From Veillonella parvula DSM 2008 (GTDB lineage: Bacteria > Bacillota > Negativicutes > Veillonellales > Veillonellaceae): 64,000 nucleotides of DNA. Of this stretch, positions 1 through 64,000 are shown in pieces; position 1 is the first letter of the stretch; each line of letters starts with the position of its first letter. The position numbers and the translations under genes were made by a program. The DNA is taken from the NCBI RefSeq assembly GCF_000024945.1, contig NC_013520.1:358001-422000 (forward strand), given 5' to 3'. Below the pieces are notes generated by a model. It saw only the letters and a list, made by a program, of their open reading frames with translations. It made no database searches and had not been told where the DNA came from.

Positions 1-1
1 T

Positions 2-1294
2 CTCGAACAAATCGTTGAGTACATTTTAAATCTACACTTTGATGAAAGTGATATCTCTTATTTACGGAGTCAGGGTATTTTTAGTGAAGAATTTTTAGCA
101 TATCTAAAAGATTTCTCTTTTATCGGTGATGTATATGCCTTTCCAGAAGGTTCTATCATCTATCCTAATGAACCTGTTATTACAATTGTGGCACCTCTCA
201 TAGATGCACAAATCATAGAAACTGCAGTGCTTACTATGATGAACCATCAATCTCTTATTGCCACAAAAGCTAATCGCATTGTTCGCGCTGCGGATGGGCG
301 TATTGTGGCTGACTTTGGTGCTCGTCGTGCACATAATGTAGATGCTGCTGTATACGGTGCAAGAGCTGCTTATATTGGTGGTGTTCAGTCCACTGCAACT
401 GTTTTAGCAGGGCAACAATTTGGTATTCCTGTCAGTGGGACCATGGCACATAGCTGGGTTATGTACTATGGCTCTGAATATGATGCTTTCAAAGCCTATG
501 CCGAAGTGTATCCAGATAATCCAGTATTCCTCGTTGATACTTATGATGTGTTAAATTCTGGCGTGCCTAATGCTATTAAGGTAGCAAAGGATGTATTGGA
601 GCCAATGGGTAAACGCTTAAAAGGAATTCGCCTAGATTCTGGTGACCTTGCGTATTTGGCAAAAAAAGCACGGCGCATGCTAGATGATGCAGGTTTAGAG
701 GATTGTAAAATCATGGCATCTAATAGTCTAGATGAGTATACAATCACATCTTTGCTAATACAAGGTGGGCCTATTGATATTTTTGGTGTAGGGGAACGCC
801 TCATTACCTCTAAGAGTGACCCCGTATTTGGTGCGGTATATAAGATTGCTAGCATCGAGAAAGATGGTATGTGGGAACCGCGTATCAAGATTTCTGAAAG
901 TGTTGAAAAAATTACTAATCCAGGTTTAAAAAAGGTATATCGTGTTTATAATGATAAAGGTCGTGCGATTGCAGATCTATTAACATTGTTGCGAGAGGTA
1001 CCTGATACAGAGGAACCATATCGTTATATCGATCCTGAGCAACCTTGGCGTGAATTATATTTTGAAAATTGCACTTTTAAAGAGATGAAGCAGCTTATTA
1101 TCAAGGATGGTAAATTAGTTGTGGACTTACCAACTCTAGAGGAAATTCGAGCATATGTGCAAGATCAATTAGCTAATGAAATTTGGCCTGAAGAGCAACG
1201 CTTTGAAAATCCACATCGTCACTATCTTGATATGAGTCCTAGCTACTATCAATTGAAGATGGATTTATTGAACCGTATTTATCGAAAAAAATAG
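2..1294 (+). CDS. pncB: Nicotinate phosphoribosyltransferase (5' truncated by window edge)
   Basis: Converts nicotinate and PRPP to nicotinate mononucleotide, the first step of NAD salvage. The reading frame is already open at base 2 and the real start lies before the window. About 430 residues are visible of a family usually near 480. Recognisable blocks are the GARRAH segment carrying the histidine that is phosphorylated in the family, the GVQSTATVLAGQQFG loop, and the phosphate-binding IRLDSGDLAYL stretch. It ends 8 bp before nadE, which catalyses the last step of the same pathway, so the two are almost certainly co-transcribed. An internal ATG at 188 is not the start, because good family sequence continues upstream of it. 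Confidence 0.93.
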   Translation, partial: LEQIVEYILNLHFDESDISYLRSQGIFSEEFLAYLKDFSFIGDVYAFPEGSIIYPNEPVITIVAPLIDAQIIETAVLTMMNHQSLIATKANRIVRAADGRIVADFGARRAHNVDAAVYGARAAYIGGVQSTATVLAGQQFGIPVSGTMAHSWVMYYGSEYDAFKAYAEVYPDNPVFLVDTYDVLNSGVPNAIKVAKDVLEPMGKRLKGIRLDSGDLAYLAKKARRMLDDAGLEDCKIMASNSLDEYTITSLLIQGGPIDIFGVGERLITSKSDPVFGAVYKIASIEKDGMWEPRIKISESVEKITNPGLKKVYRVYNDKGRAIADLLTLLREVPDTEEPYRYIDPEQPWRELYFENCTFKEMKQLIIKDGKLVVDLPTLEEIRAYVQDQLANEIWPEEQRFENPHRHYLDMSPSYYQLKMDLLNRIYRKK

Positions 1295-1302
1295 GAGGGC
1301 CT

Positions 1303-2070
1303 ATGTTAGAAAATCCACAATCTACAAAGAATGCCCTTATTCAATGGATTAGAGATTATTTTAGTCAAAACGGTCCTAACTGTAGTGCTGTAGTCGGTAT
1401 TTCAGGTGGTAAGGATTCTACTATCGTGGCAGCTCTTTGCAAAGAAGCTCTTGGTGCAAATCGCGTAGTTGGTGTTCTTATGCCAAATGGAGTGCAATCC
1501 GATATTGATGATGCTCAGGCAGTGGTGAATCATTTAGGAATTCCTCACATGACAGTTAACATTGGTGCTGCCTATGAGGCGCTAGCTCATGCTATCGTTC
1601 AAGCTAAGGGATATGATGTGGTAACGGGGAGAACTGATTTAGCCAAGGATGCAATTATCAATACACCGCCTCGCCTTCGAATGACAACGCTCTATGCAGT
1701 AGGGCAAAATTTGCCAAATGGTGCTCGTGTAGCCAATACTTGTAATGGTTCTGAAGACTACGTAGGATATTCTACAAAATACGGAGATAGTGCAGGTGAT
1801 TTTAGTCCTCTAGCTCAACTCGTGGTAGAAGAGGTTCTTCAAATAGGCAAGCTTCTTGATATTCCATCATATTTAGTTGATAAGGTGCCAAGTGATGGTC
1901 TTAGTGGTCAGTCGGATGAGGATAAATTGGGATTTACCTATGCTATACTGGATCGTTATATCAGAACTGGTGAAATTGAAGATCAGCCAACAAAAGAGCG
2001 AATAGATCATCTGAATCGAATTAATAAACATAAATTGGAGTTGATGCCATCATTTGACCCAAAGCTTTAA
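1303..2070 (+). CDS. nadE: NAD+ synthetase, ammonia-type
   Basis: Amidates nicotinate adenine dinucleotide to NAD+ with ATP. The 255-residue product has the P-loop-like SGGKDS motif at residues 34-39, typical of N-type ATP pyrophosphatases, and the C-terminal NAD synthase blocks (SEDYVGYSTKYGD, PSDGLSGQSDEDKLG). There is no N-terminal glutaminase (nitrilase) domain, so it should use free ammonia. An AGGAGG-like SD precedes the ATG. It lies directly behind pncB and is followed by a strong terminator, which makes a two-gene NAD salvage operon. Confidence 0.94.
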   Translation: MLENPQSTKNALIQWIRDYFSQNGPNCSAVVGISGGKDSTIVAALCKEALGANRVVGVLMPNGVQSDIDDAQAVVNHLGIPHMTVNIGAAYEALAHAIVQAKGYDVVTGRTDLAKDAIINTPPRLRMTTLYAVGQNLPNGARVANTCNGSEDYVGYSTKYGDSAGDFSPLAQLVVEEVLQIGKLLDIPSYLVDKVPSDGLSGQSDEDKLGFTYAILDRYIRTGEIEDQPTKERIDHLNRINKHKLELMPSFDPKL

Positions 2071-2162
2071 TTGATAAGGCAGAAATCTCGATTTATAGAG
2101 ATGAATCCATGAATCTATAGGGGCGAAGCCATAAAATAAGATAAAATAATTTTTTAGAATAT

Positions 2163-2194
2163 AATAAGGCTGGCCATTATTGACCAGCCTTATT
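2163..2194 (+). terminator. Hairpin terminator after nadE
   Basis: Perfect 11-bp stem (2163-2173 with 2184-2194) around a 10-nt loop. There is no long T-run, only TTATTG, so it is somewhat weak as an intrinsic terminator, but it sits exactly between two operons. Confidence 0.6.
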
Positions 2195-2256
2195 GAATCG
2201 TACTTAGTTTAAATTTAATAACAATAATTATTTTATAGTTTTATAGTGGAGGTAAT

Positions 2257-3234
2257 ATGGATACAAAAATCGCTTTGATTGGTACTGGAGGAACTATTGC
2301 TGGAAAAGGTGCTTCAAATACGGATTTAACGAGCTATACGGCAGGGGTGTTAGGACTTGACGAAATCTTAGCCTCCGTACCTGGTACAAAACCGTATGGT
2401 CCTTATACATATACTCAGTTTAGTAATATTGAAAGCTCCGATATTACCGTAAATCACTGGTTAGAACTTTCTAAGTTGGTGCAAAAATTGGTTAATCGAG
2501 ATGATATCGGTGGTGTGGTCATTACTCATGGCACAGATAGCATGGAGGAGACAGCGTATTTTCTGAATCTGACAGTTCATACAGACAAGCCTATTGTTAT
2601 TACTGGATCTATGAGACCTGCAGGTGCTATTAGTGCAGACGGGCCGATTAATTTATTGCAAGCAATCCAAGTAGCGAGAACACCATCGTCTGTAGGTAAA
2701 GGGGTGGTAGTCGTATTAAATGGCTACATTGATGGGGCAAGGGATGTATCTAAATGCAACACTACTAATGTAGCGACTTTTGATAGCCCATTAGTGGGAC
2801 ATCTTGGTATTGTACAAGATGGTATTGCCCATTATTATAAAACGTCGACTCGCCGACATACGCAAGACTCTGTATTTGATGTAAGTAAATTATCTGAGTT
2901 GCCTCGTGTAGTTATAATGACTTGCTATGGTGGTATGGATGATATGGTGCCTATGAGTGTAGTTGCTACAAATCCTGACGGTTTAATCTTAACAGGTCTT
3001 GGTCATGGTACAATCCCACAAAACGTACGTCAAATCACACAGAATACAAAGTTTCCAACGGTACGTGCTTCTCGTACCGGTAGTGGTATGGTATCTGCAG
3101 TGCCACAAGATGCACTGGCAAACTATCTAGTATGTGATACTTTAAGTCCACAAAAAGCGCGTATTTTATTGATGCTAGGGCTTACAAAAACTAAAAATCT
3201 TAAAAAGTTACAACAATTCTTCTATGATTATTAA
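2257..3234 (+). CDS. ansA: L-asparaginase, cytoplasmic type
   Basis: Hydrolyses L-asparagine to aspartate and ammonia. The 325-residue protein starts MDTKIALIGTGGTIAG, with the nucleophilic Thr at about residue 10, and carries the second active-site block HGTDSMEET (residues 91-99; Thr93 and Asp94). No signal peptide is present, which argues for a cytosolic enzyme rather than the secreted high-affinity type. The ATG is preceded by GGAGG. It is flanked by hairpins and is probably monocistronic. The aspartate made could feed fumarate or lysine/DAP synthesis; that link is inferred. Confidence 0.92.
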   Translation: MDTKIALIGTGGTIAGKGASNTDLTSYTAGVLGLDEILASVPGTKPYGPYTYTQFSNIESSDITVNHWLELSKLVQKLVNRDDIGGVVITHGTDSMEETAYFLNLTVHTDKPIVITGSMRPAGAISADGPINLLQAIQVARTPSSVGKGVVVVLNGYIDGARDVSKCNTTNVATFDSPLVGHLGIVQDGIAHYYKTSTRRHTQDSVFDVSKLSELPRVVIMTCYGGMDDMVPMSVVATNPDGLILTGLGHGTIPQNVRQITQNTKFPTVRASRTGSGMVSAVPQDALANYLVCDTLSPQKARILLMLGLTKTKNLKKLQQFFYDY

Positions 3235-3370
3235 AAGCACATAATATTTATGGAACATAATGATTCTTTGAACTAATAATTAATTTAATAAAAGTTGAGA
3301 AAATATCTCAAAATTTAATTTGATATTCATTTTCAAGAATTATACTACATGTAACAGTTTTATATGCAAT

Positions 3371-3408
3371 AAACCGCACATTCCGATCGCCTAGGATGTG
3401 CGGTTTTT
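3371..3408. terminator. Intrinsic terminator between ansA and cbiZ
   Basis: An 11-bp stem (AAACCGCACAT at 3371-3381 with 3396-3406) is followed by TTTTT. With A-rich flanks on the left it can serve the converging cbiZ transcript as well. Confidence 0.85.
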
Positions 3409-3496
3409 CATTTGTATTATATTTTTCATATATGAGTGGGGTGTTGAATGATAATTTGGGGGCATTCTAGATGTTTTTGGATATCACAAGATAGGA

Positions 3497-4273
3497 TTAT
3501 TCAGCTCCAATAGCATTTTCTAGTGCTCTTTGTACGCCTACATAGACGGCCTTGGCTAAAGTGTCTCCAAATAGTGAGAAGGAGCCAGCATCGGTTAAGA
3601 TATCTCCATTTGTATCGATGGTGAGAACGATACCATCTGTAGAGGTACCTGTGGCAGATGTTTTGCGTTCTTTCGTAATTGCGTCAGGAATGTCTTCGTT
3701 AATAAACGGATGGAGGCGTACGCTTTCAACATTCCAATCTTGTAGGGCTGCGGTTTTAGCCTCGGTAATCGTCATGATAGCTTTTACCATAGCGCTATCT
3801 GTTAAAGCTTTATTTGTAAATACGAGGATATTAATTGTGCCTGGTACTATGAAGTCTCCATCACGCTCTTCATAACAATAACCTGTACCTGCGCGATGTG
3901 CCGTTTTTTCATAGCCTGCAGTCACGATAGTTTCTACGATAGTATCATGTTCTTCGACTTTGGCATAGGCGTGTAGATGCATTGTGGCAGACGTGAGGAG
4001 GGCTGTACTAAAATGAACAGGTGTATCAATGTGCTCAAATTCTTGAGCTAAATAATCGGCTACAGAGCCACCGGGTAAATCTTTTTCTGTTTCGATTTGA
4101 TATGTTAGCTGTTGATTACGTACGGCTAGAGTATGGTGATAGCCACCATTTAATTGTCCGCTCGAAAGAGAATAGTGGATATCGTCAAAGTGTACCGTGA
4201 CGGAGTGTAACTCTCTAGTTACATAGCCTCCAGTAGCGAGTTCTTGGGGTGCTTCGTATAGATTTTTGAACAT
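3497..4273 (-). CDS. cbiZ: Adenosylcobinamide amidohydrolase CbiZ-like
   Basis: CbiZ cleaves the aminopropanol side chain from adenosylcobinamide to give adenosylcobyric acid, allowing salvage of cobinamides into cobalamin. The 258-residue protein shows the family's core blocks: a VTAGYEKTAHRAGTG segment, GTINILVFTNKALTDSAMVKAI followed by TEAKTAAL, and a C-terminal ATGTSTDGIVL. The ATG at 4273 has GGGAG seven bases upstream; an in-frame ATG 78 bases earlier has no SD and adds unrelated residues. No other cobalamin gene is adjacent and no cobalamin riboswitch was seen, so it may act as a stand-alone salvage enzyme. Confidence 0.8.
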   Translation of the reverse strand: MFKNLYEAPQELATGGYVTRELHSVTVHFDDIHYSLSSGQLNGGYHHTLAVRNQQLTYQIETEKDLPGGSVADYLAQEFEHIDTPVHFSTALLTSATMHLHAYAKVEEHDTIVETIVTAGYEKTAHRAGTGYCYEERDGDFIVPGTINILVFTNKALTDSAMVKAIMTITEAKTAALQDWNVESVRLHPFINEDIPDAITKERKTSATGTSTDGIVLTIDTNGDILTDAGSFSLFGDTLAKAVYVGVQRALENAIGAE

Positions 4274-4448
4274 GTAAGTCTCCCTAGTTTTATGATTGTT
4301 ATATATGGAATATAACGATATAATATCTTTATTATCGTATTGCGAATGCATATGTAAAATTATAGCATATATGTTTACTGTTATTATATTGACATTATGT
4401 TGAGACGTATATTTGTTATTGTATAGATTTATATTATGGATGGTTATT

Positions 4449-5408
4449 ATGGCTAATTTCTTAAGTGCTGTTTCTGAATTTCTTTTTAAAGACGCTAATA
4501 TATTAATTCAAATGAGGGACTGGTTCTTTGCACAAGCTGGAAATATCTTATTAGCGTTAATTTTATTTTGGATAGGGCGATATGCTATTAAATGGGTAAA
4601 AGCTTTTGCTGTTCGCATTATGACAAAAGCTTCCTATGACTCAGCAGCAATGAGCTTTATCACTCAAATTATTAATTACGCCTTGCTAGTAGGGTTAGTA
4701 TTGATTTGCTTAAACCAAATTGGTGTTCCTACAACATCTTTTATAGCTGCTTTTGGTGCTTTTGGTTTAGGTATTGGTCTCTCCTTACAGAATAACCTTT
4801 CTAATTTAGCATCTGGTTTATTAATTCTTATCTTCAAGCCTTTTAGAGCGGGTCACGTTATTCAGGTAGGTGATGTAGTCGGCAGTGTTAAATCAATCCA
4901 ATTTATGTATACAGTTATTACTACAAAAGATCAAAAGAATGTATACATACCTAATTCTCTTCTTACATCCCAAGCTGTAACTAACATTGTTTATACTTCA
5001 GAACGCGTTATCCCATTTACGTTTGACATTGGTTATAATAATGATCATCATGAAGCAATAAAAATCTTAAAAAATATTTTTGCAGCAGATAAACGTGTCC
5101 TTAATCCGAAGAATATGGAAATAGGTATCTCTGAATTTGGAGACAATTCTGTACGAATCGCCGCTTATGCTCGTGTTAAGTCGAAGGATTTCCTCGCTGT
5201 TCAATACGGCATTATGTCTGATGTAAAAGATGCTTTTGATAAATATGGCATCGACATTCCATATCCTCAGCGTGTAGTATATATTCAAAATGATCCTCAA
5301 CATGTAGTATATATTCAAAATGTAGATACATCGACAGGTGAAATTAAAGGGACAAAGAAAAAAGCAACTACTACAAATGTAGAAATAGATAATAGTCTTG
5401 AAAGTTAG
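4449..5408 (+). CDS. Small-conductance mechanosensitive channel (MscS family)
   Basis: Inner-membrane channel that opens on hypo-osmotic stress. About 319 residues with three predicted membrane spans. The glycine/alanine-rich pore helix (FIAAFGAFGLGIGLSLQNNL) and the following cytoplasmic beta domain (GHVIQVGDVVGSVKSI, then VYIPNSLL) identify MscS. The ATG at 4449 is chosen because GGATGG lies five bases upstream; a TTG at 4413 and an ATG at 4440 are alternatives. The C-terminal tail contains a tandem 30-bp duplication (10 residues each, PQRVVYIQND then PQHVVYIQNV). Followed closely by dacF, so probably one operon. Confidence 0.9.
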   Translation: MANFLSAVSEFLFKDANILIQMRDWFFAQAGNILLALILFWIGRYAIKWVKAFAVRIMTKASYDSAAMSFITQIINYALLVGLVLICLNQIGVPTTSFIAAFGAFGLGIGLSLQNNLSNLASGLLILIFKPFRAGHVIQVGDVVGSVKSIQFMYTVITTKDQKNVYIPNSLLTSQAVTNIVYTSERVIPFTFDIGYNNDHHEAIKILKNIFAADKRVLNPKNMEIGISEFGDNSVRIAAYARVKSKDFLAVQYGIMSDVKDAFDKYGIDIPYPQRVVYIQNDPQHVVYIQNVDTSTGEIKGTKKKATTTNVEIDNSLES

Positions 5409-5433
5409 GATACTGGAAGGTAGAACGAGAGTG

Positions 5434-6291
5434 ATGACACTTTTAACGACGAATATTCATATATTTTATAAGAAATTGGTATTGGCCATAACTTTTATAG
5501 GAATCGTATTTATAGGTGCTGGTGTTGCTCAAGCTGCATACATTACACCTCCTTCTACTATTGGTGAGGCCGTAGTCCTTATTGATGCAGATACAAAAGA
5601 AATTTTATTTGCAAAGAATCCAGATAAGTGGATGCATCCAGCTAGTACTACGAAAATGGTTACCTTGTTAACTGCTTTAGAACTAAAGGGAACACAGCTT
5701 GATGAATTAGCTACGATAAGTAGCTATGCAACGAGCATGGAAGAATCAAACCTAGGGGTTCGCGTAGGCGATCAGATTACATTGGAAGGTGTTCTTGAAG
5801 GTATGATGGTTGCTAGTGGCAATGATGCGGCCGTTGTAGTAGCCGAAAATGTAAGCGGTTCTGTAGATAAATTTGCTAAGGATATGACTCGTATTGCTGC
5901 AAAAGCGGGTGCAAAGAATAGTGTGTTCTTGAATCCTCATGGATTAACACAAAAGGGTCACCATTCTACGGCTCGTGATTTAGCGATGATTGCAGCGTAC
6001 GGCATGAAATACCAAATGTTCCGTGACAAGGTTGCTAATGATTATTACAAGGTGCCGTATCAAAACCGTGCACCAGAAACAATTCGTACTACAAACCATT
6101 TTATTCGCAATAAATATCCAGGTGCGAATGGCTTGAAAACAGGTTTTACAAACGCAGCAGGAGAATGTTTGATTGCGTCTGCCACACGGAAGGGCCATAC
6201 TATGATTGTAGTTATGCTTAATGATGATAATCGTTGGGAAGAAGCTGTACAATTCCTTGATTATGGATTTAAACTCCGTGGGGTAATTTAA
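5434..6291 (+). CDS. dacF: D-alanyl-D-alanine carboxypeptidase (peptidase S11, DacF-like)
   Basis: Trims the terminal D-Ala from peptidoglycan pentapeptides in the periplasm. An N-terminal hydrophobic signal ending around AQA-AY is followed by the three penicillin-binding motifs: STTK (nucleophile Ser and Lys), SGN and KTG (GLKTGFT). At 285 residues it stops after the catalytic domain and lacks the usual C-terminal domain and amphipathic membrane anchor of DacA/DacF, so it is a short form. The ATG at 5434 is preferred over a TTG at 5398 that would overlap mscS, because the signal peptide begins there. Confidence 0.88.
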   Translation: MTLLTTNIHIFYKKLVLAITFIGIVFIGAGVAQAAYITPPSTIGEAVVLIDADTKEILFAKNPDKWMHPASTTKMVTLLTALELKGTQLDELATISSYATSMEESNLGVRVGDQITLEGVLEGMMVASGNDAAVVVAENVSGSVDKFAKDMTRIAAKAGAKNSVFLNPHGLTQKGHHSTARDLAMIAAYGMKYQMFRDKVANDYYKVPYQNRAPETIRTTNHFIRNKYPGANGLKTGFTNAAGECLIASATRKGHTMIVVMLNDDNRWEEAVQFLDYGFKLRGVI

Positions 6292-6316
6292 GGACCTATT
6301 GTGTAATGGGGGACAT

Positions 6317-6907
6317 ATGAGTTCATTTTTTGCATTTTTAAAACGCATGCGCTTCATCAATCGATGGAGCCTCATGCGAAATACGGAAATAGAAAATATT
6401 CAAGAACATAGCCTTGAAGTGGCTATGGTAGCGCACAACTTAGGGGCCATAAAAAATGAATACTTCGGTGGGAATGTAGATATCAATAAGGTAGCTGTCA
6501 TAGCTATGTATCATGAGGTGAGCGAAATCTTTACAGGAGATATGCCGACACCAATCAAGTATTTTGATCCAAAGTTGCGGGAACTGTATGGTGAGGTTGA
6601 AACTTTGGCGCAAGAAAAAATGCTATCAACCTTGCCAGACCGGTTACAATCTGTTTATAAGCCTATACTTGTTGATGCAGAGGCTAGTCCAGAATGGCCT
6701 CTCGTTAAGGCTGCCGATATAATTTCAGCCTATATGAAATGCGTCAAAGAGCTCAAGGCAGGGAATGATGAGTTTAAAGAGGCACATGACTCTATCTTAG
6801 CTAAGTTGAAAAATCTAAATATGCCTGAGGTAGATATGTTTCTTGAAATATATATCCCTGCTCTTGGTAAGAGTTTGGATGAGTTGAACTATTACGAAAT
6901 TAAATAA
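6317..6907 (+). CDS. yfbR: YfbR-like 5'-deoxynucleotidase (HD superfamily)
   Basis: YfbR dephosphorylates deoxyribonucleoside 5'-monophosphates. The 196-residue protein matches E. coli YfbR nearly end to end in my memory of that sequence (RMRFINRWSLMRNT, ENIQEHSLEVAMVAH, FTGDMPTPIKYF, ADIISAYMKCVKELKAGN). The HD signature that gives the superfamily its name reads His-Glu here (MYHEVSE) instead of His-Asp, a conservative change at a metal ligand. The ATG at 6317 follows GGGGGA. It lies 25 bp after dacF and probably shares its transcript. Confidence 0.85.
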   Translation: MSSFFAFLKRMRFINRWSLMRNTEIENIQEHSLEVAMVAHNLGAIKNEYFGGNVDINKVAVIAMYHEVSEIFTGDMPTPIKYFDPKLRELYGEVETLAQEKMLSTLPDRLQSVYKPILVDAEASPEWPLVKAADIISAYMKCVKELKAGNDEFKEAHDSILAKLKNLNMPEVDMFLEIYIPALGKSLDELNYYEIK

Positions 6908-6912
6908 TTACT

Positions 6913-6993
6913 AAAAGAGACGACTTCTTGAGCTGTACCCCAAAAATTGGACACAATTTTGAAGGTATAGTTCATTTGGGCCGTCTCTTTTTG
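6913..6993 (+). terminator. Long-loop terminator carrying an IS3-like terminal-repeat relic
   Basis: A 10-bp stem (AAAAGAGACG 6913-6922 with 6982-6991) followed by T residues closes a 59-nt loop. The loop contains TGTACCCCAAAAATTGGACA at about 6934-6953, which resembles the terminal inverted repeat of IS3-family (IS150-group) insertion sequences. An inner CCCAAA/TTTGGG pairing extends the hairpin. No transposase is left nearby. Confidence 0.5.
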
Positions 6994-7102
6994 ATTCTAA
7001 AGATTTGTAGATTATGTTGCTAATGCTTTATCAAATTTTTGTTAGTTTGTTTAATAATAATTATTATAAGCGTATTTGTTAATTATTATCCCTTATTGAA
7101 TA

Positions 7103-7987
7103 TTATAGTTTACTTTTCCTATCTATAATCTCTTGATTTCTCATTAGTATTTTTTTACCTCGCCACGAGAAGGCTCGATGGCCATATTTTGCTTTGAATT
7201 CTTTGTTCGTTAGTGCTTCCAGTTCGTCTATATTGACATACGGTTCTATCTGTTGGAATTCTGGGATGGGCGTAGTTGGAATATTTTTGTTGTGGGGGCA
7301 TACCTCTTGGCACACATCACAACCAAATACGAGTGGTGTTTTAGCGAGAATATGTTCCTCTTTATCGGTGAGTTCTCCTTTTTTCTGAGTTAAGTAGCTT
7401 TTACAAGTGTTGTATTTAAAATCGTCATGACCTAAACATTGACCTAAGCACGCTGTAATACAACGATTGCATCCCATGCAGGACTGCTCAAGGGGGGCGT
7501 TTGGCTCGAGCTCTAGTGTTGTTAAAATTGTGCCAATAACGACATAAGAACCCCACTTAGGACTGATAAAACAGTTGTTCTTTCCGTAAAAGCCGAGACC
7601 CGCCAAGTAGGCCATGTACCGATCTGCTAAAGGAGAGGTGTCGCAATGAATGGAGAACTGAGCCGAGTCATCAATTATTTGTAATCTTTCAATAAGACGT
7701 TCTAAATATTCATTAATGACCAGGTGATAATCTGTTGACCATGTATAGCGCGATAGATTGGCATGGCCTTTGTGTTGTACATGGTACGGGAATAGACAAA
7801 CGATGGCACTTTTGGGCATAAACCGAGTCGTTCCTAGTAGTCTTGCCTCTACATCTGCCGTAGTAAAGGGGCATGGGTTGCTTTCAAATAAAATAGTTTT
7901 GGCCTGTTCAGGTAGTGGCCATGAGGCAATTCCAAATTCATAAATATGTAATTCTTTGCAAATTTCCTGTAAATTTATATCTTTCAT
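7103..7987 (-). CDS. queG: Epoxyqueuosine reductase
   Basis: Cobalamin-dependent enzyme that reduces epoxyqueuosine to queuosine in tRNA, the last step of Q modification. The 294-residue protein has the N-terminal DUF1730-type cobalamin domain and two ferredoxin-like clusters (CMGCNRCITACLGQCL and CDVCQEVCPHN). It ends soon after the iron-sulfur domain (HRAFSWRGKKILMRNQEI) and lacks the C-terminal HEAT-like extension found in longer QueG proteins, which is normal for the short Firmicute form. Its need for cobalamin fits with cbiZ nearby. The SD is weak. Confidence 0.92.
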   Translation of the reverse strand: MKDINLQEICKELHIYEFGIASWPLPEQAKTILFESNPCPFTTADVEARLLGTTRFMPKSAIVCLFPYHVQHKGHANLSRYTWSTDYHLVINEYLERLIERLQIIDDSAQFSIHCDTSPLADRYMAYLAGLGFYGKNNCFISPKWGSYVVIGTILTTLELEPNAPLEQSCMGCNRCITACLGQCLGHDDFKYNTCKSYLTQKKGELTDKEEHILAKTPLVFGCDVCQEVCPHNKNIPTTPIPEFQQIEPYVNIDELEALTNKEFKAKYGHRAFSWRGKKILMRNQEIIDRKSKL

Positions 7988-8142
7988 CGTAGATTTAGTG
8001 GTAAATAATTGGTAAAATAAAAGTATAAGAAATGCGTGGGATTCTATAGATTTTTATTAGGTTTGTAGTTTGGTGACAACTGTATTTTTATAGTTAGCAC
8101 CGTAATTCTGTTAGTATTAGTATACCATTGAGAGGACAGATT

Positions 8143-8925
8143 ATGTTAGCATTTATGAAAGTATTACAACCGAAGACGGTGGAAGAGGCTTATGAATTAG
8201 CCACAAAGAACAAAACTGCTCCTATGCTAGCGGGAGGCTGTTGGCTGCGTCTAGGACGACGTACTTGGCCATCAGTGATTGATATGGCGAGTCTTGATTT
8301 GCGTTATGTTCGTGAAGAAGATAAGGAGTTTGTAATTGGCGCTATGGCGACACAAGGAGATGTGGAACGTTTTGAGCCTTTACAACAATTCTGCGGCGGT
8401 GCCGTAGTTAAAGGTGTTAAGGAGATTCTTGGCATTCAATTTAGAAATATTGCTACCATGGGCGGTTCTGTAGCAAGTAAATTTGGCTTCTCTGATATCA
8501 TCCCTGCGCTATTGGCCGTGCATGCAGACATCGTTACCTTTAAAGGTGGGCGTATGTCCATGCAAGACTATATGACATATAGAGAACGTGATATTCTCGT
8601 GGAGATTCGCATCCCTAAAGTAGATGTACCTGTAGCTGTTGAAGCTCTTCGCATCTCTCGTGGCGACTTCCCATTATTGACAGGTGCTCTTCGCCATGAC
8701 GAAAAAGGCGTTGAATTATACATCGGCACAAGACCTGGTACACCTCAATTAGCAGAAAAAGCAAGTGCTTTGCTTTCAGAAAGAGGATTATCTGCCGCAA
8801 AAGAGGCAGCTCAATTGGCATCTGAAGAACTGGTTTATCAATCTAACTCTCATGCGTCCAAAGAATATCGTATGGAGATGGTAAAAGCAATGGTTCAACG
8901 CTTAGCTAAGGAGGTGGCACAATAA
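8143..8925 (+). CDS. Molybdenum hydroxylase, FAD-binding subunit
   Basis: Medium subunit of a xanthine dehydrogenase/CO dehydrogenase-type hydroxylase that carries FAD and passes electrons to the acceptor. About 260 residues; the FAD-binding stretches APMLAGGCWL near the N-terminus and IATMGGSVASKFGFSDIIPAL are visible. The ATG at 8143 has GAGAGG upstream; an in-frame TTG at 8128 overlaps that SD. It is the first gene of a tightly packed operon running to 15,029, and its stop overlaps the next start by one base (TAATG). Confidence 0.9.
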   Translation: MLAFMKVLQPKTVEEAYELATKNKTAPMLAGGCWLRLGRRTWPSVIDMASLDLRYVREEDKEFVIGAMATQGDVERFEPLQQFCGGAVVKGVKEILGIQFRNIATMGGSVASKFGFSDIIPALLAVHADIVTFKGGRMSMQDYMTYRERDILVEIRIPKVDVPVAVEALRISRGDFPLLTGALRHDEKGVELYIGTRPGTPQLAEKASALLSERGLSAAKEAAQLASEELVYQSNSHASKEYRMEMVKAMVQRLAKEVAQ

Positions 8926-9377
8926 TGGAACTCGTACTTAATATTAATAACAAAAATGTAACTGTTAATGTGCCAACTGATGAGATGTTGTTAGATACAT
9001 TGCGCAATCTTGGCTATTACAGTGTCCGCTGTGGCTGTGACACCACAAACTGTGGCCTTTGCACTGTATGGGTGGATGATGAAATTATTTTGTCTTGTGC
9101 TTATCCTACATTTCGTGCGCCAGGCCATAAGATTACTACATTAGAAGGCTTACAAGAGGAAGCTGAATTATTGGCGGCTTGTATCGCAAGTGAAGGCGCA
9201 GATCAGTGTGGTTTTTGTACAACCGGCATGATGATGAGTGCTATCAATTTGAAACGCAAAAATCCAAAGGCTAGCGATGATGAAATTCGCGAATACCTTA
9301 TAGGTAACTTGTGCCGCTGTACTGGTTATGAATCACAACTTCGAGGAGTTCGTAAATTCTTAGAAGGAGGCCTATAA
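8925..9377 (+). CDS. Molybdenum hydroxylase, [2Fe-2S] subunit
   Basis: Small electron-transfer subunit. The 150 residues contain the plant-ferredoxin cluster (CGCDTTNCGLC plus a downstream Cys) and the second, all-helical cluster (CGFCTTGMMMSA and CRCTGY), in the family order. It is coupled to both neighbours by one-base overlaps. Together with the FAD and molybdopterin subunits it makes a three-subunit hydroxylase of the XdhABC/CoxMSL layout. Confidence 0.94.
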   Translation: MELVLNINNKNVTVNVPTDEMLLDTLRNLGYYSVRCGCDTTNCGLCTVWVDDEIILSCAYPTFRAPGHKITTLEGLQEEAELLAACIASEGADQCGFCTTGMMMSAINLKRKNPKASDDEIREYLIGNLCRCTGYESQLRGVRKFLEGGL

Positions 9378-11674
9378 TGATGAACAAGCATATTGGTAAA
9401 TCCTATGACAAAGTTGACTCAAAAGGTATTTTGTCTGGTAAACCGTCTTATACTGGCGATTTTGTTCCCAAAGATGCGCTTGTTATTAAGGTTCTTCGTA
9501 GCCCTCATGCTCAAGCGCGCATCAAATCTATTGATACATCTAAAGCTAAATTGATCCCTGGCGTAGAAGCTATTTTTACTTATGAAGATGTGCCTAATAC
9601 GCGATTTACATTAGCAGGTCAAACATATCCAGAGCCATCCGCTTATGATGCGCTCATCTTGGACCCAGTAGTTCGCTATGTTGGAGACGAAGTAGCTCTC
9701 ATCGTAGCAAAAGATGAGGCTACAGCGCTTAAAGCAATGCCGCTTATCAAGGTTGAATACGAAGTACAGAAACCTGTACTTGATATGCACACTGCTATCG
9801 ACCATGAAACTATAGTACATCCTGAGGATGATATTCATAACAATATCCCCGTAGGTCAAGATTACAAACGCAATATTTGCGTATCCTATCACAAACGGGT
9901 AGGAGATGTGGAAGCAGAACTCGCTAAATGTGATTACGTGGCAGAAGGTACATACTTTGACCAGGCTACACGCCAAACAACGATGGAACCATTCCAAAGC
10001 TTTGGATATATAGATGCGCTAGGTCGTGTAGTTATTGTATCCTCTACGCAAATCGTATTCCATGTACGCCGTCACATCGCTCGTGCACTCGGTATTCCGG
10101 CTACAAAAGTCCGTGTAATTAAGCCTCGTATTGGAGGTGGCTTCGGTTCTAAACAAACAGCTTGTACAGAAATTATGACAGCTTTCGTAGCGTGGACATT
10201 GAAAAAACCTTGTTATCTTTTATACGATCGTACAGAAGCACAAACTTGCTCCACTACACGTCATGCTCGTGAATGGAAAATTCGTGTAGGTGCTACAAAA
10301 GATGGCATTATTAAAGTTATTGATATGGACTCCATCACAGCCGCTGGGGCACATGCAACTCATTGCTTCACTACTACTACGGCTGGTGAACATAAATCTG
10401 TGCCTTTGTACAACAAAGCTACTGCTGTTCATTATGGTACAGAGGGGGTGTATACTAACCAAACTCCAGGTGGTGCTTTCCGTGGGTACGGTGCAACAGA
10501 AGCTTTGTGGCCATTAGAATGTGCTGTTAACCAATTGGCTGACAAGATGGGGATTGATCCAGCTGAACTACGTCAGAAGAACTTAATAGCGGAAGGTGAA
10601 CAAAGCTTAGTATATGCTCCAGATGAATATCTTGATTCTGGTCTTTTCCAAGATACTGTAAATCGTGTAAAAGAAATGGCTCGTTGGGATGAACGCCCTC
10701 ATTCTTGGGACATCGATGAGCGCTATCGCGGTGGACTTGGCATGGCTTTAGCATTACAAGGCTCTGGTGTCGCAAATATCGACGTAGCATCTGTTGAAAT
10801 CCGACTTGGTGACGATGGCAATTATACATTGTATACTGGGTCTTCTGATATGGGCATGGGGTCTAATACCGTATTGACGCAAATGGCCTGTGAAGTAATA
10901 GGTTGTCCTATGGAATATATGACTGTTATTGAATCAGATACAGATATCGTACCATTCGATCCAGGGTCCTACGCATCTAGTACAACCTATGTAACGGGTA
11001 CTGCTGCTAAGATGGCTGCAGAAGAATTACGCACTAAGATTATTGCTAAATTTGCTCAATTCTTTGAAACCGATGTTGGAAACGTTGACTTTGATGGCGT
11101 TGTAGCTACGACAAAAGATGGCTCCAAAACAATGGATATCCATCAACTGGCACCAAAATTATTAGTTGGTGCTAATGCAGAGCAATTGTCTGGTTTCGCT
11201 ACATGGGGTAGTCATACATCCCCACCTCCATTCATGGCATCTATTGCTGAGATAAAAGTAGATAAACAAACTGGTAAGGTTATTCCTCTTCATTTCTACT
11301 CTTGTATCGATTGCGGTACTGTTATCAACCCTAAATTGGCTCGCGTTCAAGTTGAGGGTGGTGTAGTACAAGCTATCGGGATGGCCTTATATGAAGAGGT
11401 ACGTTACTCTAATAGTGGTCGCTTAGAAACAAGTAACCTTATGACTTATAAAATTCCAACCCGTCAAGATATCGGTGAGTTACATACAGACTTCGTAGAA
11501 TCTTATGAACCTACAGGCGGCTTTGGTGCTAAATCTATTGGTGAAGTTGTTATCAACACTGGTTGTCCTGCTATCCAACATGCCATTAAAAATGCAGTTG
11601 GTGCGGATCTTCGTACATTACCTATGACACCTGAGAAGGTATTTATGGCTATGGACGAGAAATATAAAGTATAG
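9377..11674 (+). CDS. Molybdenum hydroxylase, molybdopterin-binding catalytic subunit
   Basis: Large subunit (765 residues) that binds the Mo cofactor and hydroxylates the substrate, probably a purine or other N-heterocycle; the substrate cannot be fixed from sequence. Typical blocks are GGGFGSKQ, GGAFRGYGATEALWPLE, a GSSDMGMG stretch near the middle, and GGFGAKSIGEV, which includes the active-site Glu near the C-terminus. The adjacent yqeC, mocA and yqeB point to the class with a labile selenium ligand on molybdenum and a cytidylated cofactor. Confidence 0.92.
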   Translation: MMNKHIGKSYDKVDSKGILSGKPSYTGDFVPKDALVIKVLRSPHAQARIKSIDTSKAKLIPGVEAIFTYEDVPNTRFTLAGQTYPEPSAYDALILDPVVRYVGDEVALIVAKDEATALKAMPLIKVEYEVQKPVLDMHTAIDHETIVHPEDDIHNNIPVGQDYKRNICVSYHKRVGDVEAELAKCDYVAEGTYFDQATRQTTMEPFQSFGYIDALGRVVIVSSTQIVFHVRRHIARALGIPATKVRVIKPRIGGGFGSKQTACTEIMTAFVAWTLKKPCYLLYDRTEAQTCSTTRHAREWKIRVGATKDGIIKVIDMDSITAAGAHATHCFTTTTAGEHKSVPLYNKATAVHYGTEGVYTNQTPGGAFRGYGATEALWPLECAVNQLADKMGIDPAELRQKNLIAEGEQSLVYAPDEYLDSGLFQDTVNRVKEMARWDERPHSWDIDERYRGGLGMALALQGSGVANIDVASVEIRLGDDGNYTLYTGSSDMGMGSNTVLTQMACEVIGCPMEYMTVIESDTDIVPFDPGSYASSTTYVTGTAAKMAAEELRTKIIAKFAQFFETDVGNVDFDGVVATTKDGSKTMDIHQLAPKLLVGANAEQLSGFATWGSHTSPPPFMASIAEIKVDKQTGKVIPLHFYSCIDCGTVINPKLARVQVEGGVVQAIGMALYEEVRYSNSGRLETSNLMTYKIPTRQDIGELHTDFVESYEPTGGFGAKSIGEVVINTGCPAIQHAIKNAVGADLRTLPMTPEKVFMAMDEKYKV

Positions 11675-11716
11675 AGATTTCTATCTACTTTTTACTTTCT
11701 AAGGAGGCCTGGTTCT

Positions 11717-12475
11717 ATGACATCACAAACATCCTATTGGAATCGATTGATTCAGCCGGGAATCGTTGCTCTTGTTGGGGCAGGCGGTAAAACGACTGTG
11801 CTTTCAAAACTAGTAGAATATGGACGGCTGAAAGGTCAGCCCATCGTAGTTACGACTACGACTCGACTCTATGAATCTCAGGTCGCTCATTATGAACCGA
11901 TTTATACTCGAAATATTAATGAAGCCGATGAGTATTGTACCGACCGTCTTTTACGTGGCTATTGTGGTGCGTGGTTCGCTGGAATTACAGGAACAAAGGT
12001 AGACTCCTTAGATTGTGATCTTATCGATGGTTTAGCCAAGTTACATCCAAATTGGCAAATTGTTGTAGAAGCAGATGGAGCGAAGGAAAAATGGCTCAAG
12101 GCGCCTAAGACGACTGAGCCTGTCATTCCATCTCTTACAAAGACTACGATTGGTCTCGTAAATCTACAAATGCTAGGGGCCCCATTAGATGATGAGCACG
12201 TACATAATATCGAGCTCGTTCAAGATATCGTAAAACGCGATATGGGGGCTATTGTAACTCCGCGTATGTTGGCTGATCTTGTTTTGCATAAACAAGGTTT
12301 ATTCCAATATAGTAAAGGCAAGAAAATATTGTTCTGTACTGGTTATGAAACAGTGCAACATCGCATTATCGATGATTTTATTGATCATATTGTTGATAGC
12401 GATATTACGGCTATCATTTTGGCTGATGGATATAAAGCAAGTTGTGAAATCCGTCGCATTATTCAATGTCGGTAG
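11717..12475 (+). CDS. yqeC: Selenium-dependent hydroxylase accessory protein YqeC
   Basis: YqeC occurs with selenium-dependent molybdenum hydroxylases and is thought to help make or insert the selenium-containing cofactor; its exact reaction is not established. The 252-residue protein has a P-loop near the N-terminus (LVGAGGKTT) followed by TTTTRLY, and the VEADGAKEKWLKAP block characteristic of the family. AAGGAGG precedes the ATG. It sits in the gap between the catalytic subunits and mocA, only 6 bp before the latter. Confidence 0.87.
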   Translation: MTSQTSYWNRLIQPGIVALVGAGGKTTVLSKLVEYGRLKGQPIVVTTTTRLYESQVAHYEPIYTRNINEADEYCTDRLLRGYCGAWFAGITGTKVDSLDCDLIDGLAKLHPNWQIVVEADGAKEKWLKAPKTTEPVIPSLTKTTIGLVNLQMLGAPLDDEHVHNIELVQDIVKRDMGAIVTPRMLADLVLHKQGLFQYSKGKKILFCTGYETVQHRIIDDFIDHIVDSDITAIILADGYKASCEIRRIIQCR

Positions 12476-12481
12476 GTACTC

Positions 12482-13204
12482 ATGACTATTATGAAAGCAA
12501 ATTGTGATACCGCTTTTATTCCCATGAGAGACCCCATAGACCGTCGTCCTTTGCATATTGGCATTGTCCTCCTTGTGGGAGGGCAATCCAAGCGCATGGG
12601 ATGTAATAAGCAACTCTTACCATGGCGTGGTAAGACTGTTCTAGATGCGGTCTGTGGGGCTCTTCAATGTGGATGGGGTGGACAGGTAGTTTCAACTATG
12701 TCCTGTAAACTACCTTTTGTGGCGGTTACTGGTGATGATCATGAGAAACTAGAATCTATTGTCACAAGCTATGGTTTTGAGGCGATTCGAAATGACCATC
12801 CTGAACTGGGGCAAGGAGTATCCATAGCGTTGGGAGTACATCATTTGGTGAATACGGCGCCCATACCGCTAGACGGTATTCTCTGTTCAGTAGGGGATCA
12901 ACCACTTCTGACGAGTGCTGTTGTACATGAGGTCATTAGTGCATTTAGTGATAACTTTCATCCGAAAACTATCGTTGTTCCACATTATGGGGCGAATTGT
13001 CATTCGGGAAATCCCGTTCTCTTTGGTTCCCATTGGTTTGATTTTTTACAACAGATTCAAGGGGATCAAGGCGGTAAGACCATTATTCGTGGTGAGGGTC
13101 AAGCCCATGTCGTGAAATTATGGATTAGTGATGATGTTGGCGACGATATTGACACACCCGATGATTTTGAGCGTTTGAAACATCGTGAAAGTGAGGCATT
13201 ATGA
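12482..13204 (+). CDS. mocA: Molybdenum cofactor cytidylyltransferase (MocA-like)
   Basis: Transfers CMP from CTP to molybdopterin-Mo to form the cytosine dinucleotide cofactor used by XDH-type hydroxylases. It is a 240-residue member of the NTP-transferase fold with the signature LVGGQSKRMGCNKQLLPW near the N-terminus and a GDQPLL metal-binding block. A roughly 20-residue N-terminal extension before the fold is unusual; an internal ATG at 12,524 is possible but lacks a clear SD. It overlaps the next gene by four bases. Confidence 0.85.
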   Translation: MTIMKANCDTAFIPMRDPIDRRPLHIGIVLLVGGQSKRMGCNKQLLPWRGKTVLDAVCGALQCGWGGQVVSTMSCKLPFVAVTGDDHEKLESIVTSYGFEAIRNDHPELGQGVSIALGVHHLVNTAPIPLDGILCSVGDQPLLTSAVVHEVISAFSDNFHPKTIVVPHYGANCHSGNPVLFGSHWFDFLQQIQGDQGGKTIIRGEGQAHVVKLWISDDVGDDIDTPDDFERLKHRESEAL

Positions 13205-14013
13205 AACCATTGGTACTTATGCGTGGAGGTGGAGACATCGCTTCCGGTGCTGTATATAGATTGAGACGGGCGGGCTATCCCGTTGTAATTAGTGAAATAG
13301 CGATTCCTACCATGATTCGCCGCGAAGTATGTTACGGTAATGCGGTTCATCGTGGAGAAATGATTTTGGAACGTTTTGTTGCTCGTCATGTGTCTATTGG
13401 TGAAGTGAAGGATACATTGGCACAGGAAATCATTCCCGTTGTCACTAGCTCATATGAGGAATTATTGGACACTTTAAAACCAGAGATTGTAGTCGATGCT
13501 ATTTTGAGTAAAAAGAATCTTGGAACAAAACGAGATGATGCAGAGCTCGTTATAGGTGTTGGCCCTGGATTTACTGCTGGAGAAGATGTAGATGTGGTCA
13601 TTGAAACGATGCGTGGCCATTCATTAGGTCGCTGTATCTATGATGGGCCGGCTCAACCTAATACAGGTATCCCTGGAAATGTAGGTGGCTACACTCATGA
13701 GCGCGTTATCCATTCTCCAAAGGCTGGACTATTTACAGCAAAACGGCATATTGGGGATTCTGTACAAGCCAATGAGGTGATTGGTTATGTTGATGAAGAA
13801 CCAGTCCGAGCTAAAATTACAGGCATTCTACGAGGAATTTTAAAAAGTGGGCTCATCGTATCAGATCATTTTAAGTTGGCTGATGTGGATGCTCGTTGTG
13901 AAGAGTCTCATTGTTATAGTATTTCAGATAAATCTCTAGCTGTTGGTGGTGGCGTTTTAGAGGCTGTTACCGCTTGGGATTATGAAAGGAATCTAGATGG
14001 AAACAATTTATGA
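13201..14013 (+). CDS. yqeB: Selenium-dependent molybdenum cofactor biosynthesis protein YqeB
   Basis: YqeB (EF2563 family) is a marker of the selenium-as-cofactor trait and is required in the current model for the labile selenium of molybdenum hydroxylases. The 270-residue protein begins LVLMRGGGDIASGAVYRLRRAG, a Rossmann-like start typical of the family, and ends with a GGGVLEAVTAWDYERN block. Translationally coupled to mocA (ATGA overlap) and overlapping the next gene by 17 bases. Its presence tells which kind of hydroxylase this operon makes. Confidence 0.87.
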   Translation: MKPLVLMRGGGDIASGAVYRLRRAGYPVVISEIAIPTMIRREVCYGNAVHRGEMILERFVARHVSIGEVKDTLAQEIIPVVTSSYEELLDTLKPEIVVDAILSKKNLGTKRDDAELVIGVGPGFTAGEDVDVVIETMRGHSLGRCIYDGPAQPNTGIPGNVGGYTHERVIHSPKAGLFTAKRHIGDSVQANEVIGYVDEEPVRAKITGILRGILKSGLIVSDHFKLADVDARCEESHCYSISDKSLAVGGGVLEAVTAWDYERNLDGNNL

Positions 14014-14725
14014 TGTGATGAAAAATCGTCTACAGGTTACTGAAACTACCGTGATGGTTACAGTTCTATCCGGTCCTCGTCAAGGGGATAAGACTATTTA
14101 TGCTGAAGATGGAAGTGTTCTATACGGAACTCCTATTGAAGGATTTACTGTAGATAAAGCAAAGCTAAACTCTCTCTGCATGGTAGGCGAAATGGAGTGT
14201 TTCGTACAACCTGTAGAAAATGATCCGTCAGTTCTCGTATTAGGCGCAGGTCATGTTAGCCGAGCTATTACTGATTTGCTGTTGTTTATTGGCTGTCGTG
14301 TTACAGTTGTAGATGACCGTCCAGAATATGTAGTTCCTGAATTCTTTGATGAACGTGTTACACGTAAGTGCTTACCTTTAGAAAACTTCAAGAATGATTT
14401 ACCTCTTGATGAATATAATGGCTTTATCATTGTGACGCGTGCTCATGAGTACGATAATATATGTTTAGAACAATTGCGTGGTTACTTGCCTACGTATATG
14501 GGTGTTATGGGTAGCCAAAAACGCATTCATCATGCTTTTGAAGTGTTGCGTGAGCAAGGTTGGACCCAAGATGAGTTAGATATGATTTATGCTCCAATTG
14601 GTCTAGACCTTGGTGCACAAACACCTGAGGAGATTGCATTATCTATCGTTAGTGAATATTTGGCAGTGGTACGTGGTAAAAAAGGCGGCTCATTGCGGAA
14701 AGGTAGAGTGATCCATGAATCGTGA
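13997..14725 (+). CDS. XdhC family protein, Rossmann (C-terminal type) domain
   Basis: XdhC-type proteins bind and protect the sulfurated or selenated Mo cofactor before insertion. The 242 residues hold a short N-terminal region and then the NAD-binding-like core LVLGAGHVSRAITDLLLFIGC, with GVMGSQKRIHHAF and APIGLDLGAQTPEEIALSIVSE, the classic XdhC C-terminal blocks. The usual N-terminal CoxI domain is absent and is encoded by the next gene, so the family's two halves occur as separate ORFs in swapped order. It overlaps that gene by 11 bases. Confidence 0.85.
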   Translation: METIYDVMKNRLQVTETTVMVTVLSGPRQGDKTIYAEDGSVLYGTPIEGFTVDKAKLNSLCMVGEMECFVQPVENDPSVLVLGAGHVSRAITDLLLFIGCRVTVVDDRPEYVVPEFFDERVTRKCLPLENFKNDLPLDEYNGFIIVTRAHEYDNICLEQLRGYLPTYMGVMGSQKRIHHAFEVLREQGWTQDELDMIYAPIGLDLGAQTPEEIALSIVSEYLAVVRGKKGGSLRKGRVIHES

Positions 14726-15029
14726 GTTTATTGAATATCTTAGTGAACGTAAAAACGAAACCTTAGCAGTAGCGACTATTTTATATACTCGTGGATCCAC
14801 ACCTCGTAAAGCTGGTACATCTATGGTTGTATTTCCTGATGGATCTATTTTTGGCACTATTGGCGGCGGTCGTGCAGAAAATGAAATCCGCCTAAGTGCT
14901 GTGGACTCCTTGAATAAAAAAGAAGCTCACCGTCGTATTGATGTTCTCCTTGATGATGACGTAGCTGTTAAAGAAGGCATGGTCTGTGGTGGCCAAATGG
15001 ATGTATGGATTGAAACACAAAACATCTAA
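14715..15029 (+). CDS. XdhC/CoxI family protein, N-terminal type domain
   Basis: A 104-residue protein that equals the N-terminal half of standard XdhC: LAVATILYTRGSTPRKAGTSMVV followed by GTIGGGRAENEI and a Cys-containing VCGGQMDVWIE end. It most likely works with the Rossmann-domain partner encoded just upstream. Because the C-type domain comes first, this is not a simple frameshift of one XdhC gene. It is the last gene of the hydroxylase operon and is followed by a hairpin. Confidence 0.85.
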   Translation: MNREFIEYLSERKNETLAVATILYTRGSTPRKAGTSMVVFPDGSIFGTIGGGRAENEIRLSAVDSLNKKEAHRRIDVLLDDDVAVKEGMVCGGQMDVWIETQNI

Positions 15030-15087
15030 TAAAATCTCATTCAGCGTTTGTTTATAAATTTACAGTACTCTCAAAATGAGTTAAAAT

Positions 15088-15126
15088 ATAAGGTACAGTC
15101 AAAGAATTGATTGTACCTTATTATTT
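15088..15126 (+). terminator. Hairpin at end of hydroxylase operon
   Basis: A 10-bp stem (15088-15097 with 15112-15121) is followed by TATTTTG. It separates the hydroxylase operon from cdaA. The U-tract is short, so termination may be partial. Confidence 0.6.
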
Positions 15127-15145
15127 TGTATAAGGAGCTATTTTT

Positions 15146-15958
15146 ATGCATATTGACGCACTTATACATACCTTTAGGCTTCTTGATATTGTTGATATCA
15201 TAATCGTTGCCATTGGTATTTACTATTTATATAAATTGCTTAAAGATACGAGGGCCGTTTCTCTTTTAAAAGGTCTCGTCATGTTGGCAATTTTAAATTT
15301 ATTGAGTCATTTATTAAATCTATACGTTATCAACTGGATTTTGCAACAAAGTATGACCGTTCTTCTCTTTGCGTTACCGGTTGTATTCCAACCAGAATTG
15401 CGTCGTGCTCTAGAACAATTGGGGCGTGGACGAATTTTCAGCAAGGCACAAAATGTAAACGAAGAAGAAATGGATATGGCCATTAATGAAGTAATGGCTG
15501 CGGCTCGCGTTATGTCTCGTGAACATACGGGGGCACTTATCGTTTTTGAACGTGAAGTAGGTCTCAATGACTTTGTAGATACAGGTATTCTTATCGATGC
15601 TGTATTGAGCCGCGAGTTGATTAAAAATATCTTTGTTCCTAGTACACCGCTTCATGATGGGGCCTTGATTATTCGTGATGGGAGAATTCGTGCAGCAGGC
15701 TGTTTGTTGCCGTTGACTGAGGACCGCACATTGAGTACTGAACTAGGTACACGTCACCGTGCAGCTATTGGCTTGTCTGAGCAAACTGACGCTGTTGTAA
15801 TCGTTGTCAGTGAGGAAACAGGGACCATTTCTTATACATATGGCGGTCATATTTATCGCCATTTACCAGAGGATCAAATTAAAGAGGCATTGCGCACCTT
15901 TATGGAACGCCCTCGTCAAACCATTACTAGTATGTGGAAATGGAGGGCAAATAAATGA
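15146..15958 (+). CDS. cdaA: Diadenylate cyclase CdaA
   Basis: Makes the second messenger c-di-AMP from two ATP at the membrane. The 270-residue protein has three N-terminal membrane helices and a DAC domain with the canonical catalytic motifs DGA (LHDGALII) and RHR (GTRHRAAIGLSE). It overlaps cdaR by four bases, the conserved arrangement in Firmicutes where CdaR controls the cyclase. GlmM, the third usual partner, follows after one inserted gene. Confidence 0.94.
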   Translation: MHIDALIHTFRLLDIVDIIIVAIGIYYLYKLLKDTRAVSLLKGLVMLAILNLLSHLLNLYVINWILQQSMTVLLFALPVVFQPELRRALEQLGRGRIFSKAQNVNEEEMDMAINEVMAAARVMSREHTGALIVFEREVGLNDFVDTGILIDAVLSRELIKNIFVPSTPLHDGALIIRDGRIRAAGCLLPLTEDRTLSTELGTRHRAAIGLSEQTDAVVIVVSEETGTISYTYGGHIYRHLPEDQIKEALRTFMERPRQTITSMWKWRANK

Positions 15959-16881
15959 TGATTCATTTGAAACGCAATTGGCCTGCTAAATTATTATCCT
16001 TGTTAGCAGCTATCGTCATGTGGTTCTTTATTATGCGCGATCAGAATCCTGTGATGGAAGTAACCTACACAATACCTGTACAGGTTCAAAATCTCAATTC
16101 TGGCTATATCATAGAAGACGCACCAGATGTGGTCCGTGTTGTTCTGGCTGGTCCACGAGATACCATTATGTCTATGAAATCAGATAATTTACGAGCTTAT
16201 ATTGATGCATCCGGTGTAAAACCAGGTCAAAATAATGTAACTATTAATTTTACTCCTCCGGCAGGAATGAATCTTGTGGAGGTTAAACCAGATACCATCA
16301 CCATCAATGTTGACGAATATGCAGAGAAAACGATTCCTGTTGAAATAGTTCCAATCGGTAAGTTCTCTGATGATATTGCTTTGAAATCGGTAACGATTGT
16401 GCCGAAAGAGGTAACTGTTTCTGGTCGTAAGCAACAAGTTAATGCAGTGAGCAAGGTTGTCATGAAAGTCAATGTGGCTGGTCAAACGAAGAACTTTAGC
16501 GCTGTTAGTACCTTAGAAGCTTGGGATACGGCAGGTAATGTACTGGATGTACATATTAATCCAAACCAAGGTCAAGCACAATATGAACTTAACTTATTAC
16601 GTAAAGAAAAGGCAGTTCCTATTACTGTTCCGACTGTTGGTACAGTAGCAGAAGGTTATGAAGTTAAATCTACGTCTGCTACACCAACGCAACTAACGGT
16701 TACCGGTCGTGAAGAAATGATTGATTCCGTTACAGAAATACAAACAGAACCTATCGATGTATCGGGTGCTACCGAAACTGTACAGGGAAACTATAATTTA
16801 GTGTTACCAAATGGTGTTAATAGCAATACCACAACGGTACGGGTGAAAGTAGAAATACAAAAGAAAGTACTTAATGGATGA
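15955..16881 (+). CDS. cdaR: CdaA regulatory protein CdaR (YbbR repeats)
   Basis: Membrane-anchored regulator of CdaA. One N-terminal transmembrane helix (AKLLSLLAAIVMWFFIM) is followed by an extracytoplasmic region with about three YbbR-like beta repeats, marked by recurring IPV(E/T)V and VTVSGR/LTVTGRE phrases. It is 308 residues, shorter than four-repeat versions. Translational coupling to cdaA (ATGA overlap) supports the role. A strong terminator follows. Confidence 0.9.
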   Translation: MMIHLKRNWPAKLLSLLAAIVMWFFIMRDQNPVMEVTYTIPVQVQNLNSGYIIEDAPDVVRVVLAGPRDTIMSMKSDNLRAYIDASGVKPGQNNVTINFTPPAGMNLVEVKPDTITINVDEYAEKTIPVEIVPIGKFSDDIALKSVTIVPKEVTVSGRKQQVNAVSKVVMKVNVAGQTKNFSAVSTLEAWDTAGNVLDVHINPNQGQAQYELNLLRKEKAVPITVPTVGTVAEGYEVKSTSATPTQLTVTGREEMIDSVTEIQTEPIDVSGATETVQGNYNLVLPNGVNSNTTTVRVKVEIQKKVLNG

Positions 16882-16919
16882 TAAGTTTTTTATGAGGCTT
16901 TGAAATCTTGCGATGAAGA

Positions 16920-16955
16920 CCCTAATAGAGTGAATATTTCTCTATTAGGGCCTTT
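16920..16955 (+). terminator. Intrinsic terminator after cdaR
   Basis: A perfect 11-bp stem (CCCTAATAGAG 16920-16930 with 16940-16950) is followed by CCTTTTT. Confidence 0.85.
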
Positions 16956-17097
16956 TTATGATTTATATATTAGCTTTTATAGTAGTGTTGTATAATAAAG
17001 ATGTATAACTATTTTCTTACAGATCAAGTGGTAAAGAATTTTGGTCAAAGATTAAAGAAGTAGGCTCGCCTAAAAGGGAGGCTTTAATAGGAAAGAT

Positions 17098-18696
17098 ATG
17101 ATTAGAATAATAAATCTCCGCGTAGCTGTTACGGTTAAGTCGGATATCAAAAGTATTGTAGAAAAGAAATATCCCCCGTTACGTGGCGCTATCGAAACGA
17201 TTCATGTTGTTCGACGTGCCGTAGATGCTCGTAAGAAGCCAAACATTGTTTTTGTATATACTCTATTCATTGAGGTTCATAATGAAGCTCAAGTCATGAA
17301 AAAGCTTGGTAAAGAAAAGGATGTATCTGTATTTGCTGCAGAAGATCCAGAACCTATTGTTTTTGGGTCCGTACCATTAGCTCATCGTCCTGTTGTTATG
17401 GGCTTTGGCCCTGCGGGGATGCTTGCAGCCTTTTACTTAGCTCGTGAAGGCTATCGCCCTATCGTACTTGAACGCGGTCAAGATGTAGATACACGTAGTC
17501 ATGATGTAGAAACATTTTGGAAGGAAGGCGTATTTAAACCTGAATCCAACGTACAATTTGGGGAAGGTGGCGCAGGAACTTTTTCCGATGGTAAGTTGAC
17601 AACTCGCATTACCCATCCGCGTTTGCATGAGATATCTAAATACTTTGTTGAGTTTGGTGCGCCTGAAGAAATATTATATAAACATAAACCTCACGTAGGT
17701 ACAGATAAATTGCGTACTATGGTAAAAGCCATGCGTGAGCGCATCATCGAATGGGGTGGTGAAGTCCGTTTTGGTTCTAAGGTAACGGATTTGTTTATTG
17801 AAAATGACCGTATCGTAGGCGTTGAAGTTAATGGTAGTGAGCGTATTGATACGACTGTTGTTTTGTCTGGTGTAGGCCATAGTGCACGTGACACATACGA
17901 AATGCTTTATAAACGCAATGTGGAAATGACGGCAAAACCATTTGCTATCGGGGTTCGTATTGAGCATGATCAGACTATAATTGATGAGTCTCAATATGGT
18001 GTAGAACCATCTAGCTTGGGTCTCGGCGCAGCAGAATATTCTCTCGTATACCACGATAAAGAATCGGGCCGTACTGCATATAGCTTCTGTATGTGTCCAG
18101 GTGGTCAAGTAGTAGCATCTGCCTCTGAAGAGGGTGGTGTTGTCGTAAATGGCATGAGTTTATACGCTCGGGATAGCGGTGTTGCTAATAGTGCTATTGT
18201 AGTCAACGTAGGTCCAGATGACTTTGGTACTCATCCATTGGATGGCGTCGCATTCCAACGAGAATGGGAACGCAAAGCCTATGAGTTGGGCGGTTCCAAC
18301 TTCCATGCACCTGCACAAACAGTAGGGCAGTTTTTAGGGCTTTCACAAGCACCTAGCGTACAAAATAGTATATATAGCTATGAGCCAGGTGTCGTAAATT
18401 GTGATTTACATGATTGCTTGCCATCATTCGTCACATCTGTATTAGAGCGGGCCTTGCCATACTGGGGCCGTCGTATCCGTGGATTCGATGATCCTGCGGT
18501 GTGTATGACAGGCGTTGAAACGCGTACCTCTGCACCACTCCGTATGGGACGCAATGAAGAACGCATTTCTCCTACTGTAGGAGGTTTCTATCCTATGGGG
18601 GAGGGGGCTGGCTATGCAGGGGGAATTATGAGTGCTGCCCTTGATGGTGCGGAAACGGCCATTTTATGTATGGCAAAATACGCAAAACCTAATTAG
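17098..18696 (+). CDS. NAD(P)/FAD-dependent oxidoreductase of unknown substrate
   Basis: A 532-residue flavoprotein of the uncharacterised FAD-dependent dehydrogenase type common in Firmicutes. An N-terminal domain of about 90 residues (IRIINLRVAV to the EDPEPIVFGS region) precedes a Rossmann FAD site (VVMGFGPAGMLAAFYLAREGYRPIVLERG). Further blocks are NVQFGEGGAGTFSDGKL, a GVGHSARDTYEML stretch and a C-terminal GEGAGYAGGIMSAALDG. It has its own promoter region (TATAAT at 16991) and lies between cdaR and glmM, splitting the usual cdaA-cdaR-glmM operon. The physiological reaction is not known to me. Confidence 0.8.
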   Translation: MIRIINLRVAVTVKSDIKSIVEKKYPPLRGAIETIHVVRRAVDARKKPNIVFVYTLFIEVHNEAQVMKKLGKEKDVSVFAAEDPEPIVFGSVPLAHRPVVMGFGPAGMLAAFYLAREGYRPIVLERGQDVDTRSHDVETFWKEGVFKPESNVQFGEGGAGTFSDGKLTTRITHPRLHEISKYFVEFGAPEEILYKHKPHVGTDKLRTMVKAMRERIIEWGGEVRFGSKVTDLFIENDRIVGVEVNGSERIDTTVVLSGVGHSARDTYEMLYKRNVEMTAKPFAIGVRIEHDQTIIDESQYGVEPSSLGLGAAEYSLVYHDKESGRTAYSFCMCPGGQVVASASEEGGVVVNGMSLYARDSGVANSAIVVNVGPDDFGTHPLDGVAFQREWERKAYELGGSNFHAPAQTVGQFLGLSQAPSVQNSIYSYEPGVVNCDLHDCLPSFVTSVLERALPYWGRRIRGFDDPAVCMTGVETRTSAPLRMGRNEERISPTVGGFYPMGEGAGYAGGIMSAALDGAETAILCMAKYAKPN

Positions 18697-18882
18697 TGGG
18701 GAATTATACTGATGAATTGAATTACAGTATAGATTCATACTATTTATGTAATATAGATGTGACTTTATAGTAGGTATGCTTTCTATATTATGATATAATA
18801 CACAACAGTAATTATTGAAATGATACACACGGTAGATATATAGACTTGTGAAACTTTCACAAATCCTTAGAGGAGGATAATT

Positions 18883-20235
18883 ATGGCTCGTTTATTTGGT
18901 ACAGATGGTGTACGTGGTGTTGTTAATGAGTTTTTAACGCCAGAATTAGCCTATCATTTAGGTCGTGCGGCAGGAACGCATTTTGGTAAGGAAAAGGAAC
19001 ATCCTACGTTCTTGATTGGTCGCGATACGCGAATTTCTGGTTCTATGCTTGAAAGTGCATTAGCAGCGGGCATTTGTTCTGTTGGCGGTAATGTAGTGAT
19101 TGCAGGCGTTATCCCAACGCCAGCAGTAGCGTACCTTGTACGTCAACAAGGGTTTGATGCGGGTGCTGTTATTTCTGCATCTCACAATCCATATCCAGAT
19201 AATGGCATTAAATTCTTTGATAGCAATGGCTATAAATTACCTGATGAAGTGGAAGATGAATTGGAAAAATATGTTCGTCAAAGTGCAGATAATGAATTAG
19301 CACGTCCTACAGGGAATGGTATAGGTAAAATTGAGTTTAATAGTAACTTGGCTCATTTATATGCTCACTTTGTACGTCACACAATCGATACGTCCCTTGA
19401 AGGGTTGACTATCGTTTATGATGGTGCCAATGGCGCCGCGTCTAGTGTAGGTCCAGAAATTTTGTCTGGACTAGGGGCTAAAGTCATCAATATTAATGTG
19501 AATCCAGATGGCTTAAACATCAATCATCACTGTGGTTCTACGTATATCGAAGGATTGCAAGTAGCTGTGCAACAACATAATGCAGACCTTGGTATTGCTA
19601 ATGATGGCGATGCTGACCGCTGTTTATTGGTTGATGAAAAAGGTCAAGTTCTCGATGGCGATCAAATTATGTTATTATGCGCTCTTAAGTTGAAAGAAGA
19701 AGGCAAACTTAAAGGTGATACCATAGTTGGTACCGTTATGAGTAATATCGGATTCCATAAAGCAGCAGAAGAACTTGGTATGAAAACGGTTTCCACTGCT
19801 GTTGGTGATCGGTATGTATTGGAATACATGCGTGAACATAATCTTTCCATTGGTGGTGAACAATCTGGTCACGTAATCTTCTTAGATCACAACACCACTG
19901 GTGACGGTATGTTAACAGCTGTTCAAGTGGCGGCTCTTATGAAGGAGAAAAAGCAACCTCTTTCTGAGTTGGCCGGCATTATGACAAAATACCCACAAGT
20001 TCTTGTAAATGTTCGGGTCGCTACAAAAACTGGCTGGGAAGACAATGATCTTATCAAAGCTGCTATCGTAACAGCTGAAGGAGAGCTCGGTGACGAAGGT
20101 CGCGTACTTGTACGTGCCTCTGGTACAGAACCACTTATTCGCGTTATGGCAGAAGGTCCAGACCAAGAAACATTACAATCATTATGTGAAGAAATCGCTG
20201 ATATTATCGGTAGAGAACAAGGGTTAGCTGAATAA
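18883..20235 (+). CDS. glmM: Phosphoglucosamine mutase
   Basis: Interconverts glucosamine-6-phosphate and glucosamine-1-phosphate on the route to UDP-GlcNAc. It is 450 residues, the normal length. The phosphoserine loop ISASHNP has the catalytic Ser at residue 100, the metal loop is NDGDADR, the sugar loop GGEQSGH, and the phosphate loop RASGTEPLIRVM. AGGAGG lies before the ATG. In Firmicutes GlmM can bind and inhibit CdaA, and here it lies 3 kb downstream of cdaA; glmS is 4.3 kb further on. Confidence 0.95.
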   Translation: MARLFGTDGVRGVVNEFLTPELAYHLGRAAGTHFGKEKEHPTFLIGRDTRISGSMLESALAAGICSVGGNVVIAGVIPTPAVAYLVRQQGFDAGAVISASHNPYPDNGIKFFDSNGYKLPDEVEDELEKYVRQSADNELARPTGNGIGKIEFNSNLAHLYAHFVRHTIDTSLEGLTIVYDGANGAASSVGPEILSGLGAKVININVNPDGLNINHHCGSTYIEGLQVAVQQHNADLGIANDGDADRCLLVDEKGQVLDGDQIMLLCALKLKEEGKLKGDTIVGTVMSNIGFHKAAEELGMKTVSTAVGDRYVLEYMREHNLSIGGEQSGHVIFLDHNTTGDGMLTAVQVAALMKEKKQPLSELAGIMTKYPQVLVNVRVATKTGWEDNDLIKAAIVTAEGELGDEGRVLVRASGTEPLIRVMAEGPDQETLQSLCEEIADIIGREQGLAE

Positions 20236-20302
20236 CTCTTGATGAGTAGTTTGATACCATTCCGTTTGGTTCCATTCTACAACTTTTATATTAAAGGTAT
20301 AC

Positions 20303-20365
20303 CCTCCTATATATGTCCCTTTGCTCCGTCCTACGTAAAGTCGCTGCAGGAACATATATAGGAGG
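20303..20365 (+). repeat. Large inverted repeat downstream of glmM
   Basis: A perfect 14-bp stem (CCTCCTATATATGT 20303-20316 with 20352-20365) encloses a 35-nt loop. The right arm contains GGAGG, an SD sequence followed by a four-codon open frame (ATG AGT GAT ATT TAA at about 20373). There is no T-run, so it does not look like an ordinary terminator. Confidence 0.7.
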
Positions 20366-20451
20366 TTTAGAGATGAGTGATATTTAAAATTGAATAATCA
20401 TAATGAATAATCTTTTTATTTTGGTTTATTCTAAGCTTAGAGGGTGATATT

Positions 20452-21147
20452 ATGAAAACAATAGGCTTAATTGGGGGAATGAGCTGGGAAAGTACGATTA
20501 CGTATTACCAAGTTTTGAATGAAACTATTAAGCAAGTTTTGGGCGGCTTACATTCGGCAAAATGTATTTTATATAGCGTTGATTTTGAAGAAATAGAAAA
20601 GTGCCAGGCAAATGGCGATTGGGATAGAAGTGCTGAAATTTTATCCGATGCGGCTCAATCTCTTGAAAAGGCTGGTGCTGATTATATTGTTATATGCACG
20701 AATACAATGCATAAAGTAGCGGATAAAATAGAAAGACATATTCACATACCTCTTCTTCATATTGCGGAAATGACTGCAGTAGAGTTAGAAAAATCAGGTA
20801 TTACAAAGGTAGGTCTACTCGGTACCAAGTACACGATGCAACAAGATTTTTATAAATGTATCTTGGAAAATCGGGGGATTCATGTTGTTATCCCTAACGA
20901 AGATCAAGTTGAACTTGTGAATAGTATTATATACAATGAATTGTGTTTAGGTGTTATTTCTAATGAATCTAAACAACAATACTTAGATATTATTGGTGAT
21001 TTGGTAAAATCTGGTGTACAAGGTGTTATTTTAGGCTGTACTGAAATCGGACTACTTATTAAACAGGATGATACAGATATACCGTTATTTGATACTACAT
21101 TGATACATGCAAAAAATGCGGCGTTGATTTCTATTGGTAGAGCATAA
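20452..21147 (+). CDS. Aspartate/glutamate racemase family protein
   Basis: Probable PLP-independent amino-acid racemase using two cysteines. The 231-residue protein starts KTIGLIGGMSWEST, typical of the aspartate racemase branch, and has both catalytic Cys motifs, VICTNTMHK and ILGCTEIGLL. AGGG precedes the ATG. Substrate (Asp, Glu or another) cannot be decided. It is flanked by a large hairpin upstream and a very stable terminator downstream, so it is probably a single-gene unit. Confidence 0.86.
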   Translation: MKTIGLIGGMSWESTITYYQVLNETIKQVLGGLHSAKCILYSVDFEEIEKCQANGDWDRSAEILSDAAQSLEKAGADYIVICTNTMHKVADKIERHIHIPLLHIAEMTAVELEKSGITKVGLLGTKYTMQQDFYKCILENRGIHVVIPNEDQVELVNSIIYNELCLGVISNESKQQYLDIIGDLVKSGVQGVILGCTEIGLLIKQDDTDIPLFDTTLIHAKNAALISIGRA

Positions 21148-21180
21148 TATAGTTAGCTTTTATTTTTGTTTAAATAACAT

Positions 21181-21237
21181 AACCCTCTATTAGATATTTT
21201 TATTCATTTTTAGAATATCTAATAGAGGGTTGTTTTT
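21181..21237 (+). terminator. Strong intrinsic terminator after the racemase gene
   Basis: A perfect 18-bp stem (21181-21198 with 21214-21231) is followed by TGTTTTT. Confidence 0.9.
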
Positions 21238-21386
21238 ATGCAATTAGAACTAGCTAGAGACTAAAGGAAATCTTTTAGCATGGTTTGAATTTATATGAGA
21301 GGAGTTACTATAGGCACGTATATAGGAAGTAATTTGTGTTATCATAGCCATATAGTCTGAAATATATTCGATAGAAAAGGTGTAAT

Positions 21387-22478
21387 ATGAAGCTTGCTAT
21401 AAAAGAGTATTGGGAAAATCTTAAAGTAGAATATGAAACTACTTATAAGGTATCTATATGTAGTAATTATAATGTATTAAAGGAATATGCAGAGCGTTTT
21501 AGAACTTACTTGCATGGTTTGATGCATGAGCAACCGCATGATGTGGATGTGGTATGTGCTTTAGCAACTGTTGAACAGGTGTTGAGGCATGAAGAAAATT
21601 CAATACAACTATTGGAAGAGTTCCTTAGAAAATACAAAGAAGAATTGAGTGATACTGAAAAAGCAAGAGTTTACACTAATTTGGCTTTTTATTATAACGA
21701 TGAGGGGAGTATAAAAGAATATGAGTATCTATCTGCAGCGGTAAAGCTAAACTCTCCATATATAGAGACCTACCGAGGGCTGGCTTTATATCATTTTACA
21801 TCTTATGCAGAAAAGGGCTCAGTAGAGGAATTGGAGAGAAGCTTACTGACTTATGAAAAGGGACGAAACATATCAGATAATTATGAAATGAACTTTGGCT
21901 ATGCGGTATGTTTATTTGAACTCAAAGAATATGAAAAAGCAAAGACCATTTTTGTGCAGTTACTTGAAAACTGTCCAAATAGAATGCGATTACTTCTTTG
22001 TATAGCTTATTGTGATGTGTATTTAGGAAATAAAATCCAATCCCTTGATTATTTGAAGAAAATTAAGATTGGTGGAGATCCTGCATATCAGCGAGATGAT
22101 GAAATTTGGGAGTTTGATATCTTTAATGCCTATTATGTATTAGATGAGTACAAATTATTCTTAGAAGAATGTGAAAAGGCTAAAAGCTCTTGTGACCTAA
22201 ATTACGGCCCTTATTATTTTGGCCTTTGGACTATGAATCAATATGACCAATTCCATCTAGAAGTGGACAAACAACGAACAAAAATACTAGCATGTATTGA
22301 AGATGTAAAAATAGATGATGACTTTGCGAGTGAAGAAGAGAGGCAAGAGCATCTCCAATGTTGGGAAGATGATTTAGAAAGCCTAAATATATTAGAGTAT
22401 AAGATTAAATATGAAAACTACAAGCCTACGGTGAAATTAAAATTGTGGCCAATATATGGCTGTTATTTAATAGATTAG
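21387..22478 (+). CDS. TPR-repeat protein of unknown function
   Basis: A 363-residue soluble protein without signal peptide. Helical pairs with tetratricopeptide spacing run through it (for example ARVYTNLAFYYNDEGSIKEYEYLSAAVKL, then NFGYAVCLFELKEYEKAKTIFVQLLENCP and LLLCIAYCDVYLGNKIQSLDYLKKI). It is rich in Glu, Lys and Tyr and has no catalytic domain. The C-terminal 90 residues (KILACIEDVKIDDDFASEEE onward) are acidic and not obviously TPR. It stands alone between terminators. I do not recognise the family; a scaffold or an immunity-type protein are both possible. Confidence 0.6.
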   Translation: MKLAIKEYWENLKVEYETTYKVSICSNYNVLKEYAERFRTYLHGLMHEQPHDVDVVCALATVEQVLRHEENSIQLLEEFLRKYKEELSDTEKARVYTNLAFYYNDEGSIKEYEYLSAAVKLNSPYIETYRGLALYHFTSYAEKGSVEELERSLLTYEKGRNISDNYEMNFGYAVCLFELKEYEKAKTIFVQLLENCPNRMRLLLCIAYCDVYLGNKIQSLDYLKKIKIGGDPAYQRDDEIWEFDIFNAYYVLDEYKLFLEECEKAKSSCDLNYGPYYFGLWTMNQYDQFHLEVDKQRTKILACIEDVKIDDDFASEEERQEHLQCWEDDLESLNILEYKIKYENYKPTVKLKLWPIYGCYLID

Positions 22479-22568
22479 CTATCTCATGATTTTTAATCTG
22501 CTTATTGGTAGATTTATATAAAGATGATTTATATATTTAAATTGATATACAAGTAAGTTTAACAAATT

Positions 22569-22613
22569 AAAAGCACTACTTTGAATTGCAATTATTCAGA
22601 GTAGTGCTTTTGA
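22569..22613. terminator. Bidirectional terminator between convergent genes
   Basis: A 12-bp stem (AAAAGCACTACT 22569-22580 with 22600-22611), with A-run and T-run on its two sides, serves both the TPR gene and the convergent beta-helix gene. Confidence 0.85.
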
Positions 22614-22615
22614 TA

Positions 22616-24013
22616 TTATTTATCAGCCACAACAAGTTTATATCCATTCAATTGAATGTTACTGCCGGTTGTGTCTTCGTTGCTCAAGGATTTTACATAG
22701 CTGTCGCCAGTGAGTATCCAATTGGAGTCTTTGCTGAGTTTCACTGTTACTTCTTTAGCCGTATTGTCTGTGTTTACAGCACCTACAAGGCTAGATCCAT
22801 TTATCATGTCAAGAGCGATGGTACTGATTGAATCGGCCATAATATTACCACTTAGTTCTTGATTAGATGTGCGGAGTGTGAGGTGACCGCCGTTCTCACC
22901 AGTTTTTCCCCAACGGGAGTCAGCAGCTGCTTTCACTAGGGTAGATGTGTTCGGCATAGAGATTGCATTGTTAGAAAGGTCTACTTCAGCAGTGGTGTTG
23001 TTTACATAGAGAAACGCACCTGTAGCGTGAGTTGTGAGTGTGTTATTCTCTGCTTTCAGACGAGCAATACCGCTTTCAGCATCACCAGAGAAGCTTTGAT
23101 ATAGCATAAAACCATTGTCTTTGTAGCCAGTTACATTGGAGTTTGTAAGGGTTATGGAGTTTTTACCTTCTACGACGCCAATTTCACTGTTATTCGCTAT
23201 GCCGTTGACATTGTTTACCATAATATTACCCGTGGAGTAGATAACAGGACTGCCTTCGCCAGATGTGGTGAGTTTTGCTGCTTCTGCGGTGATAGTGCCT
23301 TCTCCGCGATCTGTAGCAAGTGTAGCGGAGTGAGCCCCTTCAGTGGTGATAGTTAGATTTTTGCCATTTACAGTACCTTTGTAAGTAGCATCTAAACCAC
23401 GAGAGGAATCGCTTTTTGTGTGAATATTAGTATTTTCTACGTTGATAACCGAGTTTTCACCAGTGGCAAAGACTGCATTAGAACCTTTAGAGTTAGATGT
23501 AATATTGCTACCCTTGATGTTGATTTGACTGCCGTCAATGCTGAGGACTACTGCATTTTGACCACGAAAATTGCTGTTATCATCGCTTGTAGTGTTACCC
23601 GTTTTATCAAATACGCTATTTTCGATGTTTACGACTGCTTTATTTTTACCGATGAAAGCATTCTGATCGGCTGTTGTATTTGTCATCGACTCATGAGCAA
23701 TAGATTTGTTTTCTGTAATGATAGTTGTGCCTTTGAAAGTATTAGGATCTGCATCAGCTTGTGGTGCCATACTATTAGGACCACCGTTTGGAGATGTGCT
23801 TCCTTGTGCGGATGGTACTGTTTTGGTTTGCTCTGTTGTGGTTACAACTGCGATGTTAGTGTTAGGCTGAGTTTCTGCTGCTAAGGTTGGAATGATAGCT
23901 AACGTTGATAGGGCAGCACCAAGGACTGCAGGTAATACCCAACGGCGTAACTTTCTATAGGACAAACTATTTTTTCTATTTTTATGTTTCTTTTTAATCG
24001 TTGTTTTATTCAT
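22616..24013 (-). CDS. Secreted right-handed beta-helix surface protein without anchor
   Basis: A 465-residue exported protein of unknown function. A long basic n-region (residues 1-25, many Lys/Arg) precedes a hydrophobic core ending near LAAET, resembling the extended signals of type V secretion substrates. The mature part is rich in Asn, Thr and Ser with short strand-turn repeats (NAVVNIENS, NAVVLSIDGS, NAVFATGENSVINVENT), typical of a parallel beta-helix adhesin passenger. No beta-barrel translocator, SLH, LPXTG or lipobox follows; the protein stops at LNGYKLVVADK. The ATG at 24,013 has GGGAG upstream. It may be a free effector, or a passenger needing a partner encoded elsewhere. Confidence 0.7.
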   Translation of the reverse strand: MNKTTIKKKHKNRKNSLSYRKLRRWVLPAVLGAALSTLAIIPTLAAETQPNTNIAVVTTTEQTKTVPSAQGSTSPNGGPNSMAPQADADPNTFKGTTIITENKSIAHESMTNTTADQNAFIGKNKAVVNIENSVFDKTGNTTSDDNSNFRGQNAVVLSIDGSQINIKGSNITSNSKGSNAVFATGENSVINVENTNIHTKSDSSRGLDATYKGTVNGKNLTITTEGAHSATLATDRGEGTITAEAAKLTTSGEGSPVIYSTGNIMVNNVNGIANNSEIGVVEGKNSITLTNSNVTGYKDNGFMLYQSFSGDAESGIARLKAENNTLTTHATGAFLYVNNTTAEVDLSNNAISMPNTSTLVKAAADSRWGKTGENGGHLTLRTSNQELSGNIMADSISTIALDMINGSSLVGAVNTDNTAKEVTVKLSKDSNWILTGDSYVKSLSNEDTTGSNIQLNGYKLVVADK

Positions 24014-24168
24014 GATTAATATCTCCCAAATTATATACATACATTTTGAAAATACAACAAAATCTAATTGTGTAAAATTTAGAATGATAGAAGTATAATT
24101 TCTTACAATGAAAAGGACGTGAAGCATAGAAACAATCTTTTTTATTCCTTTTGAATTATCTGAGGTGG

Positions 24169-24198
24169 TTTACTTTTTATCGATTTTTTTAGTATAAT
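24169..24198 (+). promoter_or_regulatory. Predicted glmS promoter
   Basis: TTTACT at 24169-24174 and TATAAT at 24193-24198, spaced 18 bp, lie about 80 bp upstream of the ribozyme cleavage site. Confidence 0.55.
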
Positions 24199-24276
24199 AT
24201 ACCTCAGTACATATTTTATTTTGTACTGATTCTGCCATATATCACAGAAAGGAATTCCGAATTCGTAAAGGCGAAT

Positions 24277-24416
24277 AGCGCAAGTACCCACGAAGGCAGT
24301 CGTTAGGGTAGACGAGGTGAAGAGTGATCGAGTCATCAGCGGATGCTCTTCCGGCATATTCATGTCGTAACAGGTATTAAAAAGCCCATCGGTAACGATG
24401 GGGACAAAGTATATCT
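24277..24416 (+). ncRNA. glmS ribozyme (self-cleaving riboswitch)
   Basis: Glucosamine-6-phosphate acts as coenzyme for cleavage of the glmS leader, lowering GlmS synthesis. The conserved core is visible: AGCGC at 24277, with cleavage predicted between 24277 and 24278; the GACGAGG block; AUCGAG; the GCGGAUGCUCUUCCGG segment that closes the core pseudoknot; and a distal hairpin CCCATCGGTAACGATGGGG. The order and spacing match the known glmS ribozyme, and it sits 135 bp before glmS. The first stem-loop (GTACCC...GGGTA with an ACGAAGGCAGTCGT loop) differs in size from the B. subtilis form I recall. Confidence 0.93.
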
Positions 24417-24460
24417 GAATGAATTGTATTGAATTAATAATTAATACATTAAATAGAATA

Positions 24461-24490
24461 TTAATCTAGAACATTAATCTAGAACATTAA
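24461..24490 (+). repeat. 13-bp tandem repeat in glmS leader
   Basis: TTAATCTAGAACA occurs twice in tandem (24461-24473 and 24474-24486), followed by a partial third copy. It lies between ribozyme and SD. A GC-rich hairpin (CTGGGG 24511-24516 with CCCCAG 24527-24532) then stands just before the AGGAGG. Confidence 0.8.
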
Positions 24491-24550
24491 TTAGTTAGCC
24501 TTAGTTTTTGCTGGGGCTAGAAATACCCCCAGTTATAGGAGGATATACTC

Positions 24551-27428
<2,878 letters not shown>

Positions 27429-27464
27429 AATCATATAGTAGACTTTTAATTTGTGAGGTAAACC

Positions 27465-27941
27465 ATGACGAAACAAGAGGCGATGGAACGCTTTTCATCA
27501 GGTGCCGTACAACAGAGCTTAGAAATACATCGCGGTATACAGTGGACCGGTCGCATCATCGGTCTAGTTGTGTGTGCGTTGATCGTAAAATATATGCCCT
27601 CAGACTGGGCGGAACGTGTATGGTATTATCTGTTGCTGCTCGTGATATTATGGACCCTTCATAGATTAGGTGAAAGTCAAGCTTTTATCTGTGAAAAGGG
27701 CCTCGTGTTAAAACGTAGGCCTTTTTCTGTGAAAGAATACTTTCACAGTTTATTCTATGGGGATGAATATTTCGTCTTTGTTGATTATGAGCATATTATC
27801 GGATTCACTGAGGAATGGCGCGAGTTGCAAGCGATGAATAATCATGGTGGAATCTATGTGATACCACTTGATCTGCATCAGGTGGCGTACAATGATAAAA
27901 TGGCGATGATTGAGGCCATCCATAAACATACGCAGTCATAA
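27465..27941 (+). CDS. Small membrane protein of unknown function (YcxB-like architecture)
   Basis: A 158-residue protein with a soluble N-terminal helix, two adjacent membrane spans (WTGRIIGLVVCALIVKYM and VWYYLLLLVILWTLHRL) and a C-terminal cytoplasmic beta-rich domain (FICEKGLVLKRRPF, then EYFVFVDYEHIIGFTEEW and GGIYVIPLDLHQ). Two spans followed by a PH-like domain recalls YcxB/PH-domain membrane proteins, but I cannot assign a family with certainty. It probably shares the trpS transcript. Confidence 0.6.
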   Translation: MTKQEAMERFSSGAVQQSLEIHRGIQWTGRIIGLVVCALIVKYMPSDWAERVWYYLLLLVILWTLHRLGESQAFICEKGLVLKRRPFSVKEYFHSLFYGDEYFVFVDYEHIIGFTEEWRELQAMNNHGGIYVIPLDLHQVAYNDKMAMIEAIHKHTQS

Positions 27942-28089
27942 AGTACGAGTATGAAGCGTTATATAATATAGGCATACAGAAATATAAATATAGGACTACA
28001 GAAACATAAAGCAAATGAATCTAGAATCATAAACTATATATGTGGAGAATCTGTAAGATAAAAAACTCAAAAATTCATCAAATTAACTA

Positions 28090-28118
28090 TTTACAACTTT
28101 AATGAACTAAAGTATAAT
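28090..28118 (+). promoter_or_regulatory. Promoter of the amino-acid ABC importer operon
   Basis: TTTACA at 28090-28095 and TATAAT at 28113-28118 with an optimal 17-bp spacer, 84 bp before the binding-protein gene. Confidence 0.75.
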
Positions 28119-28201
28119 ACAATCATTAAGTACGGAATCTAAATCTATATTGAACATATTATTAAGTGGTAAATAGGCGATAATCGCTGTGGAGGATAGT
28201 T

Positions 28202-29014
28202 ATGAATTGGAAAAAGATGATGGCCGTTGGCCTTGCAGCTGTATCTATGATGGCATTTGTAACAGGTTGTGGTGGTGACACTAAAAAAGCTAATACAGAA
28301 TTGCCTAAGAAAGTTGTTATCGGTTTAGATGATAGTTTCCCTCCAATGGGCTTTAAAGATGAAAAAGGTGAAATTGTTGGCTTTGATATCGACATGGCTA
28401 AAGAAGCAGCTAAACGTGCTGGTATGGATGTAGAGTTCAAAGCTATCGACTGGTCTAGTAAAGAAGCGGAACTAAAATCTAAAAAAATTGATGCGTTGTG
28501 GAATGGCTTAACAGTTTCTCCTGAGCGCGAGAAAAATATTTTGTTCTCCAATACATATATGAAGGATAAACAATATGTCATTGTTCGTAATGACGATGAT
28601 TCCATTAAAGGTAAAGCCGATTTAGCTGGTAAGGTAGTAGGCGTGCAACAAGCTAGTACTGGTGAAGCAGCATTGCAAAACGACCCAAGCGGTAAGACTG
28701 TTAAGGAGACAAAATCCTATGCGGATTTTGTAAGTGCATTTATGGATCTTGGTATTGGTCGTGTTGATGCGGTTATTGCTGACGGTGTAATCGCTCGTTA
28801 TCTTATGACAAAAGAACCTGGTAAATACAAGATTGTAGAAGGTACTGACTACGGTGTTGATAATTTCGCTGTTGGTTTCCGTAAAGATGATACTGCTTTG
28901 CGTGACAAAATTAATGGTATCTTAGCTGAAATGAAAAAAGACGGTACTGCTGATAAAATTGCTGAAAAATGGTTAGGCTCAGGCGCAGACTTAGATAAGA
29001 GCGATGCTAAATAG
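28202..29014 (+). CDS. Polar amino-acid ABC transporter, substrate-binding lipoprotein
   Basis: Captures a polar amino acid (glutamine, arginine or cystine class) outside the inner membrane. The 270-residue protein has a lipoprotein signal with lipobox FVTGC, then the family-3 solute-binding fold: KVVIGLDDSFPPMGFKDEKGEIVGFDIDMA, IDALWNGLTVSPEREKNILFS and a C-terminal ILAEMKKDGTADKIAEKWLG. It is first in an operon with a permease and an ATPase. An intercistronic hairpin just after it may keep its level above the membrane components. Confidence 0.92.
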   Translation: MNWKKMMAVGLAAVSMMAFVTGCGGDTKKANTELPKKVVIGLDDSFPPMGFKDEKGEIVGFDIDMAKEAAKRAGMDVEFKAIDWSSKEAELKSKKIDALWNGLTVSPEREKNILFSNTYMKDKQYVIVRNDDDSIKGKADLAGKVVGVQQASTGEAALQNDPSGKTVKETKSYADFVSAFMDLGIGRVDAVIADGVIARYLMTKEPGKYKIVEGTDYGVDNFAVGFRKDDTALRDKINGILAEMKKDGTADKIAEKWLGSGADLDKSDAK

Positions 29015-29083
29015 TACAATTCGTGATATACTAATAGTACTATGGTCAGTAGGTACAACTGATAATTAAAGAACGAAATGTAC

Positions 29084-29116
29084 ACTAGAGAAGCGGCCAG
29101 ATGGCCCTTCTCTAGT
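29084..29116 (+). terminator. Intercistronic hairpin between binding protein and permease
   Basis: A 10-bp stem (ACTAGAGAAG 29084-29093 with 29107-29116) is continued by GGCC/GGCC around an AGAT loop. It lacks a strong T-run, so it looks like a partial attenuator or mRNA-stabilising element, which is common after binding-protein genes. Confidence 0.65.
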
Positions 29117-29137
29117 CGTGTTTTGAAGGAGTCTTTC

Positions 29138-29794
29138 ATGTTAGATTATTTATTGCAGATTATCCCAACCATCGCTGATGGTTTAAAGGTAACCGTATCG
29201 CTATTCTGTATTGTATGGATTTTATCTATTCCTGGGGGTATTTTAATGGCTATGTTACGCCTATCTAAATTGCCTTTAGTAGATAAGTTTGTTGATGCTT
29301 TCGTGTATTTGATGCGGGGCACACCGTTGATGCTACAAATTTTATTCGTCTATTATGCATTGCCAATCATCACAGACGGTGCCATTCAAATGGATGATGC
29401 GACGGCAGCAGTTCTTACCTTCGTCTTAAACTACGCAGCTTATTTATGTGAAATTTTCCGTGGGGGGATTCAATCCATCTCTCGTGGTCAATACGAAGGG
29501 GCAAAGGTTCTTGGTTTTACCTATGCACAAACTATGCGTAAGATCATCTTGCCACAAATGTTTAAACGTGTATTGCCTCCTCTTGCGAATGAGACGATTA
29601 ACTTATTGAAAGATACATCTCTCGTGTATGTATTGGCGATGAATGATATCTTGCGTATTACAAAATCTATCGTACAACGTGATTTTGATATTTCTGCATT
29701 CCTCGTGGCAGCATTATTCTACTTAATCTTTACCTTTATTTTAACGAATATCTTCAACTACTTAGAACGAAGATTTGCTGTATACGAAGATTAA
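29138..29794 (+). CDS. Polar amino-acid ABC transporter permease
   Basis: A membrane subunit of about 218 residues with five or so spans and the EAA loop typical of HisM/GlnP permeases (GGIQSISRGQYEGAKVLGFTYAQTMRKIILPQ). The ATG at 29,138 follows AAGGAG; an upstream in-frame ATG at 29,078 would read through the intercistronic hairpin and is rejected. Only one permease gene is present, so it should act as a homodimer with the ATPase encoded downstream. Confidence 0.92.
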   Translation: MLDYLLQIIPTIADGLKVTVSLFCIVWILSIPGGILMAMLRLSKLPLVDKFVDAFVYLMRGTPLMLQILFVYYALPIITDGAIQMDDATAAVLTFVLNYAAYLCEIFRGGIQSISRGQYEGAKVLGFTYAQTMRKIILPQMFKRVLPPLANETINLLKDTSLVYVLAMNDILRITKSIVQRDFDISAFLVAALFYLIFTFILTNIFNYLERRFAVYED

Positions 29795-29836
29795 TCTAAT
29801 TCTATGGTAGTTTGTCATATGTAATGATGTAGCTAG

Positions 29837-29905
29837 TTTTATAGGTAAGATATTTTTATTTGATGTCTATAGATGCGATTTTATAGATGAGATATCTTTA
29901 CTTGA
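29837..29905 (+). repeat. Imperfect 27-bp direct repeat between permease and ATPase genes
   Basis: Two copies (29837-29863 and 29879-29905), beginning TTTTATAG and ending TTGA, match at about 22 of 27 positions. They lie 42 bp apart start to start in a 153-bp gap that is unusually long for this operon. Confidence 0.7.
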
Positions 29906-29947
29906 GGCGCTAGTTATATACTTAATATGACGATGTAAGAGGTACTT

Positions 29948-30703
29948 ATGACATTTGTAAATATGGAGCGTATTGAAAAACGCTTTAATAATCAAACCGT
30001 ATTGCGCGATGTGTCGCTCAAAATGAATAGAGGCGAAATCGTTTCTATTATCGGACCTTCTGGTTCTGGTAAATCTACATTTTTACGCTGCTTGGGTCAG
30101 TTAGAAACGATTGATGGAGGCTCTATTACCGTTGATGGTACGATTCTTGCTAGTACTGAAAATGGGGTTGTAAAATACGCCTCTCCTCAAACTCAGCATG
30201 AATTATTGCTCCGCATGGGTATGGTATTCCAATCTTTCAATTTGTTCCCGCATATGACGGTATTAGATAATATTATGATTGCTCCACGTATGGTAAAAGG
30301 TATGAAAGATGACGAAATCTCACCGATTGCAGAGCAATTACTCAATAAAGTAGGATTATGGGAAAAACGAGATATGTATCCATCTCGCTTGTCTGGCGGT
30401 CAGCAACAGCGTGTAGCTATTGCCCGTGCGCTAGCGATGAATCCAGAAATCATGCTTTTTGATGAACCCACATCTGCCCTTGATCCTGAGCTTACTGGTG
30501 AGGTTCTTAAGACAATCAAACAATTGGCGGACGATCACATGACGATGATTATCGTAACTCATGAAATGAACTTTGCTCGTGAAGTATCGGATCGTGTTAT
30601 CTTTATGGCTGATGGTGTTATTCAAGAAGAAGGAACACCAGAACAAATTTTTAATCATCCGCAGAACGAAAGAACGAAAGCGTTCTTGGATAATATGTTA
30701 TAG
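29948..30703 (+). CDS. Polar amino-acid ABC transporter ATP-binding protein (GlnQ-like)
   Basis: ATPase subunit powering the importer. In its 251 residues are Walker [10 protein letters not shown], a Q-loop region ([16 protein letters not shown]), the signature LSGGQQQR, Walker [16 protein letters not shown] and an H-loop (VTHEMNFA). An insert after Walker A (residues about 55-80) makes it slightly longer than GlnQ (240). A secreted protein of unknown function follows after 8 bp and is presumably co-transcribed. Confidence 0.94.
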
Positions 30704-30711
30704 GAGGTTCT

Positions 30712-31983
30712 ATGAAGTTACGTTTATTTGCGGCAACCTTAGCTGTCATGGCTTTGGGAACGACTTCTATTATGGCAGAAGATTTACAGAAGACGCCTGA
30801 TACACCTTTATCTATTGTGGAATCTCAGAAGGATTCCGCATCTATTTTGCCAGAACAATACAAATCCTATGCTACTAAGATGAACACGGTGGTGAAGGAT
30901 TACAAAAATGGTTATATGTTCTCGATTCCTTGGCGTGTAGCTGATGGCGTTATGTTAGATATGGATGTGCGTAGTGAAAGTGAACATATTCAAGGATATT
31001 CCTTCAATTTAGCGGGCCCTACGCAAGAGGATTCCTATACAGTATCTTTTACTAAGCGCAATAATACACCACAAGAAGGAATATCTCAAAAAGAATGGAA
31101 TACGACTTGGTATGGTGTACCTATTAAGGGCATGTCTAATGAGGAGTATTTAAATATCTGGCGCCAACATAGCAATAACTTTGAGCATAATGATATTGTT
31201 GGTGGATTCTTTGCTAAGAAAGGTGCAGTTTCCGCACGCTGGGATAAGAGTACACCAAAATCTTATGCAGATATGACATCTACAGAGCCGGTTCAGTCTG
31301 TATTTGAAGCAGAATTTATCATGGAGAAAGATCCAACTCATCGGTACAATTTGTCTAGTACGTATGCACCTGTTCGTGCAGAGTTTATGGAGCTAGGTTT
31401 GATGGAGCATACAATTCCATCCTTTGAATTGATCAATAAGCGCGGTTCTAATGCTATTAAAGGGGTAAAAAAAATATTAACCGGCACAAGCGATATCAGT
31501 GTTGCAGAAGGTATCAAATTTACCTATCCAAAAGGTTTCACCCGTCTTAATGAAAAAGGTAAGATTGCTTTCACTAAACATAATGTACGCCTTGACATTG
31601 AGTCCTTTACAATTCCAGTACAAGCTGTTAGTTCCGGCATGCCAACTATGATGGGCAAGCAAATGCTTGGTGACTATTATCTTAAACAATTGGTTGATGT
31701 GAACAAGGCCACGATTACTCGTTATGAAACGCATATCATTGACGGTAATGTAATGTTCTATTTGGCGGGCCATATGAAAAATCCAAATACGTCTGATACA
31801 GCTGTAGCGGAACCAGTATCCTTTGGCGCAACAATTATTCTTGGCAATGAAGGTAATGTAGCAGTAGCTCGAATGATTGGTCCATCCGGTAGTAATCTTG
31901 CTACTCAGGAACTTATAGATGTATTAGATGGTTTTAGATTGACTACTACACTTAATACAAACCAATCGTCTCAGGTTCTTTAA
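30712..31983 (+). CDS. Secreted protein of unknown function
   Basis: A 423-residue protein with a clear signal peptide (LRLFAATLAVMALGTTSIMA, cleavage near MAED). The mature part shows two similar halves built of an alpha/beta pattern (YMFSIPWRVADGVMLDMDVR early, IKFTYPKGFTRLNEKGKIAFTKHNVRLDIESF late). This recalls short domains of periplasmic proteins that pair with lipoproteins, but I do not recognise a family. Its ATG is 8 bp after the ABC ATPase gene with GGAGG in between, so it is coupled to the amino-acid importer. Whether it assists uptake is unknown. Confidence 0.65.
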   Translation: MKLRLFAATLAVMALGTTSIMAEDLQKTPDTPLSIVESQKDSASILPEQYKSYATKMNTVVKDYKNGYMFSIPWRVADGVMLDMDVRSESEHIQGYSFNLAGPTQEDSYTVSFTKRNNTPQEGISQKEWNTTWYGVPIKGMSNEEYLNIWRQHSNNFEHNDIVGGFFAKKGAVSARWDKSTPKSYADMTSTEPVQSVFEAEFIMEKDPTHRYNLSSTYAPVRAEFMELGLMEHTIPSFELINKRGSNAIKGVKKILTGTSDISVAEGIKFTYPKGFTRLNEKGKIAFTKHNVRLDIESFTIPVQAVSSGMPTMMGKQMLGDYYLKQLVDVNKATITRYETHIIDGNVMFYLAGHMKNPNTSDTAVAEPVSFGATIILGNEGNVAVARMIGPSGSNLATQELIDVLDGFRLTTTLNTNQSSQVL

Positions 31984-32118
31984 TATACGCATAATATTCT
32001 TTTATTTGTATAATTCTGTACGATTTGTGCTATAATGTAATAAATCCTCAGAAAAAAGAGGAGTTTTCCTTGATGGTCTAGAATATATTAGTATAGGCTA
32101 AACGATATTTGATCATAT

Positions 32119-32147
32119 CCCCTTTGAGGGATTAGGAATAGGAGGGG
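32119..32147 (+). promoter_or_regulatory. SD-sequestering alternative hairpin in the usp leader
   Basis: CCCCT at 32119-32123 can pair locally with AGGG (32127-32130) or with the SD itself (AGGGG 32143-32147). These are mutually exclusive pairings just before the usp start at 32,153. TATAAT at 32031-32036 upstream is a likely promoter. Confidence 0.45.
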
Positions 32148-32152
32148 TTATT

Positions 32153-32599
32153 ATGGTTACCTACAAAACTATTGTCGTACCTACTGATGGTTCTGAAAAT
32201 GCTAAACGTGCGTTGGAACATGCTCTCGCTGTAGCGGATCGCAACCAAGCTGAATTGATTGTTGTTCACGTTGCAAATATTGTGTCTGCTATTTCCAATT
32301 TTGATCAAACACCAATTTCTGGTGGATATGTATCTGAGCAAATTGCTGAGGATATGGAAGAAACTGGTAAGGAAATTCTTAATGATGTAGTGAAAGAAAT
32401 TCCTGCAGGCGTAAAAGTTAAAAGCGTATTTGAAGTTGGCTCCCCTGGACCTGCACTACTTGCAGTGGCAAAAAAATATAATGCTGATCTCATCGTAATG
32501 GGTAGCCGTGGTCTTGGCCCTTTGAAAGGCTTATTCATGGGTAGCGTAAGTAGCTATGTAACTAGCCACTCCACTTGCCCTGTATTAATCATTAAATAA
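32153..32599 (+). CDS. Universal stress protein (UspA family)
   Basis: A 148-residue cytosolic Usp domain. The nucleotide-binding signature is complete (VMGSRGLGPLKGLFMGSVSSYV, i.e. G-x2-G-x9-G-S), as is the N-terminal VVPTDGSENAKRAL, so it should belong to the ATP-binding branch. GGAGGGG precedes the ATG. It is a single-gene unit with a long leader and a strong terminator. Target or ligand cannot be read from the sequence. Confidence 0.93.
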   Translation: MVTYKTIVVPTDGSENAKRALEHALAVADRNQAELIVVHVANIVSAISNFDQTPISGGYVSEQIAEDMEETGKEILNDVVKEIPAGVKVKSVFEVGSPGPALLAVAKKYNADLIVMGSRGLGPLKGLFMGSVSSYVTSHSTCPVLIIK

Positions 32600-32630
32600 T
32601 TTATATCTTATATTTTATATAGATATGATA

Positions 32631-32666
32631 AAAAAAGAGACTTTGGTTTCTCAAAGTCTCTTTTTT
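32631..32666 (+). terminator. Intrinsic terminator after usp
   Basis: A perfect 15-bp stem (32631-32645 with 32652-32666) with a six-base loop ends in TTTTTT. Confidence 0.92.
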
Positions 32667-32791
32667 ATGTTAAAAATGATATAATGTCTATATGTATGCC
32701 ATATATATTGGTGTTATACGTTAAGACGTATCGATTAGTGACATAGAAGAGCTACAAAAAAGAATGGATAGGATTAAAAAAGGGGGATTAT

Positions 32792-33082
32792 ATGACCGAC
32801 AAACAAGAATCATTGCTGAAGCTAGCAGAACTGTTTAAAATCTTGGGTGATCCTACACGCCTTAAAATAGTAGAGCTATTACTAGAAAATGAAATGTGTG
32901 TTAATCACATTGCAGAAACCATGGAGATGGGACAATCTGCTATTTCTCATCAATTGCGTGTATTGCGCCAAGCGCGCCTTGTTACATATCGTAAAGATGG
33001 GAAAACAGCATACTATTCTCTAAACGATGATCATGTTGAATGTTTAGTTCGCATGGGGATGGAACACGTAGCTCATCAATAA
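32792..33082 (+). CDS. ArsR/SmtB-family metal-sensing repressor
   Basis: A 96-residue winged-helix repressor (LFKILGDPTRLKIVELLLENEMCVNHIAETMEM, then SAISHQLRVLRQARLV). The C-terminal helix reads DDHVECLVRMGMEHVAHQ, which fits the D-x-H-x10-H-x2-H pattern of the zinc-binding alpha-5 site in SmtB/CzrA sensors. The alpha-3 Cys-x-Cys site of arsenic and cadmium sensors is absent (MCVN has a single Cys). No metal transporter is adjacent and it is closed by a terminator, so its targets lie elsewhere or it regulates itself. Confidence 0.88.
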   Translation: MTDKQESLLKLAELFKILGDPTRLKIVELLLENEMCVNHIAETMEMGQSAISHQLRVLRQARLVTYRKDGKTAYYSLNDDHVECLVRMGMEHVAHQ

Positions 33083-33164
33083 TTAAGAATGTAATTATTT
33101 AAAGTCTCATTATAAGATATGAGCCTATGATACACTTATAAGTATTTTAGCCTCAAAATATAAT

Positions 33165-33194
33165 AAAAGGAGCCCTTTTAGAGGGCTCCTTTTT
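33165..33194. terminator. Bidirectional terminator between arsR-type gene and AEC permease
   Basis: An 11-bp stem (AAAAGGAGCCC 33165-33175 with 33183-33193) with A-run and T-run flanks. Confidence 0.88.
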
Positions 33195-33211
33195 GTATAG
33201 GTGTACTCGTA

Positions 33212-34204
33212 TCAATATAATGGGAAGAGAAAATAGGCTATAGTAATAAACAGTGGCATTGTTATAGCGGATAAAATAGTTGTGCCCATTACGATTTGTG
33301 TAGCATATTCTGGATTATTCTTCATTTCAATAGCAATAAGAGACATATTGATAGCGGTAGGTACGCTGTAGGTTATGATGATAGTTTGCGCCGCTATTGG
33401 ATGCATAGGTCCATAGAACATAATGAATAATATAGTAATACCAGCTGCTAGGAGTGGACTTACAACGAGTCGTAATGTGGTAGCAAGCATGACATCCATC
33501 TTAAAGAAGTTTAGCGGTGTTCTATTAATTTGAACACCCAAGGCAATCATAGCGACGCCAACGAAAGCATTGGCAAATATATTGAGCGGTGCAAAGAAGA
33601 AGAGACCGTGTAAATCGAAAGGGAGTAGGTGGCAAAGTAGCGCCAGTGGGATAGCATATACCATGGGCATGTGGAATACGACTTTTAGTGCATCCCGAGG
33701 GGTTAATCGTCCTGCTCCCGCTTGGTAGAAACCGTAGGTATTACTGCTAATAGTTTGTATGATCATGATAGATACAACACTCACTAAACCTAGATTAGCA
33801 TAGGGGGTAGCACCATCGATGACGTATGGAATGTTAGTAAATACAAAGATAGCAAGGGCGACACCCATATTCCCAACGTTATTAAACATAACGCAGTTTT
33901 TTAAGGTTGCAATCTTAGCCACATCATATCCTTGCATCTTACCTACCACATCTGAAAGGATGGAGTTTAGTATGAGTACACAGAGCGCACAGAATACAAT
34001 TTCCAAAGTACCTGAGTTAAGTTTAGCTTCATACATCGCTCGAAATATAAAGGTAGGTAACAATATATAAAAGTTTAGTTTACTCAGCGTATATAGATCG
34101 AGTTTAAATCTTCTATCTAATATAAATCCCACGCCTATAAGTACTAAGATAGGGACCATAGAATTCATAAAAATATGGCCTACTAATTCGAATAGATTCA
34201 TCAT
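33212..34204 (-). CDS. AEC-family transporter (malate/auxin-efflux-type permease)
   Basis: A 330-residue membrane protein with about ten hydrophobic spans in two repeats. Characteristic are the paired half-helices of the AEC fold: NNVGNMGVALAIF in the first half and TIIITYSVPTAINMSLIAIEM in the second. Bacterial members include malate permeases, attractive for a lactate/malate-using Veillonella, but substrate is not determinable here. Two adjacent ATGs (34,204 and 34,201) follow an AGGTGAG SD. It is transcribed away from modA. Confidence 0.85.
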   Translation of the reverse strand: MMNLFELVGHIFMNSMVPILVLIGVGFILDRRFKLDLYTLSKLNFYILLPTFIFRAMYEAKLNSGTLEIVFCALCVLILNSILSDVVGKMQGYDVAKIATLKNCVMFNNVGNMGVALAIFVFTNIPYVIDGATPYANLGLVSVVSIMIIQTISSNTYGFYQAGAGRLTPRDALKVVFHMPMVYAIPLALLCHLLPFDLHGLFFFAPLNIFANAFVGVAMIALGVQINRTPLNFFKMDVMLATTLRLVVSPLLAAGITILFIMFYGPMHPIAAQTIIITYSVPTAINMSLIAIEMKNNPEYATQIVMGTTILSAITMPLFITIAYFLFPLY

Positions 34205-34583
34205 CTCACCTAGAGTTTTTCTTTAATATATTAGTTAATATATAAGGCATAGTTTTAGTTTATCGTATAACTATATGTAGTAAATATACAGTTGTTTTAT
34301 ATAAGCTGTAAGTGAATAAGTTTTCTAAAATATTTTTATCCTTTATAGTATTATCATACCATAGTATCTATTGTTTGGGGCTTAAAAATTTATTGATTAT
34401 TATTACTTATCATAATCATCAGAAATATCTATGTAGAATGTGATTTTAGTATACGATTTCAACCATCGATTTATAGTATAATATGTATATGTTGTATATT
34501 TCAGTTTGTTAGTACGCGAAGTGTCTCTAGGTATTACCATGGCGTTTACAGTATGGCGTTTTAAGGGATGCACAGGAGGAATT
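34205..34583. other. Divergent intergenic region AEC permease / modA
   Basis: About 380 bp, very AT-rich. It holds a TATAAT at 34477-34482 toward modA and a short direct repeat ATGGCGTTTA / ATGGCGTTTT about 14 bp apart near 34540-34563. I saw no convincing ModE-type operator or Moco riboswitch. Confidence 0.5.
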
Positions 34584-35372
34584 ATGAAACGAATTTTATT
34601 AGTATTAATGAGCGTTTTCATGCTTGCTTTTTTAGTAGGTTGTGGTAATGATGCAAGTAAACCAACTGAGTCAGCTAAACCAAGTACATCTGAAAAGATT
34701 ACTGTACAAGCTGCAGCAAGCCTTAAAGGTGCTCTTACAGAATTGGCTGATGCTTACAAAAAAAGCCATAACTTAGCGGATGATCAAATCGCTATTAACT
34801 TCGCTGGTTCTGGTACATTACGTCAACAAATCGAACAAGGTGCACCAGCTAGTTTATTTATTTCTGCTGACGAGAAAAATATGAAAATGTTACAAGAAAA
34901 AGATTTGGTAACTGATGTAAAACCATTCGTAACTAATGAACTCGTTCTCGTAGTTCCAAAAGGTCAACCTAAGGTTGAGCTAAATCAAATCGCTACAGTA
35001 AAGCGTATCGTATTGGGCAATCCTGAAACAGTACCAGCTGGTAACTATGGTAAACAAGTATTAACAAAACTAGGCGTTTGGGAACAGGTCGAACCTAATG
35101 TAGTATACGCTAAAGATGTAAAAGCTGTAACAGCTTCCATTAGCCAAGGTGCTGGAGATGCTGGTTTCATCTATAAAACTGATGCTATCGCAGCGGGTGA
35201 TGCAGTTGAAATCTCTGCAGTAACACCGGCTGATTCCCATGATCCAGTTATCTATCCAATCGGTATTATTAAAAAATATGACAACGCATTGGCAAAAGAC
35301 TTCTACCAATACGTAATGAGCCCAGAAGGCCAAAAAGTATTAGAAAAATACGGTTTCTCTACTTCTAAATAA
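34584..35372 (+). CDS. modA: Molybdate ABC transporter, substrate-binding lipoprotein
   Basis: Binds molybdate (possibly tungstate) outside the membrane. About 262 residues: signal with lipobox FLVGC, then ITVQAAASLKGALTELADAYKK, INFAGSGTLRQQIEQGAPASLFISA (oxyanion-binding Ser and backbone), GNPETVPAGNYGKQVL and a C-terminal SPEGQKVLEKYGF, all classical ModA blocks. The ATG at 34,584 follows AGGAGG; the upstream in-frame ATG at 34,506 is not used. It heads modABC and supplies Mo for the hydroxylase encoded 25 kb away. Confidence 0.93.
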   Translation: MKRILLVLMSVFMLAFLVGCGNDASKPTESAKPSTSEKITVQAAASLKGALTELADAYKKSHNLADDQIAINFAGSGTLRQQIEQGAPASLFISADEKNMKMLQEKDLVTDVKPFVTNELVLVVPKGQPKVELNQIATVKRIVLGNPETVPAGNYGKQVLTKLGVWEQVEPNVVYAKDVKAVTASISQGAGDAGFIYKTDAIAAGDAVEISAVTPADSHDPVIYPIGIIKKYDNALAKDFYQYVMSPEGQKVLEKYGFSTSK

Positions 35373-35380
35373 GAGTAAAG

Positions 35381-35405
35381 CGCTAGCTTTCAGGGCTAGC
35401 GTTTT
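35381..35405 (+). terminator. Hairpin between modA and modB
   Basis: A 7-bp core stem (CGCTAGC 35381-35387 with 35395-35401) followed by GTTTTC. It is a probable partial terminator that would favour modA over modBC, and 200 bp without a gene follow it. Confidence 0.6.
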
Positions 35406-35611
35406 CTTATGATACAATAGAGATATTATTGATATTACTAATCTTATGATTGCCCACTGTATGCTTTTTCTTTTACTCATTTGTAGTGATGAGCACTTAA
35501 TAATCTAACATATGATATGATTTTGGGCATATAATTTGTTTGAAAAGTATTTTTGAATTAATGGATATAGCACATACTTTAGAGTTGTTGTGTATAGAAA
35601 GGGGGCGTGAC

Positions 35612-36280
35612 ATGAGTCCATTATGGCTGTCGCTATGGGTGGCAAGTATAGCCCTTATTATAGTTATTTTAAGTGGCTTAGCGACTTGTTACTGGATGAA
35701 CCGTTGCAAGTGGGGTGGTATTGCCATTCTTGATGCACTTATTACCTTGCCACTTGTACTGCCTCCGGTAGTTGTTGGTTTTGCGTTACTTATGGTATTT
35801 ACTCCAGGTTATGCGTTTGGTGCTTGGCTTGAAGCTCATGGTATGAGTGTTGTTTTTGCTGCATCCGGTGCCGTGATAGCCTCCTCTGTAATTGCATTTC
35901 CGTTGTTTTATCAAACGGTGCGTTCAGCATTGCAATCCGTCGATCATAATATGGAGGACGTAGCGCGTACATTAGGTGCTTCAGAGTTACGTATCTTTTT
36001 TACTATCTCCGTACCACTCGCTTGGAAAGGCATTTTGACGGGCAGTATTTTAGCCTTCTGTCGTGCTATGGGCGAGTTCGGTGCTACCATTTTGATTGCA
36101 GGCAATATTCCAAAGGTAACGCGCACCATGCCACTTGCTATCTACTCTTACGTAGAGGCAGGGCAGTACATGGATGCTTTTGAATTAGTTATCTATATTT
36201 GTGTGCTCACATTGGCATTGTTGAGTGGAATTCACCTCATCACAAAGGGGTCCTTGTTCCGTCACATTGATAATAATTAG
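35612..36280 (+). CDS. modB: Molybdate ABC transporter permease
   Basis: About 222 residues with five to six membrane spans and the ModB/CysT EAA motif (DHNMEDVARTLGASELRIFFTISVPLAWKGILTG), plus the characteristic ITLPLVLPPVVVGF and RAMGEFGATILIAGNIP. The ATG at 35,612 follows GGGGG; upstream in-frame starts at 35,540 and 35,561 would add residues not found in ModB. modC follows 8 bp downstream. Confidence 0.93.
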   Translation: MSPLWLSLWVASIALIIVILSGLATCYWMNRCKWGGIAILDALITLPLVLPPVVVGFALLMVFTPGYAFGAWLEAHGMSVVFAASGAVIASSVIAFPLFYQTVRSALQSVDHNMEDVARTLGASELRIFFTISVPLAWKGILTGSILAFCRAMGEFGATILIAGNIPKVTRTMPLAIYSYVEAGQYMDAFELVIYICVLTLALLSGIHLITKGSLFRHIDNN

Positions 36281-36288
36281 GAGGTCCG

Positions 36289-36918
36289 ATGATTACATTT
36301 TCCTTTACCGTAGCTAGACCTTCTGTGACTGTGAAAGCCGATGGGGTACTTCCTTCTGGTATTACCGTTTTGACAGGTCAATCCGGCAGTGGTAAAAGTA
36401 CTTTCATTAAATGCATTGCAGGACTTGTAAAACCCACTACAGGTAGTATTCACTGTAATGAAACAACGTGGGTGGATCGAGATAATAAGATTTGGGTTCC
36501 CGCTCAAAAACGTCAGGTAGGCTATATGCCACAAGGCAACATCGTATTCCCTCATTTGTCTGTGGAACATAATATTACCTATAGCAAACGAGGCACACCT
36601 GACATGTGCAATAGTCTATTGCAGCGTTTAGGCCTTGAGAAATATCGCAAAACGAAGGCTGGCAGCCTGTCTGGTGGCGAACAGCAACGAGTTGCTTTGG
36701 GACGTGCGCTCTACTCTAAACCGACTATCTTGCTTCTCGATGAGCCTTTATCTGCTTTAGATTGGAACTTGCGAAAGCATGTGCGCGAAGATTTGGTGTC
36801 CATTATTCGCGAGTGGGATGTACCTTGTGTATGGGTTACCCATGATGAAAGCGAAGCCGAAATGGTTGGAGATCGGCACTGGACCTGTGAAGACGGAATT
36901 ATTACAATTCCTAAATAA
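36289..36918 (+). CDS. modC: Molybdate ABC transporter ATP-binding protein, short form
   Basis: A 209-residue ATPase with Walker A GQSGSGKST, Q-loop (YMPQGNIVFPHLSVEHNI), signature LSGGEQQRVALGRAL, Walker B ILLLDEPLSALDW and H-loop VTHDESEAEMV. It ends right after the ATPase core and lacks the C-terminal MOP domain that E. coli ModC (about 350 residues) uses to sense molybdate, so feedback by that route is not expected. AGGAGG precedes the start. Confidence 0.92.
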   Translation: MITFSFTVARPSVTVKADGVLPSGITVLTGQSGSGKSTFIKCIAGLVKPTTGSIHCNETTWVDRDNKIWVPAQKRQVGYMPQGNIVFPHLSVEHNITYSKRGTPDMCNSLLQRLGLEKYRKTKAGSLSGGEQQRVALGRALYSKPTILLLDEPLSALDWNLRKHVREDLVSIIREWDVPCVWVTHDESEAEMVGDRHWTCEDGIITIPK

Positions 36919-36940
36919 GGAGAAGTCTAATAAAAATATA

Positions 36941-37027
36941 AAACACCTTCATAAACGTTATCATATGATATATGCTATTCAACTTGAATAGGGTCTCATT
37001 TTGATGACTATTTGTGAAGGTGTTTTT
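36941..37027 (+). terminator. Long-loop terminator after modC
   Basis: An 11-bp stem (AAACACCTTCA 36941-36951 with 37015-37025) with a 63-nt loop ends in TTTTT. Confidence 0.65.
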
Positions 37028-37085
37028 GCTATTACTATAATCTTTATTATTGATTTAGTATATGCACATTACGTTTTAGTTGTTG

Positions 37086-38282
37086 TTACTGTTTAATTTC
37101 TGCAGATGTGTGTGCTGTTTTACTTATAAATCCAATGATAGCTGTAACGACAAATGCCATTGTAAAGGTTGGTAATGTGGCACCTATTGTGCTTTCACTA
37201 TGTAACATATAGTGGTATAAACCAACAGATACCGCCCAAATAAGACCTCGTACGAGATAAGCCGATAGTGTTTGTACTTGTTGGCGATTGATAAAGTAGT
37301 CCGCCAATAAGATGGCAATCATCGGCGCAAATACAGAGCCGATGAGGTATAGGAAGTCTGTAATATCGTCCATCGGATACAAGATAGCTGCAATAGTGCC
37401 AACAATTGTAACAATAACTGCAATGCCCTTACTAGATGCACTATTATAGATGGTGGTGCTAGAAACACCTGCAGAGTAAGCGTCCATAAAGGTTGTAGTG
37501 ACAGTAGAGAAGATAATTACGAGGAGCCCTGCTAGGCCAAGGCCTGCATTCATCATAATGGTAATAATAGAGTCTCCACCACCAAAGATGGCCGCACTAA
37601 GACCTAAGGTATACATGACGATACTCGTTACCGTGTAGATTGTAGCACTTGTAAGTGATGCGGTGAAAGGATGTTTACTTTCACGCGTATAGTCACTGAT
37701 GAGGGGCAGCCAAGATAATGGCATAGCAATCGATAATTCGAGGGCGGCTATAAAGCTCATTGAGCCATCTGAAACAAGGTTGCTTTCACTAGGCCATTGA
37801 GCGATCATATGCATCCCCATATAAAAGGTAAGACTTAGTAATAAAAGAGATACGATGGCTTGCACATAACCCGTATTATGGAGGCCGATGAAGAGCCACA
37901 AAATGACGAGGGCCCCGATGGCAATGGTCCAAATCAAAGGTGATAGAGGTGCCAGTGTTTGTAAGGCTAACATGGCATCGTAAATCATGATACTGGTCCA
38001 ACCGATGAGTTGGAGCATATTTAAAAAGGCAAAGCCCTTTGCTCCTAATGGTCCAAAGCTAAAAGCGGTAGTATTCATACTACCTTGCCGGAGCCGACCA
38101 CCGATGAGACCAGCCCCAAAGAGTAGTATGCCGCCGATAATATGACCTAAGATGATGGCATAGAGACCTTGTGTAAGTCCTAAGGGAGCCAGATAGGTAC
38201 CGGTCATAATTTCTGCAATCGATAGAGCGGCACCGAACCATATCATGGCAAATTGTGGTTGTGTGATGTGTGTATTTTTCAT
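37086..38282 (-). CDS. cytX: Hydroxymethylpyrimidine permease of the purine-cytosine family
   Basis: A 398-residue transporter with about 12 spans of the NCS1 (cytosine/purine/thiamine-precursor) family. The N-terminal MIWFGAALSIAEIMTGTYLAPLG and the TTFMDAYSAGVS stretch are typical of CytX. The TPP riboswitch in its leader identifies it as a thiamine-related importer, most likely of hydroxymethylpyrimidine. The ATG at 38,282 follows AAGGAGG. It is divergent from the thiW-thiD-thiME operon, which carries its own TPP switch. Confidence 0.9.
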   Translation of the reverse strand: MKNTHITQPQFAMIWFGAALSIAEIMTGTYLAPLGLTQGLYAIILGHIIGGILLFGAGLIGGRLRQGSMNTTAFSFGPLGAKGFAFLNMLQLIGWTSIMIYDAMLALQTLAPLSPLIWTIAIGALVILWLFIGLHNTGYVQAIVSLLLLSLTFYMGMHMIAQWPSESNLVSDGSMSFIAALELSIAMPLSWLPLISDYTRESKHPFTASLTSATIYTVTSIVMYTLGLSAAIFGGGDSIITIMMNAGLGLAGLLVIIFSTVTTTFMDAYSAGVSSTTIYNSASSKGIAVIVTIVGTIAAILYPMDDITDFLYLIGSVFAPMIAILLADYFINRQQVQTLSAYLVRGLIWAVSVGLYHYMLHSESTIGATLPTFTMAFVVTAIIGFISKTAHTSAEIKQ

Positions 38283-38307
38283 ACGTCCTCCTTGCCAGGA
38301 AGTCATA

Positions 38308-38430
38308 GAAAAAGCCGAGCTCACAGGAACTCGGCCATTAATCCTCTATGTTCCCTACGTTGGCATTATCCAAATCAGGTTATGGGTTAAAGCTTTAGCT
38401 TACTCTCAGCCCACTTGTGTGAGCACCCCA
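38308..38430 (-). promoter_or_regulatory. TPP riboswitch with terminator, controlling cytX
   Basis: On the minus strand the THI core runs from GGGGTGC (38,430) through CTGAGAGT and ACCTGATTTGGATAATGCCAACGTAGGGAA, the conserved thi-box elements. It is followed by a GCCGAG/CTCGGC hairpin (38314-38335) and a U-tract. Ligand binding should free the terminator and stop cytX transcription. Confidence 0.95.
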
Positions 38431-38440
38431 TTATGGCTTC

Positions 38441-38469
38441 ATTATACGAGGTGCTACGGGAACCGTCAA
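38441..38469 (-). promoter_or_regulatory. Promoter of cytX
   Basis: Minus-strand TTGACG (38464-38469) and TATAAT (38441-38446) with a 17-bp spacer, directly before the riboswitch. Confidence 0.8.
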
Positions 38470-38477
38470 TTATTTTC

Positions 38478-38506
38478 TTGCATAGATTGTATATTGATGT
38501 TATAAC
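38478..38506 (+). promoter_or_regulatory. Promoter of the thiW operon
   Basis: TTGCAT (38478-38483) and TATAAC (38501-38506) with a 17-bp spacer. It lies back to back with the cytX promoter, only 9 bp between the -35 boxes. Confidence 0.7.
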
Positions 38507-38525
38507 TAGAGTATAAAAATATATT

Positions 38526-38662
38526 GCCACTAGGGGTGCTTTTGCTGAGATTGACCATTCAAAACCCTAGACCTGATCTAGATAATACTGGCGTAGGAAA
38601 GTGGAGTGAAACATAATACTAAACTATTACGAGACCATTCCATTTGGAGTGGTCTCGTTTTT
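38526..38662 (+). promoter_or_regulatory. TPP riboswitch with terminator, controlling thiW-thiD-thiME
   Basis: ACTAGGGGTGC, GCTGAGA, ACCCTAGACCTGATCTAGATAATACTGGCGTAGGAAAGTG form a complete thi-box (about 38526-38612). A stable CGAGACCA/TGGTCTCG hairpin (38630-38657) with a T-run follows, just before the thiW SD. Termination type is as for the minus-strand copy. Confidence 0.95.
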
Positions 38663-38679
38663 ATATGTTTGGAGGTATT

Positions 38680-39159
38680 ATGAAAAAACTGATTATTGCT
38701 AGCATATGTGTGGCCTTAGGTGTCGTCTTATCGACTACGTCTATTCCTGTTGGGCCGGCTCGTATTTTTCCATTTCAACATATGATAAATGTGATCTTAG
38801 CCGTTATAGTTGGGGCGAGATTCTCTGTAGGCGCAGCCTTTAGTACTTCTTGCTTACGTAATGTACTAGCACTAGGCTCTCCATTAGCCTTTCCAGGCAG
38901 TATGATTGGCGCTTGGTTATCTGCGTATTTATATAAAAAATACAACGCCATCTGGGCAGCGGCTTTAGGCGAAATCATTGGCACTGGACTTATTGGTGCT
39001 CTTGTAAGCTATCCAATTGCTCATTTCCTACTAGGCAAACCATTGGCATTGTTGACCTTGATTACATCCTTTTCCATGAGCTCTATCGGAGGTGCTTGCA
39101 TTGGCTTCGTAGTATTACAAATCTTATCTCGACGTAATCTGTTACACAAGGAGGCATAA
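38680..39159 (+). CDS. thiW: ThiW, thiazole-specific S component of an ECF transporter
   Basis: A 159-residue membrane protein with about five spans (VALGVVLSTTSIPVGPARIFPFQHMINVILAVIVGARFSVG and GSPLAFPGSMIGAWLSAYLY are typical ThiW blocks). S components bind the vitamin precursor and use a shared EcfAAT energising module, which is not in this window. The ATG at 38,680 follows GGAGG. Its stop overlaps the thiD start (TAATG), and ThiM in the same operon would phosphorylate the imported hydroxyethylthiazole. Confidence 0.93.
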   Translation: MKKLIIASICVALGVVLSTTSIPVGPARIFPFQHMINVILAVIVGARFSVGAAFSTSCLRNVLALGSPLAFPGSMIGAWLSAYLYKKYNAIWAAALGEIIGTGLIGALVSYPIAHFLLGKPLALLTLITSFSMSSIGGACIGFVVLQILSRRNLLHKEA

Positions 39160-39992
39160 TGAAACTACATACTGCATTAACAATTGCCGGTACTGACCCT
39201 AGTGGTGGCGCTGGCATTATGGCTGATTTAAAATCCTTCCAAAGTCGAAATGTATACGGCATGGCCGTTGTTACTTCTGTGGTGGCTCAAAATACAACGG
39301 GTGTACATCATGTAGAACACCTATCGCTAGAAAGCATAGAAAAACAGTTACACGATGTATATTCAGATATTACACCACAAGCCGTTAAGACGGGCATGAT
39401 TGCTTTACCAGAGATGATGGATCTCATTTATCCTTATGTGAGTAAGAACATCCCTTATGTGATGGATCCAGTTATGATTGCCACCAGCGGTGATCGACTT
39501 GTATCGGATGAGGCTGTCGATTTCTTAAAATCTAAACTCATTCCGGTTGCCACAGTCATTACACCTAATCGTAGCGAGGCAGAGGTGTTAGCGGATATGT
39601 CTATTACTTGTGAAAGCGACATCACAACAGCAGCTAACCGTATTTTACGTGAATTAGGACCTCAAGTGGTCATCATTAAAGGTGGGCATATTGGAGATGA
39701 TGCAACGGATTATGCTTTCACCAAAGATGGAGATATGCATACGTGGACAAGTCCTAAATATGATACTGTTCATACTCACGGTACGGGTTGTACCTTCTCG
39801 GCGGTTATTACGGCAGAGCTCGCGAAAGGGCGTGATGTAATGGATGCCATAGGTATTGCAAAGAACTATATTGCATTGGCTATTAAGCATAATCCAGCGC
39901 TTGGAAATGGTTGCGGACCTGTTAATCACATGGCTTATGGTTTATTGACAAATGGCCCTCAAACGATGGATGAACTCTTGAAAAATGAGTAG
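39159..39992 (+). CDS. thiD: Hydroxymethylpyrimidine/phosphomethylpyrimidine kinase
   Basis: Phosphorylates HMP and HMP-P to HMP-PP. The 277-residue ribokinase-fold enzyme has TIAGTDPSGGAGIMADLKSFQSRNVYGMAVVTSV at the start and DTVHTHGTGCTFSAVITAELAKG with the anion hole and catalytic Cys region. Coupled to thiW, it completes the pyrimidine branch together with CytX, which should import HMP. Confidence 0.95.
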   Translation: MKLHTALTIAGTDPSGGAGIMADLKSFQSRNVYGMAVVTSVVAQNTTGVHHVEHLSLESIEKQLHDVYSDITPQAVKTGMIALPEMMDLIYPYVSKNIPYVMDPVMIATSGDRLVSDEAVDFLKSKLIPVATVITPNRSEAEVLADMSITCESDITTAANRILRELGPQVVIIKGGHIGDDATDYAFTKDGDMHTWTSPKYDTVHTHGTGCTFSAVITAELAKGRDVMDAIGIAKNYIALAIKHNPALGNGCGPVNHMAYGLLTNGPQTMDELLKNE

Positions 39993-40005
39993 AGGAGATA
40001 GTTAT

Positions 40006-41532
40006 ATGACCTATGAAAATCCATATATAAATAGCTCAACTTGGACCGAACTGAATATATTAGAGACTCTACGCAAAAGAAATCCGCTTATTATTTGTAT
40101 TACAAATGATGTAGTGCGAACCTTTACGGCTAACGGTTTACTAGCTATCGGAGCATCGCCCGTGATGAGTGAGTGTAGCGAAGACTTAGAAGACCTTATC
40201 GTTCATGCTTCTGCGCTACTCATTAATATTGGGACCGTTACACCAGATAAGGTAACTTATTACAAAGAGGCTATTACGTTAGCGAAGGCTCATGAGGTAC
40301 CCATTGTGCTAGATCCTGTGGGCTGTCACGCTGGAGCGTATCGATTATCTGTAGTTTTAGACTTGATTAAAACTGATGCTATTTCGTTGCTACGAGGGAA
40401 CCAAAGTGAAATCAAAGCAATCTATGATGCTCTTAATACAAATCATAAGATTGATAGGTCTCTCTCTGGTAAGGGCGTAGATGGTGAACAAGTTGAGGAT
40501 AGCGCAATCATTACGTATCGTTTGGCACGCCTTATTAACTGTCCTGTCGTCGCAACGGGCGAAGAGGATTATGTATCCGACGGAACCCGTGTATTTGCGG
40601 TTCCTCATGGGCATCCAATCATGACAGCTGTAACAGGGACTGGCTGTCTGTTAGGGGCTGTGTTAGCTGCGTTTTTTAGTTCCTATTATCCATTCATGCA
40701 TAACATGTCTATTGGTGAGTTTCTTGCGTATGCGCTGGCTTACTATGGACTTGCTGGTGAAAGTGCGGTTAATGTGAGCGGTGTAAAACCTGGCAGCTTT
40801 AGTGTGGCATTTATGGATGCCTTATATGAATTCGATGATGCGATGCTTTTATCTGGAAACAGAATACGGCCCGTAGTTGTACCAGATCAATTAAAGGTAT
40901 ATTTTATTAGTGGCACACAGGATGTAGGATTTAATGAAAGCCATTTACTGGACATTGTTGAAGCTGCTTGTCGAGGTGGTGTGACCTGCTTTCAATTTAG
41001 AGAGAAGGGCATAGGAACATTAGAAGGACAACAGAAACTAGAATTAGCTCAGCAGTTAAAAGAAATTTGTGCCATGTATAATGTACTTTACATTATTAAT
41101 GACGATGTAGACTTAGCGGTGGCAGTTAATGCTGATGGTGTTCACGTAGGACAAGAGGATATGCGTTTAGAAGACGTTCGTAATCTTGTAGGAAATAAGG
41201 TTGTTGGTATATCCATTCATTCTATGGAGGAACTTCATAAGACTGATGTAGTGTATGCGGATTGTGTTGGTGTAGGTCCTATGTATGCCACAAGTAGCAA
41301 ACCTGATGCACAAGAGCCGTGCGGACCAGATCGTATTACTGAGTTACGAGGAGAAGGCTTAACATTACCTTGTGTTGGTATAGGTGGGATTACGTTAGCT
41401 AACGCAATGCCTGTTTTGCAAGCTGGTGCCAGTGGAGTAGCCGTAATATCTGCTATTGCTCATGCAGATAATCCATATGAAGCAGCACAAGAATTTAAAA
41501 ATTTAGTAGATAATGTAGATAATATTAAGTGA
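40006..41532 (+). CDS. thiME: Fused hydroxyethylthiazole kinase and thiamine-phosphate synthase (ThiM-ThiE)
   Basis: One 508-residue chain. Residues about 12-275 are ThiM, with LIICITNDVVRTFTANGLLAIGASPVMS and the TAVTGTGCLLGA catalytic loop (Cys214). Residues about 296-508 are ThiE, with YFISGTQDVGF, GGVTCFQFREKG, the NDDVDLAVAVNADGVHVGQEDM metal and phosphate block and VCVGIGGIT-like end. The two active sites are consecutive in the pathway: HET to HET-P, then coupling with HMP-PP. The ATG at 40,006 with GAGGAGA upstream is preferred over 39,985, which overlaps thiD. The fusion channels the thiazole branch into one polypeptide. Confidence 0.93.
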   Translation: MTYENPYINSSTWTELNILETLRKRNPLIICITNDVVRTFTANGLLAIGASPVMSECSEDLEDLIVHASALLINIGTVTPDKVTYYKEAITLAKAHEVPIVLDPVGCHAGAYRLSVVLDLIKTDAISLLRGNQSEIKAIYDALNTNHKIDRSLSGKGVDGEQVEDSAIITYRLARLINCPVVATGEEDYVSDGTRVFAVPHGHPIMTAVTGTGCLLGAVLAAFFSSYYPFMHNMSIGEFLAYALAYYGLAGESAVNVSGVKPGSFSVAFMDALYEFDDAMLLSGNRIRPVVVPDQLKVYFISGTQDVGFNESHLLDIVEAACRGGVTCFQFREKGIGTLEGQQKLELAQQLKEICAMYNVLYIINDDVDLAVAVNADGVHVGQEDMRLEDVRNLVGNKVVGISIHSMEELHKTDVVYADCVGVGPMYATSSKPDAQEPCGPDRITELRGEGLTLPCVGIGGITLANAMPVLQAGASGVAVISAIAHADNPYEAAQEFKNLVDNVDNIK

Positions 41533-41649
41533 TATGTTTTTATAACTCAATAGTAAATAATAAGCACTATACAAAGGAAATAAAAAACATATTATAGTGA
41601 ATAGAATAAAATATAGTAGACAAAATAAAAATCTAGCAAAAGAATGCAA

Positions 41650-41685
41650 AAAAAGACGATGACAAACAAATGTCATCGTCTTTTT
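41650..41685. terminator. Bidirectional terminator between thiME and rubrerythrin
   Basis: A perfect 15-bp stem (AAAAAGACGATGACA 41650-41664 with 41671-41685) with A-run and T-run flanks closes both convergent transcripts. Confidence 0.92.
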
Positions 41686-41699
41686 GTTAAGGAAGTTGT

Positions 41700-41794
41700 C
41701 AGTACTTACTGTAAGTTTAGATTGTACTTACAGGTATAGTTTCATTAAAATCTGTACTTACAGTTTATTAATCTAGTTAGTGTCGCACTTACAG
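41700..41794 (-). repeat. Four small AAGT-loop palindromes in the rubrerythrin 3' region
   Basis: Read on the minus strand, CTGT-AAGT-GCGA (41783-41794), CTGT-AAGT-ACAG (41752-41763), TGT-AAGT-ACA (41723-41732) and CAGT-AAGT-ACTG (41700-41711) lie between the rbr stop and its terminator, 22-31 bp apart. They belong to the same family as the array in the rbr leader. The first has only G-U-type pairs that work in minus-strand RNA. Confidence 0.75.
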
Positions 41795-41795
41795 A

Positions 41796-42341
41796 TTAGA
41801 AGGATTCAACCAAACGTTGGAAGAAAGCTTGTGGGTGAGCACATACTGGGCAAACTTTAGGAGCTTCTTCACCAACGTGTACATAGCCACAGTTAGCGCA
41901 GATCCAAGCTACTGGTTGGTCGTTAGTGAATACTTTGTTACCAGATACTCGAGCTGCTAATGCAAGGTAACGAGCTTCATGACGAGCTTCGATTTTACCA
42001 ACTTCGCGCATTTGGAAAGCGATTTTAGCAAAGCCTTCTTTTTCTGCTTCGTCAGCGAATTCTTTGTACATTGTAGTATGTTCGTAGTTTTCACCAGCTG
42101 CTGCATCGCGAAGGTTAGCTTCGATATCAGCGGAAATATCGCCACCATGAAGAGCTTTGAACCACAATTTAGCATGTGCGGATTCGTTGTGAGCTGTTTC
42201 TTCGAAATAGTCAGCGATTTCGTTCATGCCAGCTTTACGAGCTGCACTAGCGTAGAATGTATATTTTTGGAATGCTTGGGATTCGCCAGCAAATGCTGCT
42301 TGAAGATTTTTTTCAGTATTAGAACCTTTTAATTCTGCCAT
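41796..42341 (-). CDS. rbr: Rubrerythrin
   Basis: Non-haem di-iron peroxidase that reduces hydrogen peroxide in anaerobes. The 181-residue protein has an N-terminal ferritin-like four-helix domain with the paired E-x-x-H motifs (GESQAFQKYTFYA, EETAHNESAHAKLWF, REVGKIEARHEARYL) and a C-terminal rubredoxin-like domain with CANCGY and CPVCAHP. AAGGAG lies 8 bp before the ATG. The gene has its own promoter about 275 bp upstream and an mRNA bordered on both sides by AAGT-loop hairpins, pointing to post-transcriptional control. Confidence 0.95.
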   Translation of the reverse strand: MAELKGSNTEKNLQAAFAGESQAFQKYTFYASAARKAGMNEIADYFEETAHNESAHAKLWFKALHGGDISADIEANLRDAAAGENYEHTTMYKEFADEAEKEGFAKIAFQMREVGKIEARHEARYLALAARVSGNKVFTNDQPVAWICANCGYVHVGEEAPKVCPVCAHPQAFFQRLVESF

Positions 42342-42353
42342 TTTAATACTCCT

Positions 42354-42599
42354 TTGTACTTACGATAATTTTCAAAATTGTTACTTAACATATATATTCA
42401 TAACCACTTGGTTGTGAATGCAATGGAATAGAATACTTATTCTATAATTTCGAGGGCGACTTCGCCTTAGTTAAGAAAACTTATTCTTAGATTAAATAGA
42501 CACTTGCCTAACTCTTAAAATAGTACTTACTTATTTGTGTATTTCGGCACTTGCCGTCCTAACAGTTTTATATACAATGTGTTATCCGTATACTTAACG
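42354..42599 (-). repeat. Array of ten small hairpins with AAGT loop in the rubrerythrin leader
   Basis: On the minus strand ten palindromes of the form stem-AAGT-stem' are spaced about 23 bp apart. Their centres (plus-strand ACTT) start at 42592, 42549, 42525, 42502, 42479, 42459, 42435, 42406, 42383 and 42358. The stem sequences all differ but stay complementary: CGGC/GCCG, AGT/ACT, TAGGC/GTCTA, GGCG/CGCC, ATAGAAT/ATTCTAT, AACC/GGTT, TGTT/AACA. The 42479 copy has a 7-bp stem with loop TAAGTT. The outermost copies (42592 and 42358) are imperfect. They fill the predicted 5' UTR from promoter to SD. Confidence 0.85.
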
Positions 42600-42618
42600 A
42601 ATAATCATTGTTGACTAT

Positions 42619-42646
42619 ATTGTAACATACTAAATGAGAAATGCAA
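42619..42646 (-). promoter_or_regulatory. Predicted rubrerythrin promoter
   Basis: Minus-strand TTGCAT (42641-42646) and TACAAT (42619-42624), 16-bp spacer. Transcription would begin near 42,612, immediately before the hairpin array. Confidence 0.55.
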
Positions 42647-42649
42647 GTC

Positions 42650-43092
42650 TTTTTATAAAATTTATTTCGAAAATTTTCTAAATGATAAATATTATCAATT
42701 CAGTAAAGATGCGGATTTATAAAGAATGAATAGTATGGGGTTTATAAAAAATCCCTGTTTTGATATTGAGAATGATAACTAAATGAAAAATCATTATTGT
42801 TTAGTTGTTAATGTTAATTTCGTTGTATGCACTAATATTTCCCCATAAAATATAATGATTAAGTGCAAAGTTTCTGTGACCTTTTGGTGGTTATAAAATA
42901 ATAATTCTCTTGATTTATGGTTTAATTATAAGAACAGTAGATATATTAAAATTGTACATTATATATTTATGGTGAAAATTTTATGGTTATATATAATAGA
43001 GGATTGAACTATAGAATTAGGGTATATTTATAGAAGTAACTATTTTATGTATAATAAATATATAAATACTGACAGGAGTTAAAGGAGGCGCT
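42650..43092. other. AT-rich divergent region upstream of rbr and DUF951 gene
   Basis: No gene is seen. It contains a GATAA-ATA-TTATC palindrome (42684-42696) and a half-match to a Fur box (GAGAATGATAACTAAATGA at 42768-42786, with a second ATCATT downstream). Either could be a redox or iron-responsive operator for rbr, but both are weak matches in AT-rich DNA. Confidence 0.35.
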
Positions 43093-43296
43093 ATGGCATT
43101 TGTTAGATATTACGTAGGCGATGTAGTGAAGATGAAAAAATCACATCCTTGCGGCAGTGACGAGTGGGAAGTTAAACGTATTGGCACGGACTTTCTCGTC
43201 GTATGTAATGGCTGTGGTCATCAACTCTTGATGCCGCGCCCTAAATTTGAAAAGGCAGTTAAGAGAATCGTATCTCGATTGCCGGAAAATGAGTAA
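43093..43296 (+). CDS. DUF951 domain protein
   Basis: A 67-residue basic protein matching the short DUF951 family (YYVGDVVKMKKSHPCGSDEWEVKRIG, then CNGCGHQLLMPRPKFEKAVKRI). It has a possible metal-binding set of one Cys plus a C-x-x-C pair, and its small beta-barrel-like pattern suggests nucleic-acid contact; no function is established to my knowledge. AAGGAGG precedes the ATG. It stops 9 bp before selD, which suggests co-transcription with the selenium genes. Confidence 0.8.
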   Translation: MAFVRYYVGDVVKMKKSHPCGSDEWEVKRIGTDFLVVCNGCGHQLLMPRPKFEKAVKRIVSRLPENE

Positions 43297-43305
43297 GGAG
43301 GACTT

Positions 43306-44337
43306 ATGGTACGACTTACCGATTATGTGACAAGTGGAGGCTGTGCGTGTAAGATTGGGCCTCATATATTGAACCGTGTGCTGAAAGCTGTAACACCCGT
43401 TACTAACGAGCATGTTCTCGCAGATATGACTGGTGCCGATGATGCTGGAGTATATCAAATCTCTGATACCTTTGCATTGGTGCAAACCTTAGATTTCTTT
43501 ACCCCTATGGTTAATGATCCTGTTTTATTTGGTAAAATTGCAGCTGCCAATGCATTAAGCGATGTATATGCTATGGGTGGCACCCCTTTAACAGCGATGA
43601 ATATCGTAGGCTTTCCGGTTCCTCTTGTCGAGCAAGGTGTTTTGACGGATGTGTTAAATGGGGCTGGTTCGATTGTAGCCGAGGCTGGTGCAGCCATCGT
43701 AGGTGGACACAGCATTGAAAATAAGGAACCTATCTTTGGGATGTCTGTGACAGGACAAGTAAATCCAAAACAGATTTGGAAAAATAAAGGTGCTCAAATA
43801 GGGGACGTGTTGGTGCTAACAAAACGCATTGGCACAGGTATTATGAATAATGCTCTGAAAGCAGGTTTATTTCCTGTAGGTACGGAACAGGCTGTTACTA
43901 GTATGAGTACTTTAAACCGTGTAGCGGCTGAGGTGGCACATAACTTTACAGTTCATGCTTGTACAGATGTAACAGGCTTTAGCCTTATGGGGCACTCCGT
44001 AGAAATGGCAAGTGCTTCTGATGTGACGATTCATATCAAAGCTTACGATATCCCTCTTTTTGATGATGTTATCGAGGCGGCTCAAATGGGCTTAATTCCG
44101 GCTGCATCTTATGGTAATCGCAAGGCTATAACTGAAGTACAAGTTGATGAGGACTTGGATCCTGTATGGACGGATATTGTATTTGATCCTCAAACCTCTG
44201 GCGGGTTACTATTTTCTGTTCCTGCTAGCGAAGGTGAGACACTTGTCGAGGCCTTTTATAAGGCGGGGATTGACTGTGCTGCTATTGTGGGCACTGTTGA
44301 AAGCTTCAGCGGTCTTGCCGTACGAGTAACAAAATAA
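43306..44337 (+). CDS. selD: Selenide, water dikinase (selenophosphate synthetase)
   Basis: Makes selenophosphate, the selenium donor, from selenide and ATP. The 343-residue protein begins LTDYVTSGGCACKIGPHIL: the catalytic site is a Cys (Cys13) three residues before Lys16, not selenocysteine. Further blocks are the metal/ATP loop TGADDAGVYQI, DALSDVYAMGG-like NALSDVYAMGG and GGHSIENKEPIFG, and the C-terminal FDPQTSGGLL. No selA or selB is present in the window. With yedF, DUF3343 and the hydroxylase operon, the selenium may serve the Mo cofactor. Confidence 0.96.
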   Translation: MVRLTDYVTSGGCACKIGPHILNRVLKAVTPVTNEHVLADMTGADDAGVYQISDTFALVQTLDFFTPMVNDPVLFGKIAAANALSDVYAMGGTPLTAMNIVGFPVPLVEQGVLTDVLNGAGSIVAEAGAAIVGGHSIENKEPIFGMSVTGQVNPKQIWKNKGAQIGDVLVLTKRIGTGIMNNALKAGLFPVGTEQAVTSMSTLNRVAAEVAHNFTVHACTDVTGFSLMGHSVEMASASDVTIHIKAYDIPLFDDVIEAAQMGLIPAASYGNRKAITEVQVDEDLDPVWTDIVFDPQTSGGLLFSVPASEGETLVEAFYKAGIDCAAIVGTVESFSGLAVRVTK

Positions 44338-44395
44338 ACTTATAAAAGATAAGTACTGTATAGTATTGATTTAGCTATTTGAATAAAATATTATT

Positions 44396-44458
44396 AGCTG
44401 ATAGCTGATAGCTGATAGCTGATAGCTGATAGCTGATAGCTGATAGCTGATAGCTGAT
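44396..44458 (+). repeat. Simple sequence repeat (AGCTGAT)9
   Basis: Nine perfect tandem copies of the heptamer AGCTGAT lie between selD and yedF. A TATAAT at 44473-44478 follows 15 bp later. Copy number could vary by slipped-strand pairing. Confidence 0.95.
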
Positions 44459-44494
44459 ACTTTCATAAAACATATAATGTATATAAAGAGGTGT

Positions 44495-45097
44495 ATGATG
44501 AGCAATACAAAGGAATTAACTGTAGATGTGCGCGGTAGCTTATGTCCAAAACCTGTTATCGAGACCAAGAAGGTAAGTGATGCGAATCCAAGTGCTATTA
44601 TTACAACTATTGTAGATAATGAAGTGAGTCGCGATAATGTGGCGAAGTTTGGGAAGTCTCGTGGTTATGGTGTAGAAGTTCGCCAAGATGGAAAGGATTT
44701 CTATCTTACACTGACCCCTGATGCAAATCCAGTTACTGAAGCCCGTTGTGAGCCTATGAACTATGGAAATCGGGTTATTTTGATGACGAAGGATTATCTT
44801 GGTGAAGGTAGTGAAGAACTTGGCCGAAATTTGATGAAAACCTTCTGGGTATGCTTGCTTGAAGCCGATGTAAAACCTTCTAAGATTTATTTCATCAATA
44901 GTAGTGTTAAGATGGTAGTTAATGATTCGGTTCATTTGGAAAATATAAAGAAACTAGCTAAGCTTGGTGTAGAAATTGCAGCATGCGGCATTTGCCTTGA
45001 TTATTTCGGTGTGAAAGATGAGCTGGGCGTAGGTAGTATTACTAATATGTATGCTATTACAGACTCTATTGTAGGGGATAATATTATTAAGCTATAA
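44495..45097 (+). CDS. yedF: Selenium metabolism protein YedF
   Basis: A 200-residue protein with an N-terminal TusA/SirA-like domain (VDVRGSLCPKPVIETKK, the CPxP sulfur/selenium-carrier motif with its Cys) and a C-terminal DsrE-like domain (NRVILMTKDYLGEGSEELGRNLMKTFWVCLLEADVKPSKIYFINSSVK, then LGVEIAACGICLDYFGVKDEL). YedF typically neighbours selD and is thought to deliver reduced selenium. Two adjacent ATGs (44,495 and 44,498) follow AAGAGGTG. The heptamer repeat lies directly upstream. Confidence 0.92.
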   Translation: MMSNTKELTVDVRGSLCPKPVIETKKVSDANPSAIITTIVDNEVSRDNVAKFGKSRGYGVEVRQDGKDFYLTLTPDANPVTEARCEPMNYGNRVILMTKDYLGEGSEELGRNLMKTFWVCLLEADVKPSKIYFINSSVKMVVNDSVHLENIKKLAKLGVEIAACGICLDYFGVKDELGVGSITNMYAITDSIVGDNIIKL

Positions 45098-45212
45098 TTT
45101 CTAGTAGTATAGTATCTTTTTTTATCAATTTCGATGGATTTTTTTATATCTCCAAGCTTTATGTTTAATGTATGAGCAATTTGATCTTGCTAGTTATCAG
45201 AGGGGTGAGGTA

Positions 45213-45470
45213 ATGGAACGAAAAAAATTACTTGTAGTTTTTACCTCTTATTATTTTGGAGATAAGGCGGATAAGGTATTAACAGAATTAGAGGTGCCTC
45301 ATCAGTTGATGGCTACCCCCCCAGAGCTTTACGATATGTGCGGTTTATCTATTGCAATTGACTCAAGTATAGTGGATCAAGTAAAGACCATTTTAAAAGA
45401 ACATAAAATTAGTACATCTGGCTTATTTTGGTATGAAAAGGGCGAGCTAGCTGTACCGTATAAAGTCTAG
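45213..45470 (+). CDS. DUF3343 protein, putative Se/S carrier
   Basis: An 85-residue protein of the DUF3343 family (LLVVFTSYYFGDKADKVLTELEVPHQLMATPPEL, then CGLSIAID and a GLFWYEKGEL tail). Members accompany selenium genes and have been proposed as small Se/S carriers using the conserved Cys, here in DMCGLSI. The ATG at 45,213 has GAGG close upstream. The terminator hairpin overlaps its stop codon. It follows yedF with a 115-bp gap. Confidence 0.82.
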   Translation: MERKKLLVVFTSYYFGDKADKVLTELEVPHQLMATPPELYDMCGLSIAIDSSIVDQVKTILKEHKISTSGLFWYEKGELAVPYKV

Positions 45471-45490
45471 ACGTTGTCTAGGCTTTTTTA
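45462..45490 (+). terminator. Terminator overlapping the DUF3343 stop codon
   Basis: An 11-bp stem with one G-T pair (AAAGTCTAGAC 45462-45472 with 45476-45486) around GTT, ending in a T-run. Confidence 0.82.
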
Positions 45491-45587
45491 CTTTAGTGTT
45501 CATCTTCATATAACTTGAACGATGAGTGTGGTACTATAGAAACATGATATATTTTATCAATTGCAGATATTAATTATGGAGGTATAT

Positions 45588-46295
45588 ATGAGTAAATATG
45601 AAATAGAAAATGTAAAATTAACAGCCCCTAAATTTGATCGTAAGGATTTAGAATATGCTATGACATATCGCTACGCATGTAAGAAATTTGATAGCGCTAA
45701 AAAGATTTCTGATGAAGATTGGCAAGGTATTTTAACGGCGGCGCGCTTGTCTCCAACCTCCTTAGGTTTTGAGGCTTACCAATTATTAGTCATTCAAAAT
45801 CCTGAAATCCGTGAAAAGATGAAATCTTATGGTTGGGGTATTCAAGCTGGTCTTGAAGCGAGTCATTTCGTAGTGTTCTTAACACGTAAAAAGGTGGATT
45901 TGGAATTTGATTCTCCTTATGTACGCTACATTCAAGAAGAGGTGAAACAATTACCTGCTGAAGTTGATGCTATTTATAAAGAAAAATATGCTCAGTTCAC
46001 AACTGAAGACTATAAAACATTTGAGTCTAATCGTGCTGCCTTTGATTGGTCTTCAAAGCAAGCGTATATTGTAATGGCTAACATGATGACCATGGCTGCT
46101 TATGAAGGTCTTGATTCCTGTGCATTGGAAGGCTTTAATCAAGATAAGATGACAGTGCTCTTAGGTGATGAATTAGGTCTTTTTGATACAAAGCATTTTG
46201 GCATTGCTGTGATGGCTGCCTTTGGTTATCGTGATGAAGAACCACATCGAAATAAAACACGTCGTACAATGAATGAAATTGTTACAGTAGTTTAA
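45588..46295 (+). CDS. Nitroreductase family protein (NfsB-like)
   Basis: FMN-dependent NAD(P)H oxidoreductase of broad specificity. 235 residues: YRYACKKFDSAKKISDEDWQGILTAARLSPTSLGFEAYQLLV carries the FMN phosphate contacts, and the later GLDSCALEGFN and FGIAVMAAFGYRDEEPHRNKTRR give the usual C-terminal FMN site. The ATG at 45,588 with GGAGG is preferred over 45,561. It stands alone; physiological substrate unknown. Confidence 0.9.
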   Translation: MSKYEIENVKLTAPKFDRKDLEYAMTYRYACKKFDSAKKISDEDWQGILTAARLSPTSLGFEAYQLLVIQNPEIREKMKSYGWGIQAGLEASHFVVFLTRKKVDLEFDSPYVRYIQEEVKQLPAEVDAIYKEKYAQFTTEDYKTFESNRAAFDWSSKQAYIVMANMMTMAAYEGLDSCALEGFNQDKMTVLLGDELGLFDTKHFGIAVMAAFGYRDEEPHRNKTRRTMNEIVTVV

Positions 46296-46452
46296 TCGAT
46301 TGTGACTTTTATAACTACATCGAATTTCTTCATCTAATCTTTAGAAATGAATGGTATATTATAAATATACATATTATTTATTATATTTATAAAGCCCATA
46401 TAATTTGATAGGATATTATAAATATATTGATTAAATAGGAAGGAGTGATCGT

Positions 46453-46692
46453 ATGTTATGGTCAATTATTGTTGGTGGTTTTATCGGTTTTCTTGCAGGA
46501 GCCATCACTAACAAAGGTGGAGCAATGGGCATTATTGCCAATGTTGTTGCTGGTTTAGTTGGTTCGTCTGTAGGTCAAGCAATATTTGGCACATGGGGTC
46601 CTAGTTTAGCTGGCATGGCATTAATTCCTTCTGTTCTTGGCGCTGTAATTGTTGTTGCTGTTGTTTCGTTTTTCTTCGGGAAAAAGGGATAG
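46453..46692 (+). CDS. GlsB/YeaQ/YmgE family small membrane stress protein
   Basis: A 79-residue protein with three glycine-rich membrane spans (SIIVGGFIGFLAGAI, GIIANVVAGLVGSSVGQAIFG, LGAVIVVAVVSFFFG), the pattern of the transglycosylase-associated/GlsB family linked to general stress. AAGGAG precedes the start. A CsbD-like stress protein follows, a common pairing. Confidence 0.88.
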   Translation: MLWSIIVGGFIGFLAGAITNKGGAMGIIANVVAGLVGSSVGQAIFGTWGPSLAGMALIPSVLGAVIVVAVVSFFFGKKG

Positions 46693-46770
46693 GAATCTAT
46701 TTTTAAAAGTATAGCTAACATATATAGCTAACATAACTAAAAATGATTTCATATGAAAGGATTCATAATT

Positions 46771-47007
46771 ATGGCATTAGAAGATAAATTAAATCAAGCT
46801 AAAGGTGCATTAAAAGAAAATGCCGGTAAATTAACTGGTGACAAAGAATTGGAAGCAGAAGGTGCTGTAGAAAATACAGCTGCAAAAGTTAAAGACGCTG
46901 CACATGATGTTGCTGAAGATCTCAAAAAAGCAGCTGAAGATGTTAAAGATGCTGTAGATGGTGCGATTAGTGGCGTCAAAAATGTTCTTCATAAAGACGA
47001 TAAATAA
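46771..47007 (+). CDS. CsbD-like stress-response protein
   Basis: A 78-residue highly charged helical protein. It opens [31 protein letters not shown], the CsbD signature (K-G-x-x-K-E-x-x-G-K-x-T-G-D), and continues as an Ala/Lys/Asp-rich amphipathic helix like YtxH/LEA-type proteins. The ATG at 46,771 is chosen over 46,753 because AAAGGA lies between them. Function in the family is unresolved beyond stress induction. Confidence 0.82.
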
Positions 47008-47035
47008 TATTATATAAAGGTTATAATTAGTAATA

Positions 47036-47069
47036 AAAAACCAGTAAATCCTGTGATTTACTGGTTTTT
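47036..47069. terminator. Bidirectional terminator csbD-like / ychF
   Basis: A perfect 15-bp stem (AAAAACCAGTAAATC 47036-47050 with 47055-47069) around CTGT. Confidence 0.93.
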
Positions 47070-47085
47070 GTTATTATAAATTTGT

Positions 47086-48192
47086 TTATACATTGAAACG
47101 GAAATGTGTTACGTCGCCGTCCTTCATGACGTAATCTTTGCCTTCCAGGCGTACAAGTCCTTTTTCCTTAGCGGCGTTCTGACTGCCGCAAGCTTGTAAG
47201 TCATCAAAGGATACAATTTCAGCACGGATAAAGCCTTTTTCAATATCCGAGTGGATTTTACCAGCTGCTTGAGGTGCTTTGGTGCCATTTACGATTGTCC
47301 AAGCACGAGCTTCCATTTCACCAGCTGTGAAGTAGTTGATAAGACCTAAAAGTGCATAACTTGCTTTGATCAGTTTTGTTAACCCAGATTCGTCAAGACC
47401 GAGATCTTCGAGGAATGCAGCGGATTCTTCGTCGGATAATTCAGCGATTTCAGACTCAATACGTGCGGACACAACAACGATACCAGCGCCTTCGTTTTTC
47501 GCATATTCCTCTACGCGTTTTACATATTCGTTGGCAGAATAATCAGATACTTCATCTTCGGAAATGTTGGCTACATAAAGAGATGGTTTAGCTGTAAGCA
47601 ATGTCAACTCTTTGATCATTTCTAATTCGTCTTCATCAAGACCTTGTGCACGAACGGGTTTTGCTTCACCTAAACCTTCGATGATGCGTTCTAATAATGG
47701 CAATTCAGCACGAGCATCTTTATCGCCAGATTTTGCGATTTTTTCGATGCGTTGTTTTCGTTTTTCTACGGATTCAAGGTCAGCAAGGCAGAGCTCAGTA
47801 TTAATGATTTCGATGTCGCGAATTGGATCGATAGAACCTGCTACGTGAGTGATGTTAGGGTCATCGAAGCAACGAATAACTTGTGCAATGGCATCTACTT
47901 GGCGAATATGGCTAAGAAATTTATTCCCTAAGCCTTCACCTTTAGAGGCACCTTCAACGAGACCTGCAATATCTACGAAACGCATAGCTGCAGGAAGAAT
48001 ACGTTTGGAACTGAACATTTCAGCTAATACAGCTAAACGATTGTCTGGAACATCAACGACACCTACGTTTGGCTCGATTGTACAGAATGGATAGTTGGCA
48101 GCTTCAGCGCCTGCTTTTGTAATAGCGTTGAATAATGTACTTTTACCAACATTTGGAAGGCCTACGATGCCTACTTCTAAATTTGTGCTCAT
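47086..48192 (-). CDS. ychF: Redox-responsive ATPase YchF (Obg family)
   Basis: Ribosome-associated P-loop ATPase (OLA1 family). 368 residues with G1 GLPNVGKST, the G3 region [20 protein letters not shown], and a NISEDEV segment in place of a canonical NKxD, consistent with the ATP preference. The C-terminal TGS domain includes [33 protein letters not shown]. The ATG at 48,192 follows AGGTGG. It is monocistronic, ending at a shared terminator. Confidence 0.96.
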
Positions 48193-48546
48193 GGTACCAC
48201 CTTTTATTAACAAATTGATTTCGTTCTTTGTGAAAGTTTATAGTAATAGTTTGTTATAAACCTTATCAAATAAATATTATACCATACTAATAGGATGGAG
48301 TTACTCTATAAATATAAAATAGATTATTTCAAAGTGCTATAATATAAATAGAGTTAAATATATTACTTAAATAATGTGATAAGTTCATATTAAAATATGG
48401 GATTAATATAGATTTTTATTCGCCGTAACTATATTGATATAATTTATAGGTATATAAATTAATAAGGGTATGGAATGTATCCAATCATGTTAATGTATAT
48501 ATTTTTAAACCTATATAGTGAAAGCTAATAGGAAAGGAAGTTCAGT
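48193..48546. other. AT-rich divergent region ychF / cfa
   Basis: About 350 bp, strongly AT-rich. TATA-like stretches for both directions exist but I see no hairpin, repeat or small ORF worth naming. Confidence 0.5.
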
Positions 48547-49719
48547 ATGTTTTCCAAGCTATTTGATAGTTTCTTAGTCCATTATTTAGAATGCTTTAAT
48601 GATCATTGTTTTACCGTAAAAATTGGAGATAATGAATATACAATCGGTGACGGAGAATCCGAGTTTACCGTCATCGTTAATCGCGATATTCCCAAGAAGG
48701 ACTTGTTAATATCCGCAGAACTCGCCCTCGGTGAAGCGTATATGCGTAAAGATATCGAAATTGAAGGGGATTTGTTTAAAGCCCTTTGTGTAGTCCTTGG
48801 TCATGTAGGTAAGGACTCTATCAATCGTAAGGTACTTAGCTCGCTCTTTAATGCGGGTCTTAAAAAGAAAGATCAAAAACAACAAGTATCTTCCCATTAT
48901 GATTTAGGTAATGAATTCTATAAATTGTGGCTCGATGAAACCATGAGCTATTCCTGTGCGTATTTTAAGCATGAGAATGATAGTCTCAAAGATGCGCAAT
49001 ATCAAAAGGTACATCATATTCTTGATAAATTATATTTAAAAGAAGGGATGACTTTACTTGATATCGGTTGCGGATGGGGATTCCTTCTCATTGAAGCGGC
49101 TCGTAAATATGGGGTTAAGGGCTATGGGTGTACTCTTTCCGAAGAACAATGGAAAAAAGGACAGGAACGCATTAAAGAATATGGCCTTGAAGGACAAGTT
49201 GAGATTGAACTTATAGATTATCGAGACGTAGCGGCTTCTGGTCGCACCTTTGACCGCATTGTCAGCATCGGTATGCTTGAACATGTAGGGCGACCTAACT
49301 TTCCTCTGTATATGGAGGACGCATCGGACATGCTTAAAGACGGCGGTTTGTTCCTGCTCCACTACATCAGTGATCCTTCTGAAAAGGAAACAAGTGCCTG
49401 GATTCGTAAATATATCTTCCCGGGCGGATGTTTGCCGTCCCTTCGTGAAATGGTCAGCCTCGCTTATGACTATGATATGAATGTCATCGATGTTGAAAGT
49501 TTACGGTATCACTATTATAAGACTTTAATGCATTGGTATAACAATTTCCAAGGGGTCCGTGAGCAAGTAGAGGCGAAACGGGGGAGTGAATTCGTACGCA
49601 TGTGGGATCTGTATCTTTGTGGATGTGCGGTAGGTTTCTACATCGGTAATATGGACTTGCATCAAATTTTGATGACAAAAGGTGTTACGAACGAATTGCC
49701 ATTAACACGTTGGTATTAA
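48547..49719 (+). CDS. cfa: Cyclopropane-fatty-acyl-phospholipid synthase
   Basis: Methylenates the double bond of unsaturated phospholipid acyl chains using SAM. The 390-residue protein has an N-terminal lipid-binding domain and a methyltransferase domain with VSSHYDLGNEFYKLWLDETMSYSCAYF, SAM motif LLDIGCGWG, and GMLEHVGRPNF with a downstream IFPGGCLPS block. AGGAAG precedes the ATG. It is a single-gene unit closed by a strong hairpin. Cyclopropanation generally helps acid tolerance. Confidence 0.95.
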   Translation: MFSKLFDSFLVHYLECFNDHCFTVKIGDNEYTIGDGESEFTVIVNRDIPKKDLLISAELALGEAYMRKDIEIEGDLFKALCVVLGHVGKDSINRKVLSSLFNAGLKKKDQKQQVSSHYDLGNEFYKLWLDETMSYSCAYFKHENDSLKDAQYQKVHHILDKLYLKEGMTLLDIGCGWGFLLIEAARKYGVKGYGCTLSEEQWKKGQERIKEYGLEGQVEIELIDYRDVAASGRTFDRIVSIGMLEHVGRPNFPLYMEDASDMLKDGGLFLLHYISDPSEKETSAWIRKYIFPGGCLPSLREMVSLAYDYDMNVIDVESLRYHYYKTLMHWYNNFQGVREQVEAKRGSEFVRMWDLYLCGCAVGFYIGNMDLHQILMTKGVTNELPLTRWY

Positions 49720-49748
49720 GTAAGAGTAAAAATAGACTTATAGGACAA

Positions 49749-49778
49749 AAAAGAGACCATCTTAAGATGGTCTCTTTT
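49749..49778 (+). terminator. Terminator after cfa
   Basis: A 13-bp stem (AAAAGAGACCATC 49749-49761 with 49766-49778) around TTAA, ending in TTTT. Confidence 0.92.
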
Positions 49779-49890
49779 AATTAGTGGCATTGTAACTATT
49801 TTATATTTATAGATTATCGAAAGCACGTTCTGTAAGTTTCGTTAAATATTTTATTAAATGAATATCATATATAATTGTAAAAAAACTTTA

Positions 49891-50673
49891 TCATTCTTTA
49901 GTGCCAAGTACTATAAACCCTGAATAGGATTTATTATCCTCTTTTCCTACAATGATTTTGGTACGAACATCAAAGAAATCATTCAGATTATTTTCTGTTA
50001 TAGTATTCTTGGTGGTACCTAAAATATAGTTATTAGGTTTTAGCATTAAAGTTTTATCAGATATTTGAAGTGCATGATCAGGATAATGTGTGTTCATAAT
50101 GCAAGCAAGATTAGATTCATCTACGATGTTTCGAATAAGTGAAAGCATGGTATACTGATTTTTAAAATCTAAATGTGATTCTGGTTCGTCCATAATGAGC
50201 AGTTGTGGTTCACTCGCTAGTGCTCTGGCAATAAATGCCAATTGCAACTGACCTCCACTTAAGCTTGATGCTGTTTTGGAAGCGAGTGAGGAAATACCTA
50301 TTCTTTTTAGGACAGAGTGGACTATTTCATAGTCTTTATCTGTAGGTACAGAAAACATACCAATATGTCTACTGCGTCCCATTAATACGATTTCTTCTAC
50401 CGTATAAGGAAATGATAATTCTCTTGCTTGCGGAACATAGCCAATAGGAGCATTATCATGGGGTTTAACTAGTTGATTATTTATGTATATGTTGCCTTCT
50501 TGTAACTGCTGTATACGGGAGATACATTTTACTAATGTTGTTTTTCCAATCCCGTTCCTGCCTAAAATAGTCAATATTTCGCCCGATTTTATTGTGAAAG
50601 AAATGTCTTTGAAAATATAATCTTTTTTATTATAAGCAAATGAGCCGTTTCTCAATTCAAAAATCATTTCCAA
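49891..50673 (-). CDS. Iron-chelate/cobalamin-type ABC transporter ATP-binding protein
   Basis: A 260-residue ATPase of the FecE/BtuD type: Walker A GRNGIGKTT, signature LSGGQLQLAFIARAL, Walker B LLIMDEPESHLDF, H-loop NTHYPDHAL. In Walker A the residue before GKT is Ile rather than the usual Ser/Ala, a mild variation. It overlaps the permease gene by 10 bases and is last in the SBP-permease-ATPase operon. Confidence 0.9.
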   Translation of the reverse strand: MEMIFELRNGSFAYNKKDYIFKDISFTIKSGEILTILGRNGIGKTTLVKCISRIQQLQEGNIYINNQLVKPHDNAPIGYVPQARELSFPYTVEEIVLMGRSRHIGMFSVPTDKDYEIVHSVLKRIGISSLASKTASSLSGGQLQLAFIARALASEPQLLIMDEPESHLDFKNQYTMLSLIRNIVDESNLACIMNTHYPDHALQISDKTLMLKPNNYILGTTKNTITENNLNDFFDVRTKIIVGKEDNKSYSGFIVLGTKE

Positions 50674-51671
50674 TCACCTCGTGTTCGGTAAAAAAGACAA
50701 GCAAAGAATGGGGCCCCTACTAAGGCGGTGATTATTCCTATTGGGATTTCTGCAGCAATAGCTGAGCGTGCGATTAAATCCACGATAATCATGAAAATAG
50801 CTCCGACAATGATGGAGATAGGAAGTAGTTTCTGATGATCTACACCTATTAACATGCGACAAATATGTGGAATGACAAGTCCTACCCAACCGATAATTCC
50901 TGTGATGGTTACGCAGGCTGCAGTTATTAACGTGGCCATAGCAATGATAATTAGGCGTAACTTAAAAGGGTTCACTCCAAGCGCTGTAGCTTCCTCATCT
51001 CCCATAGAGAGAATGTTGATTTTCCAACGTAAAAAGTATAGCACAGCGCATCCAAAGATGATAGGAATAGAGACGAGTGAAACATTTTCGTAGGAAGCTG
51101 TAGAAAAACTACCCATTAACCAATATGTGATTGCCGGTAATTTGTCATATGGATCAGCTACATATTTAATTAAAGCTATCAATGCTCCGAAAATAGCAGA
51201 AACAATCATTCCTGATAAAACCAGTGATAATGATGTGATTTGATTTCTTAGTCGAGCTAGACTATATGTGAGGCAAACACTGGCAATACCAAAGATAAGT
51301 GCAAATCCCGTAGCGTATATATTTATTCCGGAAATTAATATTCCCAGTGCAGCGCCGAAGGCTGCACCAGAACTGACACCTAATATATCCGGACTGACTA
51401 ATGGATTTCTGAAAATACCTTGAAAAACGGTTCCAGCTATTGCAAGAGCTCCACCGACAAGTATGTTTAGTAGAATTCGAGGAATACGAAGATTCCAAAT
51501 TACGGCGGATTCCATATCAAATGCAGCTGCAGAGTTTCCGTTTGATAAAATATTTATAACTTGTGTGGGCATTAGCATATATCGCCCAGTCATTAAGGAT
51601 ATTAATACAGTAAGAGCGAGAAATACTAAAAGGCAGAAAAATATAACTAGATATTTATTTTGAGATCTCAT
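50664..51671 (-). CDS. FecCD-family ABC transporter permease
   Basis: A 335-residue permease with about ten spans. The family blocks IPRILLNILVGGALAIAGTVFQGIFRNPLVSPDILGVSSGAAFGAALGI and VTGIIGWVGLVIPHICRMLIGVDHQKLLP are intact. Only one permease is encoded, so a homodimer as in BtuC/FhuB-halves is expected. These transporters take up iron-siderophores, haem, cobalamin or molybdate chelates. Confidence 0.93.
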   Translation of the reverse strand: MRSQNKYLVIFFCLLVFLALTVLISLMTGRYMLMPTQVINILSNGNSAAAFDMESAVIWNLRIPRILLNILVGGALAIAGTVFQGIFRNPLVSPDILGVSSGAAFGAALGILISGINIYATGFALIFGIASVCLTYSLARLRNQITSLSLVLSGMIVSAIFGALIALIKYVADPYDKLPAITYWLMGSFSTASYENVSLVSIPIIFGCAVLYFLRWKINILSMGDEEATALGVNPFKLRLIIIAMATLITAACVTITGIIGWVGLVIPHICRMLIGVDHQKLLPISIIVGAIFMIIVDLIARSAIAAEIPIGIITALVGAPFFACLFYRTRGDWK

Positions 51672-51684
51672 GATTACTCCTTAG

Positions 51685-52785
51685 TTAAAATGTGGGAGTG
51701 TTATTTATAGAAATATTTAAGATGGTATTAATTTCACTATCTGTGAGATTGTAATGGTAGAAGGTATTGTAAAACTGTTTTAAATCGTCACGTAATATAT
51801 AGTCATTAAAAGTATCAGGTTGAATGAGTTGTCCCATCCATTTCATCATTAATGGTGTTTCTACATTAGGTGCATCCCAACGATAGATTCCCATAGGTGC
51901 TTTATAAACTCGATGCGTTTTTACTGCTTTTATGTTACTCCAATTTTGACCTTCAAGCTTATCCTGATAAATATCATCAGGTCTAATGGAATCAAAGTTG
52001 CTTAATATAATTATATCTGGATCCCAGGTCATGATTTCTTCCATTGAGACTTTAGTCCAACTACCTTTTGTATCTTTTGCAGCATTTTCACCACCTGTCA
52101 TAGTAATCATGAGTTGATTGACTGAATTGTTCCCCGCGACAGTTAGATTCTTATTTTGCAAATATAATACTTTCGGTTTATTTGGTAACGCAGAAGCATT
52201 TTTTTGTTTAAAATATGCTTCTGAATCTTTATGGTATGAGATTAAGGCTTCGGCTTGTTCCGGTTTATCTAGAATCTTGCCTAACAGACGAATTCCGTTT
52301 TGAATATCTTCCAATGTTCCATACTTTATGGATACAGCAGGTATACCTAGCTCTTTAAGTTTTTTTGCTACTTCTGGTTGATAATCCCAAATGATGACGA
52401 CATCAGGCTTTAACTTAGCAACTTCTTCAAAATTAACATTGAAATTGTTGTCTACAAATGATGAGTTAACATTTTCTAAATCAGGAGCTAACGTCTTAAA
52501 TATACTAGCTTCATATGATTTTTTAGCTGATGGATGGATGCCTACTATTTTTTTATCACTACCATCAACTGCATATACAATAGAGGTCCAAGGGATAGGG
52601 ACGATAGCGATACGATTAATTTCTTTCTTCATAGATACGTCTGTACCAGTTAAATCTGTAACGACTTTTATATTGTCTTTGGTTATATCGTTTGGACCAA
52701 CAGAATTAGTACAACCGGCAAATAGTAACGGGCATATTAATAATCCTGCCATAAGACTATTGTGTATAAAATTTTTCAGTTTCAT
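51685..52785 (-). CDS. Metal-chelate ABC transporter substrate-binding lipoprotein
   Basis: A 366-residue class III binding protein with lipobox LLFAGC. The two lobes are joined by a long helix; visible blocks are FEEVAKLKPDVVIIWDYQPEVAKKLKELGIPAVSI, a VSMEEIMTWDPDIIILSNFDS stretch and a C-terminal YRWDAPNVETPLMMKWMGQL. The family includes ferric-siderophore, cobalamin and MolA-type molybdate/tungstate binders; the ligand cannot be read here. It is first in the operon, and no riboswitch is seen upstream. Confidence 0.87.
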   Translation of the reverse strand: MKLKNFIHNSLMAGLLICPLLFAGCTNSVGPNDITKDNIKVVTDLTGTDVSMKKEINRIAIVPIPWTSIVYAVDGSDKKIVGIHPSAKKSYEASIFKTLAPDLENVNSSFVDNNFNVNFEEVAKLKPDVVIIWDYQPEVAKKLKELGIPAVSIKYGTLEDIQNGIRLLGKILDKPEQAEALISYHKDSEAYFKQKNASALPNKPKVLYLQNKNLTVAGNNSVNQLMITMTGGENAAKDTKGSWTKVSMEEIMTWDPDIIILSNFDSIRPDDIYQDKLEGQNWSNIKAVKTHRVYKAPMGIYRWDAPNVETPLMMKWMGQLIQPDTFNDYILRDDLKQFYNTFYHYNLTDSEINTILNISINNTPTF

Positions 52786-52952
52786 ACGGCACCTCCATGA
52801 TGGATATAAATTAAATAAACTTATCCTAGCATTTTAAAAAATAAACTTCTAATTCCTAATTTTTATGTACATATAGAAGAATATTATAAAGTTAAAATAT
52901 GTAGAAAATATCCGGTAATAGAGTTTCTGATAGTATTTTTTGGGTATAAAAA

Positions 52953-52983
52953 AGGCCCTCATCTATTAAGTCGATGAGGGCCT
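52953..52983 (-). terminator. Terminator of ddh
   Basis: An 11-bp stem (AGGCCCTCATC 52953-52963 with 52973-52983). On the minus strand it is followed by TTTTTTA. Confidence 0.9.
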
Positions 52984-52990
52984 CGCTCTA

Positions 52991-53962
52991 TTATAGCGAA
53001 TGTGCTCTTAATTCTTCAGCAGATTGTGTGGAAATCCAAGCTGGTGGAATGTCGAATACTGTATAGCAACCTGTGCCGCCGTGTTTAGCAAGGCGGTAAA
53101 GACCACGTGCATAAGCAACAAGTGCAGAACCTGTGAATTCAGGGTTAGAGTCAAGTTTCAAGGAGTACTCGATAACGTGACGTGTGCCTTTTGTGCTTTC
53201 ACCAGAGCGAAGAACGAAGCCACCATGTGGAATGCCTTTGTGGTTGCGATCAAGTTCTTCTTGAGAAATGAAGTTTACTACTGTTTCATAACCTACAAAG
53301 TAGTTTTCCATAGTTTTGATTTCGTTTTCAATTTTAGCTTTATCAGCATCAGGAGCAGCTACTACGTAGCACTCACGAAGGTGACCTTTGTAGCCATCAA
53401 CGTCTGGAGTTTCACCATTGCGGATCGCTTCAAGGTATTGTTCTTTAGGAACAGTGTATTGACGGGCATCAAGAACACCATCGATACGACGAATAGCATC
53501 GGAGTGACCTTGGGAAACGCCACGGCCCCAGAATGTATAAGATTTACCTTGAGGCAAGATGCTTTCAGCATATACACGTTGTAAAGAGAACATGCCTGGG
53601 TCCCAACCGCAAGAAATCAATGTAGCAGTTTTAGCTTCTTTAGCTACTTTGTCTACATTAGCAAAATGCTCAGGAATACGTGCATGTGTATCGAAGGAAT
53701 CGATACAGTTGAAGTATTTAGTTACCATTGGAGTTTGTTCGATAAGATCTGTTGCAGAACCACCACAAAGAACCATTACATCGATTTTGCCTTTAAAGTT
53801 AGGAATATCTTCCATCGTGTAAGTAGGTACACCAGATATAGTTTCAATACCTTGACGGCGAGAGAATACGCCGATGAGCTCCATATCAGGTTGTAACTGA
53901 ACAGATGCTTCTACGCCACGAGCTAAGTTGCCGTAACCAACGATACCAATACGAATATTCAT
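52991..53962 (-). CDS. ddh: meso-Diaminopimelate D-dehydrogenase
   Basis: Reductively aminates tetrahydrodipicolinate to meso-DAP in one NADPH-dependent step. 323 residues: Rossmann start IRIGIVGYGNLARGVEASVQ, then VLCGGSATDL, SCGWDPGMFSLQRVYAESILP and WGRGVSQGHSDAIRRIDGVLDARQYTVP, the hallmark Ddh blocks. It is monocistronic with its own terminator. A second route to DAP, DapL, is encoded 2.8 kb downstream. Confidence 0.95.
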   Translation of the reverse strand: MNIRIGIVGYGNLARGVEASVQLQPDMELIGVFSRRQGIETISGVPTYTMEDIPNFKGKIDVMVLCGGSATDLIEQTPMVTKYFNCIDSFDTHARIPEHFANVDKVAKEAKTATLISCGWDPGMFSLQRVYAESILPQGKSYTFWGRGVSQGHSDAIRRIDGVLDARQYTVPKEQYLEAIRNGETPDVDGYKGHLRECYVVAAPDADKAKIENEIKTMENYFVGYETVVNFISQEELDRNHKGIPHGGFVLRSGESTKGTRHVIEYSLKLDSNPEFTGSALVAYARGLYRLAKHGGTGCYTVFDIPPAWISTQSAEELRAHSL

Positions 53963-54166
53963 ATTAGCCTCCTATATAAGTTGAAATTTAATGATTAACA
54001 TATTTATTATAGCATAAAATTAATAGCTTTTAATATTTTTCTATAGAATTTTTTAGATGGTATAGAAAATAATTAATATCTAATTTAAACAAGTAATTTG
54101 TGCACAACTATATCGATACATAGCGTGTTGTTATAGGGGACAAATAAAAAATCATATGAGTATAAA

Positions 54167-54197
54167 TTGACACATATACCCTGAACCTAGATACAAT
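54167..54197 (+). promoter_or_regulatory. Possible promoter of the autotransporter gene
   Basis: A consensus TTGACA (54167-54172) and TACAAT (54192-54197), but with a long 19-bp spacer. Confidence 0.4.
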
Positions 54198-54254
54198 TAA
54201 ATTGGTTATGTTAGCTAGTTATGTTCATAATTGAAATGTTAGAGGAGGTATAAC

Positions 54255-56477
54255 ATGAGAAGAAATGTAAAAGCTGCTGTTATTGCTGCATTAATCGTAA
54301 CAGGTGCTAATGCTTTTACCATGGTATCAGCCACAACTGTGGAAAGTCATACAGACGGAAAATCTATTGGTCTTAATTTGTGGGGGGAAAAGAGACATTA
54401 TACAGATGACTTAACTGTTAATGTATCAGGTTTAGGTGTAAATGGAACAAAATATCATAATAATGTTACAGGTATTTACGCCCTTGATGGGACACAAGTG
54501 GCCATCGATAAAAATGTAACTGTAACAGTTAAAAACCCAGCACCTGCAGAAAGTGGTGCGAAACGTAGACCTGATTTGGCCCATTATTACATGAGCGGTA
54601 TCTATGCTGGTTATGGTGGACTTACTAATGATGGAAATAACGATGATACTCGAATTACCGTAAAAGGAAATGCTAAAGTCGATGTTGTTGGCGTTGGTTT
54701 GCAAGCTAATAAAGATGGATATATTCGGATACTAGGTGGGGCCGATGTAAAAACATATCCTTTAGATACCTCTGATACCTATTCTGCATTATCTGAAGAA
54801 GGTTTTGTTTATGTAAATACGGGTATGGATGGCTTACATCCGGGAACTAATGATGTGAAGATGTACGGTAATATAGGATTTTTAGATAAAAACTATGGTA
54901 TCGACAAGAATCCACATAACCATGGCTCACATATTTCATTAGGATTAACAACACCAAATTCTAAACTGGTAGGGGGCGTACTTAATGAATTTGATGAAAG
55001 CAACAACAATCCATACCGTGGTGGTTTGCGATTGTATTTACAAAATGGTGCGACTTGGCGCAATGAATGGTTAGGCGCTGAACGCGTATATCCTACACAA
55101 GGTCGGCCTAATAATGCAAACTATTTATATACAGGTAGTCGTGTAGAGCATTTCATTGGTGGTAAAGATATAAGTAGTCAGGGTATTATCCAAGCCGTAG
55201 ATCCACGACCTATTACTATTAACAACTATGCTGGTCATGCAGCTATCGACTATGAAAAGGGAGCTCCTGCGACTGCACAAGGTAAGGGAGAAGTCGTTAT
55301 TAACCATGCTGATAAGGGTTCTTCTGTGACTATGCGCAGTTCGGCAGATGCACTTAAAGGGTATGTAAACGTAGACAACCCACGAGGCACTTTGCAGCAG
55401 TTGGCTAATAAATTAACATATGCTGGATTTACTAAGGGTGAGCGTAATTTAGATGTAAATGTTCAAGTCGATTCAGGCCTTATTAGTCCTGCATATTCCA
55501 CTAAGCTTGGTACAGATAGCTTTACTGTTGATGGAAAACCTAGTATTACTAACCAAGCGGTTGTGACAGCGCGTGAAAGCGAAGTTGTATCTGGTGCTAA
55601 GAGTGCGTTAGCCTCCTCTGTGATGCAAATGAGAGCCGATACGAATGATTTACAACGTCGCCTCGGTGATGTGCGACTCAACTCCAATAAGCATGGTGTA
55701 TGGGGAAAATACATCGGTGGTAAATCTAAAATTACGGACAGCGCCTATGTAAACCAAACCTATAACATGGCGCAAGTAGGCTATGATACGTTACGTGGCG
55801 ATTGGACTATTGGTGGTGCTTTGCTATATGGTACAAGCAATAGCGATTACGCTCTAGGTTCTGGATCCGGTAAAACCGCAGGTTTAGCATTATACGGTGC
55901 AAAACAATATAATGATGGTCGTTATTTAGATGTGATTGGTAAAGTAAGTCGTTTGAAAAATGATTTTACTGTACGTAATAGCTTGGGCACAAGCTTGAGC
56001 GGAGATTACCGCAATACAGGTACCTCTTTGAGCGTTGAATATGGTAAACGGATTAAGAAAGATAATGGTTTTTACATCGATCCTAACGCAGAATTGACAC
56101 TTAGTCGCTTGTCTGGTGTAAGCTTTGATGCTCGTACAAATACAGGTAGCACAGTGCACATTAACTCTGATGCGGTAAATTCCGTTATCGGTCGTATCGG
56201 TGTAGGCATTGGCAAGGAAAGTAAGAACAGCAACCTTTTCCTCAAAGCAGCATTAGCGCATGAATTCTCTGGTAAAATGAAAGCTACTTATAGCATGGCC
56301 GGTGAGCCAACCACAGGTAGTGAAGTGAACTTGAAAGACACATGGCTTGATCTTGAACTAGGTGGCTCATGGAGTGTACGTCCTAATACATATATTTATG
56401 GGACTTTCACTAAAAACTTTGGTGCTACCGTAGATAATTCCTATCGCATTGACGCAGGGATTCGGCATAACTTTTAG
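54255..56477 (+). CDS. Autotransporter with outer-membrane beta-barrel (type Va)
   Basis: A 740-residue surface protein. Signal peptide VKAAVIAALIVTGANAFTMVSA, then a passenger of about 430 residues rich in Gly, Asn and Thr with short beta repeats (TVNVSGLGVNGTKYHNNVTGIYALDGTQVAIDKNVTVTV). A helical linker (residues about 455-475, around MQMRADTNDLQRRLGDVR) leads to a barrel of about 270 residues beginning HGVWGKYIGG and ending YRIDAGIRHNF, with the C-terminal Phe needed for BAM recognition. The passenger role (adhesion or other) is not identifiable. AGGAGG lies before the ATG. Confidence 0.9.
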   Translation: MRRNVKAAVIAALIVTGANAFTMVSATTVESHTDGKSIGLNLWGEKRHYTDDLTVNVSGLGVNGTKYHNNVTGIYALDGTQVAIDKNVTVTVKNPAPAESGAKRRPDLAHYYMSGIYAGYGGLTNDGNNDDTRITVKGNAKVDVVGVGLQANKDGYIRILGGADVKTYPLDTSDTYSALSEEGFVYVNTGMDGLHPGTNDVKMYGNIGFLDKNYGIDKNPHNHGSHISLGLTTPNSKLVGGVLNEFDESNNNPYRGGLRLYLQNGATWRNEWLGAERVYPTQGRPNNANYLYTGSRVEHFIGGKDISSQGIIQAVDPRPITINNYAGHAAIDYEKGAPATAQGKGEVVINHADKGSSVTMRSSADALKGYVNVDNPRGTLQQLANKLTYAGFTKGERNLDVNVQVDSGLISPAYSTKLGTDSFTVDGKPSITNQAVVTARESEVVSGAKSALASSVMQMRADTNDLQRRLGDVRLNSNKHGVWGKYIGGKSKITDSAYVNQTYNMAQVGYDTLRGDWTIGGALLYGTSNSDYALGSGSGKTAGLALYGAKQYNDGRYLDVIGKVSRLKNDFTVRNSLGTSLSGDYRNTGTSLSVEYGKRIKKDNGFYIDPNAELTLSRLSGVSFDARTNTGSTVHINSDAVNSVIGRIGVGIGKESKNSNLFLKAALAHEFSGKMKATYSMAGEPTTGSEVNLKDTWLDLELGGSWSVRPNTYIYGTFTKNFGATVDNSYRIDAGIRHNF

Positions 56478-56582
56478 GTAATAGTAAATATAGTAGAGAC
56501 AAATAATATGGGGATGTTATTTATTAGTACTATAGTGTTAAGGAATACTGAAATCAAATATTCATATATGTAAGGGTATATA

Positions 56583-56629
56583 AAAAAGACCGACTACATT
56601 CCTAGTGAAGGACTGTAATCGGTCTTTTT
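56583..56629. terminator. Terminator between autotransporter and dapL
   Basis: A 16-bp stem with one mismatch (56583-56598 with 56614-56629), with A-run and T-run flanks; bidirectional. Confidence 0.88.
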
Positions 56630-56719
56630 GTTTTATAGATATAAACTACTTTAAATCATATATTCCAGATTAAATGTAAGCTAAATATAAATCTAAAACC
56701 AAATATAGACATTATTATA

Positions 56720-57949
56720 TTAGAATTGTAATGTTTTGATTCTTTCAACGGAACGAATTGTATTTTCACGGCTACCGAATGCTGTTAAACGAAGGTAACC
56801 TTCGCCGTGAGGTCCAAAGCCAGAGCCTGGTGTAGAGACAATTTGAACTTGTTCGAGCAAGATGTCAAATAATTCCCAACTTGTCATGTTACCAGGCGTT
56901 TTAAGCCAAATATATGGAGCGTCCACACCGCCATATACAGTAAGGCCGATAGATTCAAGTCCTTCTTTGATGATGCGAGCATTTTCTTTGTAGTATGCGA
57001 TGTTAGCACGAGTTTGCTCACGGCCTTCTTTTGTGTATACTGCTTCAGCACCGCGTTGGATGATGTAAGGAACACCATTGAATTTAGTGCATTGACGGCG
57101 GTTCCACATAGGGTTTAGCGGTTGGCGTTCACCCGATTTAGTTTTGCCAGTTACTTCTTTAGGCACAACTGCGTAAGCACAACGGGTACCAGTGAAACCT
57201 GCAGTTTTGGAGAAGGACCGGAACTCGATAGCTACTTCGCGAGCGCCTTCGATTTCGTAGATAGATTTTACAGTGTCTTCTGTGCTAATGAAAGCTTCGT
57301 AAGCGGAGTCAAACATCAAAATCGCATCATTATCTTTACACCATTTGATCCATTCTACTAAACGAGCACGGCTTAAAACAGTACCAGTAGGATTGTTAGG
57401 CGAGCAAAGGTATACAATGTCTACTCGTTCAGACGGGAATTCTGGAGAGAAGTTGTTTTCTGCATAAGTAGGGAGGTATACAACCTTTTGGAAGATGCCA
57501 TCTACAGATTCGCCAGTACGACCACCCATAACGTTGGAGTCTAAGTATACTGGGTACACAGGATCTGTGATAGCAATGATGTTATCTTCGCTGAATAACT
57601 CTTGGATATTACCAACGTCAGATTTTGCACCATCGGAAACGAATACTTCGTCAATAGCAATATCTACGCCTAATGGTTTGTAATCGCCATCAACAATAGC
57701 TTGACGTAAGAAATCATATCCCTGTTCAGGGCCATAACCTCGGAATGTTTCCGCTTTTCCCATTTCTTGAACAGCTTTACTCATAGCATCGATAATTGCT
57801 GGAGCAAGAGGTAATGTAACATCGCCGATACCAAGACGAATAATATCTGCATCTGGATGAGCAGTTTGGTATTCATTTACCTTTTTAGCAATATTAGCAA
57901 ATAAATAAGAACCTTGAAGGTTTAAGTAGTTTTCATTGATATTAGCCAT
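56720..57949 (-). CDS. dapL: LL-diaminopimelate aminotransferase
   Basis: PLP enzyme converting tetrahydrodipicolinate directly to LL-DAP with glutamate. 409 residues, normal for Dap[25 protein letters not shown] at the N-terminus and [22 protein letters not shown] with the Schiff-base Lys are the family hallmarks, and [19 protein letters not shown] follows near the end. LL-DAP would still need DapF to become meso-DAP; none is in the window. Ddh, encoded nearby, makes meso-DAP directly. Confidence 0.95.
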
Positions 57950-58160
57950 GATGACTCCTTTTTATAATCAGATTTCTCTATATATAGTAAATTATATAGA
58001 ATAATGACGCAAGGATTTTCTATAGAATTTCTAGTTTATATAAATATTGTTTTAGTTTATCACTATAAAAGGGCGTATTATGGGGAATTTATTACTCGTT
58101 AATTATGTTAAAGTATATATAGATAAAGAGATTATTAGCATTGAATTAATCTCTTCATTG
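57950..58160. other. AT-rich gap upstream of the nuclease locus
   Basis: No gene. A GAGATTA/TAATCTC hairpin at about 58128-58153 could end transcription entering from the left. Otherwise featureless AT-rich DNA. Confidence 0.4.
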
Positions 58161-58201
58161 TTTACTCATAAAATAACTGTTGATATAATGAGTTTATGAG
58201 T
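58161..58201 (+). promoter_or_regulatory. Promoter embedded in an inverted repeat, upstream of the nuclease operon
   Basis: TTTACT (58161-58166) and TATAAT (58184-58189) with a 17-bp spacer. A 9-bp inverted repeat, ACTCATAAA (58164-58172) and TTTATGAGT (58193-58201), brackets the promoter, overlapping the -35 box and the start region, as an operator for a dimeric repressor would. Confidence 0.6.
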
Positions 58202-58286
58202 TAATATCTTGATTGTTTGTATGTAATGAGAGCTAAATTGTTGGCTGTGTTTAGGGGCGTAAATTGTTTTTTGGAGGGATATTATT

Positions 58287-59312
58287 ATGGTAGCTTGTAA
58301 GATGTCTATTAAGAAAATTTTTGATCGGATTAAGCGCGTTGATAAGTTTGAAGAGTTTAAAACAACCTATGGCATAACTCTTTCTGATGAAAAGGGAAAC
58401 ATAAAATTTGCAGCCAATTTTTATAAGTCAGCTATTGTAAATTACAAGGGGTATGTAAACGGCTCTAAAGACCTATATAGTGAAGTTATTGCCGAATCCC
58501 TTGTGAATGATAGTTTTATAAAAGATTGGTTAAATTTAATACCCGTAAGACCAGAACATTTTAAGATAAATCATCCGAATAAAGATGAAAACGTGGATGC
58601 CCTAAAAATTACTAATCGAAAAGAGGAAATATTAGCGAAGCTATTGTTTTATCAAGGTGAAGTTGCTGGATTAGGCTATATTTTTGATTGCCAAACACCA
58701 TTAAAAGCGACAAAAAATGATTCTTATGGGAAAATAGATTTATTAGGTTATAACACTGATGATAAATGTTATTCTGTCATTGAATTAAAATATCGTCCAT
58801 CTGGTAGTGAGGAAACTTTACTACGATGTGTTTTAGAGGCTTATACATATTATAAGCTGCTAGATATAAAACAGATTAATTCTGCTGTTGGCCATGATGG
58901 TATACAGAAACTAAAGAAATTACCTAGGTATGAACATACGAATGAAGCAGAGTTAGTCGTTTTATTTGATGAAAAATCTTGTACCGAAGATGACGGTGGA
59001 GCAGAAACTAATTTGATGCTTCGTATTGATCCAAATGAACCTAATAATCCTAGGTATCCATCCAAAACTGTTGTGTCACAACAGTTTAAAGAATGTAAAG
59101 AATTGATTGATTCTAGTAAACGTAAGGAGTTACAAACTTTATGTGAAGGAATTTTGGCACAAGAGCCTCATTTAAAACAAATTCGATTTGTTGTATTGCG
59201 TGCTGATACAGATAGTAAATCTTCTTATCCAACTAATATAAAAGGTTGGTCTAGAAAATTAGATCGATTATATCAAGCAGAGACATTACTAACTATTCCT
59301 AGTAAAGGTTAA
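58287..59312 (+). CDS. PD-(D/E)XK nuclease-like protein of unknown function
   Basis: A 341-residue soluble protein. Residues 148-170 read YGKIDLLGYNTDDKCYSVIELKY, a D...E-x-K arrangement (Asp151, Glu166, Lys168) typical of the PD-(D/E)XK nuclease core, preceded by Glu residues in helix one (about 113 and 125) and followed by a helix with RCVLEAYTYYKLL. The N-terminal 100 residues and C-terminal 130 residues match no family I know. GGAGGG precedes the ATG. It stops 2 bp before the metallo-hydrolase gene, so the two are coupled. A restriction-like or DNA/RNA-processing role is an inference from the fold only. Confidence 0.65.
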   Translation: MVACKMSIKKIFDRIKRVDKFEEFKTTYGITLSDEKGNIKFAANFYKSAIVNYKGYVNGSKDLYSEVIAESLVNDSFIKDWLNLIPVRPEHFKINHPNKDENVDALKITNRKEEILAKLLFYQGEVAGLGYIFDCQTPLKATKNDSYGKIDLLGYNTDDKCYSVIELKYRPSGSEETLLRCVLEAYTYYKLLDIKQINSAVGHDGIQKLKKLPRYEHTNEAELVVLFDEKSCTEDDGGAETNLMLRIDPNEPNNPRYPSKTVVSQQFKECKELIDSSKRKELQTLCEGILAQEPHLKQIRFVVLRADTDSKSSYPTNIKGWSRKLDRLYQAETLLTIPSKG

Positions 59313-59314
59313 GT

Positions 59315-60490
59315 ATGAATATAATTATCCATCGTGGCACTCATCAGATTGGTGGCAGTGCCATAGAAATAAGTACAGCATCTACTCGTATTATATTGGA
59401 CTTTGGTAACGAATTAAGTTTAGATGAAAAGTACATACCTATCAAACTAGATATTGATGGAGTTACAAAGGGAATACCTAATTGTGATGGAATTCTGATT
59501 TCTCATTATCATATGGATCACTTAAGACAACTAACCTCTGCATTACCAGAAATACCATTATATATGGGGAAACTGAGTAAGGAAGTGGCTATGATAGCAA
59601 CTGAACATCAAGATAAAGATTTATATTTACGTTTGTTAGGTGCAAATACATTTCGTGGAGGCGAAGCCTTCACTATTGGAAATATACATATTAGACCTTT
59701 GGTTATCGACCATAGTGCTGTGGATAGTTATATGTTTGTCATTGAAGCAGAAGGTAAACGTGTCTTATATACAGGTGATTTCCGGATGCATGGGTTGCGT
59801 AGTCATATAGTAGAGAAATTAGTTAAAACCTATATAGGCGAGGTTGATGTATTAATTACAGAGGGAACATTAGTATCTCGTGGTGTTAATGATGGTATAT
59901 CTGAAGCTGCTGTGTTAGAGGATATTTATTCGTATATCCAAGATGGAAAATATGTTTTCGTTATATGTTCATCTACGAATATTGACCGTATTATCGGAAT
60001 TTGGCAGAATATGCCAAGTGATAAAGTTTTAATTTGTGATGCTTATCAGAAAAGAATATTAGATACTGTGATTAATAATGTATATTATGAAAGCTCTTTG
60101 TATCGTAGACATGATAGCCCACTAGTTCTTAATAAAGGATCGTATCCTAAATATTATGTGGATCATGGGTTTGTATCCTTAGTAAGAGGAACAGAATATT
60201 TTATTTCTCATATTAAAGAGTTTCCTAAGGATGATGTACGTATTATATATTCTATGTGGACAGGATATATTGAAGAAAACCTAGCGTTGAAAACTTTGTT
60301 AGAGACCTACCCAACCTATATATGTCATGCCAGTGGTCATGTGTCTAAAGATGATTTGACTAAGTTTATAGAACTAGTTAATCCCGACGCTATTATTCCG
60401 GTTCATACTGATAATCCTGAGAGATTAGAGAAATTAGTTCCTCATAGAAATGTGTATGTTGTTAATGATAATGAGCCATTTATCATATAA
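59315..60490 (+). CDS. Metallo-beta-lactamase-fold hydrolase with beta-CASP-like ending
   Basis: A 391-residue protein with the complete MBL zinc set: HYHMDHL (His64, His66, Asp68, His69), a His at about 133, and the TGDFRMHG Asp at about 155. The C-terminal HASGHVSKDDL and IIPVHTDNPE resemble the last motifs of RNase J and other beta-CASP nucleases. At 391 residues it is shorter than RNase J (about 550) and lacks its C-terminal domain. The start follows the nuclease-like gene by 2 bp without a strong SD, indicating translational coupling. Likely an RNA or DNA nuclease. Confidence 0.75.
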   Translation: MNIIIHRGTHQIGGSAIEISTASTRIILDFGNELSLDEKYIPIKLDIDGVTKGIPNCDGILISHYHMDHLRQLTSALPEIPLYMGKLSKEVAMIATEHQDKDLYLRLLGANTFRGGEAFTIGNIHIRPLVIDHSAVDSYMFVIEAEGKRVLYTGDFRMHGLRSHIVEKLVKTYIGEVDVLITEGTLVSRGVNDGISEAAVLEDIYSYIQDGKYVFVICSSTNIDRIIGIWQNMPSDKVLICDAYQKRILDTVINNVYYESSLYRRHDSPLVLNKGSYPKYYVDHGFVSLVRGTEYFISHIKEFPKDDVRIIYSMWTGYIEENLALKTLLETYPTYICHASGHVSKDDLTKFIELVNPDAIIPVHTDNPERLEKLVPHRNVYVVNDNEPFII

Positions 60491-60517
60491 ATTTTCGAAG
60501 AATTTCTGTTTATGTTG

Positions 60518-60676
60518 TATAATAAGTAAAAAGAGAGCCATCAACGTGTGGTTGCGTTAGGCTCATCTTATAAACATTTTTTAGGATTGCCTAGCGTGCG
60601 AGTATTTTGAATACTCTGTTGCGTTAGGCATTTATCTTTACTCTACTTTGGGCATAGTATTTTACTATGCTTTTTT
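60518..60676 (+). ncRNA. Candidate structured RNA with repeated hairpin arm and terminator
   Basis: TATAAT at 60518-60523 is followed by three hairpins. I: AAGAGAGCC 60531-60539 with 60560-60569 (one bulge). II: GCCTAGCGTGC + GAGTATT 60589-60606 with 60610-60629. III: intrinsic terminator GCATAGTA 60652-60659 with 60663-60670 plus TTTTTT. The 12-mer GTTGCGTTAGGC is present both in hairpin I (60551-60562) and as the right arm of hairpin II (60618-60629), so the two can compete for the same partner. It could be an independent small RNA or the attenuating leader of the downstream efflux gene. Confidence 0.6.
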
Positions 60677-60775
60677 GATGAAAGTATATCAAAACTATAT
60701 AGCATTAACATTGTTTTTGATATAATCTAAATAAATACATATTATAGTGTGGTTTTATATGAAAGTGGTGTCTTT

Positions 60776-61960
60776 ATGCTGACGATTAGCAATAAAGGAT
60801 GGCTTTTTACGTCTATATTAAGTGCTTTGATGGCGTTTACATCGTTGTCAACGGATATTTATTTGCCAGCTATGCCTGAGATGGGGCGTGATCTCAATGG
60901 TGATGCGGAGCTTACGTTGACGGGGTTCTTAATCGGGTTTGCGCTAGCTCAGCTTTTTTGGGGCGCCGTTAGCGATAAAATTGGTCGTAAGAAGCCACTT
61001 ATTATAGGGATAGTTTTATTTATCATTGGTTCTGTAGGCTGTGCCTTGAGTTCCTCTATGATGGAGTTATTGGCTTGGCGTGTGTTTCAGGCATTTGGTG
61101 CCTGTGTAGGACCGATGCTGTCGCGGGCTATGATTCGGGATTTATATGGTCGGACTGAGGCGGCTAAAATGTTATCTACATTAGCCATTGTCATGGCCAT
61201 AGCTCCTATAGCAGGGCCAATGTTAGCAGGGCATTTACTCGTATGGTATACATGGCATTCCATATTTTGGTTGCTTGTTGCTATCGGTATTTTAATGCTC
61301 GTTGCCGTATTGGTGATTCCTGAGACACATCCCTTAGAAAAGCGTAGTAAAAAGTCTATAGGTCATACCTATAATAATTATTGGATTTTATTGCGCAACA
61401 AAGGTTTTATGAAATATACCCTATGTGTTAGCTCATTTTATATTGCCATTTATGCGTTTTTAACGGGATCGCCTTATGTATATATAGATGTGTATGAAGT
61501 GCCTAAAGAATATTTTGGTTATCTCTTTTCTGTCAATATTATTGGTGTTATGTTGTTAAGTGCTATTAATCGTCGTATTGTTAGTGCTATACGCCTCGAT
61601 AGACTATTGAAATATGCCACACTATTTGCTGCTATTTGTGTATCCATTGTTATGGGGCTGATGTTTTTAGGTTACCATTCACTGTGGTTAATCGTTATTG
61701 GCTGTTTTTTATTCTTTTCCATGAACGGCATTATTGCAGCAGTAACAAATGCATTAGCTTTAGATAGAGCAGGTAGAATGGCTGGATCTGGGGCGGCACT
61801 ATTAGGTGCCATGCAATATGGTAGTGGTATTGTGTCATCGTTGATACTTACCTTCTTACCAAATGATACGGCCTATCCTATGATGGGGGTAATAGCCATA
61901 TTTGTAATTATCTGTGCTATGATTGCCTTTCCTGAGGATGAAAAATATAATCGTATATAA
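60776..61960 (+). CDS. Bcr/CflA-family multidrug efflux MFS transporter
   Basis: A 394-residue 12-span antiporter of the drug:H+ type. Recognisable are LSTDIYLPAMPEMGRDLN in helix one, the motif A loop WGAVSDKIGRKKPLIIG, and motif C-like GPMLSRAMIRDLYGRTEAAKMLSTLAIVMAIAPIAGP, which is diagnostic of Bcr/CflA. The ATG at 60,776 is chosen (GTGGTG upstream) over 60,749. It lies 100 bp behind the structured RNA and its terminator, so its expression may depend on readthrough or on its own promoter near 60,721 (TATAAT). Confidence 0.9.
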   Translation: MLTISNKGWLFTSILSALMAFTSLSTDIYLPAMPEMGRDLNGDAELTLTGFLIGFALAQLFWGAVSDKIGRKKPLIIGIVLFIIGSVGCALSSSMMELLAWRVFQAFGACVGPMLSRAMIRDLYGRTEAAKMLSTLAIVMAIAPIAGPMLAGHLLVWYTWHSIFWLLVAIGILMLVAVLVIPETHPLEKRSKKSIGHTYNNYWILLRNKGFMKYTLCVSSFYIAIYAFLTGSPYVYIDVYEVPKEYFGYLFSVNIIGVMLLSAINRRIVSAIRLDRLLKYATLFAAICVSIVMGLMFLGYHSLWLIVIGCFLFFSMNGIIAAVTNALALDRAGRMAGSGAALLGAMQYGSGIVSSLILTFLPNDTAYPMMGVIAIFVIICAMIAFPEDEKYNRI

Positions 61961-61967
61961 TATTGGT

Positions 61968-62010
61968 GAAAGCAAGGACTTAAACTGAGCCCTTGCTTTC
62001 ATCATTTTTT
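61968..62010 (+). terminator. Terminator after the efflux gene
   Basis: A 10-bp stem (GAAAGCAAGG 61968-61977 with 61991-62000), followed by ATCA and a T-run. Confidence 0.85.
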
Positions 62011-62043
62011 TAGGTTATAATAGTAAGGCTTATTGATGGTAAG

Positions 62044-62094
62044 CACTTCCTACCCCTATGTGTCGATAGGGGCATTAGTCCGAAAGAGGAGGTG
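62044..62094 (+). promoter_or_regulatory. S6:S18-binding leader of the rpsF operon
   Basis: CACTTCCT (62044-62051) pairs with AGGAGGTG (62087-62094), covering the rpsF SD. Inside it CCCCTAT/ATAGGGG (62053-62059 with 62066-62072) forms a hairpin with a 6-nt loop, and the 3' bulge carries CCG at 62080-62082. This is the arrangement of the known ribosomal S6:S18 autoregulatory RNA motif. Confidence 0.82.
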
Positions 62095-62101
62095 ATTTTG
62101 T

Positions 62102-62386
62102 ATGAACAAATACGAAGTCATGTTTATTGTGAAACCAGCTGAAGAGGAAGCAACTAACGCTGTTATTGAAAAAGTAGAAGCTTTAATTGCTCGTGTAGGC
62201 GGCACAGTAGAAAAGGTAGATCGTTGGGGCAAGCGTCGTCTTGCTTACGCGGTGAAGAAATTCACTGACGGTTTCTATGTATTGATCAACTTTGAAGCAG
62301 CTCCTGCTGAAATCAAAGAAATCGATCGTGTATTGAAAATCAACGATGAAGTCCTAAGACATCTAATTGTTAAACACGAAGCATAA
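62102..62386 (+). CDS. rpsF: 30S ribosomal protein S6
   Basis: A 94-residue ribosomal protein (NKYEVMFIVKPAEEEA, then VDRWGKRRLAYAVKKFTDGFYVLINFEA), normal length. It binds S18 and 16S rRNA in the platform. It is first in the conserved rpsF-ssb-rpsR operon. AGGAGGTG lies before the start and is covered by the leader structure. Confidence 0.97.
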   Translation: MNKYEVMFIVKPAEEEATNAVIEKVEALIARVGGTVEKVDRWGKRRLAYAVKKFTDGFYVLINFEAAPAEIKEIDRVLKINDEVLRHLIVKHEA

Positions 62387-62405
62387 TTAAAGCCTGGAGG
62401 AAAAC

Positions 62406-62804
62406 ATGAACTCTGTACAAATTCTAGGTAATTTAGCTCGTGATCCTGAAGTACGCTATACCAAAACTGGTCGTGCGGTAGCAACTTTTACAGTGGCTGC
62501 TACAAATACCTATATTGATTCCACAACAAATGAGACGAAAGAACAAACTGCTTTCATCAACTGCGTTGCTTGGGGTAAACTTGGTGAAGCGGCAGGCAAT
62601 CTTCGTAAAGGCAGTCGTTGCTTTGTAGAAGGTCGTTTGCAAACTCGTTCTTACGAGACTCAGGACGGTCAAAAACGGTACGTTACTGAAGTGGTAGCGA
62701 ACTTTGTGGGCCAATCCCTTGATATGAATACTAATTCTTTCGAAGGTGGGTCCAATTTTGATAGTTTCAGTACAGGCGGCGATGACGAAAACATCCCGTT
62801 CTAG
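62406..62804 (+). CDS. ssb: Single-stranded DNA-binding protein
   Basis: A 132-residue OB-fold protein: MNSVQILGNLARDPEVRYTKTGRAVATFTVAATN, then FINCVAWGKLGEAAGNLRKGSRCFVEGRLQTRSYE, and the acidic tip DDENIPF that docks partner proteins. The linker is short, so it is one of the smaller SSBs. GGAGG precedes the start. Its place between rpsF and rpsR is the standard operon. Confidence 0.96.
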   Translation: MNSVQILGNLARDPEVRYTKTGRAVATFTVAATNTYIDSTTNETKEQTAFINCVAWGKLGEAAGNLRKGSRCFVEGRLQTRSYETQDGQKRYVTEVVANFVGQSLDMNTNSFEGGSNFDSFSTGGDDENIPF

Positions 62805-62843
62805 TGTCAGGGACTCCTACTAATTCGAAAAGGAGGATTCGCA

Positions 62844-63074
62844 ATGAGAAGAGATAGAGGCAGAAAGCCAAGAAGAAAAGTATGCGTTTTCTGTGCAGAC
62901 CATATCGATCAAATCGACTATAAAGATGTTGCTAAACTTCGTCGTTTCACGACTGAACGCGGTAAAATCTTACCTCGTCGTATTTCCGGTACTTGCGCAA
63001 AACATCAACGCAAATTGACTACATCTATCAAACGTGCACGTGCAATTGCTTTATTGCCATTCACTGCTGAATAA
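62844..63074 (+). CDS. rpsR: 30S ribosomal protein S18
   Basis: A 76-residue protein with the S18 core ([50 protein letters not shown]). The Cys residues in VCVFCADH and GTCAKHQ form the zinc-binding (C+) version of S18. AGGAGG lies upstream. It ends the operon at a strong terminator. Confidence 0.96.
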
Positions 63075-63084
63075 TTGATGAATC

Positions 63085-63117
63085 AAGGCGGTACAACCAT
63101 TTGGTTGTGCCGCCTTT
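63085..63117 (+). terminator. Terminator of rpsF-ssb-rpsR
   Basis: A 14-bp stem with one G-T pair (63085-63098 with 63103-63116), ending in TTTTT. Confidence 0.93.
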
Positions 63118-63237
63118 TTGCGTTTGGTCCATGATTCACATGGAAGTTCTTTGAATTTATTTAACTGGAGATGTTAGAAGGCTATATTAGGGATTGAAGC
63201 TTATTGTATAGATTGTTGTATAAAGGTATAGAATAAA

Positions 63238-63280
63238 AATAGATAGGGCCTATGCGTTTAGAGCATAGGCCCTATCTATT
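63238..63280. terminator. Second, perfect 18-bp hairpin in the 63.1-63.5 kb gap
   Basis: AATAGATAGGGCCTATGC (63238-63255) pairs fully with 63263-63280 around a 7-nt loop. It is followed by TTTCC rather than a clean T-run. It stands 160 bp after the rpsR terminator, with no gene in between, so it is an additional barrier or the end of an unannotated transcript. The rest of the 430-bp gap is AT-rich with no recognisable gene. Confidence 0.7.
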
Positions 63281-63507
63281 TCCTTTGATTCTCATTAATT
63301 ATCGTAGTTACTTGTTGTAATAAATATTCATAAAAATAGATATAGTTATTTGAAGTTAAAAATTTGAATAATTTAATAAATAATAGGTTTTATATGACTA
63401 ATCTATATAGATTAGTTAATCAATCTTATGCATACGATTAGAAATATTTATACTATAATACAAATATACATATATAGCTGTAAAGTTCAGTGAAAGGTGG
63501 TAAGTAC

Positions 63508-64000
63508 ATGGGATTTTTGAAAAAGGATATATCCCGTCGCCAGTTTATTGGTGGTGCTTTAGCTTTAGCGGCGGCCTCAGCGGTACCTTCGTTTATACGT
63601 GGTGCCTACAAGCCAACACAGTCTGACTCCCTTCAAGTGTGGACTTGTGGTGGGTTATCGGAAGCATTTCTTGATTTGAATCAGGTCTATACGATGCACA
63701 CAGGGCACAATATCCAGTACACTGGTGCCTTTGCAGGGGCTATTGGTAAATCTTTGTTAGCAGAAAAAAGTCGCACCGAAATCTTTGGAGCTCGCGGATT
63801 AGAGTTAGCAAAAAATATGCGTAAAAAAGGGATAAGTATCGCTTTTGAGCCGCTGTGTTTTACAGACTACGTCATAGTCACACCTAAAGGTAATCCTGCC
63901 GGTATTCGTGATCTTAAAGATATGGCGGAGCCCGGTGTGCGCGTCATGTTGCCGTTGGGTGCATCTCCTCCAGGTAGTGCATCTGTAAAGGGCGTCATGA
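63508..64000 (+). CDS. Tat-exported substrate-binding protein, ModA-like (3' truncated by window edge)
   Basis: The first 164 residues of an extracytoplasmic binding protein. The N-terminus has a twin-arginine signal (SRRQFIGGALALAAASA). The mature part, with LQVWTCGGLSEAFLDLNQVY, TGAFAGAIGKSLLAEKSRTEIFGA and FTDYVIVTPKGNPAGIRDLKD, follows the ModA/PBP type II pattern for oxyanions. Tat export suggests folding or cofactor loading before secretion. AGGTGG precedes the ATG. The rest, and any permease genes, lie beyond the window, so the ligand is open. Confidence 0.75.
   Translation, partial: MGFLKKDISRRQFIGGALALAAASAVPSFIRGAYKPTQSDSLQVWTCGGLSEAFLDLNQVYTMHTGHNIQYTGAFAGAIGKSLLAEKSRTEIFGARGLELAKNMRKKGISIAFEPLCFTDYVIVTPKGNPAGIRDLKDMAEPGVRVMLPLGASPPGSASVKGVM

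Follow-up and report, generated by a model that had tools for sequence, protein, structure and literature searches.

Two adjacent genes for putative nucleases of different kinds occur in a 64,000-nt stretch of DNA from the mouth bacterium Veillonella parvula DSM 2008 (positions 358,001 to 422,000 of NC_013520.1; hereafter the window), and they raise the question of whether the two proteins belong to one system and, if so, what that system might do. A sequence-only reading of the locus had proposed a candidate nuclease system with an adjacent structured RNA. Here, we follow that proposal through the layout of the locus, the predicted folds of the two proteins, their linkage in other genomes, and the roles that could be assigned to the pair.

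The cassette and its site in Veillonella

The first gene (P1; 58,287–59,312, plus strand) encodes a PD-(D/E)XK-like protein of 341 aa, a predicted nuclease, and the second (P2; 59,315–60,490, plus strand) a predicted MBL-beta-CASP hydrolase of 391 aa. Both open reading frames are real and lie on the same strand, with the 2-bp spacing first described for them. The promoter placed ahead of the cassette was also recovered, as a sigma-70-type TTTACT-N17-TATAAT (58,161–58,189, plus strand) that is the best plus-strand match before the genes and is retained in all six Veillonella cassettes. An inverted repeat said to frame this promoter does exist in the window (58,164–58,172 pairing with 58,193–58,201), but its right arm is unconserved in the other five cassettes, and a role as operator was rejected for that reason. 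The genes flanking the cassette, named by inspection, are a dapL-like aminotransferase gene (56,720–57,949, minus strand) and an MFS transporter gene followed by ribosomal protein S6-like and SSB-like genes. The G+C content of the cassette is 0.32–0.335, compared to 0.40–0.42 for the flanking genes, and the cassette holds no methylase as a self/non-self mark, no helicase and no sensor gene. Elsewhere in the window (38,335–38,616), one TPP riboswitch is encoded on each strand, with about 80 nt between the two.

The neighbour of the cassette downstream is an sRNA-like element (60,518–60,672, plus strand) with a −10-like TATAAT (60,518–60,523), two hairpins (about 60,535–60,564 and 60,588–60,630) that both carry GTTGCGTTAGGC, and an intrinsic terminator (60,650–60,672, plus strand). 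The sequence-only reading was right about a structured RNA with a terminator, as the segment 60,515–60,680 folds better than its shuffles (z = −4.4, with 0 of 200 shuffles as good), but not about its belonging to the cassette: it stays at the same site in a cassette-free Veillonella genome (G007), is not found next to the G006 cassette, and recurs in diverged form at other loci of the genus, and was rejected as a cassette component on these grounds. No Rfam family matched the element, and the GTTGCGTTAGGC motif has no other occurrence in this genome. It looks like a separate sRNA gene equipped with a −10 box and a terminator of its own; this terminator can stop the sRNA as well as transcripts that read through from the cassette. 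In three species (L038:10905-11370, L039, and L040), an additional insert of roughly 190 nt separates the sRNA from the MFS gene; it contains GAGCCTAAC (with one change in L038), which is complementary to GTTAGGCTC of the sRNA, and may therefore represent a related hairpin facing the other way.

Within the genus, both genes were found in 6 of 14 Veillonella species genomes and neither in the remaining 8. The two are thus gained or lost together, and the site next to dapL is the same in every case; P1 had no match in the other relatives searched. The site on this side of dapL is empty in G007, where a 775-aa type I-like methyltransferase-specificity fusion (L058:2202-4529; PADLOC MTase_I, 2e-75) lies on the opposite side of dapL. 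In G013, a cassette-free genome, the final 36 nt of P2 survive along with a nearly intact downstream sequence (alignment score 289, against 32 for the best of 200 shuffles), a clear scar which shows that a cassette was deleted there; such losses occurred in at least two species. Defence genes may vary from genome to genome at the flanks of dapL.

The cassette also evolves rapidly where it is kept. Pairwise dN/dS was 0.22–0.45 for P1 and 0.12–0.30 for P2, about tenfold that of the neighbouring dapL and MFS genes (0.00–0.04), and both proteins are therefore maintained in a functional state yet change much faster than the flanks. The P1 alleles are mosaic: core columns 161–240 are 75–92% identical in all pairs, the first 120 columns only 24–63% identical in most pairs, and the last 80 columns 82–97% identical in the pairs window–G012 and G002–G011 and less so elsewhere. 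The N- and C-terminal parts of P1 thus differ between species, and the terminal blocks look as if they had been exchanged by recombination.

Predicted folds and catalytic motifs

The nuclease core attributed to P1 had been recognised from D151, E166, and K168. These positions proved correct, and together with E113 they are invariant among 11 aligned relatives. In the predicted model (pLDDT 78.6, pTM 0.84), residues of about 112–227 form an alpha-beta-beta-beta-alpha-beta core made of helix 112–123, strands 130–138, 149–156, and 161–168, helix 178–191, and strand 221–227, with D151 on strand 149–156 and E166/K168 on strand 161–168; the D and the (D/E)xK thus stand on adjacent strands, as is characteristic of the PD-(D/E)XK core. 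Structural neighbours found with a structural aligner were mostly PD-(D/E)XK nucleases, several of them from defence systems, and included PaqCI (Z 6.6), EndoMS (6.2), AF1548 (6.0), Can2 (5.6), HamA (5.2), and McrC (5.1), as well as FokI, Card1, and Shedu SduA, with modest Z values throughout (maximum 6.6, all below 8) that place the weight on the agreement in fold type rather than on any single entry. Foldseek alone gave nothing significant (best E 0.09), and no family model in Pfam, PADLOC, or NCBIfam scored above its cut-off. The best sub-threshold matches, YhcG_C in Pfam (15.5 bits against a cut-off of 32.5) and PDC-S02 in PADLOC, both fell on residues 133–170, the motif region; the superfamily is so diverse that a significant Pfam match is not required for membership. 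Given the modest Z values, the predicted fold and its neighbours support assigning P1 to the PD-(D/E)XK superfamily, as had been suspected, and we claim no subfamily.

P2 is more readily placed. Its zinc site (H64-Y-H66-M-D68-H69, with H133 and D155) is complete, in line with the first description, and H64, H66, D68, H69, H133, D155, E183, H338, H342, and H364 are invariant in 22 aligned sequences from Bacillota, Bacteroidota, and Proteobacteria. The protein therefore carries the full MBL-beta-CASP motif series, namely HxHxDH, the third His, the Asp, and motifs A (acid), B (His), and C (His). The HASGH noted earlier is present as H338-A-S-G-H342, but it is the internal beta-CASP motif B and not the C-terminus. 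Pfam placed MBL and RMMBL domains above their cut-offs and a weak DRMBL match, and the predicted model (pLDDT 84.7) combines an MBL fold with an inserted beta-CASP domain, matching beta-CASP enzymes, among them RNase J, CPSF73, and INTS11, at Z 31–37 over residues 1–391. As modelled, P2 is a complete MBL-beta-CASP nuclease with the RNase J/CPSF73 fold, and its nearest match is the structure of EF2904, an MBL-beta-CASP protein of Enterococcus faecalis (PDB 2az4). The latter is its best PDB sequence match, similarly short, about 20% identical, and superposable over the whole chain (Z 37.2, rmsd 2.7 over 367 residues); its structure was released in 2005, and it is not known to have a function or a partner assigned.

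How far do these proteins resemble the components of known systems? RNase J matches the P2 fold at Z 35 over the whole length and shares all of its catalytic motifs, but P2 is not RNase J proper, as it scores only 54.3 bits against the curated 400-bit cut-off of TIGR00649, lacks the C-terminal domain at 391 aa and is encoded by an accessory gene; the same genome has its own long RNase J-like MBL at another locus. Cas14 of type VII CRISPR, an MBL-beta-CASP effector of a prokaryotic immune system, is likewise close in fold (Z 34.3) but distant in sequence (20.6 bits against an 800-bit cut-off), and the cassette holds no CRISPR-type partners. On the P1 side, HamA (Hachiman), SduA (Shedu), Can2/Card1, McrC, and YhcG share the core fold and the D-(E)xK motif, but only at Z ≤ 6.6 and with sub-threshold family matches, and the helicase, CARF, and McrB partners of such defence nucleases are absent here, where the partner is an MBL-beta-CASP nuclease. 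PADLOC matched neither a model nor the partner genes of known systems (Hachiman, Shedu, Lamassu, DRT with MBL, and others), its best matches being weak (PDC-S02 at E 0.003 for P1; LmuA and RTasMBL at E 0.02 for P2), which agrees with the earlier remark that no known defence type contains this pair. Pfam, NCBIfam, and PADLOC contain no family for the pair, and the full-text literature searched, which included a minority of subscription journals, gave no description of it. The parts belong to known superfamilies, and their combination and the exchange of partners appear to be undescribed.

Linkage across phyla and partner exchange

Beyond the genus, the two genes occur in few of the genomes searched and are linked. 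Among 398 genomes of the phylum, the MBL subfamily was found in 9 (window included) and the P1 profile in 8, with both adjacent in 5, a co-occurrence with a chance probability of 8e-8; within one class of the phylum, 15 of 391 genomes had the MBL subfamily, which is therefore missing from about 96–98% of the phylum genomes searched. Full-length relatives of P2 with 28–36% identity were also found on plasmids of Butyrivibrio, Prevotella, Ochrobactrum, Rhizobium, Cereibacter, Sphingomonas, and Cupriavidus, and the pair itself on plasmids of Butyrivibrio, Rhizobium, Sphingomonas, Cereibacter, Cupriavidus, and others. Across Bacillota and Proteobacteria (the latter covered by plasmids rather than whole genomes), a PD-(D/E)XK-like gene was adjacent to the MBL gene or one gene away in 22 of 24 scorable loci, the exceptions being Prevotella and R. 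leguminosarum, and two loci at contig ends (G671 and G713) were left unscored. The D..(E)xK signature occurred in 25 of 80 neighbouring ORFs compared to 3 of 190 other ORFs, with a P value of 5e-12 that is indicative, as some loci are closely related (G626 and G747). Searched in reverse, five of the eight genomes with a P1-type match have an MBL gene beside it, and the other three matches are an orphan (G239), a truncated copy (G356), and a copy at a contig end (G432). The broken MBL genes of G582 and G627 stand without a partner, and the weaker MBL matches in G580 and G783 were rejected as members and form a separate, unpaired branch. This linkage and patchy presence indicate a conserved accessory pair, in line with the accessory operon of the sequence-only reading, and a housekeeping pair was rejected by the patchy distribution in genus and phylum.

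The Prevotella plasmid gene falls inside a clostridial clade of the MBL tree (support 98/94) and would represent a cross-phylum transfer, provided that its long branch is not misplaced. An origin in phages was rejected: a direct search found no P1 relative in phages, plasmids, or viral contigs, P2 had only distant matches in three phage records, and the P1-P2 pair was not found in viral contigs.

While the MBL component persists, its partner does not. The partner proteins fall into three groups, with 12 (the orphan included), 9, and 4 members, that show no significant mutual similarity beyond a weak match at the D..ExK core, and groups 2 and 3 are assigned to PD-(D/E)XK by motif only. Even among MBLs that are 79–83% identical (G513, G595, and G687), the partners do not match one another (E 0.02–0.22). 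Partner genes stand before or after the MBL gene, and in G730 (L150:7232-9059) a single operon joins one MBL gene to two PD-(D/E)XK-like genes that differ from each other. Several lineages add a third gene, encoding an HTH protein, a WYL protein, or, in Alphaproteobacteria, a small conserved "GIFW" protein that has no Pfam family and lies next to the MBL gene (L068:5558-5953, L069:5516-5992, L071:7256-7630, and L074:5555-5998). At two loci, a calcineurin-like phosphoesterase gene directly follows the MBL gene (L067:7455-8024 and L070:7215-7859). As judged from these comparisons of sequences and gene order, the module of two predicted nucleases is genuine, with exchangeable nuclease partners.

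Candidate roles of the pair

The layout of the genes suggests two apparently active nucleases encoded by a single transcript, one of them constant and the other exchangeable. We hypothesize that P1 and P2 form one accessory two-nuclease module whose members share a foreign or stress-related nucleic acid as target, with defence against phages or plasmids as the likeliest role and our best guess at about even odds (roughly 0.5). Mechanistically, P1 would be the variable component that recognises and cuts the target, and P2 the constant, RNase J-like component that would trim or degrade the cut product from its new end, with the HTH or WYL regulator possibly controlling the module in some lineages; we infer nuclease activity, a shared substrate (DNA or RNA), this order of action, and the role in defence. 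A patchy distribution, carriage on plasmids, rapid evolution, and mosaic alleles fit a conflict with phages or plasmids. Against defence count the lack of a methylase, helicase, or sensor gene in the cassette and the failure of direct searches to find P1 relatives in phages, plasmids, or viral contigs or the pair in viral contigs. The neighbourhood is less telling: a PADLOC scan of 127 neighbour proteins and 80 controls matched 46 and 43 families, respectively, with no clear excess, many of the control matches looking like housekeeping cross-matches, and only WYL regulators (five members, none among the controls shown) and a few restriction-modification genes (two type IIG and one type II) favoured defence. 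The defence system proposed from the sequence is thus consistent with distribution, divergence, and allele mosaicism, and the neighbourhood comparison showed no clear enrichment of defence genes. A more specific version, in which a constant RNase J-like MBL-beta-CASP enzyme serves an immune module of several phyla while interchangeable, unrelated PD-(D/E)XK nucleases set its target specificity, is put forward tentatively and with more doubt than the role in defence as such.

Other roles would account for part of these data. P1 could be toxic to its own cell, in an abortive or addictive manner, and be restrained by P2 through binding or through destruction of its product, with mobile elements keeping the module for its own sake. 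Such a toxin-antidote-like pair would suit two tightly spaced, patchy, and plasmid-borne genes that are lost by deletion, of which P1 diverges fast and P2 more slowly. We nevertheless consider it unlikely, as P2 is bigger than usual antitoxins and keeps every catalytic residue, which a merely binding antitoxin would not need, as an exchange over three partner families would be harder for a specific antitoxin, and as the orphan P1 of G239 exists without P2. Somewhat less probable again is an accessory RNA-processing or stress module without a role in defence, in which P2 would be a specialised RNase J-like enzyme acting on cellular RNA with the assistance of P1. The closeness of the P2 fold to RNases (RNase J, CPSF73, and INTS11) and the lack of a clear enrichment of defence neighbours speak for it, but the cassette is missing in 8 of 14 genomes of the genus and from about 96–98% of those searched in the phylum, has been deleted from at least two species, has low G+C content and a dN/dS about tenfold that of its neighbours, and has its partner nucleases swapped wholesale.

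MBL-beta-CASP enzymes also include the DNA nucleases SNM1 and Artemis, and P1 and P2 could accordingly be a pair for DNA repair or plasmid establishment, in which cutting by P1 would be followed by resection of DNA ends by P2, in the manner of SNM1-type nucleases. The weak DRMBL match of P2 and the presence of EndoMS/NucS and AF1548 among the structural neighbours of P1 would agree with this, yet P2 is nearer to RNase J than to SNM1 in both sequence and fold, and a patchy distribution and fast evolution are unlike a repair enzyme; this is the most improbable of the roles considered.

If the pair does protect against phages or plasmids, as we favour, it would represent a widespread immune module that escaped notice for want of a family model of its variable partner. 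It would also be a case of an RNase J-type enzyme working with restriction-type nucleases outside CRISPR, and would provide the first functional context for the EF2904-like branch of beta-CASP proteins.
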